Source of the DNA: Mitsuokella multacida DSM 20544
GTDB lineage: Bacteria > Bacillota > Negativicutes > Selenomonadales > Selenomonadaceae
Assembly: GCF_000155955.1 (NCBI RefSeq)
Contig: NZ_GG697141.2
Coordinates: 399,984-442,064, forward strand
DNA: 42,081 nt
Direction of reading: 5' to 3'
Part shown: piece after piece, positions 1-42,081 of the stretch
How the letters are laid out: every line of letters begins with the position of its first letter
Numbering within the stretch: position 1 is the first letter of the stretch
Position numbers and translations under genes: made by a program
The notes under the pieces: generated by a model
Told to the model about the DNA's origin: nothing
What the model saw: only the letters and a program-made list of their open reading frames with translations
Database searches by the model: none

Positions 1-1628
<1,628 letters not shown>

Positions 1629-1996
1629 TATGAAGAACCTTGATTGGCTCTAAATATCTTTTTGGCCTAAGCTTCAAAAGAAGCCTAGTAAAGAAATTGC
1701 CGATTGCTTATGTTCATAATCAATCGATGTTTTTAAAAACATCTGGCTTGAATCACAAATGATTCATGTTGCATTGTTTAGTTTTCAAAGAACAACTTGG
1801 TCTTTCGAAGCTTGCCTTCTTGCTTTCGTTTGAAAGCTGTTTGCTTCAAGCGACCTTTATATCTTATCGCATCGAGCGGAGCTTGTCAAGAAGTTTTTTC
1901 TTTCTTTTTTCAAGTTCTTTTGAGCTTCCTGCAAATCCCTTGCCAATCAAGGCTTATGGGCTTTTGCCGTTGCCGTATCTCTCAGCGACTTGTATT
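1629..1996 (-). promoter_or_regulatory. rRNA operon leader with boxA antitermination site
   Basis: This stretch of about 370 bases has no convincing gene. It is the transcribed leader between the rRNA promoter and the 16S 5' end. On the minus strand positions 1794-1781 read TGTTCTTTGAAAAC, matching the boxA consensus (TGYTCTTTGAAAA) bound by NusB/S10 during rRNA antitermination. The rest is AT-rich with short stems that probably help 16S processing. Short frames here have no ribosome sites and look accidental. Confidence 0.85.
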
Positions 1997-2025
1997 ATGA
2001 TACAGTATACAGGACAGGTTGTCAA
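1997..2025 (-). promoter_or_regulatory. rRNA operon promoter
   Basis: On the minus strand, TTGACA (2025-2020), a 17-base spacer and TATCAT (2002-1997) form a near-consensus sigma-A promoter. Transcription would start near 1990 and run through the boxA leader into 16S. Confidence 0.85.
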
Positions 2026-2035
2026 CACCTATTTT

Positions 2036-2078
2036 GAAAAAAGATAAAAAAGAAGGCTGCCCATGAGACAGTCTTCTT
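2036..2078 (-). terminator. Intrinsic terminator after the YbjN-like gene
   Basis: On the minus strand AGAAGACTG pairs with an imperfect CAGCCTTCT arm, followed by a long T-rich tail (A-rich on plus, 2036-2050). It lies just past the stop codon at 2107 and separates that gene from the rRNA promoter. Confidence 0.85.
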
Positions 2079-2106
2079 TTAGCATCGTCCAGATGCTATC
2101 CTCTGC

Positions 2107-2553
2107 TTACCAGATGGTCTTCATCATCGTGCGATAATTCTCGTTGAGGAACGTGATCATAACGTTGAACATGCCGTAGACCATGTCGCCGATCTCCTCG
2201 GCCTTCTCGTCCGGCGTGATCATGCAGATATCGAGGATCAGCGAGCCCTCGCCGTCGAAATAGAGCTTGAACGGCTTGTACTTGAGGTTGAGGTCATTGG
2301 CCAGCTTGAGTACGGCCAGTTCATTCTCCTCTGTCTTGCACTTCGGCGAGACCTGCACGCGGATCATGGAGAAGATGCTGCGGTCCAGCAGGACGAGCAG
2401 CGGCAGTTGCTGCCCATCCACCTCTACATGCGAGCGGAATACCGTCGTCTGCTCTGGGTCGTTCTCAATCGTCTCCGATACAAATGCCTTGATTTCTTTC
2501 GCATCCAGGAAATCCTGGAATGCTCTTGCTTTCGTTGCCATTTCTGCCATCAC
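2107..2553 (-). CDS. YbjN-like domain protein (type III chaperone-like fold)
   Basis: A 148-residue acidic soluble protein with no signal peptide or membrane segment. Alternating strands and helices in the middle (a VSPKCKTEENELAVLKLAN segment, then KLYFDGEGSLILD) resemble the YbjN / sensory-domain family, which adopts a type III secretion chaperone-like fold and is mostly of unknown function. The start has GAGGAGG about seven bases upstream; an alternative start is the adjacent Met2. It is followed by its own terminator and has no obvious functional partner, so no specific role is claimed. Family assignment is by eye. Confidence 0.75.
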   Translation of the reverse strand: MMAEMATKARAFQDFLDAKEIKAFVSETIENDPEQTTVFRSHVEVDGQQLPLLVLLDRSIFSMIRVQVSPKCKTEENELAVLKLANDLNLKYKPFKLYFDGEGSLILDICMITPDEKAEEIGDMVYGMFNVMITFLNENYRTMMKTIW

Positions 2554-2703
2554 GATTCCTCCTCTATCGTCTACTGCTATCCATTTATTTGATTATCTTT
2601 TTCGACAGTTCTAGGATTCGACGTAGATGATGGATATTCCTGCCGGATTCTCAAAACAGAACAGAGACTCTAAAACATATTGATTTTAATTTTCCTTTAC
2701 ATC

Positions 2704-3357
2704 TCAAAAACTCGAGAGATCGATGGACTCGAGGCTGTCGACAATCCTATCGCAGATGGAGAGGTCCTGATGAGGGCTGTGCGGGCTCTTGAAGCCGATG
2801 CAGGTCATGCCGGCCGCCTTAGCCGCCAGTGCGCCGTTCGTGGCGTCCTCAACGACGACGCAGTCCCTCGGGTCCACGCGCAGATAAGCCGCCGTCTGCA
2901 GGTAGATGGCGGGATTTGGCTTCGACTCGGGCAGATTCGTGCCGCCCATGAGCAGGTCGAAGTGGTCGCGAATGCCGAGATCATCGACGACAAAGGCGAT
3001 GAAGGCATCGCTCGACGAACTCGCGATGGCCGTCTTGAGCCCCTGCGACTGACGCAGCTCGTTCGTCGCGCGAATCAGTTCCAGGCTGCCCGCAATCGGC
3101 GTGACATGCTGTTCATGGATGATTTTGTTGAACAGATACACCTTGGCCTTAGCTGCTTGTTCTGCAGAATGGCGAAAGCCAAACCGCTTCTTCATATCCT
3201 CAAACATCATGAGGTCTGTCATGCCCTGGTAACGCATGAGGAATTCCAGCGTAACGCCTTCCACGCCCATCTTCTCAAGCACTCTCTGTTCTGCCTGAAG
3301 GTGAACCGGCTCGGTATCGGCAATGACGCCGTCCATATCGTAGATAAATGCCTTCAT
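2704..3357 (-). CDS. HAD-superfamily phosphatase, beta-phosphoglucomutase/phosphatase type
   Basis: A 217-residue cytosolic HAD hydrolase. Motif I DMDGV (Asp7 nucleophile, Asp9 acid/base) is at the N-terminus, a helical cap follows (about 15-85), motif II is the ASSSS segment, the motif III lysine is in the ESKPNP segment and motif IV is VVEDA. The DTEP just after motif I is typical of subfamily IA enzymes such as beta-phosphoglucomutase and sugar- or glycolate-phosphate phosphatases. The start at 3357 puts motif I at the usual distance from the N-terminus and has GGAGGC upstream; a longer frame to 3462 would run into the glmS terminator. The substrate cannot be told from sequence. Confidence 0.9.
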   Translation of the reverse strand: MKAFIYDMDGVIADTEPVHLQAEQRVLEKMGVEGVTLEFLMRYQGMTDLMMFEDMKKRFGFRHSAEQAAKAKVYLFNKIIHEQHVTPIAGSLELIRATNELRQSQGLKTAIASSSSDAFIAFVVDDLGIRDHFDLLMGGTNLPESKPNPAIYLQTAAYLRVDPRDCVVVEDATNGALAAKAAGMTCIGFKSPHSPHQDLSICDRIVDSLESIDLSSF

Positions 3358-3410
3358 GAAAATGCCTCCATTCGTGTCGTGCCTCTGCCACACAGGCGTG
3401 GCAGTCAGGC

Positions 3411-3451
3411 AATAGAACAAGAAGCCCTCTGCCAACAGGCAGAAAGGCTTC
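3411..3451 (-). terminator. Terminator after glmS
   Basis: On the minus strand GAAGCC-TTTCTGCC / GGCAGA-GGGCTTC forms a strong stem with a TGTT loop, then a TTGTTCTATT tail. It lies 40 bases past the glmS stop and just before the HAD gene's ribosome site. Confidence 0.85.
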
Positions 3452-3489
3452 TCGTGTACCATCAGATTCAGCTATCCTATGCGGTTTTC

Positions 3490-5319
3490 TTATTCAACCG
3501 TAACCGACTTCGCGAGGTTACGCGGTTTGTCGACATCGCAGCCGCGCGTGATGGCGGCATAGTAAGCGAGCAACTGGAGCGGAACGACCGTCAGGATTGG
3601 GATCAGGAGTTCATCCGTCTCCGGGACCTTCATGACATGGTCGACGTACTTCTCAAGCTCCGTATCGCCCTCTGCAGCAATGCCGATGACGACAGCGTCG
3701 CGCGCCTTGACTTCCTTGATGTTCGACAGCGTCTTCTCGTAGACGCTCTTCTGCGTCGCGAGAGCAATGACCGGCACACCCTCGACAATCAGGGCCAGCG
3801 TGCCGTGCTTGAGCTCACCGGCAGCATATGCCTCTGCATGGATGTAGGAAACTTCCTTGAGCTTCAGTGCGCCCTCGAGAGCGACATCGTAGTCGAGCGA
3901 ACGGCCAATGTAGAAGACATCCTCATTGAAGCCGTACTGCTTGGCAAACGTCTTGATTGGCTCGACATCCGAGAGCGTCTCGCTGACCTGAGCCGGGACA
4001 TTCTTGAGTTTTGCGATGAGCTCTTCGATGCGCTCCGGCGTCTGCGTCTTCTTGATCTGCGCCATGTAGAGGGCGAGCATGAAGAACAGGATGAGCTGCG
4101 TCGTGTATGCCTTCGTCGAAGCGACGGCAATCTCCGGGCCAGCCCAGGTGTAGAGCACCTGATCAGCCTCACGGGCAATCGAGGAACCGACGACGTTCGT
4201 CAGGGCCAGCGTCTTGGCGCCGAGGCGCTTCGACTCTTTCATGGCTGCGAGCGTATCGCTCGTCTCGCCCGACTGCGAGACTGCGATGAACAGCGTGTTC
4301 TCATCGACGATCGGGTCGCGATAGCGGAATTCCGAAGCGACATCGACTTCTACGACCGTGCGGGCCAATTTCTCGATGTAGAACTTGCCGACGAGGCCAG
4401 CATGGTATGCCGTACCGCAGGCAACGATGTAGATCTTGTTGAAAGAGTTGAGGTAATCCGCATCCCACTTGAGCTCGTTCATGACGATGGACTTGCCGTC
4501 CTTCGCAATGCGCTGGCTCATCGTATCGCGGACTGCCTTCGGCTGCTCGTTGATTTCCTTGAGCATGAAGTGCTCATAGCCGCCCTTCTCGGCAGCCTCA
4601 GCATTCCAGTTGACCTCAAAGACCTTCTTCGTCACAGGCTCGCCGCGGCGGTTCGTGATTTTGATGGAATCCTTCGTGACGACAGCGAGCTCGCCATCGT
4701 TGAGGATATAGGTGCGGCGCGTGCGCGCGATGATGGCCGGGATATCCGAAGCGATGAAGTTCTCGCCCTCGCCGATGCCGATGACTAGCGGGTTGTCCTG
4801 CTTCGTGCAGATCAGTTCACCCGGGTGCTTGCGGCACATGAAGACGAGCGAGTACGAACCCTCAATGCGGTGCAGCACTTCGCGGACCGACGAGACGAAA
4901 TCGCCGTTGTATACCTCTTCGATGAGATGCGCGACGACTTCCGTATCCGTCTCCGACTTAAAGACATGCCCCTTCTCGATGAGCTCTTCCTTGAGTGCCA
5001 AATAATTCTCAATAATGCCGTTGTGCACGACGACGAAGTCGCCCGAGCAGTCCGTATGCGGATGCGCATTGCGATCCGACGGACGGCCGTGCGTTGCCCA
5101 ACGCGTATGGCCGATGCCCATCGTGCCCTGCGGCATATCGTCCTTGATCTTGTCGCGCAGAGCAGCCAGACGGCCAACGCTCTTCTCGACACGGATGCGG
5201 TTGCCATCGTAGACGGCGATGCCGGCTGAATCGTAGCCGCGATACTCGAGCTTCGAGAGGCCTTCGAGCAGGAACTCTGCTGCCTGCTTGTCACCGACAT
5301 AACCAACAATACCACACAT
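3490..5319 (-). CDS. glmS: Glutamine--fructose-6-phosphate aminotransferase (isomerizing)
   Basis: Makes glucosamine-6-phosphate from fructose-6-phosphate and glutamine, the first step to UDP-GlcNAc for peptidoglycan and lipopolysaccharide. It has 609 residues, normal for GlmS. The N-terminus MCGIVGYVG supplies the catalytic Cys2 of the class II glutaminase domain (about 1-220), with the GHTRWATHG motif. Two SIS domains follow (about 285-430 and 455-590), including SQSGETSDT, and the C-terminus PRNLAKSVTVE is conserved. Start 5319 is fixed by the need for Cys2 and by AGGAGG just upstream; an in-frame extension to 5532 is untranslated ribozyme sequence. Expression is controlled by the glmS ribozyme upstream. 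Confidence 0.98.
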   Translation of the reverse strand: MCGIVGYVGDKQAAEFLLEGLSKLEYRGYDSAGIAVYDGNRIRVEKSVGRLAALRDKIKDDMPQGTMGIGHTRWATHGRPSDRNAHPHTDCSGDFVVVHNGIIENYLALKEELIEKGHVFKSETDTEVVAHLIEEVYNGDFVSSVREVLHRIEGSYSLVFMCRKHPGELICTKQDNPLVIGIGEGENFIASDIPAIIARTRRTYILNDGELAVVTKDSIKITNRRGEPVTKKVFEVNWNAEAAEKGGYEHFMLKEINEQPKAVRDTMSQRIAKDGKSIVMNELKWDADYLNSFNKIYIVACGTAYHAGLVGKFYIEKLARTVVEVDVASEFRYRDPIVDENTLFIAVSQSGETSDTLAAMKESKRLGAKTLALTNVVGSSIAREADQVLYTWAGPEIAVASTKAYTTQLILFFMLALYMAQIKKTQTPERIEELIAKLKNVPAQVSETLSDVEPIKTFAKQYGFNEDVFYIGRSLDYDVALEGALKLKEVSYIHAEAYAAGELKHGTLALIVEGVPVIALATQKSVYEKTLSNIKEVKARDAVVIGIAAEGDTELEKYVDHVMKVPETDELLIPILTVVPLQLLAYYAAITRGCDVDKPRNLAKSVTVE

Positions 5320-5344
5320 GATACATACCTCCTGGTATTCCTGC

Positions 5345-5497
5345 AACAGGTCCCCGAACCTGACTTTGTCCCAGGGAATCACTCCCCCGCTTTCGTCAGG
5401 CCCTCTCGACTGGGACGGCCGGAAGGCATCCGCTGACGTCTCGACAACCTTCTCCTCGTTCTCCCCGATTGGCAAAACCTCCGGGGAACTAGCGCTA
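5345..5497 (-). ncRNA. glmS ribozyme-riboswitch
   Basis: This self-cleaving riboswitch senses glucosamine-6-phosphate, and cleavage destabilises glmS mRNA. The minus strand has the expected cleavage site A|GCGC (between 5496 and 5495), a P2 stem CCCCG/CGGGG, the core ACGAGGAGAAGG-TTGTCGA, and CAGCGGATGCCTTCCGG, close to the family core (ACGAGG...TCGA...GGCGGATGCCTCCCGG). Downstream, GTCCCAG/CTGGGAC and CCTGAC/GTCAGG can form the P3 and P4 stems, with GACGAAAGCGGGG between. It ends about 30 bases before the start codon. Exact ends are approximate. Confidence 0.92.
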
Positions 5498-5580
5498 AGA
5501 ATTGCTTCTTTTCTATAACAATCCTGCTGCATCTTTATGATTTTCTCCAGAAACGCCCAAGGCGATTCTGATACGATGTT

Positions 5581-5609
5581 ATTCTAGCTTAAAACCGCCT
5601 TATTGTCAA
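5581..5609 (-). promoter_or_regulatory. glmS promoter
   Basis: TTGACA (5609-5604), a 17-base spacer and TAGAAT (5586-5581) on the minus strand. The predicted start near 5574 gives a short 5' extension before the ribozyme cleavage site, as in other glmS leaders. Confidence 0.85.
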
Positions 5610-5650
5610 CAATTGCCCACTCCAGCTGGCTTTTTCAAACCTTCGCCATA

Positions 5651-5686
5651 ACAAGAAAACCCCGTCCGGAAAAATCCGAACGGGGT
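5651..5686 (-). terminator. Terminator after groL
   Basis: On the minus strand ACCCCGTTCGGA / TCCGGACGGGGT with an AT-rich loop is followed by TTTTCTTGTT. It lies 36 bases past the groL stop. Confidence 0.9.
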
Positions 5687-5721
5687 CTCTGATTCAGTTT
5701 GGAGGATGTAATTTCAGGGGA

Positions 5722-7347
<1,626 letters not shown>

Positions 7348-7397
7348 TTATATTACCTCCGAGAAAATTCGTATCTGGTATTTCAATCGCGGGACGG

Positions 7398-7679
7398 TCA
7401 GATGACTGCGAGGATATCGCTCTCGCGGACAATCAGGTAATCCTTGCCCTCTACCTTGACCTCAGAACCCGAGTATTTGGAGAAGATGACGCCATCGCCA
7501 ACCTTGACTTCCATAGCAGCGCGCTCGCCATTATCGAGCAGCTTGCCAGCGCCAACCGCAACGACCGTGCCCTTCTGCGGCTTCTCTTTGGCCGTGTCCG
7601 GCAGCACGATGCCGCTGGCCGTCTTTACATCGCTCTCTGCAACTTCGATGACAACTCTTTCGCCCAATGGCTTAATCAT
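7398..7679 (-). CDS. groS: 10 kDa co-chaperonin GroES
   Basis: Heptameric lid of the GroEL folding chamber. 93 residues with the family N-terminus [13 protein letters not shown], a mobile loop around 15-32 ([13 protein letters not shown]) and the conserved [17 protein letters not shown] segment. AGGAGG lies about eight bases before the ATG. It is the first gene of the groES-groL operon, directly behind a promoter and CIRCE operator. Confidence 0.98.
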
Positions 7680-7722
7680 AGGTATCTTCCTCCTATAAAA
7701 ATGAATTTACATGTTGATGGTG

Positions 7723-7749
7723 TTAGCACTCACTAAACCCGAGTGCTAA
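7723..7749 (-). promoter_or_regulatory. CIRCE operator (HrcA binding site)
   Basis: A perfect TTAGCACTC-N9-GAGTGCTAA inverted repeat, the CIRCE consensus. It sits just downstream of the groES promoter in the transcribed leader, where HrcA binding blocks transcription until heat stress. hrcA itself is not in the window. Confidence 0.97.
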
Positions 7750-7760
7750 CTACAGTCTTT

Positions 7761-7789
7761 ATATTACCCCGTCTAAGTCAAAATGTCAA
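7761..7789 (-). promoter_or_regulatory. groES-groL promoter
   Basis: TTGACA (7789-7784), a 17-base spacer and TAATAT (7766-7761) on the minus strand, with the CIRCE element starting at about the transcription start. Confidence 0.88.
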
Positions 7790-7810
7790 TATCGAATCCA
7801 TAAAAAAGTC

Positions 7811-7843
7811 AAAAAAACAAAGGCCAGTTCAATCTGGCCTTTG
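7811..7843 (-). terminator. Terminator of the sulfate operon, after cysN
   Basis: A perfect CAAAGGCCAG / CTGGCCTTTG stem with a six-base loop, followed on the minus strand by seven T residues. It lies 22 bases past the cysN stop and isolates it from the groES promoter. Confidence 0.92.
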
Positions 7844-7865
7844 TTGGCATGCATATGGGCGTATC

Positions 7866-9497
7866 TCAGATAATCCAGTTGTTTGGCGTCATCATGGAGT
7901 CGAGCATGGAGTGGTGCAGGATGGCCGCAGCAATCTGCTGGGAATCGGCTCCGTTTGCTGCGCCTGAAAGCTCTTGGAAGCTCTTGACGCCTTCTGGCAG
8001 CGGCTGGTCGCTATCGAGCACGAGCAGGACGACGAGGCCTGCCTGCAGCAGATGACGGAGCACCGCTGCGGGATCCTCCCCCTCAGACGGATGATAGAGG
8101 TAGGTGTGACGGCCGTTGCGCACGAGGTAGTACTCAGCCTCCTCGATGGTCGCAAGCGTGATGCCGTCCTTCACGGGCTCAAAGGCAATGGCCAGCGGGG
8201 CCTGCCAGTTGAGTGCGCTGCGCATCTGCTGATTGGCTGCGAAGTGGCGCTTGGCCGATGCATCGGGGATCTCGCGCACGACGCCGCAGGCCGCCGTCAT
8301 GTTGCTGATGCGGTCGATGAGAATGAGCTCGCCATGCGTGCGGTGGTGGTCAAACGTGTCGAGCACGATTGGCTCCGTCACGGCAATCTCGCAGACGGCG
8401 ATCTCGTTCTTCTTGAGCCCCGTCGCCTCGACGTGCTCGCCCGTATTGATGTCGATGCGGTAGTCGATCTTCGTCAGGATGCCCGGGATTTTCTTCGTGC
8501 CGAGGAAGACCATGAAGTTCTTGCCGATGGTCAGTGGCACATCGTCCATCCAGAGGATCTCCGCCTTGAAGTTGGCGGCCTGGCGGACGTGGCTACCCTT
8601 CTCGAGCACGCAGCCGCGCGAGACGTCGACCTCGCGGTTTAGCTGGATTGTGACCGGCTGGCCCTTGAAAGCCGACTCTGCTTCGCGGTCGGCCACGAGG
8701 ATTTTCTTGACCTGCGCCTCCTCACCACTCGGCTGAGACGTGACCGTATCGCCGACGGCGATGCTGCCGCTCTCGATCTGGCCCTGGAACCCTCGGAACT
8801 CGTGGTTCGGACGGCAGACGCGCTGGACTGGCATGTAGAAGCCTTCCTCCTGCACGGCACTGACGTCGACTTGCTCGAGGTAGTCGAGCAATGTTGGCCC
8901 GTCGTACCAAGGCATATTGGACGACTTCTTCGTGACATTGTCACCCTCCGTCGCCGAGACGGGGATGAGCTTGACATCGTGCAGATGGAGCTCCTGCTTC
9001 AGATTCTCGATCTGTGCCTCAATCTCCCGGAAACGCGCCTCTGAATAGTCGACGAGATCCATCTTGTTGATGGCGAAGACGAAGTAGCGGATGCCCATGA
9101 GCGCGCAGATGCGGGCATGGCGGCGCGTCTGCGTCAGGACGCCCTGCGTCGCATCGACGAGGATGACAGCGAGGTCGGCAAACGAGGCACCGCAGGCCAT
9201 GTTGCGCGTGTACTCCTCATGGCCCGGCGTGTCGGCACAGATGAAGCTGCGGTTATCCGTCGTGAAGTAGCGGTAGGCGACATCGATCGTGATGCCCTGC
9301 TCGCGCTCCGCGAGCAGCCCGTCCAACAGCAGTGAGTAGTCGATGGCACCGCCGCGGCTGCCGACCTTGGAGTCGAGCAGCAGGGCCTCCTCCTGGTCCG
9401 CATAGATGAGCTTGGCATCGTACAAGAGATGGCCAATCAGGGTGGACTTGCCGTCGTCAACGCTGCCGCAGGTGATGAATTTGAGTAAATCGTTCAT
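7866..9497 (-). CDS. cysN: Sulfate adenylyltransferase GTPase subunit CysN, with an unusual C-terminal extension
   Basis: GTPase subunit that drives ATP + sulfate to APS together with CysD. 543 residues. An EF-Tu-like GTPase domain has GSVDDGKST (11-19), DTPGH (89-93) and NKMD (144-147); two beta-barrel domains follow to about residue 435. Family members without a fused kinase are about 475 residues. Here about 105 residues follow (439-543), containing EYYLVRNGRHTYLYHP and a hydrophobic VVLLVLDSD strand, with no P-loop, so it is not the APS kinase domain of CysNC fusions. The start at 9497 is one base after the cysD stop, with GGGAGGG upstream; a longer frame into cysD is spurious. Last gene of the sulfate operon. 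Confidence 0.95.
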   Translation of the reverse strand: MNDLLKFITCGSVDDGKSTLIGHLLYDAKLIYADQEEALLLDSKVGSRGGAIDYSLLLDGLLAEREQGITIDVAYRYFTTDNRSFICADTPGHEEYTRNMACGASFADLAVILVDATQGVLTQTRRHARICALMGIRYFVFAINKMDLVDYSEARFREIEAQIENLKQELHLHDVKLIPVSATEGDNVTKKSSNMPWYDGPTLLDYLEQVDVSAVQEEGFYMPVQRVCRPNHEFRGFQGQIESGSIAVGDTVTSQPSGEEAQVKKILVADREAESAFKGQPVTIQLNREVDVSRGCVLEKGSHVRQAANFKAEILWMDDVPLTIGKNFMVFLGTKKIPGILTKIDYRIDINTGEHVEATGLKKNEIAVCEIAVTEPIVLDTFDHHRTHGELILIDRISNMTAACGVVREIPDASAKRHFAANQQMRSALNWQAPLAIAFEPVKDGITLATIEEAEYYLVRNGRHTYLYHPSEGEDPAAVLRHLLQAGLVVLLVLDSDQPLPEGVKSFQELSGAANGADSQQIAAAILHHSMLDSMMTPNNWII

Positions 9498-9498
9498 A

Positions 9499-10407
9499 TC
9501 AGAAATAACCCTCCCGTTTCCGGCGCTCCATGCTGCCGGCTCCCTCGTGATCGATGACGCGGCTCGTGCGCTCCGACTCGACAGCGCCGAGCGTCTCCTC
9601 CACGATCGCATCCAATGTGTCGGCATCCGACTCAACAGCGCCCGTCAGCGGGTAGCAGCCGAGCGTGCGGAAGCGGACCTTCTTGTGCTCGATGTCCTCT
9701 GGCTTGAGGTTGAGCTTCTTGACGATGCGGTCATCGTCGATCATGATGAGATTGCCGTCGCGCTCGATGACCGGGCGCTCCTTCGCGAAGTAGAGCGAGA
9801 CGATCTCGAGGTTCTCGCGGCGGATGTACTGCCAGATGTCCTTCTCCGTCCAGTTGGACAGCGGAAAGACGCGGATGCTCTCGCCCTTGTTAATCTGCGA
9901 GTTGTAGAGCTTCCACATCTCCGGGCGCTGGTTCTTCGGGTCCCAGGCCTGTGCCGCATTGCGGAACGAGAAGACGCGCTCCTTCGCGCGCGACTTCTCC
10001 TCATCGCGGCGCCCACCGCCGAAGGCCGCCGTGAAGCCGTACTTCGTCAGCGCCTGCTTGAGGGCCTGCGTCTTCATGATGTCGGTGTAGGAGGCGCCGT
10101 AATCGAACGGGTTGACGCCCGCTGCGAGCCCCTCCTCATTCTTGTACTCAATCATGTCGAGACCGTACTTCTTGGCCTGCGCATCGCGGAAAGCGATCAT
10201 CTCGTGGAACTTCCACGTCGTGTTGATGTGCAGGAACGGGAAGGGCGGCTTCTCCGGGTAGAATGCCTTGAGGGCCAGGTGCATCATGACCGTGCTGTCC
10301 TTGCCGATGGAATAGAGCATGACCGGTTTCTCGGATTCGGCCGCGACCTCTCGGATGATGTAGATGGCCTCGGCCTCAAGTGCATCGAGGTGCGATAATT
10401 TTCCCAT
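9499..10407 (-). CDS. cysD: Sulfate adenylyltransferase catalytic subunit CysD
   Basis: ATP sulfurylase subunit that adenylates sulfate to APS, working with the CysN GTPase. 302 residues, normal for CysD. The PP-loop SIGKDS (33-38) binds ATP, and the [15 protein letters not shown] segment and the C-terminal RKREGYF are typical. AAGGAG precedes the ATG; the start lies 17 bases past the AprB-like stop, and the stop lies one base before the cysN ATG, so translational coupling is likely. No APS kinase is encoded nearby, so APS is probably the substrate of the adjacent reductase. Confidence 0.97.
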
Positions 10408-10424
10408 ATGTATTGACTCCTTAC

Positions 10425-10748
10425 TCAGTATTGGTTGGCGTTCTCACGGTCAATCGTGATGGTGACGTCGTGCTGGTCGGGCTTGCGGATGTGCCAGTGA
10501 TAGTAATGGCCCTGCCGCTCAATCGTCATCGTGCTGCCGCTGCCGCCGAGATCTGCGCCGAGGAAGTAACCGATGGCGCTGACGGGGCATACCTTCATAC
10601 AGGCCGTGCAGCCCCAGCAGTCGCGGACCTCGCGGATCTTCGCCTTGCGGCCTGCATCTGTCCCCTGCATGAGCAGAAGGTTGCCCGGACAGGCTTCCGT
10701 GCAGCGGCCACAGCCGATGCAACGGTCTTCATGGACGCGTATGCTCAT
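10425..10748 (-). CDS. aprB: APS reductase beta subunit-like ferredoxin (AprB-type)
   Basis: A 107-residue iron-sulfur protein that would pass electrons to the AprA flavoprotein for reduction of APS to sulfite and AMP. Two [4Fe-4S] motifs are visible: Cys10, 13, 16, 20 and Cys44, 47, 50, 54. The rest is a short polar tail. It is shorter than dissimilatory AprB (about 150 residues or more) and lacks most of its C-terminal arm. AAAGGAGG lies before the ATG at 10748, which overlaps the end of aprA by 20 bases, so the two are translationally coupled. Identity as AprB rests mainly on the neighbour; a generic ferredoxin is the alternative. Confidence 0.85.
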
Positions 10749-12429
10749 AATGACCTCCTTTGACCAGCGGCCTTCTATATATATGGAAGGCTCCATGTTC
10801 TAAGCGTGAATTGATGTAGCAGAGCCCGTCTTCGGACTGTTGCGGATAGTCGGCGTTCTCGCCAAACGTATGCCAGCGCGTCTCCTTGCGCGCGAGCAGA
10901 TGCGCGATGAGTGCCCGGCAGACCATCAGCCGCTCGCGCAGCTCGTAGATCTTGAGGAGCTCGTAGGGGCCTTCGGCTGCGAGTTGCGGCAGCAGCGTTT
11001 CGATGTGCTGGATCTTCTCATCGGCCAGCTTCAGGCGGCTCGCATTGTAGCGATAGTCCGTATGGATGCCGCCTGCGTACTCATCCATGGTCTTCTGCAT
11101 GGCCTCCTCGAGCTGCTCCACCGTCAGGTTGCCCGGCTCGCGCGAGAGATACGCTTCATAAGCTTCATACACATCGCCTTCGTCTTTCACCGCTGTTCTA
11201 GGCGCAGGCTTCTCCTGCTCTGCTGCAAGGTAGGCAGCCAGCGCATCCGCGGCAATCTCCCCTTCTGCGAGAGCGCCCGTCACGTACTTCTGTGGGGCAC
11301 CGCCCGCGACATCACCGGCGGCAAACAGGCCGTGGATGGTCGTCTCGCGGTTCGTATCGACCCAGAAGCCGCTGGCTGTATGGCCGCCGACCACATAGGG
11401 CTCCGTGCCCTCGACCTCGACCGGCTGCTCCTTCGGCCCCTTGCCACTCTCAATCCACTTGAGCGTCTGGGCCGGCGCCATGTTGAGGTAAGCGTGGTAG
11501 AGGTCCGACTGCTGCTCCGACGTGATGTGGCGCGTATCGAGGTAGCAAGGGCCATTCCCCTTGCGGTTCTCCTCCACCGTGCCGAAGATGCGCTGCGGCG
11601 TCGTAAGCCCGTACTTCGTCTCGTAGACCTCACCCTTGGCATTGACCTGCTTGGCGCCGACGCCCTGCGCAATCGTGCCCGTCGGTGCGATCGTGTCCTT
11701 GCAGCGCAGGGCGACGAAGCGGTGCTCGAGCGTCGTCATCTCCGCGCCGGCCCGGATGCCCATCGCATAACCGGCCCCCGTGTTGAACGGCGGATACCAC
11801 ATCTTGTGGCGCGAGAAGCCCGGGTTGTTGGGCCTGTAGAGCCCCGCAGCGCCGCCCGTCGCAATCAGCACAGCCTTTGCCTCGATGTCGTAAGCCGTGC
11901 ACTCGCGGACCGAGAAGCCCCAGGCGCCATGCACCGCGCCATCCGCGACCTTGAGGTCCGTGATGTTGACGTGGTTGAGCACCGTGACGTTTTCCTGTTC
12001 GCGCACGCCCTTGGCCAACAGCGGCTTGATGTTCTCGCCATTGATCTTGACATTGCGCCAGCCGCGCGTGACGTAATGGCCTTCCGCATCCTTGAGGATC
12101 ACGAGGCCGCGGCGCTCGAGGTCCTCGGTGACCGCATTGACTGACTCTGCAATCGTCATCATGAGGTCATCGCGGATGATGCCCTCCGCATCGCGGCGCG
12201 CATACTCGACGTAATCGGCCGGCGTATGGCCGTTCGAGATGTAGGCGTTGAGCGCATTGACACCGGCCGCAAGGCAGCCGCTGCGCTCGATATTGGCCTT
12301 CTCGACAACGAGCACGCGCAAGTCTTTCTCGGCGCCGAGCCGGATGGCCGCATAGCAGCCCGCCGTGCCGCCGCCGATGATGAGGACGTCCGTTTCCAGA
12401 TGACGCCGCTCGAGCTTTCCATTCTTCAT
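10729..12429 (-). CDS. aprA: Adenylylsulfate reductase alpha subunit-like flavoprotein (AprA-type)
   Basis: FAD enzyme of the succinate dehydrogenase/fumarate reductase flavoprotein superfamily, 566 residues. The dinucleotide-binding IIGGGTAGC lies near residue 20, with EKANIERSGCLAAG behind it, then RHKMWYPPFNTGAGYAMG and the C-terminal FAD-contact GLFAAGDVAGG. The RSGCLAAG and WYPPF features are AprA-like, and the adjacent AprB-like ferredoxin, CysD and CysN fit APS reduction to sulfite. It is somewhat short compared with dissimilatory AprA (about 620-660). Start 12429 has GGAGAG upstream. Because it sits with CysDN, whose GTP-driven chemistry is used for biosynthesis, and no Qmo complex is seen here, the role is inferred to be assimilatory. 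Confidence 0.88.
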   Translation of the reverse strand: MKNGKLERRHLETDVLIIGGGTAGCYAAIRLGAEKDLRVLVVEKANIERSGCLAAGVNALNAYISNGHTPADYVEYARRDAEGIIRDDLMMTIAESVNAVTEDLERRGLVILKDAEGHYVTRGWRNVKINGENIKPLLAKGVREQENVTVLNHVNITDLKVADGAVHGAWGFSVRECTAYDIEAKAVLIATGGAAGLYRPNNPGFSRHKMWYPPFNTGAGYAMGIRAGAEMTTLEHRFVALRCKDTIAPTGTIAQGVGAKQVNAKGEVYETKYGLTTPQRIFGTVEENRKGNGPCYLDTRHITSEQQSDLYHAYLNMAPAQTLKWIESGKGPKEQPVEVEGTEPYVVGGHTASGFWVDTNRETTIHGLFAAGDVAGGAPQKYVTGALAEGEIAADALAAYLAAEQEKPAPRTAVKDEGDVYEAYEAYLSREPGNLTVEQLEEAMQKTMDEYAGGIHTDYRYNASRLKLADEKIQHIETLLPQLAAEGPYELLKIYELRERLMVCRALIAHLLARKETRWHTFGENADYPQQSEDGLCYINSRLEHGAFHIYRRPLVKGGHYEHTRP

Positions 12430-12487
12430 ACAATCTCTCCTAAACAGCAAGTCTTAAATCGATAGAAAATAGCAGATCAACCATCCA

Positions 12488-13981
12488 TCATATGAGGATG
12501 AGTCCGAGCCCTGCGGCAGCCGAGACGAGCATCGGCATGGTCATCGCCTTGCGGCGCGCGCAGAGCAAATAAAGGCAAAAGAGCGCGAGGCCGACGGTCA
12601 GGCCGAGCACGGCCGCCTCCGGCACGGAAAGCCCTGCACCGATCTCGAGATTCGTGCGCAGCATCGATAGTGCAACATTGAGCAGCAGGCCGCTGATGAT
12701 GGGGCGCACCCAAAGGCTGATCTGGCGGAAGACCGGCACATCGTGGAAGGTGCGCAAGAGGCGCGCGACGAGGCCGAAGATCAGGCCCGATGCCGCCACA
12801 CTGACGGCAAAGCCCGCCAGAGCGAGGATGAGTCCCGATGACGTGCCGCCCATCTGGAAGCCCGCCAGATAGCCGATGCCCGTCAATATCTTGCAGAGAA
12901 TCGACCCGGGCAGGGCATTGGCCACGGGGACGAGCTGACCGTAGAAGTCAGCCGCCGCCACCGTGCCGCCCTGCACGAACAGGCCGTCGGCAATCGTCAG
13001 GTAGGCATCGCCGCCGCCGAACGAGAGCAGCGAGGAGAGGAAGCCCTCACCGAGAAATGAAGAGCTGCCCGGCAGTATCATCAGTGCCGGCAGAGCAAAG
13101 AGCAGTGCAAAGGCCAGCCAGACGAAGACCTCGCGCAGGGTGTCCTTGAAGAGCTTCCCCCCGTCGACCGCTTCATTGCCCGAGCGGAAACTGCGGACCA
13201 GCCCGCAGAAGCCGAGCACCGTCATCAGAACGGCTGTGGCATCGTGCAGGACCGGTGCAGAGAGCACGGGAAGCTGGCTGCCGCTGAACAGGAACGCAGC
13301 CGTGAGCACCGCCGCCAAGATGCCCTTCTTCCGCGAGAAGCCGCTGCCGAGGAAGATAATCAGGAAGAACGAGAGCCCGAGAATCGAGAGGACCGACAGG
13401 TGGAACACGGGCTCCATGTGCAAGCCAAGCAGCGCGTAGAGGTTCTTCTCCGACGAAAGCAGGAAGACCGCAATCATCGCGAGGCACATTGCGCGGAACG
13501 CCCGCGTGCCGGCCTGCTGCATGGCGCCGAGCGTCTTGATGGCATAGGCCAGCAGCAAGCTGATGATGAACGCGCCAAGGCCGATGGAGATGTAGCGAAT
13601 GCCGAGCAGAGCCGCTCCCTGCTCGCCCGTCAGCACGGCGAGGATCAGGACAGTGAAGAGCGCGCCGGGCAGTGCCATCATCGAGGCCGCCACGAGCATG
13701 CCCGCAGGACCGCCGAGGCGCTGGCCGATGCCGGCCGCAATCTCGATGGGCAGTGCGCCCGGCGTGATGCAGGCCGCGACGACGTCCTCATCGTATGCGC
13801 GCTTCGTGACGAGCTTGCCGTTTTCTACGACTTCCTTCTCGATGACGGGAATCAGCGCATTGCCGCCGCCAAAGCCAATCGTGCCGATGCGCAGCATGCT
13901 GAGCCCCAAGCGCACGATATCCGCGTACCCGCGCCGCATGCTCCGATACATCCCATTGGCCTGTACAAAGATATGTTCCAC
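12488..13981 (-). CDS. CHR (chromate/sulfate) family transporter, probable sulfate importer
   Basis: A polytopic inner-membrane protein of about 497 residues with two homologous halves, as in long-chain ChrA proteins. The N-half begins with RIGTIGFGGGNALIPVIEKEV and a CITPGALPIEIAAGIGQRLGG loop; the C-half has SLLSFGGGDAYLTIADGLFV and NALPGSILCKILTGIGY, the paired FGGG / PG signatures of the family. Known members export chromate or are linked to sulfate. As first gene of an APS-reduction operon, sulfate import is the likely job (inference). Start: GTG at 13981 has GAGGTG at good spacing; ATG at 13987 is also possible. A promoter and a terminator-like leader hairpin lie upstream. Confidence 0.85.
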   Translation of the reverse strand: MEHIFVQANGMYRSMRRGYADIVRLGLSMLRIGTIGFGGGNALIPVIEKEVVENGKLVTKRAYDEDVVAACITPGALPIEIAAGIGQRLGGPAGMLVAASMMALPGALFTVLILAVLTGEQGAALLGIRYISIGLGAFIISLLLAYAIKTLGAMQQAGTRAFRAMCLAMIAVFLLSSEKNLYALLGLHMEPVFHLSVLSILGLSFFLIIFLGSGFSRKKGILAAVLTAAFLFSGSQLPVLSAPVLHDATAVLMTVLGFCGLVRSFRSGNEAVDGGKLFKDTLREVFVWLAFALLFALPALMILPGSSSFLGEGFLSSLLSFGGGDAYLTIADGLFVQGGTVAAADFYGQLVPVANALPGSILCKILTGIGYLAGFQMGGTSSGLILALAGFAVSVAASGLIFGLVARLLRTFHDVPVFRQISLWVRPIISGLLLNVALSMLRTNLEIGAGLSVPEAAVLGLTVGLALFCLYLLCARRKAMTMPMLVSAAAGLGLILI

Positions 13982-14022
13982 TGCCATCACCTCACAAGTC
14001 ATCTACACGATAAAAACCAGAA

Positions 14023-14073
14023 AACAAAAAGAGGTCCTAAGGCTGGCGCAGAGCGCGCCTGCCTTAGAACCTC
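14023..14073 (-). promoter_or_regulatory. Terminator hairpin between mtlD and the sulfate operon, candidate attenuator
   Basis: A very strong stem: GAGGTTCTAAGGC pairs with GCCTTAGGACCTC with one mismatch, and an inner GGCGC/GCGCC stem closes a five-base loop. CTTTTTGTTTTC follows on the minus strand; the plus strand also has a T-run (14075-14081). It would end mannitol operon transcripts, but a near-consensus promoter (14109-14137) lies between the mtlD stop and the hairpin, so sulfate operon transcripts must pass it as well. That makes it a candidate attenuator. The leader segment AGAAC (near 14096) could compete for GTTCT in the 5' arm. Confidence 0.8.
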
Positions 14074-14108
14074 CATTTTTTGGTCAGTTCTTTTCAAACG
14101 ATGTCTTC

Positions 14109-14137
14109 ATTCTAGAGGAAAAAGCATAGTTTGTCAA
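14109..14137 (-). promoter_or_regulatory. Promoter of the sulfate operon
   Basis: TTGACA (14137-14132), a 17-base spacer and TAGAAT (14114-14109) on the minus strand. The predicted start is near 14102, about 30 bases before the terminator-like hairpin. It lies 11 bases past the mtlD stop. Confidence 0.8.
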
Positions 14138-14147
14138 TATGATAACC

Positions 14148-15299
14148 TTATTTTTTATATACCTGAAGCTCAGCTTCAACGAGATTGTAGAGCTTGCTGC
14201 CCTTCTCGATGCCCGTGAAATGCGTCAGAGCTTCTTCATAGCCATGTTCCTTGACATAAGCCTGGACTTCCACAGCTTCCTTGTCGCCCTCGTAATCGAA
14301 GTGCAGAGCTGCGGCGATGACCTTTGCCAGAGCAGACGGTGTCTTCCCCTGCTCGATGAGCTGCGTTGCCGGGCTCACGAGGCGGTCTTTTGCACCGAGC
14401 TTGCGTTTCGGTCCACGTGCGACACGCGTGACCTCATCCGAAAGGTGTGGATTCGCAAAGCGCTTTTCCGTCGTCTCAACGTATTTCTGATGGACTGCGG
14501 GGTCAAAGCCATACTTCTCAATGAGCATGCTGCCCGTCTCGCCCCAGACCTTGCGGACGAAGGCGACGATCTCCGGATCCTGCATAGCACTGTAGATATC
14601 CTTGATGCCCTTCTGATAAGCCATATACGCAATCGAAGCATGGCCCGTATTGACCGTGAAGAGCTTGCGCTCGATATAAGCCTGCAGGTTGTCCACCCAG
14701 GTCAAGCCCTTGATCTCCGGCACTTCACCCTTTGCCTGCGTGCGGTTGACATCCCACTCGCAGTACGGCTCAACCTGGACGAGCAGCGGCTCTTCATTGT
14801 GCTGCAGCGGCACGATGCGGTCAACGGCTGCATCCGGGAAGCCGATCAGCTTATCGACGAGTGGCTTTGCCTCGTCCGAGAGGTGCTCGTAGACAAAGTT
14901 CTTGAGGACAGTCGAGCCGCCAACCATGTTCTCACAGGCGATGACATTGAGCGGCGTCTCGTTCACTTTGACGCGGCGCTCAAGGCCCTTGGCGATATTC
15001 GGCGCGATGAACTTGAGGATGTTCGGGCCGATTGCCGTCGTGATGATATCCGCCTTGACAATTGCCGTGAGCAGATCTTCGAGATTCGTGTTGCTGTTGA
15101 TGGCCTTGACGTGTTCCACGTGGACCGTCTGCGGCTCATCTCCGACGATCTTGATGTTGTATGCCTTCTTTTCGTTGATGGTCTTGACCAGTTCGTCATT
15201 GACATCGACGAAAGTCACCTCATAGCCGGACTGCACGAGCAGCTCACCGATAAAGCCGCGGCCAATGTTGCCAGCACCAAAATGGATTGCCTGTTTCAT
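14148..15299 (-). CDS. mtlD: Mannitol-1-phosphate 5-dehydrogenase
   Basis: Oxidises mannitol-1-phosphate, delivered by the MtlA permease, to fructose-6-phosphate with NAD. 383 residues, normal for MtlD. The N-terminal Rossmann motif HFGAGNIGRGFIG (residues 5-17) is diagnostic, and the C-terminal half carries the long-chain polyol dehydrogenase domain with the KRKLGAKDRL segment near 270-280. Start 15299 is set by the Rossmann motif and GGGAGGA upstream; a start eight codons earlier lacks a good site. It follows mtlA by about 100 bases, with a stable hairpin between. Confidence 0.97.
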   Translation of the reverse strand: MKQAIHFGAGNIGRGFIGELLVQSGYEVTFVDVNDELVKTINEKKAYNIKIVGDEPQTVHVEHVKAINSNTNLEDLLTAIVKADIITTAIGPNILKFIAPNIAKGLERRVKVNETPLNVIACENMVGGSTVLKNFVYEHLSDEAKPLVDKLIGFPDAAVDRIVPLQHNEEPLLVQVEPYCEWDVNRTQAKGEVPEIKGLTWVDNLQAYIERKLFTVNTGHASIAYMAYQKGIKDIYSAMQDPEIVAFVRKVWGETGSMLIEKYGFDPAVHQKYVETTEKRFANPHLSDEVTRVARGPKRKLGAKDRLVSPATQLIEQGKTPSALAKVIAAALHFDYEGDKEAVEVQAYVKEHGYEEALTHFTGIEKGSKLYNLVEAELQVYKK

Positions 15300-15321
15300 G
15301 ATTATAGATCCTCCCATTTCC

Positions 15322-15373
15322 ATATGGTTCCCCGGCTACTGGATAATCTGCAACAGCCGGGGGCATACCATAT
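15322..15373 (-). promoter_or_regulatory. Intergenic stem-loop between mtlA and mtlD
   Basis: ATATGGT / ACCATAT outer arms and AGCCGGGG / CCCCGGCT inner arms close a loop of about 17 bases. No T-run follows, so it is unlikely to be a terminator. It may protect the mtlA 3' end or set the mtlA:mtlD ratio. Confidence 0.7.
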
Positions 15374-15400
15374 CACTTGATCACTCTATACTGTTCTACT

Positions 15401-17290
15401 TTACTCTACTTTCGTGAAGACTTCATAAAGGACATTCGGATCTTTCGTCGTGTAGAGCTCGTGCAGCTGTTCGTCGCTGTACTCATCCATCGTCGTCGCG
15501 AGGTTTGCGAGGATGGCCAGGTGGTCATTGCCGCGGCCAGCGATGCCGATGATGAGGTATGCCTTGTCATCGCCGAACTGGACGCCTTCTGGATACTGCA
15601 GGACGACAATGCCGGACTCCTTGACGGAACTCTTGACAGCATTCTCGCCATGCGGGATGGCAATGCCCTTGCCGATGTACGTTGTGATGTCCTTCTCGCG
15701 GTTCAACATACCCTGGATGTACGGTTCGTCAACGTAGCCGCCCTTGACCAGCAGTTCGCCGGCCGTCTTGATGGCCTCTTCTTTCGAGACGCTCTTGAGG
15801 CCTACTTTTACGTTCTCCTTCGTCAGGATGCCTTCCTTGACCTGCTCTTCTTCAACAGGCGCAGCCTTCGTCTCGACGCCTTCACCCTTGAGGCGCGCCG
15901 TAACGATATCGTAGACATTGTTCTGCGTGAAGTCCTTGACCCAGATGTGTTCCGCCTGCGGGCTGTCTTCGAGAGCACGTTCAGCGAGTTTCTCATGCGA
16001 GACGACGAGCTGAGCATCCTTCGGGATATTGCCGATTGCGCAGTTCGTGACAGAGATGTCGGTGTAGCCCGCTTTCTTGAGCTTCTTGCGCAGGCCAGCG
16101 GCACCGAGAGCAGACGAGCCCATGCCAGCATCGCAAGCGTAGACGATGCGCTTGAGTTCCGCACCCGAGACCTTCTTCTCATCAGTCGGCAGATCTTTGC
16201 CGCGGTTCTTCATTTCTACCATGGATTCACGGGCAGCCTCGAGCGATTCTTCGCTGCCATCATCATGCGAACCCTTGATGAAGATAGACGCAACGGCACA
16301 GGAAACAGCAGTAGCGACCAGGAAATCGGCGATATTAGCCAGGAATGCCCCTTTCGGCGTCATGGCGAGCACAGCGAGGATGGAGCCCGGGGAAGCCGGA
16401 GCAATAAGGCCGCCGCCCAGGAGATTCAGCGTGAAGACACCAGACATACCACCGGCGATGACAGCGAGGACGAGGATCGGCTTCATGAGGATATACGGGA
16501 AGTAGATTTCGTGGATACCACCGAGGACGTGAATGATCATAGCGCCAGGCGTGGATTCCTTTGCCATGCCCTTGCCGAAGAACCAGTAAGCGAGCAGGAC
16601 GCCGAAACCAGGACCAGGATTTGCCTCAAGCAGGAAGAACATCGACTTGCCGTACTGTTCTGCCTGCTGAATGCCGAGCGGAGAAAGGACACCGTGGTTG
16701 ATTGCATTGTTGAGGAACAGGACCTTGGCCGGCTCGATGATGATCGAGGCGAGCGGCAGGAGGCCCATCGCGACGATGCCTTCAACGCCAGCGCGGAGCA
16801 CGCCATTCGCCGCAAGGACGATTGGTCCGATGGCAACAAATGCCAGGATGGCCAGGATACCACCGATGATGCCGGCGGAGAAGTTGTTGACCAGCATCTC
16901 AAAGCCAGTCGGGATATGGTCCTCGATGGCCTTATCGAACTTCTTGATGACCCAGCCGCCCAGAGGGCCCATAATCATGGCGCCGAGGAACATCGGGATG
17001 TCCGAACCAGCAATGACACCGGCCGTTGCGATCGTACCGAGCACGCCGCCGCGGTGACCGTAGATGGCAGCACCGCCGCTATAGCCAAGGAGCAGTGGGA
17101 TCAGCCACTTGCTCATCGGAGCACCGACCTGAGCCAGATACTCATTCGGCCACCATCCGGTCGGGATGAACAGGGCCGTCAAAAGGCCCCATGCGATGAA
17201 TGCGCCAATGTTCGGCAGGACCATGCCGGAAAGGAAGCGGCCAAATTTCTGCATGGCTTCCTGAGCGCCTTCTTTGTTCTGGTTGCTCAT
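15401..17290 (-). CDS. mtlA: PTS mannitol transporter EIICBA
   Basis: Inner-membrane phosphotransferase permease that imports mannitol and phosphorylates it to mannitol-1-phosphate. 629 residues with all three domains. EIIC (about 12-340) has many membrane helices and the conserved GGIHE (257-261). EIIB (about 378-470) has the phosphorylated Cys386 in ACDAGMGSS. EIIA (about 485-629) has the phosphorylated His548 in GIAIPHGEN. Many Firmicutes encode EIIA separately as MtlF; here it is fused, as in enterobacteria. ATGGAGGG precedes the start. It follows mtlR by 66 bases and precedes mtlD. Confidence 0.98.
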   Translation of the reverse strand: MSNQNKEGAQEAMQKFGRFLSGMVLPNIGAFIAWGLLTALFIPTGWWPNEYLAQVGAPMSKWLIPLLLGYSGGAAIYGHRGGVLGTIATAGVIAGSDIPMFLGAMIMGPLGGWVIKKFDKAIEDHIPTGFEMLVNNFSAGIIGGILAILAFVAIGPIVLAANGVLRAGVEGIVAMGLLPLASIIIEPAKVLFLNNAINHGVLSPLGIQQAEQYGKSMFFLLEANPGPGFGVLLAYWFFGKGMAKESTPGAMIIHVLGGIHEIYFPYILMKPILVLAVIAGGMSGVFTLNLLGGGLIAPASPGSILAVLAMTPKGAFLANIADFLVATAVSCAVASIFIKGSHDDGSEESLEAARESMVEMKNRGKDLPTDEKKVSGAELKRIVYACDAGMGSSALGAAGLRKKLKKAGYTDISVTNCAIGNIPKDAQLVVSHEKLAERALEDSPQAEHIWVKDFTQNNVYDIVTARLKGEGVETKAAPVEEEQVKEGILTKENVKVGLKSVSKEEAIKTAGELLVKGGYVDEPYIQGMLNREKDITTYIGKGIAIPHGENAVKSSVKESGIVVLQYPEGVQFGDDKAYLIIGIAGRGNDHLAILANLATTMDEYSDEQLHELYTTKDPNVLYEVFTKVE

Positions 17291-17356
17291 AAGAATTTCC
17301 CTCCATTACATAATACATGAGACATATGGATATAAAGATTTAGATAAATCCTGTAT

Positions 17357-19474
17357 TCACATCGTTCCAAAGAGTTCTTTATACTTCTGTTGGTAAAAAT
17401 CCCGAAAAATATGCTCGAGTTCCTGGTAGATGTCGTGCGGGTTGCCCTCATTGAGGATGGCAATCAACCCCCACCGTTCCAGCAGGGCAGCTGAGACAGC
17501 GCCAATTGTCTCAAGCGCCTCACAGCTGCTCTCCTTGGGTGCCAGCATCACGATAGCAGTTCGCACGGCCTCGCCATCCCTTTCGGGGTATAGCATCGGC
17601 TGCTCGAGGTGCAGGATGCCGAACCGCGGTCCTGGCACAAGGTCAGTCCTTGCATGAAGCAGGATCATCGCATTGCCCCGCAAGACCATTTCACCCTCTG
17701 ACTCTCGCCTCAAGAGCGCTGCGACAATGCCTTCCTGCGCTTCTGTATCCGATGCAACAGCCCGGCTGGCAGCCTGACAGACATCGCGGATGGATGGCTC
17801 AGCGTGCAGTTCCTTGCCGAAGAAGTGATGCAGCAGCGCCTGTATGGCCCGGTTGTAGGCATCCATCCGCTGCAGTGACTCCAAGAAAGGCAACGCTTTT
17901 TGAGTCGACACCGATGGTGTATGATGCGGCCCGCAGTCTGCCTGCCGCACGAGTTCCTGGTCGATGCGCGCCTTATCCCGTTGATCGAGCAGCGGCGTTG
18001 TAACGACAACCGGCAAAGGCGACCACGGAATCGGGACCGTCGAGATGACGAAGTCTGCCTCCGTATGCTGGACGTACTCACGATTGACCTGAAGCGCCGA
18101 GACGAGATCGACAATCTCGATCGTATCGTACGCCTGCTTCAATCCTGCGGCCAACATGCGGCTTGTCCCCATGCCAGTCTGGCAAGCGACAATGACGCGG
18201 ACGTGCTGCCTGCTGGCTGAATGAGGCTCAGCCAAGGCTGCACCGAGATGCATGGCGATGTAGGCAACCTCTGCTTCAGGAAGAGCTTCACCGAGCTCCT
18301 GTTCCATGGGCTTGACCGCCTTACCAGCCAGCTCCATGAGCTCCGGATAAGCCGACCGCATCTCCTCCAAGAGCGGATTGCGGATATCCATGTGCATGCG
18401 CAGGCGGCTGATGGATGGGCCGAGATGATTGACGAGGCCAAGGAAGAGTTCTTTGTTGTCCAAGAGTTTTCTTCCAGTCTCCTGCTGTGCACACTTCATG
18501 ATGGAGCGGGCCATGCGCACGAGATGGAAGTTATCCATCACGGACACGACCTCATCATCACCCTTGCGGTAAAAGCTCCGGGCGCCCATGAGGTGCATGG
18601 TGATATAACCGATTTCATCCTCTGGGACCTCTGTCTGGAACTGTGCGGTAATGCGCCGCGCCAGTTCCTTCGCCATGCGATACTCACGGCGCTTGCGCAA
18701 GGCAGCCAATGTCGCGGTATCGATGTGGATGTCTTCTTTCTTCCGCATGCGCTGGATTGCCAGCGACAGATGAACGACGAGACCGATGAACGCCGTGTCC
18801 GAGAGGTGATGCGGCAAGCCGCTCTCCACTTCATGTACCAGCTGTTCTAAGTCGTGTATCATCTGCTTATCGACCAGTTTCAAGAGATACTGTTCAGCCG
18901 CTCCCGCCCCTTTGTGAGTCCCCTGCTCCGGGTCATGGAACAGCTGCAGGAGCCGTTCTTCATCGAGATTCGTGTAGAGGATCTCGACGAGAGCGCGGCG
19001 TATGTCCCGTTCGCTGCCCTTGACATAAGCACCGAGGCCCGGCCTTCGCACGAGCAGGAGACCGCGCTGCTTGAGCCACGACTCGAGCTTGTCGAGATCG
19101 TGGCTGACGGTTCCATCCGTCACCTTCAGCATGCTCGCCAGTGAGAAGAGCTTGATGGGCTCTGTCGCCTGCAAGAGCTGCCCGGCCAGGATGATCTGGC
19201 GCTGCTGCGGCGTATAAGCCGCCGTTTCGGTGTTCAGGGCATCCTGGCGCAGGAGGTCGATCTTCGAAGGATCTCCTGTGATCTGGATGCCTGCTCCTGT
19301 CTTGCGCAGCAGCTCCAGGCCATACGTTCTCAATAGTAACTCCACTTTCGGGAGCTCTCTTGATACCGTCTTGCTGCTGACGCCGAGCTTCTCTGCTATC
19401 GTTCCGGCTGTGACCATATCGCTCCCATCCAGCAGGCACTGGATGATGGCAATGGCTCGAGCACTTGTTTTCAT
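17357..19474 (-). CDS. mtlR: PRD-containing transcriptional activator MtlR
   Basis: A 705-residue regulator whose activity is set by PTS phosphorylation. Order: two N-terminal helix-turn-helix regions (about 5-60 and 90-150), PRD1 (about 200-305, His235 and His294), PRD2 (about 310-420, His350 and His409), an EIIB-Gat-like domain with Cys431 in ACQTGMGTS, and an EIIA-like domain (about 560-700) with His607 in LLHARTD. This is the MtlR layout of Firmicutes. With mannitol, dephosphorylation of the EIIB/EIIA parts should activate it and recruit it to the membrane (family knowledge). AGGAGG precedes the ATG. Here it is upstream of mtlA in the same direction, so it may activate its own operon. Confidence 0.93.
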   Translation of the reverse strand: MKTSARAIAIIQCLLDGSDMVTAGTIAEKLGVSSKTVSRELPKVELLLRTYGLELLRKTGAGIQITGDPSKIDLLRQDALNTETAAYTPQQRQIILAGQLLQATEPIKLFSLASMLKVTDGTVSHDLDKLESWLKQRGLLLVRRPGLGAYVKGSERDIRRALVEILYTNLDEERLLQLFHDPEQGTHKGAGAAEQYLLKLVDKQMIHDLEQLVHEVESGLPHHLSDTAFIGLVVHLSLAIQRMRKKEDIHIDTATLAALRKRREYRMAKELARRITAQFQTEVPEDEIGYITMHLMGARSFYRKGDDEVVSVMDNFHLVRMARSIMKCAQQETGRKLLDNKELFLGLVNHLGPSISRLRMHMDIRNPLLEEMRSAYPELMELAGKAVKPMEQELGEALPEAEVAYIAMHLGAALAEPHSASRQHVRVIVACQTGMGTSRMLAAGLKQAYDTIEIVDLVSALQVNREYVQHTEADFVISTVPIPWSPLPVVVTTPLLDQRDKARIDQELVRQADCGPHHTPSVSTQKALPFLESLQRMDAYNRAIQALLHHFFGKELHAEPSIRDVCQAASRAVASDTEAQEGIVAALLRRESEGEMVLRGNAMILLHARTDLVPGPRFGILHLEQPMLYPERDGEAVRTAIVMLAPKESSCEALETIGAVSAALLERWGLIAILNEGNPHDIYQELEHIFRDFYQQKYKELFGTM

Positions 19475-19599
19475 GACTCAGCCTCCTATGTACAACTTGG
19501 AAGCCTTCTGGATTCCTTTAACTTAAGTTGTCTTTATTATAACGAGTAACGGTCCATAAAACAATCAAAAGACATTCGATTCCGTCCGGATTCGTTTTG

Positions 19600-19644
19600 G
19601 ACAAAAATAAAAAACCCTCGCTGAATCCTTATACAGCAAGGGCT
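19600..19644 (-). terminator. Terminator after the ANTAR regulator gene
   Basis: On the minus strand AGCCCTTGCTG pairs with CAGCGAGGGT, followed by TTTTTATTTTTG. It lies about 40 bases past the stop at 19685 and insulates the mtlR promoter region. Confidence 0.9.
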
Positions 19645-19684
19645 TTGCTATGTCCTTATTGGTTTTATTATTTATTATTGAAGC

Positions 19685-20272
19685 TCATACTTTGCCGCCG
19701 GCCGCTTTGACGATGGCCTCAGCGACTTCCTTGACGGTCAGGCGCTTCATCATCGCGTACTGCTGGATGCGGCGATAGGCCTCAGGCTCCGACAGGTGGT
19801 GCGCCGCCATGAGGATGCCCTTGGCGCGGTCGAGTGTCTTGCGCATGGCCAGAGAGTCGCGCAGGCCCGCGAGCTCCTGCTCAAGGCCCTGCATCTCCCG
19901 CCAGCGCGACATGGCAATCTCGATGGCCGGGAAGAGATTCGTCTCCTGCACCGGCTTGACGAGATAGCCGAGCACGCCGGAGTCCTTCGCCTTCTCGACG
20001 ATCTCCGGCTGACTGAACGCCGTGAGCAGGAGGACCGGCGCGAGCTTCTCCTCCGAGATCTTGCGCGCAGCCGTGATGCCGTCCATCTGCGGCATCTTGA
20101 TGTCCATGATGACGAGGTCCGGGCGATGCTGCCGCGTCAGTTCCACCGCCTTGCGCCCATCGATGGCCTCGCCGACGATCTCATGACCGGCTTCTTCAAG
20201 CATTTCACGCAAATCCATGCGGATGATGGATTCATTATCTGCAATGACAATCCGTAACGTCTCATGTGCCAT
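19685..20272 (-). CDS. Response regulator with ANTAR RNA-binding output domain
   Basis: A 195-residue cytosolic protein. The receiver domain (about 5-120) has the acidic IADNES region, phospho-acceptor Asp in VIMDIKMPQMDG (near residue 57), Thr in LLLTAFS and Lys in YLVKPVQ. A short coiled linker leads to an ANTAR domain (about 130-192) with RKTLDRAKGILM and the AYRRIQQYAMMKR helix. ANTAR regulators such as EutV bind paired stem-loops in nascent RNA and prevent termination. The gene follows its probable kinase by about 100 bases, the EutW/EutV order. No ethanolamine genes are in the window, so the target is unknown. Confidence 0.94.
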   Translation of the reverse strand: MAHETLRIVIADNESIIRMDLREMLEEAGHEIVGEAIDGRKAVELTRQHRPDLVIMDIKMPQMDGITAARKISEEKLAPVLLLTAFSQPEIVEKAKDSGVLGYLVKPVQETNLFPAIEIAMSRWREMQGLEQELAGLRDSLAMRKTLDRAKGILMAAHHLSEPEAYRRIQQYAMMKRLTVKEVAEAIVKAAGGKV

Positions 20273-20373
20273 AAATTATTCCAGCCTTTCCGTGCAATCC
20301 TTTCAGTAACAATCTCAACAATCACAAATCAAAACGAGCTTCTATCATGTATCACGCCCACAGGCTCACATAC

Positions 20374-21816
20374 TCAGCCCTCATCCGTGGGATTGGGCTG
20401 CACCTTGGGGATGCAGAGCCTTGCGTGCGTGCCGTGCCCCGGTCCCCTCTCGTCATTCTCGATGGCAAACGTGCCGCCAAGATCGCCCTCGACGAGTGTC
20501 TGGACGATGGTCAGGCCCAGCGACTTGCGCGGCATGTCCTCGAATCCCTCCGGCAGGCCCACGCCGTCGTCGTAGAAGTCGAGGTGCCAGTGGTCCGCAT
20601 CCTCCTGGACGGCCAGGCCGATGAGGCCCGACTTCCTGCCCGTGAAGGCGTGCTCCATCGCGTTGAGCACGAGCTCGTTGAGCACGAGCGCCACCGAGCT
20701 CGCACACTTCGACGGCAGGATCAGCCGCGGCCCCTTGAACTCTGTCCGGATCAGGAAGTCCCGGTCGGTCATATTGCGCGCGGCCAGGTCGAAGATGTGC
20801 CCCATGACTTCCTGGACATCGATATCTTCACTGCCCTGCTGTGAAAGGTACTCGTGGACGACCGAGATTGAGAGGATGCGGTTGACGCTCTCCTTCAGTG
20901 CCGCCTTGACCTCTGCCGTCTTGGCCCGCCTTGCCTGGATGCGCAGCAGGCTCGCGATGGCCTGCAGGTTGTTCTTGACGCGATGGTGGATCTCCTGGAT
21001 GACGGCCGACTTGATGCGGATCTCCTTGTCTTTGGCGCGCGTCTCCGTGACATCCGAGATGATGACGATGCGCATGCAGAGATTGCCGCCCTCGCGGACG
21101 ACGATCTCGCGCCGTATGAGGATGAGCCCGCCCGCCGTGATCTCCTTCTGCCACGGCCGATCCGTCTCCACCGTCTCGCGCGTGACATGCTGCGTCATCT
21201 GGCGGTCAAAGAGATGGCCGCCGCGCAGGCTGCCGACGCCGAGCACGCGGTAGATGCGCACGGCCGCGGCATCCGCGAAGACGATGCGGCTGTGCGCATC
21301 CGTTATGATGATGCCATCGCTCGCCGTGATTGGGCGGAACTGCTCCGGATTGAGGATGTGGCGCGCATGATAGAGCACCGCGACCGCCGCATCGAGGAGA
21401 TGCGAGTAGCCTTCGATGGAAAGCTTGTCGAGGTCGACCTCGAAGTTCAGCACGCCGATGACCTTGTCACCATCGTGAATGCCGAACGTGAACATGTCGA
21501 CCATCGAGCCGTAATTCCACTCGCGCTTGCCGCGCGCTGGCTTGCCCGTCTGGAATGTCTCTTTGATGAGCGGCTCCTCGATGGAGCGCACGCGGCAGCC
21601 AACTGCGCTGTCCTTGCCCGGCAGGTAGACCGTATGCGGGCGCTGCTGTGCCACGATCAGGAAGGACTCCGGGTCCTTCGTCCTCACGTAGACCTTGAGC
21701 TCCCCGTGCGCGAGGTCCGCCAAAAACGGGAAGACGATTGCCATGCGAGAGAGCAGGCTGATCTGCAGCATCGTGAGCCGCGTCTGCTCCCGGCACAGGC
21801 GTGTAATATCATCCAT
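20374..21816 (-). CDS. Sensor histidine kinase, HisKA_2 type (EutW/PdtaS-like)
   Basis: A 480-residue kinase without membrane segments, so probably cytosolic. The N-terminal half (about 1-165) looks like a GAF-type sensory domain (GKDSAVGCRVRSIEEPLI, IGVLNFEVDLD), followed by a PAS-like domain (about 165-270, DGIIITDAHSRIVFADAAAV). The dimerisation/phospho-acceptor region has EIHHRVKNNLQAIASLL (near 295), then a HATPase domain with NELVLNAMEHAF (N box) and DDGVGLPEGF (G box). This family partners ANTAR regulators, and the next gene is one. The signal is not apparent. A TATACT promoter lies upstream. Confidence 0.92.
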   Translation of the reverse strand: MDDITRLCREQTRLTMLQISLLSRMAIVFPFLADLAHGELKVYVRTKDPESFLIVAQQRPHTVYLPGKDSAVGCRVRSIEEPLIKETFQTGKPARGKREWNYGSMVDMFTFGIHDGDKVIGVLNFEVDLDKLSIEGYSHLLDAAVAVLYHARHILNPEQFRPITASDGIIITDAHSRIVFADAAAVRIYRVLGVGSLRGGHLFDRQMTQHVTRETVETDRPWQKEITAGGLILIRREIVVREGGNLCMRIVIISDVTETRAKDKEIRIKSAVIQEIHHRVKNNLQAIASLLRIQARRAKTAEVKAALKESVNRILSISVVHEYLSQQGSEDIDVQEVMGHIFDLAARNMTDRDFLIRTEFKGPRLILPSKCASSVALVLNELVLNAMEHAFTGRKSGLIGLAVQEDADHWHLDFYDDGVGLPEGFEDMPRKSLGLTIVQTLVEGDLGGTFAIENDERGPGHGTHARLCIPKVQPNPTDEG

Positions 21817-21852
21817 CTTATCCGCACCTCTCTTTTACAGATTCATGTTCTA

Positions 21853-21881
21853 AGTATAGCAGAAAACGCATAATTTGTAAT
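21853..21881 (-). promoter_or_regulatory. Promoter of the kinase-ANTAR regulator operon
   Basis: ATTACA (21881-21876), a 17-base spacer and TATACT (21858-21853) on the minus strand, 37 bases before the kinase start. Confidence 0.6.
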
Positions 21882-21908
21882 GTTAAAAAATGAAGAGTAC
21901 ACATAATA

Positions 21909-21942
21909 GAAAAAAAGAGCCACCGCCCAAAGGCAGTAGCCC
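21909..21942 (-). terminator. Terminator after tsaD
   Basis: On the minus strand GGGCTACTGCC pairs with GGCGGTGGCTC (some G-U pairs) around a TTTG loop, then TTTTTTTCT. It lies 26 bases past the tsaD stop. Confidence 0.88.
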
Positions 21943-21967
21943 TTTCATCTATTTATTGACTCTCGAT

Positions 21968-22996
21968 TCACTCTCGCTCTTCCAGTCCGAGGCCCGGCAC
22001 CGCATTGAGGTAGAGGTCGCTGAAATCGCCGTGCTTAGCCTGATAGTAGCCGCGGCACGCGATCATCGCAGCGTTGTCCGTGCAGAGAATGCGGTTTGGA
22101 TAGAAGAAGCGCACGCCAGTCTCTTTGGCGCGCTCACGCAGGCGCGCCTCGAGGCCGCTGTTGGCCGCGACGCCGCCGGCCAGCACGAGCGTATCGCGCC
22201 CAGCGCGGCGCACGGCATCAAAGGCCTTCTCGACGAGCACCTCGACGACGGAGTGCTGGAACGAGGCCGCGATGTCGGCCTTGCGCAGTTCGTGCCCCTT
22301 CATCTTCTCGCTGTTGATGTAGTTGAGCACAGCCGACTTGAGCCCGCTGAAGCTGAACTCGTAATTGCCCTTCTCCTCGAGCGCGCGCGGGAAGTCAATG
22401 GCGAGCGGGTCTCCCTCCTTGGCCAGTGCGTCGATGCGCGGGCCGCCCGGATACGGCAGGCCCATGACGCGAGCAATCTTGTCGAACGCCTCACCCGCCG
22501 CATCGTCGCGCGTCTGCCCCATCATGTGGAAGCTGTCGTAGCCGCGCACGTCGACGAGTGCCGTGTGGCCGCCCGAGACGACGAGCGCCATGAAGGGCGG
22601 CTCGAGCGTCGGCTCTGCGAGGAAGTTCGCAAAAATGTGGCCCTCGAGATGGTTGACGCCGATGAGCGGCTTGTCGAGCGCAAAGGCCAATGCCTTGGCC
22701 GCCGAGACGCCGACGAGCAGGGCGCCGACGAGGCCGGGGCCGTACGTCACAGCGACCTGGTCAATGTCCTTGAGCGTCACGCCGGCCTGGCGCACGGCCT
22801 CATCGATGACGGGCATGATGTTGACGATGTGCTTGCGCGAAGCGATCTCTGGCACAACACCGCCAAATTTCTGGTGAATGGGGATCTGCGTCGAGATGAC
22901 GTTCGACAGGATTGTGCGGCCGCCGCGCAGCACGGCAGCCGACGTCTCATCGCAGCTCGACTCAATGCCCAGAGTCAGGATTTCTTTTTCCAACAT
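21968..22996 (-). CDS. tsaD: tRNA threonylcarbamoyladenosine biosynthesis protein TsaD
   Basis: Catalytic subunit that transfers the threonylcarbamoyl group to A37 of ANN-decoding tRNAs, with TsaB and TsaE. 342 residues, normal. An ASKHA fold with [13 protein letters not shown] at the N-terminus, the metal-binding HLEGH (His116, His120) and conserved SGGHT and [13 protein letters not shown]-like segments. The gene ends the tsaE-tsaB-rimI-tsaD cluster, 37 bases after rimI, and a terminator follows. All genes needed downstream of TsaC are here; tsaC is not in the window. Confidence 0.98.
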
Positions 22997-23033
22997 AATC
23001 TCTCCTCATCGCTGCACTCAGCCAGAACAGCGA

Positions 23034-23477
23034 TCACAGTTTCGTATTCCACATGATGATGGCATCCTCGCCATTGTCATGATAGTATTTCTTGCGGACG
23101 CCGGCCTCGCGGAAGCCGTAGTGCGCGTAGAGGGCGCGCGCCGGTGCATTCGACGGGCGCACCTCGAGCGTCATCGCCGTCACGCCGCGTTCCTTCACCA
23201 GTCTGATGAGCTCCGCCATGAGGCGCGTGCCGACCTTCTGACCGCGGTAGTCCGGAGCGATCGCGATGTTCGTGATCTGCGCCTCCTCGAAGGAAATCCA
23301 GCAGCCCGCATAGCCGATGACCTGTTCCCCGTCGAGCGCGAGCAGGTAGCACGTGTTCTCGTTGGCCGCCTCCTTCCAGAAGGATTCGCGCGACCACGGG
23401 ATTGCGAAGCACGCCTGCTCCACTGCCTCGACGGCATCGGCATCCTCCGGCTTCATCTCGCGGAAGGTCAGATTCAT
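23034..23477 (-). CDS. rimI: Ribosomal protein bS18 alanine N-acetyltransferase RimI
   Basis: A 147-residue GNAT acetyltransferase. The acetyl-CoA loop is near residues 78-84 (a DYRGQKVGTRLM segment, the Q/RxxGxG/A motif), preceded by the strand ITNIAIAP; LEVRPSNAPARALYAHYGF is the typical RimI C-terminal half. Members acetylate the N-terminus of ribosomal protein S18 and sometimes other proteins. The start overlaps the tsaB stop by four bases (ATGA), so it is translationally coupled. Placement between tsaB and tsaD is a common arrangement. Confidence 0.93.
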   Translation of the reverse strand: MNLTFREMKPEDADAVEAVEQACFAIPWSRESFWKEAANENTCYLLALDGEQVIGYAGCWISFEEAQITNIAIAPDYRGQKVGTRLMAELIRLVKERGVTAMTLEVRPSNAPARALYAHYGFREAGVRKKYYHDNGEDAIIMWNTKL

Positions 23478-24184
23478 TTCGCGGCCTCCGGATGGCGTTT
23501 CTCCCAGAGGACTTCCGCCTCACTGCGGCGGATGTAGACGGGCTCCATGTTCATGACATTGTCTATGTGGCCTGCGGCGAGTTCCTGCAGGCCGAGCATG
23601 GCGACACAGGCCGCCCGCGGCATGACGAGATGCGCCGGTGCGACTGTGACATTCGCTGGCAGGTCTACCTTGCCGCGGATGCGGCGCGCCGCGATGTCGC
23701 CGAGCAGCACGGTTTCACGGCCCGACTCAGCGCACTCCGCTAGGATCTCTGCAATCGGCAGGACCTCAACAGGATTGACAACCGTCAGGGTCCCCTTCTC
23801 CCACTCATAGCTTTCGCGGTAAGCATTGCCCTTCTGCGCGTCCAGGAGGCTCACGATGCGGAGGCCCGGCACCGGATAGTGATAGGCGAGCGCCTTGAGC
23901 GTCGAGACGCCGACGATTGGCAGATCCAGCGCGTAGGCCATGGCCTTGGCCGCCGCGAGGCCGATGCGCAGACCCGTGAAAGAGCCCGGGCCGATGCTGA
24001 CCGCGATGCCCTCGAGCTGCTCTTTCCTGACATTTGCCATGCGCAGGACTTCCTTTATATGAGGCATCAGCGTTTCCGAGTGCGTGAGCTTGGCCTGCAT
24101 CGTCAGCTCCGCTGCGAGCTTATCGGCCGAAGCCACGGCGACACTCGAGACCTGCGTTGCCGTATCAATGGCTAAGATAGACAA
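23474..24184 (-). CDS. tsaB: tRNA threonylcarbamoyladenosine biosynthesis protein TsaB
   Basis: Scaffold partner of TsaD in t6A synthesis; an ASKHA-fold protein that has lost the catalytic metal site. 236 residues, typical. The N-terminus MSILAIDTATQVSSVA and SIGPGSFTGLRIGLAAAKAMA are diagnostic. It overlaps the end of tsaE by 20 bases and the start of rimI by four, so the cluster is read as one unit. Confidence 0.96.
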   Translation of the reverse strand: MSILAIDTATQVSSVAVASADKLAAELTMQAKLTHSETLMPHIKEVLRMANVRKEQLEGIAVSIGPGSFTGLRIGLAAAKAMAYALDLPIVGVSTLKALAYHYPVPGLRIVSLLDAQKGNAYRESYEWEKGTLTVVNPVEVLPIAEILAECAESGRETVLLGDIAARRIRGKVDLPANVTVAPAHLVMPRAACVAMLGLQELAAGHIDNVMNMEPVYIRRSEAEVLWEKRHPEAAK

Positions 24185-24644
24185 ATGACTCCAACTCCTT
24201 TATGAATTCCTGATAGCGCTCTCCGACACTCGCAAGGGTGATGTGGCGTCCATCGCCATCGTCCGACTTCTCGATGCGGACGACGACGCGCTCTTCCGGC
24301 ATGCACTGCGGGAATTTGTCCGACCACTCGATGACGACGATGCCCTCCGGGTCCTCCGTGTATTCGTAGAAACCGATATCCTCCAGCTCCTCCTCCGTCT
24401 CAAGGCGGTAGAGGTCGAAATGGTAGATGGGGCAGATGCCCTCATACACATTCATGAGGTTGAACGTCGGACTCGTCACTTCGCCCTCGACCCCGAGCGT
24501 ATGCGCAAGACTCTGGACAAACAGCGTCTTGCCGGCACCGAGGTCGCCTTCGAGGCAGAGCACGGTTCCCTCCCGGATCTTTTGTCCAACAAGCTCAGCT
24601 AAATGGGCAGTCTCCTCGGGAGAATTCGTTGTACAGGTAAACAT
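24165..24644 (-). CDS. tsaE: tRNA threonylcarbamoyladenosine biosynthesis ATPase TsaE
   Basis: ATPase that resets the TsaB-TsaD complex during t6A synthesis. 159 residues. The P-loop is GDLGAGKT (33-40), followed by the family TSPTFNLMNVY segment, a HFDLYRL motif and IVIEWSDKF. First gene of the four-gene cluster, behind a promoter at 24706-24734. Confidence 0.96.
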   Translation of the reverse strand: MFTCTTNSPEETAHLAELVGQKIREGTVLCLEGDLGAGKTLFVQSLAHTLGVEGEVTSPTFNLMNVYEGICPIYHFDLYRLETEEELEDIGFYEYTEDPEGIVVIEWSDKFPQCMPEERVVVRIEKSDDGDGRHITLASVGERYQEFIKELESFVYLSH

Positions 24645-24705
24645 TTTAGTTTCGTATCGCTCCTATATATAGTCTATACTCAAAAACATGCGGATTCAGT
24701 TTTCC

Positions 24706-24734
24706 ATTATATCACAGAGACATCATTCGGTAAA
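24706..24734 (-). promoter_or_regulatory. Promoter of the tsaE operon
   Basis: TTTACC (24734-24729), a 17-base spacer and TATAAT (24711-24706) on the minus strand. It gives a leader of about 55 bases with AGGAGC about 20 bases before the ATG. Confidence 0.7.
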
Positions 24735-25004
24735 TTGGCTGCTGTTCTCCATTTCAATAATTATTATCCGTAAATAATATATTTGATAAAATGAGATATA
24801 TGTAGAATTTAGGAGTATTATAGAGAATAATAGAGATATTCTCCATCAATCCATCCATATCGGAATCCCTATTTACCGCCATATGCCGTATAATCAAAGC
24901 ATAGCAAGTGAGCAACACCGGTGAGCGGCAAGCGATGAGCGATAAGCCGCCGGTACCCACCTACGATGTGTATGAATATCAAGATATATTAGGAGGCTAA
25001 CATT
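24735..25004 (+). promoter_or_regulatory. AT-rich region and leader upstream of rubrerythrin
   Basis: No gene is seen here. The left part is far more AT-rich than its surroundings, with a perfect short inverted repeat GAGAATA (24823-24829) / TATTCTC (24837-24843). A TATAAT (24889-24894) could be the rubrerythrin -10, without a good -35. The leader then holds an ACCG...GCGGC / GCCGC-CGGT stem (about 24919-24956). AGGAGG lies nine bases before the gene. A PerR or Fur site would be expected for this gene, but I cannot pick one with confidence in such AT-rich sequence. Confidence 0.45.
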
Positions 25005-25550
25005 ATGAAAAAGTTTGTTTGCACGGTTTGCGGTTATGTTTACGAAGGCGAAGCAGCTCCGGCTGAGTGCCCGATCTGCCATGCTCCGGCATCCAAGTTC
25101 GTCGAGCAGAGCGAGGATATGACGTTTGCAGATGAGCATCATGTCGGCGTTGCCAAGGACGTTGATCCGCGCATCATCGAGGGTCTCCGCCAGAACTTCA
25201 CGGGCGAGTGCTCGGAAGTCGGCATGTACCTCGCTATGAGCCGCCAGGCTGACCGTGAAGGTTATCCGGAAATCGCAGAGGCTTACAAGCGCTACGCTTT
25301 TGAGGAGGCTGAGCACGCTTCCAAGTTCGCTGAGCTCCTCGGCGAGGTCCTGACGGACAGCACGAAGAAGAACCTCACGATGCGTATCGATGCAGAGCAC
25401 GGCGCTTGCGCTGGCAAGAAAGAGCTCGCAACGCTCGCAAAGCAGCTCGGTCTCGATGCTGTCCATGACACGGTTCATGAGATGGCTAAGGACGAGGCTC
25501 GCCATGGCCGCGGCTTCAAGGGCCTCTTCGACCGTTACTTCGGCAAATAA
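25005..25550 (+). CDS. Reverse rubrerythrin (rubredoxin-diiron peroxidase)
   Basis: NADH-dependent peroxide-scavenging protein of anaerobes. 181 residues. The rubredoxin domain is at the N-terminus (Cys6, Cys9, Cys22, Cys25 bind iron), followed by a four-helix ferritin-like diiron domain with EVGMYL, EEAEHA, EHGAC and KDEARHG supplying glutamate and histidine ligands. In classical rubrerythrin the rubredoxin part is C-terminal, so this is the reverse form, known in Clostridium as an oxygen and peroxide detoxifier. Codon use is even and GCT-rich, unlike its neighbours, which suggests high expression. AGGAGG precedes the start, and the gene is monocistronic with a strong hairpin behind it. Confidence 0.95.
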
Positions 25551-25600
25551 GCTCGGACAAAGCTCCACAAAACTCCTAAACATCATATAACCCACACAGA

Positions 25601-25639
25601 GACGACCTGTCCTGCAGCGCATCCGCAGGACAGGTCGTC
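25601..25639 (+). terminator. Terminator-like hairpin after rubrerythrin
   Basis: A perfect 15-base-pair stem GACGACCTGTCCTGC / GCAGGACAGGTCGTC with a nine-base loop. The T-tract is weak (TTGCAT), but the stem is strong enough to stop transcription or protect the 3' end. Confidence 0.8.
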
Positions 25640-25681
25640 TTGCATATAGTAAAAGAATTTCTTGTTTTTTTATGCAGCCTA

Positions 25682-25710
25682 TTGAAAAACCGTGCGAAAA
25701 GTCTTATACT
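25682..25710 (+). promoter_or_regulatory. Promoter of the decarboxylase gene
   Basis: TTGAAA (25682-25687), a 17-base spacer and TATACT (25705-25710). The predicted start is near 25717, about 13 bases before the leader hairpin. Confidence 0.8.
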
Positions 25711-25729
25711 ATGCGTAACCTGAAAATGC

Positions 25730-25776
25730 AATGGAGCAAGGGGACGGACAATGCCGTGCCACTTGCTCCATTTTTT
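25730..25776 (+). promoter_or_regulatory. Leader terminator, candidate attenuator of the decarboxylase gene
   Basis: AATGGAGCAAG (25730-25740) pairs perfectly with CTTGCTCCATT (25762-25772), the inner part is also GC-rich, and six T residues follow. It lies between the promoter and the start codon at 25832, in the sense direction, and the upstream gene already has its own hairpin. Either it attenuates the decarboxylase or it defines a short RNA of about 60 bases. Confidence 0.8.
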
Positions 25777-25831
25777 CAGCGCGAATAGTTCCAAAACTGT
25801 CAAGACTGTAATGTATAGGAAGGGTTGTGTT

Positions 25832-27031
25832 ATGAGAAGCTTTATCCTCAACGAAAACGAAATGAATGAACTGGCCAAGAGACAGCCGACGCCATTCCTC
25901 GTGCTGTCCGTCGACAAAGTCGCGGAAAACTACGCGTTCCTGCGCAAGCACCTGCCGCGCGCCGGCATCTACTACGCCATCAAGGCCAATCCGCATCCGC
26001 GCGCACTTGAGCGCCTCGCCGCACTCGGCTCGCACTTCGACGTCGCCTCGGCCGGCGAGATGGAGATGCTCCATGCGGCAGGCGTCGACGGCTCGCGCAT
26101 GATCTACGCCAATCCGGTGCACGATGCGCGCGGCTTCGCGGCGGCCTCCCGCTTCGGCGTCAAGCGCTTCACGTTCGACGATGAAAGCGAGATACCGAAG
26201 CTCGCGGCCGCTGCGCCCGGCGCCGATGTGCTCGTGCGCGTGCAGGTCCACAACAGCAAGGCGCTCGTCGACCTCAACACGAAGTTCGGCGCGCCGCTTG
26301 GCTCAGCCCTGCCGCTCCTGCGCAAGGCCGAGCAGGCCGGCCTCCACGCCAAGGGCATCTGCTTCCACGTCGGCAGTCAGTCCCTGTCCACCGCGGCGTA
26401 CGAAGAAGCGCTGCTGCTCGTTCATCATCTTTTCCTTGAGGCTGAGGCCTCCGGCATGCACCTGACCGATCTCGACATCGGCGGCGGCTTCCCGATTCCC
26501 TCAGCCGAAGGGCTCCACGTCGACCTCGCCGCCATGCTCGAGGCCATCAACCGCCAACTCGAGCGACTGTTCCCGCAGACGGCCGTCTGGACCGAGCCGG
26601 GCCGCTTCCTCTGCGGCACGGCCATGAACCTCGTGACCTCCGTCATCGGCACGAAGCAGCGCGGCACGTTCCCCTGGTACATCCTCGACGAAGGCATCTA
26701 CGGTGTCTTCTCGGGCATCCTGTTCGACCACTGGACGTATCCGCTGCACTGCTTCGGCAACGGAGCGAAAACTCCATCGGTATTCGCCGGTCCGAGCTGC
26801 GATGGCATCGACGTGCTCTACCGCGACTTCCCCGCACCGAAGCTCCCGATTGGCGCAAACGTGCTCGTCAGCGACATCGGCGCCTACACGACTGTATCGG
26901 CTACGCGCTTCAACGGTTTCGAGCCCGCCGCAGTCCTCGTCTGGGAAGACCAGGCCGACCTCGTCGCCAAGCGCCGCAAGCTCCGTGAAGCCGATGAGGC
27001 ATCCAGCGCATCAATTGCACAGATGCCCTGA
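25832..27031 (+). CDS. PLP-dependent lysine/ornithine decarboxylase (fold III)
   Basis: Decarboxylates lysine and/or ornithine to cadaverine/putrescine. 399 residues of the alanine-racemase-like (fold III) class. PLP-binding Lys51 lies in YYAIKANP; the HVGSQS, DIGGGF (215-220), EPGRF (255-259) and catalytic Cys323 in GPSCDGIDVLY motifs are intact. From memory it is very similar along its length to Selenomonas ruminantium lysine/ornithine decarboxylase, whose product cadaverine links peptidoglycan to the outer membrane in place of Braun lipoprotein. Start 25832 matches that protein and has AGGAAGG upstream; the longer frame from 25751 would run through the leader hairpin. Monocistronic, with a strong terminator. 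Confidence 0.93.
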   Translation: MRSFILNENEMNELAKRQPTPFLVLSVDKVAENYAFLRKHLPRAGIYYAIKANPHPRALERLAALGSHFDVASAGEMEMLHAAGVDGSRMIYANPVHDARGFAAASRFGVKRFTFDDESEIPKLAAAAPGADVLVRVQVHNSKALVDLNTKFGAPLGSALPLLRKAEQAGLHAKGICFHVGSQSLSTAAYEEALLLVHHLFLEAEASGMHLTDLDIGGGFPIPSAEGLHVDLAAMLEAINRQLERLFPQTAVWTEPGRFLCGTAMNLVTSVIGTKQRGTFPWYILDEGIYGVFSGILFDHWTYPLHCFGNGAKTPSVFAGPSCDGIDVLYRDFPAPKLPIGANVLVSDIGAYTTVSATRFNGFEPAAVLVWEDQADLVAKRRKLREADEASSASIAQMP

Positions 27032-27060
27032 TACACAGTGATACGGCTGACACACGACAA

Positions 27061-27110
27061 AAGACTCCGCCCCTTCCGTCATTCCATGACGGAGGAGCGG
27101 AGTCTTTTTT
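27061..27110. terminator. Bidirectional terminator between the decarboxylase and the ABC-F gene
   Basis: AAGACTCCGC / GCGGAGTCTT outer arms and TCCGTCAT / ATGACGGA inner arms, with six T residues on the plus side and TTTTGTC on the minus side. It serves both converging genes. Confidence 0.92.
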
Positions 27111-27135
27111 GCTATCTGTCGTTCATCTGCTGCAA

Positions 27136-28692
27136 TCAGACAATCTTCGTCGACCAGCTCTCGATATTCCAGACCGTGTCGACGAGGTCTTCATAGAAGT
27201 CGGGCTCATGCGAGACGAGCAGCAGTGTGCCCTTGTACTCCTGCAGGGCGCGCTTGAGCTCCTTCTTGGCTTCGACATCGAGGTGGTTCGTCGGCTCGTC
27301 GAGCACGAGCAGATTGACCGGCTTCTGCATGATCTTAGCGAGGCGGACCTTTGCCGCCTCGCCGCCCGAGAGCGCTGTCATCTTCGTCGTGATGTGCTCA
27401 TTCGTCAGGCCGCACGAAGCAAGCGCCGCGCGCACTTCGAAGTTCGTCATGCCCGGATAGGCCTGCCAGAGCTCGTCGAGCGCCGTGTTCATATTGCCCT
27501 TGGCCTCCTCCTGCTCGAAGTAGCCAACCGAGACGAACTCGCCCTGCTCGATTGCACCCGAGAACGGCTTGATGAGACCGAGCAAGGTCTTTAAGAGCGT
27601 CGACTTGCCGAGGCCGTTCGTGCCGCGGATCGCGATCTTCTTGTTGCGCTCGACCTTGATGTCGACGGGCTTCGTCAGCGGCGTGTCGTAGCCGAGCACG
27701 AGGCGCTGCGCTTCGATGACGAAGCGTGAGGGCGTGCGGTCGGACTGGAAGTGGAAGTGCGGTTTCGGCTTCTCCTGGCGCTTCGTCAGGACCTCCATCT
27801 TGTCGAGCTTCTTCTGGCGGCTATTGGCCATGCCGCGCGTCGCGACGCGCGCCTTGTTGCGCTGGATGAAGTCCTGCTCGCGCTTGATCTCCGCCTGCTG
27901 GCGCTCGTAGGCCGCCTCTTCCTGGCGGCGCTTCAAAGCAGCCATCTCCTCGAACTTCTCGTAGCTGCCCGTGTAGCGCGTGAGCTTGAGGTTGTCGACA
28001 TGCCAGATGACATTCGTCACCGCATTGAGGAACGGCACATCGTGCGAGATGACGATGAAGGCATTCTCGTAATTCGTCAGGTAATTCTTGAGCCACTCGA
28101 TGTGCTCGGCGTCGAGGTAGTTCGTCGGCTCGTCGAGCAACAGGATTTCAGGGTTCTCGAGCAGGAGCTTCGTCAAGAGGACCTTCGTGCGCTGGCCGCC
28201 CGAGAGCTCGTCGACCTTGCGCTCGAGCCCGATGTCGCGCAGGCCGAGGCCGCCCGCGACCTCCTCGATGCGCGCATCGATCGTGTAGTAGCTGCCCGCC
28301 TCGAGGATGTCCTGGATGTCGCCGACATCCTTCATGAGCTTGTCCATCTCCTCAGGCGAGGCCTCGCCCATCTTGTCGTAGGCCGCGAGCATCTCCTGCT
28401 CGAGCGTCACGAGGTGGTCAAACGCCGTGCGCAGCGTCTCCCGGATCGTCATGCCCGGCTGCAGCACCGCATGCTGGTCGAGATAGCCGACCTTCGTGCG
28501 CTTCGCCCAGGTCACCTGCCCCGCATCCGGCGTCAGCTTGCCCGTGATGATCGACATGAACGTCGACTTGCCCTCGCCGTTCGCACCGACCAGCGCCACA
28601 TGCTCCCCCTTCAGCAGGCGGAACGACACATCCTCAAAGATCTCCCGCCCGCCATAGCTGTGCGAAAGATGCGAAACCTCCAATACGCTCAT
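27136..28692 (-). CDS. ABC-F family ATPase (ribosome-associated)
   Basis: A 518-residue soluble tandem ATPase without membrane segments, a class that binds the ribosomal E site to regulate translation or confer antibiotic protection. Domain 1 has Walker A GANGEGKST (near 36-44), signature LSGGQRTK and Walker B LLLDEPTNYLD. A charged coiled linker (about 240-310) includes the P-site tRNA interaction motif region. Domain 2 has GTNGLGKST, LSGGEAAKV and LLVLDEPTNHLD. Sequence and length are closest to YkpA/YbiT-like housekeeping members. The gene starts 17 bases after the tRNA-Pro terminator hairpin, so its promoter must be at or above the tRNA gene. Confidence 0.93.
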   Translation of the reverse strand: MSVLEVSHLSHSYGGREIFEDVSFRLLKGEHVALVGANGEGKSTFMSIITGKLTPDAGQVTWAKRTKVGYLDQHAVLQPGMTIRETLRTAFDHLVTLEQEMLAAYDKMGEASPEEMDKLMKDVGDIQDILEAGSYYTIDARIEEVAGGLGLRDIGLERKVDELSGGQRTKVLLTKLLLENPEILLLDEPTNYLDAEHIEWLKNYLTNYENAFIVISHDVPFLNAVTNVIWHVDNLKLTRYTGSYEKFEEMAALKRRQEEAAYERQQAEIKREQDFIQRNKARVATRGMANSRQKKLDKMEVLTKRQEKPKPHFHFQSDRTPSRFVIEAQRLVLGYDTPLTKPVDIKVERNKKIAIRGTNGLGKSTLLKTLLGLIKPFSGAIEQGEFVSVGYFEQEEAKGNMNTALDELWQAYPGMTNFEVRAALASCGLTNEHITTKMTALSGGEAAKVRLAKIMQKPVNLLVLDEPTNHLDVEAKKELKRALQEYKGTLLLVSHEPDFYEDLVDTVWNIESWSTKIV

Positions 28693-28708
28693 ATCATGCT
28701 CCTTTACA

Positions 28709-28737
28709 TAAAAAAACCTCCTGCTTTCACAGAAGGT
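28709..28737 (-). promoter_or_regulatory. Terminator hairpin between tRNA-Pro and the ABC-F gene
   Basis: On the minus strand ACCTTCTG pairs with GCAGGAGGT (one mismatch) around a short loop, followed by seven T residues. It ends tRNA-Pro transcripts, but the AAAGGAG ribosome site of the ABC-F gene begins about five bases later, leaving no room for a promoter, so ABC-F mRNA should arise by read-through. Confidence 0.8.
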
Positions 28738-28752
28738 CTATTTTCAGAAAAA

Positions 28753-28829
28753 TGGTCGGAACGACGGGATTTGAACCCACGACCTCTTCCACCCCAAGGA
28801 AGCGCGCTACCAAACTGCGCTACGTCCCG
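28753..28829 (-). tRNA. tRNA-Pro (anticodon GGG)
   Basis: 77 bases folding as a full cloverleaf: acceptor CGGGACG/CGTTCCG, D-stem GCGC/GCGC, anticodon stem CTTCC/GGAAG with loop TTGGGGT (anticodon GGG, decoding CCC/CCU), and T-stem GTGGG/CCCGT with TTCAAAT. The 3' CCA is encoded. A near-consensus promoter precedes it and a terminator follows. Confidence 0.97.
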
Positions 28830-28841
28830 ACGACAAGTTAT

Positions 28842-28870
28842 ATTATACGATAGAATCGCCGTCTTGTAAA
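28842..28870 (-). promoter_or_regulatory. tRNA-Pro promoter
   Basis: TTTACA (28870-28865), a 17-base spacer and TATAAT (28847-28842) on the minus strand, 13 bases before the mature tRNA 5' end. Confidence 0.85.
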
Positions 28871-28889
28871 GTGGCAAATGCGCGGCGCA

Positions 28890-29522
28890 TCAGATGAAGT
28901 ACTCGATCGTGTCCTGAGCGGTCTTCTTAGTGTGCTCGTTGAAGAGCAGGACGGCTTCGCGGTCTTCGATGGGGCCGAGGGCGTAGGGGGCATTCTCCTC
29001 GCGGTTGAAGCACGCGGCGGGCACGATGCGGTTATACGCCTTGGGGTGCTGCAGGGTCAGCTCGATGCCGGTGCCTTGGAATTCATCGGACTCCTCGGGC
29101 ACGTACCACGGGTCAAACATCAGGATGCTGCCGTCCGCCGTCTCGCCCGTCAGCAGGGCGTAGTGCTCGACGTCGTAGAACAGGCGCACGACGGCGACAC
29201 CGCCGCGGTGCAGGGCATCGTTGATGAAGCTCTCCTGCCCAATGTAGACGGACTTGCCCGCGAGGTACTGGCTCGAGAGCGGCAGGTTCGTCGCGCGGCC
29301 GAAGCCGTCGAGCCAGTTCGAGAGAAACATCATCGCCATGCGGCTCGTACCCGCGCGCCCCGGCTCGCCCTTCTGGCTGTAGCAGTCTAGGCTGTAGAGC
29401 ATGACGTTGCGGATGATCTCCGGCGGGATTTCCTCGCGCTCAAAGAGATAGCTGACTGCATTGAGCATCGTCGTCGGACCGCAGTCATACTCCGAGAACT
29501 GATAGCGCAAAGGGCTCTTCAT
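28890..29522 (-). CDS. C39-like cysteine peptidase family protein
   Basis: A 210-residue protein with EYDCGPTTMLNAV near the N-terminus (catalytic Cys14 region) and VEHYALLTG (His) followed by a FDPW motif, the Cys-His-Asp set of papain-like C39/C39_2 folds. No signal peptide or membrane segment is visible, so it may act in the cytosol. Its substrate is unknown; C39 domains cut double-glycine leaders when fused to ABC exporters, but this one stands alone. It lies 35 bases downstream of the NlpC/P60 gene, in one operon, which suggests a cell-wall or peptide-processing role. GGAGAG lies before the ATG. Confidence 0.8.
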   Translation of the reverse strand: MKSPLRYQFSEYDCGPTTMLNAVSYLFEREEIPPEIIRNVMLYSLDCYSQKGEPGRAGTSRMAMMFLSNWLDGFGRATNLPLSSQYLAGKSVYIGQESFINDALHRGGVAVVRLFYDVEHYALLTGETADGSILMFDPWYVPEESDEFQGTGIELTLQHPKAYNRIVPAACFNREENAPYALGPIEDREAVLLFNEHTKKTAQDTIEYFI

Positions 29523-29557
29523 AGATTCTATTCTCTCCTATCTAAAAATGCTTGTGT

Positions 29558-30898
29558 TCAGCGCAGCGAGCCGAGGTAATGCACGCCGTTGATGTACGGC
29601 ACGCCGCTGAAATTGAGGAACGTCGCCGTCGACGCGATGACCTTGCGCAGGTAATGCTTGCCGTAGTCGCTGCCAAAGCTGAACCAACTGCTCATCGACT
29701 GCAGGACAATCGGCGTACCATCATCATCCTGGCCGAGGTACATCATGACATGCGTGTTGTTGGCGAGCAGGGTGCCCGGCATGCACGCCTCCAGTGCGGC
29801 CAGCCGGTCCGCCTCGCCCATGCCCGAGAGGTCGACGACCTTCGGCATCGACTTGGCCTGCTGATCCGCATCGCGCGGCAGCTCGATGCCCATGCTGCGG
29901 TAGACGTCGCCGACGAACGAGGAGCAGTCGACGCTGTCGTCGAGGCCACCCCAGCCGTACTCATCGCCGAGGAAGCGGAAGCCCTGGCGCACGAAATTGT
30001 TCTCGGTGCAGGGCAGGAAGCCCTCGTGCAGGGTATCATCAAAGGCAGCGGGACGCTTGACGATCTTCAGCGCGCCGTTATCGCTGACCGGCATCAGCAG
30101 CACCTTTGCCCCATTCGCACCTGCGGCGAGCGGGATCTTGGCGCCCATCTGGAAGAGCAGCGACTCCCCTGCCCCATTCGCGATTGTCGTCTTGTTGGCC
30201 GTGACGACAGCGAAGTCAGTCGGATGGACGAAGCCTTCCCAGGTCGTGCGGTCGGTCTCGGCAAAGTCGGACTTCGCGATCCAACCGTCATAAAAGCGCG
30301 TGCGGACGAAGGCGAACTTCTTGTCGTAGCTGTCACCGAGCACGGCCACCGGCTCGGCCGGGTCGAGGGCCGTCGCCTGCAAGGTGTCATAGTGCACGTC
30401 GCCTGCGCTCTCAAACCAGCCGGCTGCCTCCGGCAGCAGGCGCAGGTTGGCGCGTCGCGTGACGACGCCGTAGCGCACCGTCACCGTCTCGGGAAGTGCC
30501 GCGATATTACAGTTCTTGCGCGCAAACGAGTAGCTGTAGGCCGTCAGCGCGCTGCCTTTCTTGTAGAGGTCTGGCTGCGAAGCCGTATCAAAGTCGCCGA
30601 TGGCCTGGACCTTCTCGATGCGCTCTTGCACCTCGGCGCCGGAGACCGACTCCGGCATCGTGCTAAGGTCCGTCAACGTATCGTTGCGGCGGCGGAGCGA
30701 TTCATTCGTCGCTTCGACCTGCGAAGGCGTCAAGAGGACCGTGTCGCCCTGCGGGTTGCGCTGCGTCCAGTAGACAGCCGTCGCGCGCGCGTCCGTGATT
30801 TCTGGCGAGGCCTCCGCCAGCACCGTGCCCGTCAACAAGACGGCCAGCAGGAAGACGGTCGGCAGGAGGCGTTTCAGGATAACTGTCATCGAATCCAT
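29558..30898 (-). CDS. Secreted SH3 and NlpC/P60 (C40) peptidoglycan hydrolase
   Basis: A 446-residue exported cell-wall endopeptidase. A signal peptide covers about 1-30 (basic start, VFLLAVLLTGTVLAEA), followed by a helical stabilising region (about 55-115), SH3-like domains (about 130-280, with RRANLRLLPEA) and the NlpC/P60 domain (about 295-446) with catalytic Cys325 in DSVDCSSFVGD and His383 in NNTHVMMYLG. Members cut the gamma-D-Glu-diaminoacid bond of stem peptides. ATG at 30898 or 30889 could start it; the ribosome site favours neither clearly. A promoter lies at 30945-30973, divergent from the phosphatase gene. Confidence 0.9.
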   Translation of the reverse strand: MDSMTVILKRLLPTVFLLAVLLTGTVLAEASPEITDARATAVYWTQRNPQGDTVLLTPSQVEATNESLRRRNDTLTDLSTMPESVSGAEVQERIEKVQAIGDFDTASQPDLYKKGSALTAYSYSFARKNCNIAALPETVTVRYGVVTRRANLRLLPEAAGWFESAGDVHYDTLQATALDPAEPVAVLGDSYDKKFAFVRTRFYDGWIAKSDFAETDRTTWEGFVHPTDFAVVTANKTTIANGAGESLLFQMGAKIPLAAGANGAKVLLMPVSDNGALKIVKRPAAFDDTLHEGFLPCTENNFVRQGFRFLGDEYGWGGLDDSVDCSSFVGDVYRSMGIELPRDADQQAKSMPKVVDLSGMGEADRLAALEACMPGTLLANNTHVMMYLGQDDDGTPIVLQSMSSWFSFGSDYGKHYLRKVIASTATFLNFSGVPYINGVHYLGSLR

Positions 30899-30944
30899 CC
30901 CTTTCTATTTAGTCTGCTCGAGTTGTTTTGCGTGTATTGTATCT

Positions 30945-30973
30945 ATTATAGCGCAGAGCTATGCCGCTGTCAT
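30945..30973 (-). promoter_or_regulatory. Promoter of the NlpC/P60-C39 operon
   Basis: ATGACA (30973-30968), a 17-base spacer and TATAAT (30950-30945) on the minus strand, about 45 bases before the start codon. Its -35 abuts the tandem repeats shared with the divergent phosphatase promoter. Confidence 0.8.
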
Positions 30974-30976
30974 CTC

Positions 30977-31003
30977 AGATGTTTTAGATGTTCTAGATGT
31001 TTT
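30977..31003. repeat. Three tandem 9-bp repeats, AGATGTTYT
   Basis: AGATGTTTT, AGATGTTCT and AGATGTTTT follow each other without a gap. They sit between the divergent NlpC/P60 and phosphatase promoters, three bases from the -35 of one and overlapping the -35 position of the other. A 9-10 base period fits one helical turn, so a cooperative regulator site is possible. Confidence 0.75.
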
Positions 31004-31016
31004 ATCGTCTTTTTGT

Positions 31017-31022
31017 TATAAT
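31017..31022 (+). promoter_or_regulatory. -10 element of the phosphatase promoter
   Basis: TATAAT with only a weak -35 (TAGATG at 30994-30999, inside the third tandem repeat). A weak -35 overlapped by repeats suggests an activator. The start would be near 31029, at the foot of the leader hairpin. Confidence 0.6.
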
Positions 31023-31028
31023 GAAAGC

Positions 31029-31078
31029 AAGCCGTCACGGCGTGTATCAGCAGGTACGGCAGTGACGGCTTTTTATTT
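31029..31078 (+). promoter_or_regulatory. Leader terminator, candidate attenuator of the phosphatase gene
   Basis: AAGCCGTCAC (31029-31038) pairs with GTGACGGCTT (31062-31071), then TTTTATTT. The T-run exists only on the plus strand, so it is not the terminator of an opposing gene. It lies between the -10 and the start codon at 31101. A small GCCG-TCA-CGGC hairpin in the 5' arm is mutually exclusive with it. Confidence 0.75.
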
Positions 31079-31100
31079 GGCGCAGAGGGGGACGGGCACG

Positions 31101-31910
31101 ATGACGATCTTAGAAGAAATCAAGGCAAAACGGCAGCAGCTCCGGCAGTCGCCGGGCGAGACCATATCGAGAGAAGGGGGCCTCGTCATCGTGCCGGATG
31201 CGACGGCCTTCCGCCACATCCTCGCTGTCGGGGACATCCACGGCAACTGGCTGCGCCTGCTGTCGCTCTGGCAGCACGTCCCCTATGACCCGCAGCAGGA
31301 CCTGCTCGTCTTCCTCGGCGACTACATCGACCGCGGCGACTACAGCGCCGAAGTCCTGGAGATGGTCATGGAACTCGCCGAAAAGAGCCCGCATGTCATC
31401 ACGCTGACGGGCAACCACGAGGCCATGATGCTGCATTACTTCCAGGACCACAGCATCCGCGAGCCGATGGACCTGAATCACGGCTGGATGCGCAGCGGCG
31501 GGCAGGCGACGTTCGCGAGCCTCGCGCGCGTCTACCAGCAAGATCCCGGCCGCTATCATGCGATGCTCGAGTTCGTACTCTCTCTCGACCACCTCGCATC
31601 AGTCGGCGAGGACTACATCTTCACGCATGCGGGCTTCCTGCCCCGTCAGTCCTACGAGGAGCAGGTCGACGACATGCTCTGGATCCGCACGGAGTTCTAC
31701 GAAGAATATGCGGGAGACGAGACCGTCGTCATCGGCCACACGCCCGTACAGTGCTTTGACGTCAACCGCCACCATCCCCTGATGTTCCGCAACCACATCA
31801 TCGACTGCGACACAGGCTCCTATCTGCCCGGCGGCCACATCAGCTGCCTCAATGTCAAGAAGATGACGTGCTGGCAGAGCGACCCCGACGATATGTTCCA
31901 AGAGGACTGA
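31101..31910 (+). CDS. PPP-family metallophosphoesterase (Ser/Thr phosphatase or ApaH/PrpE-like)
   Basis: A 269-residue soluble phosphatase with all PPP motifs: GDIHGN (44-49), GDYIDRG (73-79) and GNHE (104-107), then HAG and GHTP in the C-terminal half, giving a two-metal site. The family includes bacterial protein phosphatases (PphA/PrpA) and dinucleoside tetraphosphatases (ApaH/PrpE); sequence alone does not separate them. Start 31101 follows GAGGGGGAC; longer in-frame starts would run through the leader hairpin. A Ser/Thr kinase is encoded 8 kb away, so a functional pairing is possible but unproven. Confidence 0.9.
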   Translation: MTILEEIKAKRQQLRQSPGETISREGGLVIVPDATAFRHILAVGDIHGNWLRLLSLWQHVPYDPQQDLLVFLGDYIDRGDYSAEVLEMVMELAEKSPHVITLTGNHEAMMLHYFQDHSIREPMDLNHGWMRSGGQATFASLARVYQQDPGRYHAMLEFVLSLDHLASVGEDYIFTHAGFLPRQSYEEQVDDMLWIRTEFYEEYAGDETVVIGHTPVQCFDVNRHHPLMFRNHIIDCDTGSYLPGGHISCLNVKKMTCWQSDPDDMFQED

Positions 31911-31911
31911 A

Positions 31912-32877
31912 TCAGCGCAGCGGAATATTGCTCTTGCTCACGCGTTCCGCGGCATTGGGGATGCCGAGCTCTTCGAGCATGCGCACGAAAGCCAGCTCGA
32001 TGACCTCGGCGTACTGGCTCGGGCCGATGATGATCTCCTCAAGCGCCTCCTCGAGCGGCACACCGGTCTGCGGAGCAGACGGGCTGCTGAGCGGCAGCTT
32101 GTAGATGACTTGCGGGATGCCGTCGACGACGACGATGTCGTGGTGTAGGTGGCTGCTGGACGACTCATGGTAGACAAAGCGCCATTCGCGCTCCTCGTTG
32201 AAGCCCGGGTTCTTGATGGAGAACAGCGAGATCATGAGCATGTTGACGAAGTATTCGAGCACCTTCGCAGGCTCGTAGCGCTTGAGAGCGTCGAGATACG
32301 TCTCGATGTTGTCGAGCATCCAGTCAAAGCCCTCCGTGAACTGCGTCTGCGTGAGGTATTCGACCGGCGTCAGGCGCAGCGGCAAGGGCTCGAGGCGCTG
32401 GAAGATGGCCGTCGGCTTGAGGACAAAGGCCACGCCCGTCTTGCGGCCGTAGGCGCGCCACATCGAGAGCCGCCCCTTGCCGCGCTCGCGCGGGCGGTGC
32501 TCCGAGACGCAGGCCAGATAGGTGTTCGTGATGAAGCGCTGCTCATTCTTGTTGAGGTCACTCATCATCGAGTCGAGCACGTTCTCGCCCCAGTCGAGGC
32601 GCGCCGCGAGATGCTGGATGCGCTCGCGCCGGTAGTCGGAGCCGTAGACCGTCTTGTTGAGCAGCTGGATGCCGTAGTCGATCTCGCGGTAGTCATTCAT
32701 GCAGGCCGCCGCGCGCATCCAGAGCGCATGCCCCTTGAGGATGTTGATGCCCGTGCCCGCGCTCGTGTAGTAAGCAAAGCGCATGCGCTCGAGCCGTGTC
32801 TTTTCCAGGCGCCGCGCGTAGATGGGCTGAAAGATCTTCAAGAACGCGCCGAGTTCTTCATATCGCCTTAGTTCCAT
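31912..32877 (-). CDS. DUF2971 family protein
   Basis: A 321-residue soluble protein. The order of a LWMRAAACMNDYREIDYG segment, a central CVSEHRPRERGKGRLSMWRAYG segment (serine/tryptophan-rich core) and ...EEREWRFVYH matches the DUF2971 family, where the N-terminal Asn-Asp near a trp-rich start, SMW.AYG and E.EWR are conserved. Function is unknown; some relatives lie near phage-defence genes, but nothing here supports that. The start with AAGAGG (32877) is preferred over upstream Met codons. It converges on the phosphatase stop with one base between, and diverges from the TIGR04076 gene; a short CGTCT-AAC-AGACG dyad (32927-32939) lies between them. Confidence 0.8.
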   Translation of the reverse strand: MELRRYEELGAFLKIFQPIYARRLEKTRLERMRFAYYTSAGTGINILKGHALWMRAAACMNDYREIDYGIQLLNKTVYGSDYRRERIQHLAARLDWGENVLDSMMSDLNKNEQRFITNTYLACVSEHRPRERGKGRLSMWRAYGRKTGVAFVLKPTAIFQRLEPLPLRLTPVEYLTQTQFTEGFDWMLDNIETYLDALKRYEPAKVLEYFVNMLMISLFSIKNPGFNEEREWRFVYHESSSSHLHHDIVVVDGIPQVIYKLPLSSPSAPQTGVPLEEALEEIIIGPSQYAEVIELAFVRMLEELGIPNAAERVSKSNIPLR

Positions 32878-32982
32878 ACTGCCTCTTCCCTTCCGACTTT
32901 CCATCACGATTTCACGATGCTAAATCCGTCTAACAGACGTTCGTCATATCCTTATTATACCACAGCAATCAGGAGGTTTTTT

Positions 32983-33249
32983 ATGAGCAGACGACCCAAG
33001 ATCAAGATCACCATCACCGACCGACGCGGCAAGATGGGCTGCCATCGCGGCCATCACGTCGGCGAGGTATTCGACTTCGACGAGGACCGCGGCAAGATCT
33101 GTCCGATGGCCATGCACTGCGCCTTCCCCTACATCGACATTCTGCGCTACGGCGGCACCATCCCCGGCCAGGAAAAGGGCAAGGCTGAGTTCTGCTGCTC
33201 CGACGCTGACACCATCATGGTGTTCGAAGCCGAGATTGTCGAACAATAA
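32983..33249 (+). CDS. TIGR04076 family small protein
   Basis: An 88-residue soluble protein. The pattern ITITDRRGKMGCHRGHHVGEVFDFDEDRGKICPMAMHCAFPYIDILRYGG matches the TIGR04076 family: conserved Cys-His near residue 20, ICPMA, and PYI..LRYGG. Four cysteines (with the CCSD pair late in the protein) could bind metal, but function is unknown. AGGAGG lies seven bases before the ATG at 32983. A short leader with TATTAT (32953-32958) precedes it and a terminator follows. Confidence 0.88.
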   Translation: MSRRPKIKITITDRRGKMGCHRGHHVGEVFDFDEDRGKICPMAMHCAFPYIDILRYGGTIPGQEKGKAEFCCSDADTIMVFEAEIVEQ

Positions 33250-33274
33250 TAAATTAGTATCCTGATTATCAAAG

Positions 33275-33303
33275 AGCCTGCTCAAAAAGAGCAGGCTTTT
33301 TCG
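33275..33303. terminator. Terminator between the TIGR04076 gene and the ABC exporter
   Basis: A perfect AGCCTGCTC / GAGCAGGCT stem with a five-base loop and TTTTTCG on the plus side. The minus side has a short T-run too, so it may also end the ABC exporter operon. Confidence 0.9.
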
Positions 33304-33326
33304 TATTCTTGACTGCATTCAAAACA

Positions 33327-35126
33327 TCACGACTCCTGCCCGGCGAACTGGGTTTCGTAGAGGGCGCGGTAGGGGCCGTTGTGCTCGATGAGGTCTTCGT
33401 GGCGGCCTTGCTCGACGATGCGGCCGTGGTCCATGACGATGATCTCGTCGGCGTCGCGGATGGTCGAGAGGCGGTGGGCGATGATCAGGCAGGTGCGGTC
33501 GTGCATGAGGCGCGTCATGGCATCCTGGATGCGCGTCTCGGTGCGCGTGTCGACGTTCGAGGTCGCCTCGTCGAGGATCAGGATGCGCGGCGAGGCGAGG
33601 CAGGCGCGGGCGATGGCGAGCAGCTGACGCTGGCCGGCCGAGAGCTCCGCGCCCGCGCTCTGCAGGACCGTCTCGTACTGCTGCGGCAGGTGCGCGATGA
33701 AGTCGTCGGCATGGGCGAGCTCAGCCGCCCGCTTTACTTCCTCCATCGTTGCGCCGGGCTTGGCATAGGCGAGGTTGTAGCGGACTGTATCCGAGAACAG
33801 CACGGTGTCCTGCAGGACGATGCCGACGAGCTTCCGCAAACTGCCCGGCGCATACGTGCGGATGTCCTGACCGTCGAGCAGGATTTTTCCAGCATCGATT
33901 TCGTAGAAGCGCATCAGGAGGTTGACGATGGTCGTCTTCCCCGAGCCCGTCGCGCCGACGAGCGCGATCTTGCGCCCCGCCCCGATCTTGAGGCTGAAAT
34001 CGTCGATGACGCGCTTCTCCGGCACGTACGAGAAATTCACATGGCAGAACTCGATTTCGCCCTTCACCGTCTCTGGCACTTCGCGTCCCTCCTGCCGCTC
34101 GCCCGGCTCGTCGAGCACGGCAAAGATGCGCTCCGCGCCCGCGAGGGCCGTCTCAATCTGGCCGTAGAGCTGCGCGAGCTCATTGATGGGCCGCGAGAAC
34201 TGCTTCGAGTAGATCGTGAAAGCTGAGATGACGCCGACCGTGATCCAGCCCTTGAGCGCGAAGTAGGCGCCAAAGACCGAGACGATGACAAAGGAAAAGT
34301 TCGAGATGGTGTTCATGATCGGCCCCATCGAGGAGCCGATGCTCTCCGCGCGGATGCCGGTCTTCGTCAGGCTGTCCGCCATCTGCACGAACTTGGCCGC
34401 GACCTGCGCCTCGCGCGCGTAGGCCTTGACCGTGCGCACGGCCGTGACCTGCTCTTCGACCATGCTGTTGAGCTGGCCGAGCAGGTCCTGGCGCTCGCGG
34501 AAGTAGCGGCCCATCTTCGCGGCGATGTACTTCGTCGCCAGGACCGTTGCGACAGCCGTCAGATACGTCAGCGCCGTCATCGGCACGCTGAACGACAGCA
34601 TGACCGCCGTCGTGCCGAGGAGGAACAGGATGCCGGCAAACATCGTGCCGAGCGACGTCGAGATGACCGTCGCGATGTTGTCGGCATCGTTCGTCATGCG
34701 GCTCATGAGGTCGCCGTGCGGATGGCGGTCGAGATAAGCGAGCGGCAGGCCGTTGATCTTCTCGAAGAGGTCCTTGCGCAGATGCCGGATGATGCTCTGG
34801 CTCAGGCGCGCACTCAGGCGCCCTTGGAAAAAAAGCAGCACGGCGTAGAGCGCGCAGGCCCCGAACATCCAGGAAAGGATGCCCGGCACCTTGTCGTAGT
34901 CAGCGGCCGTGATGGCGTCGATGGCCCAGCTCATGAAGACCGGCGCGCTGACGCCGGCCGCGACGCTGACAGCGACGATGAGCGTGAGGAGCGCAACGCG
35001 CCAGCGCTCCGCCCGGAAGTACTGCATCAGGCGCAGGCAGGCCGCCTTGCGGTCCATAGCATGCTCGACCGGCGCGCGCATGTGGCGATGCGGCCCGATG
35101 AGCGGCGCAGCTTGTTTCTTAGCCAT
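33327..35126 (-). CDS. ABC exporter subunit, half with the intact catalytic site
   Basis: A 599-residue half-transporter: an N-terminal six-helix exporter membrane domain (about 45-335) and an ATPase domain (about 360-599) with Walker A GATGSGKT, Q-loop QDTVLFSD, signature LSAGQRQ, Walker B ILILDEATSNVD with catalytic Glu, and switch His in IIAHRLS. The signature has Ala for the first Gly, the kind of change expected opposite a degenerate site. It overlaps the upstream partner by eight bases; start 35126 follows GGAGAAGG, and longer in-frame extensions are spurious. Probable multidrug or lipid exporter in the inner membrane. Confidence 0.93.
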   Translation of the reverse strand: MAKKQAAPLIGPHRHMRAPVEHAMDRKAACLRLMQYFRAERWRVALLTLIVAVSVAAGVSAPVFMSWAIDAITAADYDKVPGILSWMFGACALYAVLLFFQGRLSARLSQSIIRHLRKDLFEKINGLPLAYLDRHPHGDLMSRMTNDADNIATVISTSLGTMFAGILFLLGTTAVMLSFSVPMTALTYLTAVATVLATKYIAAKMGRYFRERQDLLGQLNSMVEEQVTAVRTVKAYAREAQVAAKFVQMADSLTKTGIRAESIGSSMGPIMNTISNFSFVIVSVFGAYFALKGWITVGVISAFTIYSKQFSRPINELAQLYGQIETALAGAERIFAVLDEPGERQEGREVPETVKGEIEFCHVNFSYVPEKRVIDDFSLKIGAGRKIALVGATGSGKTTIVNLLMRFYEIDAGKILLDGQDIRTYAPGSLRKLVGIVLQDTVLFSDTVRYNLAYAKPGATMEEVKRAAELAHADDFIAHLPQQYETVLQSAGAELSAGQRQLLAIARACLASPRILILDEATSNVDTRTETRIQDAMTRLMHDRTCLIIAHRLSTIRDADEIIVMDHGRIVEQGRHEDLIEHNGPYRALYETQFAGQES

Positions 35127-36906
35127 TTGCCTTCTCCTTCCCCGACGCACCCGCACGGAACTGCGAGGCACAGATCTCCCGATAGATACTAGAGCGCTCG
35201 AGCAGTTCCTCATGCGTGCCGCAGGCGAGGAGCCTGCCACCGTCGAGCACGGCGATGCGGTCGGCATGGCGCGCCGTCGCGATGCGCTGCGCGACGATGA
35301 CCTTGGTGAGGTCATGCCCCTCGCGGCGCAGCTCCCGCGTATAACCGTCGAGCGCCGCGTAGAACGCCGACTCCGTCCGCAGGTCGAGCGCGCTCGTGCT
35401 GTCATCGAGCAGCAGGATCTCGGGCTTGCGGATGAGTGCGCGCGCGAGCGCAAGGCGCTGGCGCTGGCCGCCCGACAGGCTCGTGCCGCCCTCCGTCACT
35501 TCTGTACCATAGCCCTCCGGCTGCCGCTCGATGAAGTCCGCCGCCTGCGCGATCTTTGCCGCCCGGCGTATCTCCTCATCGGAGGCCGCATCCATGCCCC
35601 AGGCGATGTTCTCGCCAATCGTCATCGAGAAGAGCTCCGTCTTCTGCAGGACGATGGCCATCTTCCCGCGCAAGGCGTGCAGCACATACGTGCGGACATC
35701 GCGGCCATCAACGAAGACCTCGCCCGCCGTCGCATCGTAGAAGCGCGGCAGCAGCGCGAGCAATGTGCTCTTGCCCGAGCCCGTCGCGCCGACAATGGCC
35801 AGCGTCTCCCCACGCGCCACCGTGAGAGATATATCCGTCAGCACATCTTCCTGCTGGCCCGGATAGCGGAAGGAGGCATGGTGCAGGGCAATGGCCGCTG
35901 GCCTTCCCCTTGAGACTGCCCCGTCCGTCTCGCCATCCTCGCCATCGCGGATTGCAGGCTTCGTCTCCAGCACCTCCTCGAGCCGCCGCTTCGAGGTCAG
36001 GCCGCGCGCGAAGATCTGCAAAATCATCGCGAACATCAGGATGCCGTTGAGGATCAGCACGACGTAGGTCAGCGCGGCCATGACGGTGCCTGGGCCGATC
36101 ATGGCCGACTGCACGTCGAAGGAGCCGATATAGATGACGGCGACAAGTGCCGTGTTCATCACGATGTTGACGAGCGGCAGCAGGCAGGCAATGAGCAGGA
36201 GGACGCGCAGCTGCGCCGCCGCGAGATTGTCGTTGGCCACGCCGAAGCGCTCGTTCTCTCGCGCTTCCTGCCCGTACCCCTTGATGACGCGCGCGCCCTG
36301 GATATCCTCCTGCATGACGCCGTTGAGCGCATCGATCTTCTGCTGCACGAGCAGGAAGAGCGGGTTGCTCTTGTGGACGACGATCACGACCTCGATGAGG
36401 ATGACCGGCACGGCCAGTGCGGCGATCAAGCTGAAGTGGATGTCGAGCGTCAGCAGCGCCGCCGTGCCGGCAATTAGGAAGGTCAGGCTGCGCACGACGC
36501 CGCGCAGCGCCGCACTGACCATCGTCTGGACCTGCGTCGTGTCGCTCGTGATGCGCGTGATCAGCGAGCCCGTGCGGAACGCGTCAATCTGCTCCATCGA
36601 GAGATGCAGGATGCGCCGGAAGCAGTCCTTGCGGATGTCATTGCCGAAATTCTGCGCGCAGAAATTGACGCAGACGCCGCCCATGACACCGCAGACACCG
36701 CCGATTGCGACAATCAGGGCCATCCAGAGGCCCGTCTGCATCACGAGCGAAAGGTCCGGCACGCCGCCGTGATGCAGGCCCAGCACGCCCTCATTGACGA
36801 TGGCCTCCATCAGGCGCGGCTGATAGAGGTCGATGAGGACCTCGCTGACCATGAAGACGATCGTCAGCACGGCATAGTGCCGGTATGGCTTGATATAATG
36901 CAGCAT
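35119..36906 (-). CDS. ABC exporter subunit, half with a degenerate ATP site
   Basis: A 595-residue half-transporter with a six-helix membrane domain (about 10-310) and an ATPase domain (about 345-580) with Walker A GATGSGKS and signature LSGGQRQR. The Walker B is LLLDDSTSALD, with Asp in place of the catalytic Glu, and the switch His is replaced by Gln (IVAQRIA). These changes mark the non-hydrolysing site of heterodimeric exporters such as TM287/288, LmrCD and BmrCD; here the two subunits overlap and surely pair. A terminator-like hairpin lies just before its ribosome site. Confidence 0.93.
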   Translation of the reverse strand: MLHYIKPYRHYAVLTIVFMVSEVLIDLYQPRLMEAIVNEGVLGLHHGGVPDLSLVMQTGLWMALIVAIGGVCGVMGGVCVNFCAQNFGNDIRKDCFRRILHLSMEQIDAFRTGSLITRITSDTTQVQTMVSAALRGVVRSLTFLIAGTAALLTLDIHFSLIAALAVPVILIEVVIVVHKSNPLFLLVQQKIDALNGVMQEDIQGARVIKGYGQEARENERFGVANDNLAAAQLRVLLLIACLLPLVNIVMNTALVAVIYIGSFDVQSAMIGPGTVMAALTYVVLILNGILMFAMILQIFARGLTSKRRLEEVLETKPAIRDGEDGETDGAVSRGRPAAIALHHASFRYPGQQEDVLTDISLTVARGETLAIVGATGSGKSTLLALLPRFYDATAGEVFVDGRDVRTYVLHALRGKMAIVLQKTELFSMTIGENIAWGMDAASDEEIRRAAKIAQAADFIERQPEGYGTEVTEGGTSLSGGQRQRLALARALIRKPEILLLDDSTSALDLRTESAFYAALDGYTRELRREGHDLTKVIVAQRIATARHADRIAVLDGGRLLACGTHEELLERSSIYREICASQFRAGASGKEKANG

Positions 36907-36916
36907 AACTTCTCCT

Positions 36917-36951
36917 AAAAAAATCCTGCCGCCCAGAGGGCTGACAGGATT
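36917..36951 (-). promoter_or_regulatory. Terminator hairpin touching the ribosome site of the ABC exporter operon
   Basis: On the minus strand AATCCTG...GCCC pairs with GGGC...CAGGATT, followed by TTTTTTT, then directly AGGAG and the ATG at 36906. No promoter fits between, so the exporter must be read through this hairpin from upstream (the LUD-VOC promoter or one inside VOC). It works as terminator or attenuator. Confidence 0.8.
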
Positions 36952-36995
36952 TTCGATTCTCCATCAACACATACAATCAACGGTCTACTAGCAGC

Positions 36996-37025
36996 GACAG
37001 CAGCGCCGGCTCACGGCGCTGTCAC
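36996..37025 (-). promoter_or_regulatory. Stem-loop overlapping the VOC stop codon
   Basis: CAGCGCCG / CGGCGCTG with a five-base loop, eight perfect pairs, plus nearby GACAG/CTGTC. No T-run. It lies about 45 bases before the second hairpin, so the two form a tandem pair in the VOC-ABC gap. Confidence 0.65.
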
Positions 37026-37390
37026 ATCGTCGGCGGCAGGATCTCAATCCAGTAGCCGTCCGGGTCGCTGATGAAGTAGATGCCCATCTCCTCGTTCTCA
37101 AAGCAGATGCAGCCCATGGCCTTGTGCTTCGCATGCGCAGCTTCGAAGTCGTCCGTGCGCACGGCGAGGTGGAACTCATTCTCGCCGAGGTTGTAGGGCT
37201 CCTTGCGGCCGTGGATCCAGGTGAGCTCGAGCTCGTGCGGCGTCTGGCCGCCGTCCGAGAGATAGGCGAGCGTGAAGCCCGGTCCCTCGAGTTTGCGCGC
37301 CGGCTTGAAGCCGAGCGCCTCATCGTAGAACTTGAGACTCTTCTCGAGGTCAAGCACATTGAAATTATTGTGGGCAAACTGGAATTTCAT
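37022..37390 (-). CDS. VOC superfamily protein, lactoylglutathione lyase (glyoxalase I)-like
   Basis: A 122-residue metal-dependent protein. His near residue 7 (FAHNN), Glu in HELELTW, His in EFHLAVRTDD and Glu in GYWIEILPP are the four expected metal ligands of glyoxalase I. LDLEKSLKFYDEALGF is typical. Family enzymes isomerise hemithioacetals of methylglyoxal; the thiol cofactor here is unknown. The start at 37390 has AAGGAG eight bases upstream, better than the ATG two codons earlier. It follows the LUD gene by 25 bases. Confidence 0.9.
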   Translation of the reverse strand: MKFQFAHNNFNVLDLEKSLKFYDEALGFKPARKLEGPGFTLAYLSDGGQTPHELELTWIHGRKEPYNLGENEFHLAVRTDDFEAAHAKHKAMGCICFENEEMGIYFISDPDGYWIEILPPTM

Positions 37391-37415
37391 AATCATGTCT
37401 CCTTCTGTCGGTCTA

Positions 37416-38018
37416 TCAGTATCCCAATTTCTCGCGAATCAGGATGAGCTCGCACGCGCCGATCTGCATGGGCTTCTCCCAGAGGATGTTGAGGCTGCGG
37501 CAGATGCGCTCCGGGCTCTTGCAGTCGTAGCAATGGTCCGCCTTGACGGCGCACGGCGTCTTGCGGTGCAGGCGCTGGGCGTTGAGCGGGCTCGCGATGT
37601 TGCGCGCGCGGTCGATGGCACGATGGAGGTCCGGCGCAATCTTGTTCTCGCCGACGACGAAGTAGAGGCGCTCGTGCTTCGTCAGCGTCGCTGCCACGCG
37701 GTTGCCGCTGCCGTCGATATTGACGAGCTCGCCCGTCTCCGCGACGCCGTTGAGCGACGTGATGTAGACATCCGCGAGGTAAGCCTTCGCCTTCGCCTCG
37801 TCGCCCGTCATCTCCTCGCGCCAGTGCCAGTAGACCGTGTTCTCCTTTTTGAGCTTCTCATAGAGGCCCATCTCCTCGAGCGTCATCGAGCCGCCGAAGC
37901 CGACCGTCTTGCCCTTGATGGACGCTGTCAGATAGGCAGCCGCCTCTTCCTTCGTATCAAATACCTTGAGCGCGATGCCGCGCCATTTGAGATTCGCTTC
38001 CAATGCTTTCGTGTCCAT
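37416..38018 (-). CDS. LUD-domain (LutC/YkgG-like) lactate utilization family protein
   Basis: A 200-residue protein of the LUD family. TVGFGGSMTLEEMGLYEKL and the NGVAETGELVNIDGSGNRVAA segment are the family core; VVGENKIAPDL and CYDCKSPERICRSL (three conserved Cys) are typical of the stand-alone DUF162 group. LUD proteins occur in lactate-oxidising complexes, but stand-alone members like this have no proven role. The start at 38018 follows AGGGGG; a longer frame has no ribosome site. First gene of a probable LUD-VOC-ABC-ABC unit. Confidence 0.88.
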   Translation of the reverse strand: MDTKALEANLKWRGIALKVFDTKEEAAAYLTASIKGKTVGFGGSMTLEEMGLYEKLKKENTVYWHWREEMTGDEAKAKAYLADVYITSLNGVAETGELVNIDGSGNRVAATLTKHERLYFVVGENKIAPDLHRAIDRARNIASPLNAQRLHRKTPCAVKADHCYDCKSPERICRSLNILWEKPMQIGACELILIREKLGY

Positions 38019-38065
38019 AGACAAGCCCCCTGTCCGAATACATGCTCTTATCATCTATATCTATC

Positions 38066-38093
38066 AGTATAGCAGATTTGTGCCGTCAGGCAA
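38066..38093 (-). promoter_or_regulatory. Promoter of the LUD-VOC unit
   Basis: TTGCCT (38093-38088), a 16-base spacer and TATACT (38071-38066) on the minus strand, giving a leader of about 45 bases. Confidence 0.6.
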
Positions 38094-38130
38094 GCACGCA
38101 CTTTTTACCAAGTGCCCCGCCCGCATCGCC

Positions 38131-38159
38131 TTTTCAGATGCGTGCTTTGCGCGTATAAT
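38131..38159 (+). promoter_or_regulatory. Promoter of the alpha/beta hydrolase gene
   Basis: TTTTCA (38131-38136), a 17-base spacer and TATAAT (38154-38159), about 40 bases before the start. Confidence 0.65.
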
Positions 38160-38197
38160 AAGGGGCAATGACACTAGGAAACGAGGGATCCCAAAAT

Positions 38198-38965
38198 ATG
38201 GAAAAGCATTTTGACATCAACGAGCAGGGCCTGAGCATCCGCTGCAAGCTCATCTGCAGCAATAGCGACAAGACAGCGCGCACCTTCGAGCACATCGCCA
38301 TCGTCACGCACGGCTTCGGCAGCAACAAGGAGACGGCCGGCACGGCGAATTTCGGCGAACACCTGACCTCCAAGTACAAGGGCTGGGGCGTCATCGCCTT
38401 CGACTGGCCCTGCCACGGCATGGACGCGCGCAAGAAGCTGACCATCAGCGAGTGCCTGACCTACCTGACCATCGTCACGGAGTACGCCAAGCGCGAGCTC
38501 CAGGCCAAAGACGTCTGCATCTACTCGACGAGCCTCGGCGGCTACCTGACGCTGCGCTACCTCATCGAGGTCGGCAATCCTTTCCGCAAGATTGCCCTGC
38601 GCTGCCCGGCCATTCACATGTACGAGACGATGTACAGCCGCATCCCAGACGCCGACAAGACAAAGCTCGCAAAGGGCAAGGAAATCCAGATCGGCTTCGA
38701 GCGCAAGATGAAAGTCGACCAAGCCTTCTTCGATGACCTCAAGTCCTTCTGCCCGCTCGACCACGAGTACTTCGACTTCGCCGACAATATGCTGATCCTG
38801 CACGGCACGAAAGACGAGATGATCCCGTTCGAGGACGCAAAAGACTTCGCCGAGAACAACGTCATCGAATTCATCCCCGTCGAGGGCGCCAACCACCCGT
38901 TCCAGAACCCCAACCACATGGCACTCGCCATCCACAAGATCATCGAGTTCTTCCACGAAGACTGA
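38198..38965 (+). CDS. Alpha/beta hydrolase (serine esterase/lipase-like)
   Basis: A 255-residue soluble hydrolase. The oxyanion HGF motif (38-40) follows a hydrophobic strand, then FDWPCHG, the nucleophile Ser112 in YSTSLGG (a GxSxG variant with Ser at the first position), Asp in HGTKDEMIP and His in GANHPF. Substrate unknown; the fold is close to BAAT/lysophospholipase-like hydrolases. The start at 38198 follows GAGGGAT. It ends 15 bases before the stop of the converging HTH gene. No signal peptide. Confidence 0.88.
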   Translation: MEKHFDINEQGLSIRCKLICSNSDKTARTFEHIAIVTHGFGSNKETAGTANFGEHLTSKYKGWGVIAFDWPCHGMDARKKLTISECLTYLTIVTEYAKRELQAKDVCIYSTSLGGYLTLRYLIEVGNPFRKIALRCPAIHMYETMYSRIPDADKTKLAKGKEIQIGFERKMKVDQAFFDDLKSFCPLDHEYFDFADNMLILHGTKDEMIPFEDAKDFAENNVIEFIPVEGANHPFQNPNHMALAIHKIIEFFHED

Positions 38966-38980
38966 ACTGCCCGCCAGAAG

Positions 38981-39409
38981 TCATGCAAGTGGTTTCTCCC
39001 CCAGCCGTTCGAGCAGCAGATTCGCATCAATGACATTAAGATGATGCTCTAAGGCATACCAGATGATACTATCAAAGGAGTTGCGGGCGTAAAGTGCCTC
39101 ACAGCCTGCATAGTACAGCAGATGCTGTGCTTCCTTGGCTGTCAATCCCATTGCTAGGGCCAACAGCAGGACCTTGCTGCGCGCCGGATGCTTCTTGTGC
39201 CCGTCAAAGATGTGGTAGCCGTACGTCGGCTCCATCCCCGTCCGGCGGATTACATCGGCTTTCTTGAGCTGCTTCTCCTCGAGCAATCCCTGCAAGAACA
39301 CTGCCAGCGACATATCCCGAAGCTCATGCCGGTTCTCCTCCAGATAATGCTCGACCTCCTTCACCTTCTCAATCTCATGTTCCAGTTCCTCGGTATCTTT
39401 TTTCATCAT
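38981..39409 (-). CDS. Helix-turn-helix regulator paired with the Ser/Thr kinase
   Basis: A 142-residue protein with a charged coiled-coil-like N-terminus (about 5-30), a helix-turn-helix region (about 45-95: ADVIRRTGMEPTYGYHIFDGHKKHPARSKVLLLA, split here as an XRE-like fold) and a C-terminal helical part (95-142). I recall such small regulators next to transmembrane Ser/Thr kinases in other Firmicutes, but no function is known to me. It is divergent from the kinase gene with 87 bases between starts, and a perfect inverted repeat lies in the gap. It may be both regulator and phosphorylation target of that kinase (inference). GGGGAG precedes the ATG. Confidence 0.8.
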   Translation of the reverse strand: MMKKDTEELEHEIEKVKEVEHYLEENRHELRDMSLAVFLQGLLEEKQLKKADVIRRTGMEPTYGYHIFDGHKKHPARSKVLLLALAMGLTAKEAQHLLYYAGCEALYARNSFDSIIWYALEHHLNVIDANLLLERLGEKPLA

Positions 39410-39441
39410 CGCAATCTCCCCTTGCAGAAGTGAATATTTCT

Positions 39442-39463
39442 CTCTATACTCAAAACTATAGAG
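39442..39463. promoter_or_regulatory. Inverted repeat between the divergent HTH and kinase genes, candidate operator
   Basis: CTCTATA (39442-39448), eight bases, TATAGAG (39457-39463): perfect seven-base arms. They overlap possible -10 elements of both directions (TATAGA on each strand), so one bound dimer could switch both genes. Confidence 0.6.
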
Positions 39464-39496
39464 GATTTACAGAGAATCGGCAAGGGGGTGACATCG

Positions 39497-41008
39497 ATGG
39501 CAATGGAAAAGACAGAGGAAGCAGGAAAGCGGGCCAGTCAGCTCGTTGCAGACTACTTAGCGAGCCGTTACCATACGCTGCGCATCATCAAGGAATCCCC
39601 GCATGGCACGATTTCTCTCGTCGAAGATACGATGGCAGACCAATCGCACGGCAGGCCCATCTTTGTCAAGAAGAGCCTCCAAGCCATGGGGCTTCCCTAC
39701 AAAGAACTGCAGGACATCGGTTGCGAGGTCTTCCCCAAGGTATTCTACACGGCAGAACTGCCGCCTGCCGGCACGACCATTGTCATCGAAGAATTCATTG
39801 CCGGAGAACCGCTGTCCAACCGGCTCGAGCAAAAGCATTACCTGACGCCTCAAGAGGCCACTCGCCTGATCTTGACCTTATGCAGCGGCCTGACACTCCT
39901 GCACCAGCACGGCATCCTCCATCGCGACATCAAGCCATCGAACATCATGGAGCCGCCCGGCGCGAGCTCGAGCGGCCTCTACCGGCTCATCGACTTCGAT
40001 GCCGCGCGGACCGTCAAAGAAGGGCACGAAGAAGACACGCGGCTGCTCGGCACAAAAGGCTATGCGCCGCCGGAGCAGTATGGCAGCGCCCAGACCGATG
40101 CGCGCAGTGATTTATACGCACTCGGCGTCACCGTCCGCGAACTTCTGGGCCCCGACTACCACGGTCCGCTGCGCCCCATCCTTGCAAAATGCACGGAACA
40201 GGACCCCGCTCGCCGCTACCAGAGCGCTGCCAAGCTCGCCCGCGCCGTGCGCCATGCAAAGCTCTTTTACTATGGCAGGCGCGCACTCATCCTGACAGGC
40301 ATCGCATTCTGCTCTCTTGCCGCCATCCTGCTCTGGCATCGCTTCCGCTATCCCGAACAGCCTCTGCCCGGTCATGACGAACTGCAAAATTTCAGCCATG
40401 AGGTAAAAAAAGCCGTCAAGAACGAAGAGCAGTCTCTCAAAAATAGCGTCGAACAGGCAAAAAAACAGCTCGATCCGCCTGCACAACTGCCGGCTTCATC
40501 CGCACCAGCAAAAGACAGCACGGCTACAGCCCCACAAGCAGCCCCCACATCCCAAGCTGCGCCAACTGCCACAAGATCTGCCACCACAGACGAAGAAGCC
40601 CCTGAGACAGCTCCCAACCGCGTGCGCGTCCGCCTCTACTGCAACGGCGACCGCCTCAACGCCTGGATGGACCAATGGGACACCCCTATCCGAAATGGTG
40701 GTGCCACTCAGATTGTCCCCGCCGCCGTCTGGCAGAGCGGCTCACTGTCTGCCTACAGTATCACAGCCAGGATAACGAATGAAAGCGACGAGATCTTTGC
40801 CTCCCCCATCCTTACCGTCTCCGACGGCAGCAATCAGGAGACTACCACCGCCGGTGCCATCGTCCCCGGCGCCACAGCCGAGCTCACCATCCCGCTCGGC
40901 AGTTTCCCCACACGCGACGGCGGCACCCATCTCACCGTCACCACCACCGGCATGGGCCCCCAGGTCATCTCCACCCCGACCTTTGCACTTGACTTCCGCG
41001 CAAAATGA
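39497..41008 (+). CDS. Transmembrane Ser/Thr protein kinase (Hanks type) with extracytoplasmic beta domain
   Basis: A 503-residue type of membrane kinase. The cytosolic kinase domain (about 25-255) has a poor glycine loop (ESPHGTISLV), Lys58/59 in IFVKKS, HRDIKPSN (142-149), DFD (166-168) in place of DFG, and a YAPPEQYG activation segment end. A membrane helix follows (about 263-281), then a charged stretch, an Ala/Pro/Thr-rich linker (about 325-375) and a C-terminal domain rich in strands (376-503). No PASTA repeats are present, so it is not a PrkC/Stk-type wall sensor. The ligand is unknown. The ATG at 39497 has AAGGGGGTG six bases upstream; a GTG at 39488 lies inside that site. Confidence 0.9.
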   Translation: MAMEKTEEAGKRASQLVADYLASRYHTLRIIKESPHGTISLVEDTMADQSHGRPIFVKKSLQAMGLPYKELQDIGCEVFPKVFYTAELPPAGTTIVIEEFIAGEPLSNRLEQKHYLTPQEATRLILTLCSGLTLLHQHGILHRDIKPSNIMEPPGASSSGLYRLIDFDAARTVKEGHEEDTRLLGTKGYAPPEQYGSAQTDARSDLYALGVTVRELLGPDYHGPLRPILAKCTEQDPARRYQSAAKLARAVRHAKLFYYGRRALILTGIAFCSLAAILLWHRFRYPEQPLPGHDELQNFSHEVKKAVKNEEQSLKNSVEQAKKQLDPPAQLPASSAPAKDSTATAPQAAPTSQAAPTATRSATTDEEAPETAPNRVRVRLYCNGDRLNAWMDQWDTPIRNGGATQIVPAAVWQSGSLSAYSITARITNESDEIFASPILTVSDGSNQETTTAGAIVPGATAELTIPLGSFPTRDGGTHLTVTTTGMGPQVISTPTFALDFRAK

Positions 41009-41026
41009 TACCGTTCCAGTAAGGCA

Positions 41027-41065
41027 AAATGTCCCCGCAGGACAACAAATCCTGCGGGGACATTT
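41027..41065. terminator. Bidirectional hairpin between the kinase and XRE genes
   Basis: AAATGTCCCCGCAGGA / TCCTGCGGGGACATTT, a perfect 16-base-pair stem with a seven-base loop. T-runs are short on both sides (ATTTGTATA on plus, ATTTTGCC on minus). It probably ends both converging transcripts. Confidence 0.85.
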
Positions 41066-41083
41066 GTATAATGAAAAAAGGAG

Positions 41084-41515
41084 TCAATGTCTGTCTGTCG
41101 GTGCTGCGCCTGCAGCAGTCGGACTCTTTGGAGCAGCCGCCGTATTCTTCACACGCGGGCGGCTGCTTTCAGTTGACGATACATCATTGCTCTCACGCGC
41201 ATATACTGCGTCAAGCGTGATGTCTACGATATCCTTTCCTTCGTCGCTCAGATCCAGGTACTTGCGAAGATGGCTGCTCGTCCGCGCATCCGCTTCGCGC
41301 AGCTTCTCCGCCAGTGCATCCTCCTCCCCGAGGATGTAATCCGTCGAGACATGATAGAGCTGAGCAAGTTCGCGCAACTTTCGCGACGGCGCGCTCGCGC
41401 CACTCTCATACTTGTTGTAAGCCGTCCTCGTGATGCCGAGGATCCTCGCGACCTCCGTCTGCGATAGCCCTTCCCGCTTGCGCAGCGCACGCAGCCGTTG
41501 AGCCGTCAGGTTCAT
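41084..41515 (-). CDS. XRE-family transcriptional regulator
   Basis: A 143-residue DNA-binding protein. A clear N-terminal HTH (LRALRKREGLSQTEVARILG, then TRTAYNKYESGASAPSRKLRELAQLYHVSTDYILG, about 5-65), followed by a helical segment and a Ser/Ala/Pro-rich tail. Resembles small phage- or element-borne repressors as well as host stress regulators. CCTCCTTT on the plus strand gives an AAAGGAGG site upstream. Possible operators lie at 41533-41550 and 41622-41640 in the AT-rich region upstream, which is close to the IS607 end. Confidence 0.92.
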   Translation of the reverse strand: MNLTAQRLRALRKREGLSQTEVARILGITRTAYNKYESGASAPSRKLRELAQLYHVSTDYILGEEDALAEKLREADARTSSHLRKYLDLSDEGKDIVDITLDAVYARESNDVSSTESSRPRVKNTAAAPKSPTAAGAAPTDRH

Positions 41516-41532
41516 CCTGCCCCCTCCTTTCC

Positions 41533-41550
41533 TACCATATAGTATAGGTA
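41533..41550 (-). promoter_or_regulatory. XRE promoter -10 inside a TACC...GGTA inverted repeat
   Basis: TATACT (41546-41541, minus) is the best -10 of the XRE gene, flanked by TACC (41533-41536) and GGTA (41547-41550). The -35 is weak. Such a site fits autorepression, but the arms are only four bases. Confidence 0.4.
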
Positions 41551-41621
41551 GAAAATCAAAGGCACAAAAGATGTGAGTTTTTTTTACATAATTAGCATGA
41601 ATTTAGAACAAAATGTAGAAA

Positions 41622-41640
41622 TAGTGAGTTATAATCACTA
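41622..41640. promoter_or_regulatory. Dyad TAGTGA-N7-TCACTA around a TATAAT, candidate operator
   Basis: Perfect six-base arms TAGTGA (41622-41627) and TCACTA (41635-41640) enclose TATAAT (41630-41635) on the plus strand. No -35 is seen. It lies 107 bases from the divergent XRE start, a typical place for a phage-type repressor site. Confidence 0.5.
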
Positions 41641-41694
41641 ATAGTGTGTTTCTCTCTACTGAAGTACATAAAATCCATCAAAGGAGGTTCGCGT

Positions 41695-41745
41695 GTGCAA
41701 TACATAGAAAAGGCAAGCTATTTTCAGAAAATAGAGAGTAAATAA
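41695..41745 (+). CDS. Possible 16-residue ORF behind a strong ribosome site
   Basis: GTG start with AAAGGAGG seven bases upstream, reading MQYIEKASYFQKIESK then TAA. The ribosome site is the best in the region, yet the peptide is tiny. It could be a leader peptide, or the 5' remnant of a gene cut by the insertion element. No similarity is recognised. Confidence 0.3.
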   Translation: MQYIEKASYFQKIESK

Positions 41746-41785
41746 TTATTTTTACCTATCCTTGCAATAGAAAGAAGGCATTACT

Positions 41786-41857
41786 ATGGGTAATAATCAA
41801 TCTAACTACATGCAACAAAGTATCCCCCAACAACTAGGAGTTTTCTTAGGTTATTAA
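41786..41857 (+). CDS. Possible 23-residue ORF
   Basis: ATG start with AGAAGG about eight bases upstream, reading MGNNQSNYMQQSIPQQLGVF then three residues and TAA. Polar and Gln/Asn-rich with a hydrophobic end. It lies just before the IS607 promoter. Could be chance in AT-rich DNA. Confidence 0.25.
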   Translation: MGNNQSNYMQQSIPQQLGVFLGY

Positions 41858-41862
41858 TTATG

Positions 41863-41891
41863 TAGACAAATATGTATATTCGTGATATTAT
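41863..41891 (+). promoter_or_regulatory. IS607 transposase promoter
   Basis: TAGACA (41863-41868), a 17-base spacer and TATTAT (41886-41891), each one base off consensus. The start would be near 41898, inside the region between the arms of the 12-bp inverted repeat. Confidence 0.7.
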
Positions 41892-41938
41892 ATAAACAGA
41901 GGAGGGATATGGCTATGCGCATACCCAATATCACGAAT
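41878..41938 (+). repeat. 12-bp inverted repeat flanking the transposase ribosome site
   Basis: ATTCGTGATATT (41878-41889) and AATATCACGAAT (41927-41938) are perfect reverse complements, 37 bases apart, with GGAGGG and the start codon between them. The left arm is upstream of the predicted transcription start, the right arm is inside the coding sequence. Confidence 0.8.
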
Positions 41939-42081
41939 TACAAACCGAAAGAATTTGCCGCATTATTGAATGTCACGGTCAAAACGCTTCAACGCTGGGA
42001 TCGTGAGAAGATATTGGTTGCAAATAGGACGCCCACGAATCGAAGATATTATACCTACGACCAGTACTTGCAATTCAAGGG
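41915..42081 (+). CDS. tnpA: IS607-family serine recombinase TnpA (partial, runs off the window)
   Basis: The first 55 residues are visible. NYKPKEFAALLNVTVKTLQR followed by WDREKILVANRTPTNRRYYT is the MerR-like DNA-binding domain at the N-terminus of IS607 transposases, which precedes a serine-resolvase catalytic domain in this family. The catalytic part lies outside the window. GGAGGG eight bases before ATG 41915 favours this start over ATG 41909. AT-rich codon use unlike the chromosomal genes points to recent transfer. Confidence 0.88.
   Translation, partial: MRIPNITNYKPKEFAALLNVTVKTLQRWDREKILVANRTPTNRRYYTYDQYLQFK

Follow-up and report, generated by a model that had tools for sequence, protein, structure and literature searches.

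A probable leaky transcription unit of tRNA-Pro(GGG) and an ABC-F ATPase gene in Mitsuokella multacida, and the same layout behind other tRNAs

The tRNA-tufB operon of E. coli is a bacterial unit in which tRNA and mRNA are co-transcribed, and the rplL-rpoB region of the same organism contains a leaky terminator, or attenuator, inside an operon. The locus described here lies in a 42,081-nucleotide stretch of Mitsuokella multacida DNA (hereafter the window), in a genome of 2.58 Mb. It resembles tRNA-tufB in that a tRNA promoter would serve a downstream gene for a translation protein, in this case an ABC-F ATPase; it differs in that a full intrinsic terminator stands between the tRNA and the gene, which polymerase would presumably have to read through. 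As at rplL-rpoB, the output of the downstream gene would be governed by partial read-through; the difference is that the upstream product here is a tRNA. A literature search returned nothing on a tRNA-terminator-gene arrangement, which is no proof of its absence from print, and a search for transcript mapping in Selenomonas ruminantium likewise returned nothing.

Read along its minus strand, the window has in turn a 210-amino acid ORF (ending at 28890), a promoter-like site, tRNA-Pro(GGG), a hairpin with a T-run, an AAGGAG, and the ATG of the ABC-F gene. The promoter-like site at 28842–28870 is near-consensus (TTTACA, 17-base spacer, TATAAT; 11 of 12 matches), and the tRNA, with its CCA encoded, occupies 28753–28829 according to ARAGORN (Rfam, 62.5 bits at 28829–28756). 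A terminator scan and a fold of the junction place an intrinsic terminator stem-loop of 11 pairs with a loop of 4 at 28714–28739; the seven T of its T-run, at 28710–28716, overlap the stem, whose end the scan sets at 28714. The AAGGAG, read directly as the ribosome binding site of the ABC-F gene, is at 28699–28704, and the gene itself (27136–28692; protein P0001, 518 amino acids) begins with the ATG at 28692, a start that is backed by close relatives aligning from residue 1. Five bases (28709–28705) separate the end of the T-run from the AAGGAG, a position and distance that the sequence-only reading had given correctly, and 17 bases separate the T-run from the ABC-F start, too few to hold a promoter plus leader. 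The space between terminator and ribosome site is too small for a promoter of the usual kind, so transcription of the ABC-F gene should begin at the tRNA promoter or at one further upstream. A scan for sigma-70-like sites gives the picture expected of tRNA-mRNA read-through, i.e. a promoter ahead of the tRNA and none in the gap. An AGGAGG also lies in the 3' arm of the terminator hairpin, seven bases ahead of an ATG-TAA start-stop (region 28722–28704). The tRNA-Pro(GGG) gene (compared at L111 and in the window) exists in two T-arm versions within otherwise identical or near-identical genes of related genomes, as in the window and genome G040.

Our reading, at a probability of roughly 70%, is that the ABC-F gene belongs with tRNA-Pro(GGG) to a single leaky transcription unit, with read-through past the terminator and no proline-specific signal, as judged from the DNA of this locus and its relatives. 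The near-consensus promoter would drive the tRNA, most polymerases would stop at the intrinsic terminator, and a fraction would read through to yield a tRNA-hairpin-ABC-F transcript; because the terminators look strong, that fraction may be very low. After tRNA processing the ABC-F mRNA would still carry the terminator hairpin close to its 5' end, and the outcome would be low, steady ABC-F expression tied to tRNA transcription and probably coupled to growth rate.

By itself the lenient terminator scan is weak, with 4 sites found in the 42-kb window versus 2.5 ± 1.3 in shuffled sequences. Under a stricter definition (stems of 8 pairs or more and 6 T in 8) five terminator sites, with 7 T-run ends between them, are found in the window, and the tRNA-Pro terminator is the only one with an SD-led ORF of at least 150 amino acids within 24 bases; such an ORF is 93–123 bases off in three of the others, and one has none within 140 bases. 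Elsewhere in the window Rfam identifies a minus-strand glmS ribozyme (5346–5507, 72.8 bits).

The 518-amino acid protein is an ABC-F ATPase, with PF00005 in two stretches together with PF12848, and scores 414.1 bits against NF000355 (cut-off 380). Against the Uup/YfmR model NF050005 (cut-off 900) it scores 312.5 bits, less than the three other ABC-F paralogues of the genome; the highest score, that of L004, is 483.2 and likewise below the cut-off. Nor does the window protein reach the cut-off of the EttA, PRK15064, or PRK10636 model, the last two of which represent YbiT and YheS, respectively. Identity to Bacillus proteins is 61.6% over 518 positions (L067) and 60.5% over 517 (L089), and these two proteins score far lower against the genome's other three ABC-Fs. 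The L067 gene adjoins a DEAD-box helicase gene, a neighbourhood that resembles yfmL-yfmM of B. subtilis; the neighbours of L089 differ. We take both Bacillus proteins to be probable YfmM, and by model scores and paralogue comparison the window protein looks YfmM-like. The YfmM subfamily is one of housekeeping ABC-F ATPases (PMC6723617 and PMC11381351). The window protein is alike in sequence to these proteins and different in its tRNA-Pro(GGG) neighbour, which among the loci read occurs only in Selenomonas-like genera.

An ABC-F match at E ≤ 1e-130 is present in 62 of 189 genomes of the family, and the closest named relatives of the protein are from Selenomonas. The 61 ABC-F loci that we read comprise the window and the upstream DNA of 60 of the other 61 genomes (G125 was left out), with up to 1 kb taken per locus and less where contigs end. 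tRNA-Pro(GGG) stands within 105 bases of the ABC-F gene in 24 of the 61; by genus the adjacency is 2/3 in g1, 2/2 in g2, 15/22 in g21, and 5/7 in g23, together 24 of 34 genomes of four genera, versus 0/27 in eight other genera. The tRNA is 369 bases away in G161 and 835 bases away in G160, and in 35 of the 61 loci the DNA covered shows no copy of it. Among 80 named loci, the tRNA is within 800 bases of ABC-F in 12, all titled Selenomonas or Mitsuokella. The sequence-only reading had held that a pair not conserved in the family would count against it, and on this point the synteny survey cuts both ways: adjacency is found in 24 loci, and the rest are non-adjacent.

Four genomes (G156, G158, G162, and G173) have tRNA-Pro(GGG) on the same contig, 1.3–5.3 kb upstream of ABC-F; the intervening DNA (L205–L208) gives the 3' side of the tRNA the look of an insertion site. 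In G041, from the window's genus and with a protein 95% identical, the tRNA sits on another contig than ABC-F. The G160 locus (L130) has an ORF, J-domain-protein-like by eye, between the tRNA terminator and ABC-F; it starts about 34 bases after the T-run, so it would stand behind that same terminator.

The hairpin is present in all 24 adjacent junctions (window included; 19 distinct sequences), with stems that differ between species. A tRNA promoter-like site with 17-base spacing and a -10 of 5/6 or 6/6 precedes the tRNA in 23 of 23 adjacent cases with readable upstream DNA, the contig of the 24th, G003, beginning at the tRNA. The gap from T-run to start is at most 36 bases in 15 of the 24, a count that leaves out G171, in which the script picked a weak hairpin and the true hairpin is about 45 bases off. 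Gaps were scanned for sigma-70-like sites only, requiring a -10 hexamer of at least 5/6 with A second and T sixth and a start point 12 or more bases ahead of the gene; no such hexamer is found in 20 of the 24 (G171 is counted among these by eye, with TATGTT, 4/6, and TG ahead, its scanned gap having been mis-set). The four gaps with a good -10 have TGnTATAAT (G174, G175, and G176) or TAAAAT with a poor -35 (G151), so an ABC-F gene of this kind can have its own promoter. The sequence-only reading had the ABC-F gene transcribed only through the tRNA-Pro terminator; the missing promoter space in the window's gap upholds the core of this, and the TGnTATAAT of G174–G176 tells against the "only". 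At non-adjacent loci a -10 of at least 5/6 occurs within 150 bases in 17 of 37, versus 4 of 24 in the shorter adjacent gaps, figures that are counts and not a test because the zones differ in length. G156 and G173, with the tRNA 1.3 and 3.2 kb away, have a TATAAT promoter-like site before ABC-F (TTGTGA-16-TATAAT in G156); G158, G160, and G162, which also have DNA between tRNA and ABC-F, show no good -10 near the gene in the sigma-70-like scan, so promoter absence is not peculiar to adjacency.

The host genome has 75 tRNA matches, grouped into 35 units, and the 34 units besides the window's were read for co-directional downstream genes. Behind tRNA-Leu(TAG) the distance from the T-run to the start of a TrkH gene (PF02386, L184) is 16 bases; the corresponding distance is 19 bases for a TauE gene (PF01925, L200) behind tRNA-Glu(CTC), 24 bases for the gene of a NiaR-like repressor (L180) behind tRNA-Val(TAC), 35 bases for Lipase_3 (L197) behind tRNA-Leu(GAG), and 36 bases for GDT1 (L176) behind tRNA-Phe(GAA). 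The L200 hairpin, which the terminator routine missed, was read by eye and has a loop of nine. With the window included, the gap is at most 24 bases in 4 of the 35 units and at most 36 in 6 (7 with the upstream start of L193, which was left out for its two possible starts, with gaps of 36 and 54); in many of the remaining units the gap is longer, and by eye some of these gaps contain promoter-like sequence. We surveyed three of these genes in 31 genomes, the host's own included. The NiaR-like gene is present in 17, and in 6 of these a tRNA lies no more than 110 bases away, at T-run gaps of 24–31; the nearest tRNA is Val (4), Lys (1), or Glu (1), and three of the six belong to genera other than the window's. 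TauE is present in 14 (one locus had only 3 bases upstream), with tRNA-Glu within 110 bases in 6 of the 14 at gaps of 19–54, three of the six again from other genera. TrkH is present in 5, with tRNA-Leu in 3, all of the window's genus, at gaps of 16 and 18 and, in one, without a T-run. Since the layout recurs with unrelated proteins behind other tRNAs, it looks like a general arrangement rather than a special proline circuit.

Promoters ahead of the tRNA might supply most of the ABC-F mRNA, the tRNA then being part of a longer operon that includes the minus-strand ORFs at 28890–29522 and 29558–30898, an explanation we consider unlikely. The first of these ORFs, for which no NCBIfam or Pfam match was found at E ≤ 0.001, ends 19 bases before the -35 hexamer of the tRNA on the same strand, and the terminator scan finds no terminator-like site on the minus strand between its end and the tRNA promoter, so transcripts from further upstream could contribute; a promoter-like site, ATGACA-17-TATAAT, is available for them at 30973–30945. 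Such transcripts must still pass the tRNA terminator, however, and neither ORF was found by tblastn (1e-10) in the 80 named loci, some of which have less than 3 kb upstream; that the ORFs did not turn up in loci of which 12 keep tRNA and ABC-F together favours the tRNA promoter as the source. We regard as improbable a promoter of the ABC-F gene itself, of a type outside the scan or overlapping the hairpin, that would start the transcript at or inside the ribosome site. The restriction of the scan to sigma-70-like sites and the clear promoter-like site in the gap of G174–G176 speak for it, but a start after the window hairpin would abut or cut into the AAGGAG, and gaps this short recur (17 bases in G000, 17 in G040, and 14 in G170).

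The sequence-only reading had also suggested that the link between a proline tRNA and a ribosome-acting ATPase may be meaningful. In its regulated form, a change in proline tRNA level or translation stress would alter read-through and with it the ABC-F level, which we hold to be highly improbable. Such an attenuator is consistent with the adjacency, hairpin included, being kept in four genera. PMC11381351 reports that the B. subtilis ABC-F protein YfmR cooperates with EF-P, that the efp yfmR defect was unaffected by induced YfmM overexpression and partly suppressed by leaky expression, and that stalling on Asp-Pro repeats was modest when yfmR, ykpA, and yfmM were all lost. YfmM may have a weak connection to proline, with nothing here tying the YfmM-like protein to tRNA-Pro(GGG). 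Against regulation, minimum-energy folds of the 19 distinct junctions have the terminator hairpin in common but no further element, Rfam at gathering thresholds finds just the tRNA at the junction, and the TauE, TrkH, and NiaR-like genes have the same layout behind Glu, Leu, and Val tRNAs. The ABC-F gene has 16 Pro codons, of which 3 are CCC and 2 CCT, and no Pro-Pro. Nor do the presence profiles go together: over the 189 genomes both ABC-F and tRNA-Pro(GGG) are found in 43, the gene only in 19, the tRNA only in 117, and neither in 10 (odds ratio 0.19, p = 1.5e-4, counted by hand and uncorrected for kinship), which gives no sign of mutual dependence. The tRNA was called by a loose pattern in 160 of the 189, and some tRNAs may have escaped this pattern or be missing from incomplete genomes; a strict pattern, which matched in 50 of the 189 and had suggested that tRNA and gene go together, was rejected because it missed most tRNAs. 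Genus g3 alone supplies 13 of the 19 gene-only genomes. The loose pattern is missing in 14 of 16 g3 genomes versus 15 of 173 in other genera, and ABC-F is present in 15 of the 16. On the layout behind other tRNAs, the presence profiles, the YfmM-like rather than YfmR character of the protein, and the Pro codons, we do not retain the suggested functional tie.

Two leader mechanisms were considered and set aside. Leader-peptide attenuation as in resistance ABC-F genes finds no place, as the tRNA fills the leader and there is no conserved leader-peptide ORF ahead of the terminator; the sole candidate is the ATG-TAA start-stop (28709–28704), which comes after the hairpin and is common to G040 and not to the other 22 adjacent junctions. 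As to a T-box or riboswitch leader, Rfam at gathering thresholds finds only 16S rRNA, the glmS ribozyme, and this tRNA in the window.

A leaky unit of tRNA-Pro(GGG) and ABC-F thus remains our preferred reading, and a tRNA beside a translation-factor gene need not mean function, as transporters and a repressor share the layout. The part that deserves attention is the recurring tRNA-terminator-gene layout in the family. We suggest tentatively, and with more doubt than belief, that in Selenomonas-like bacteria the tRNA-terminator leak might be a general low-dose expression device for promoterless, unrelated genes, with dose and growth-rate control coming from an exchangeable upstream tRNA (the NiaR-like gene follows a Val, a Lys, or a Glu tRNA in different genomes); the candidate set would be ABC-F, the NiaR-like repressor, TauE, and TrkH, and perhaps GDT1 and the lipase. 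If read-through is true, several genes of the family would stand under tRNA promoters, which would explain their missing promoters and would predict growth-rate control.
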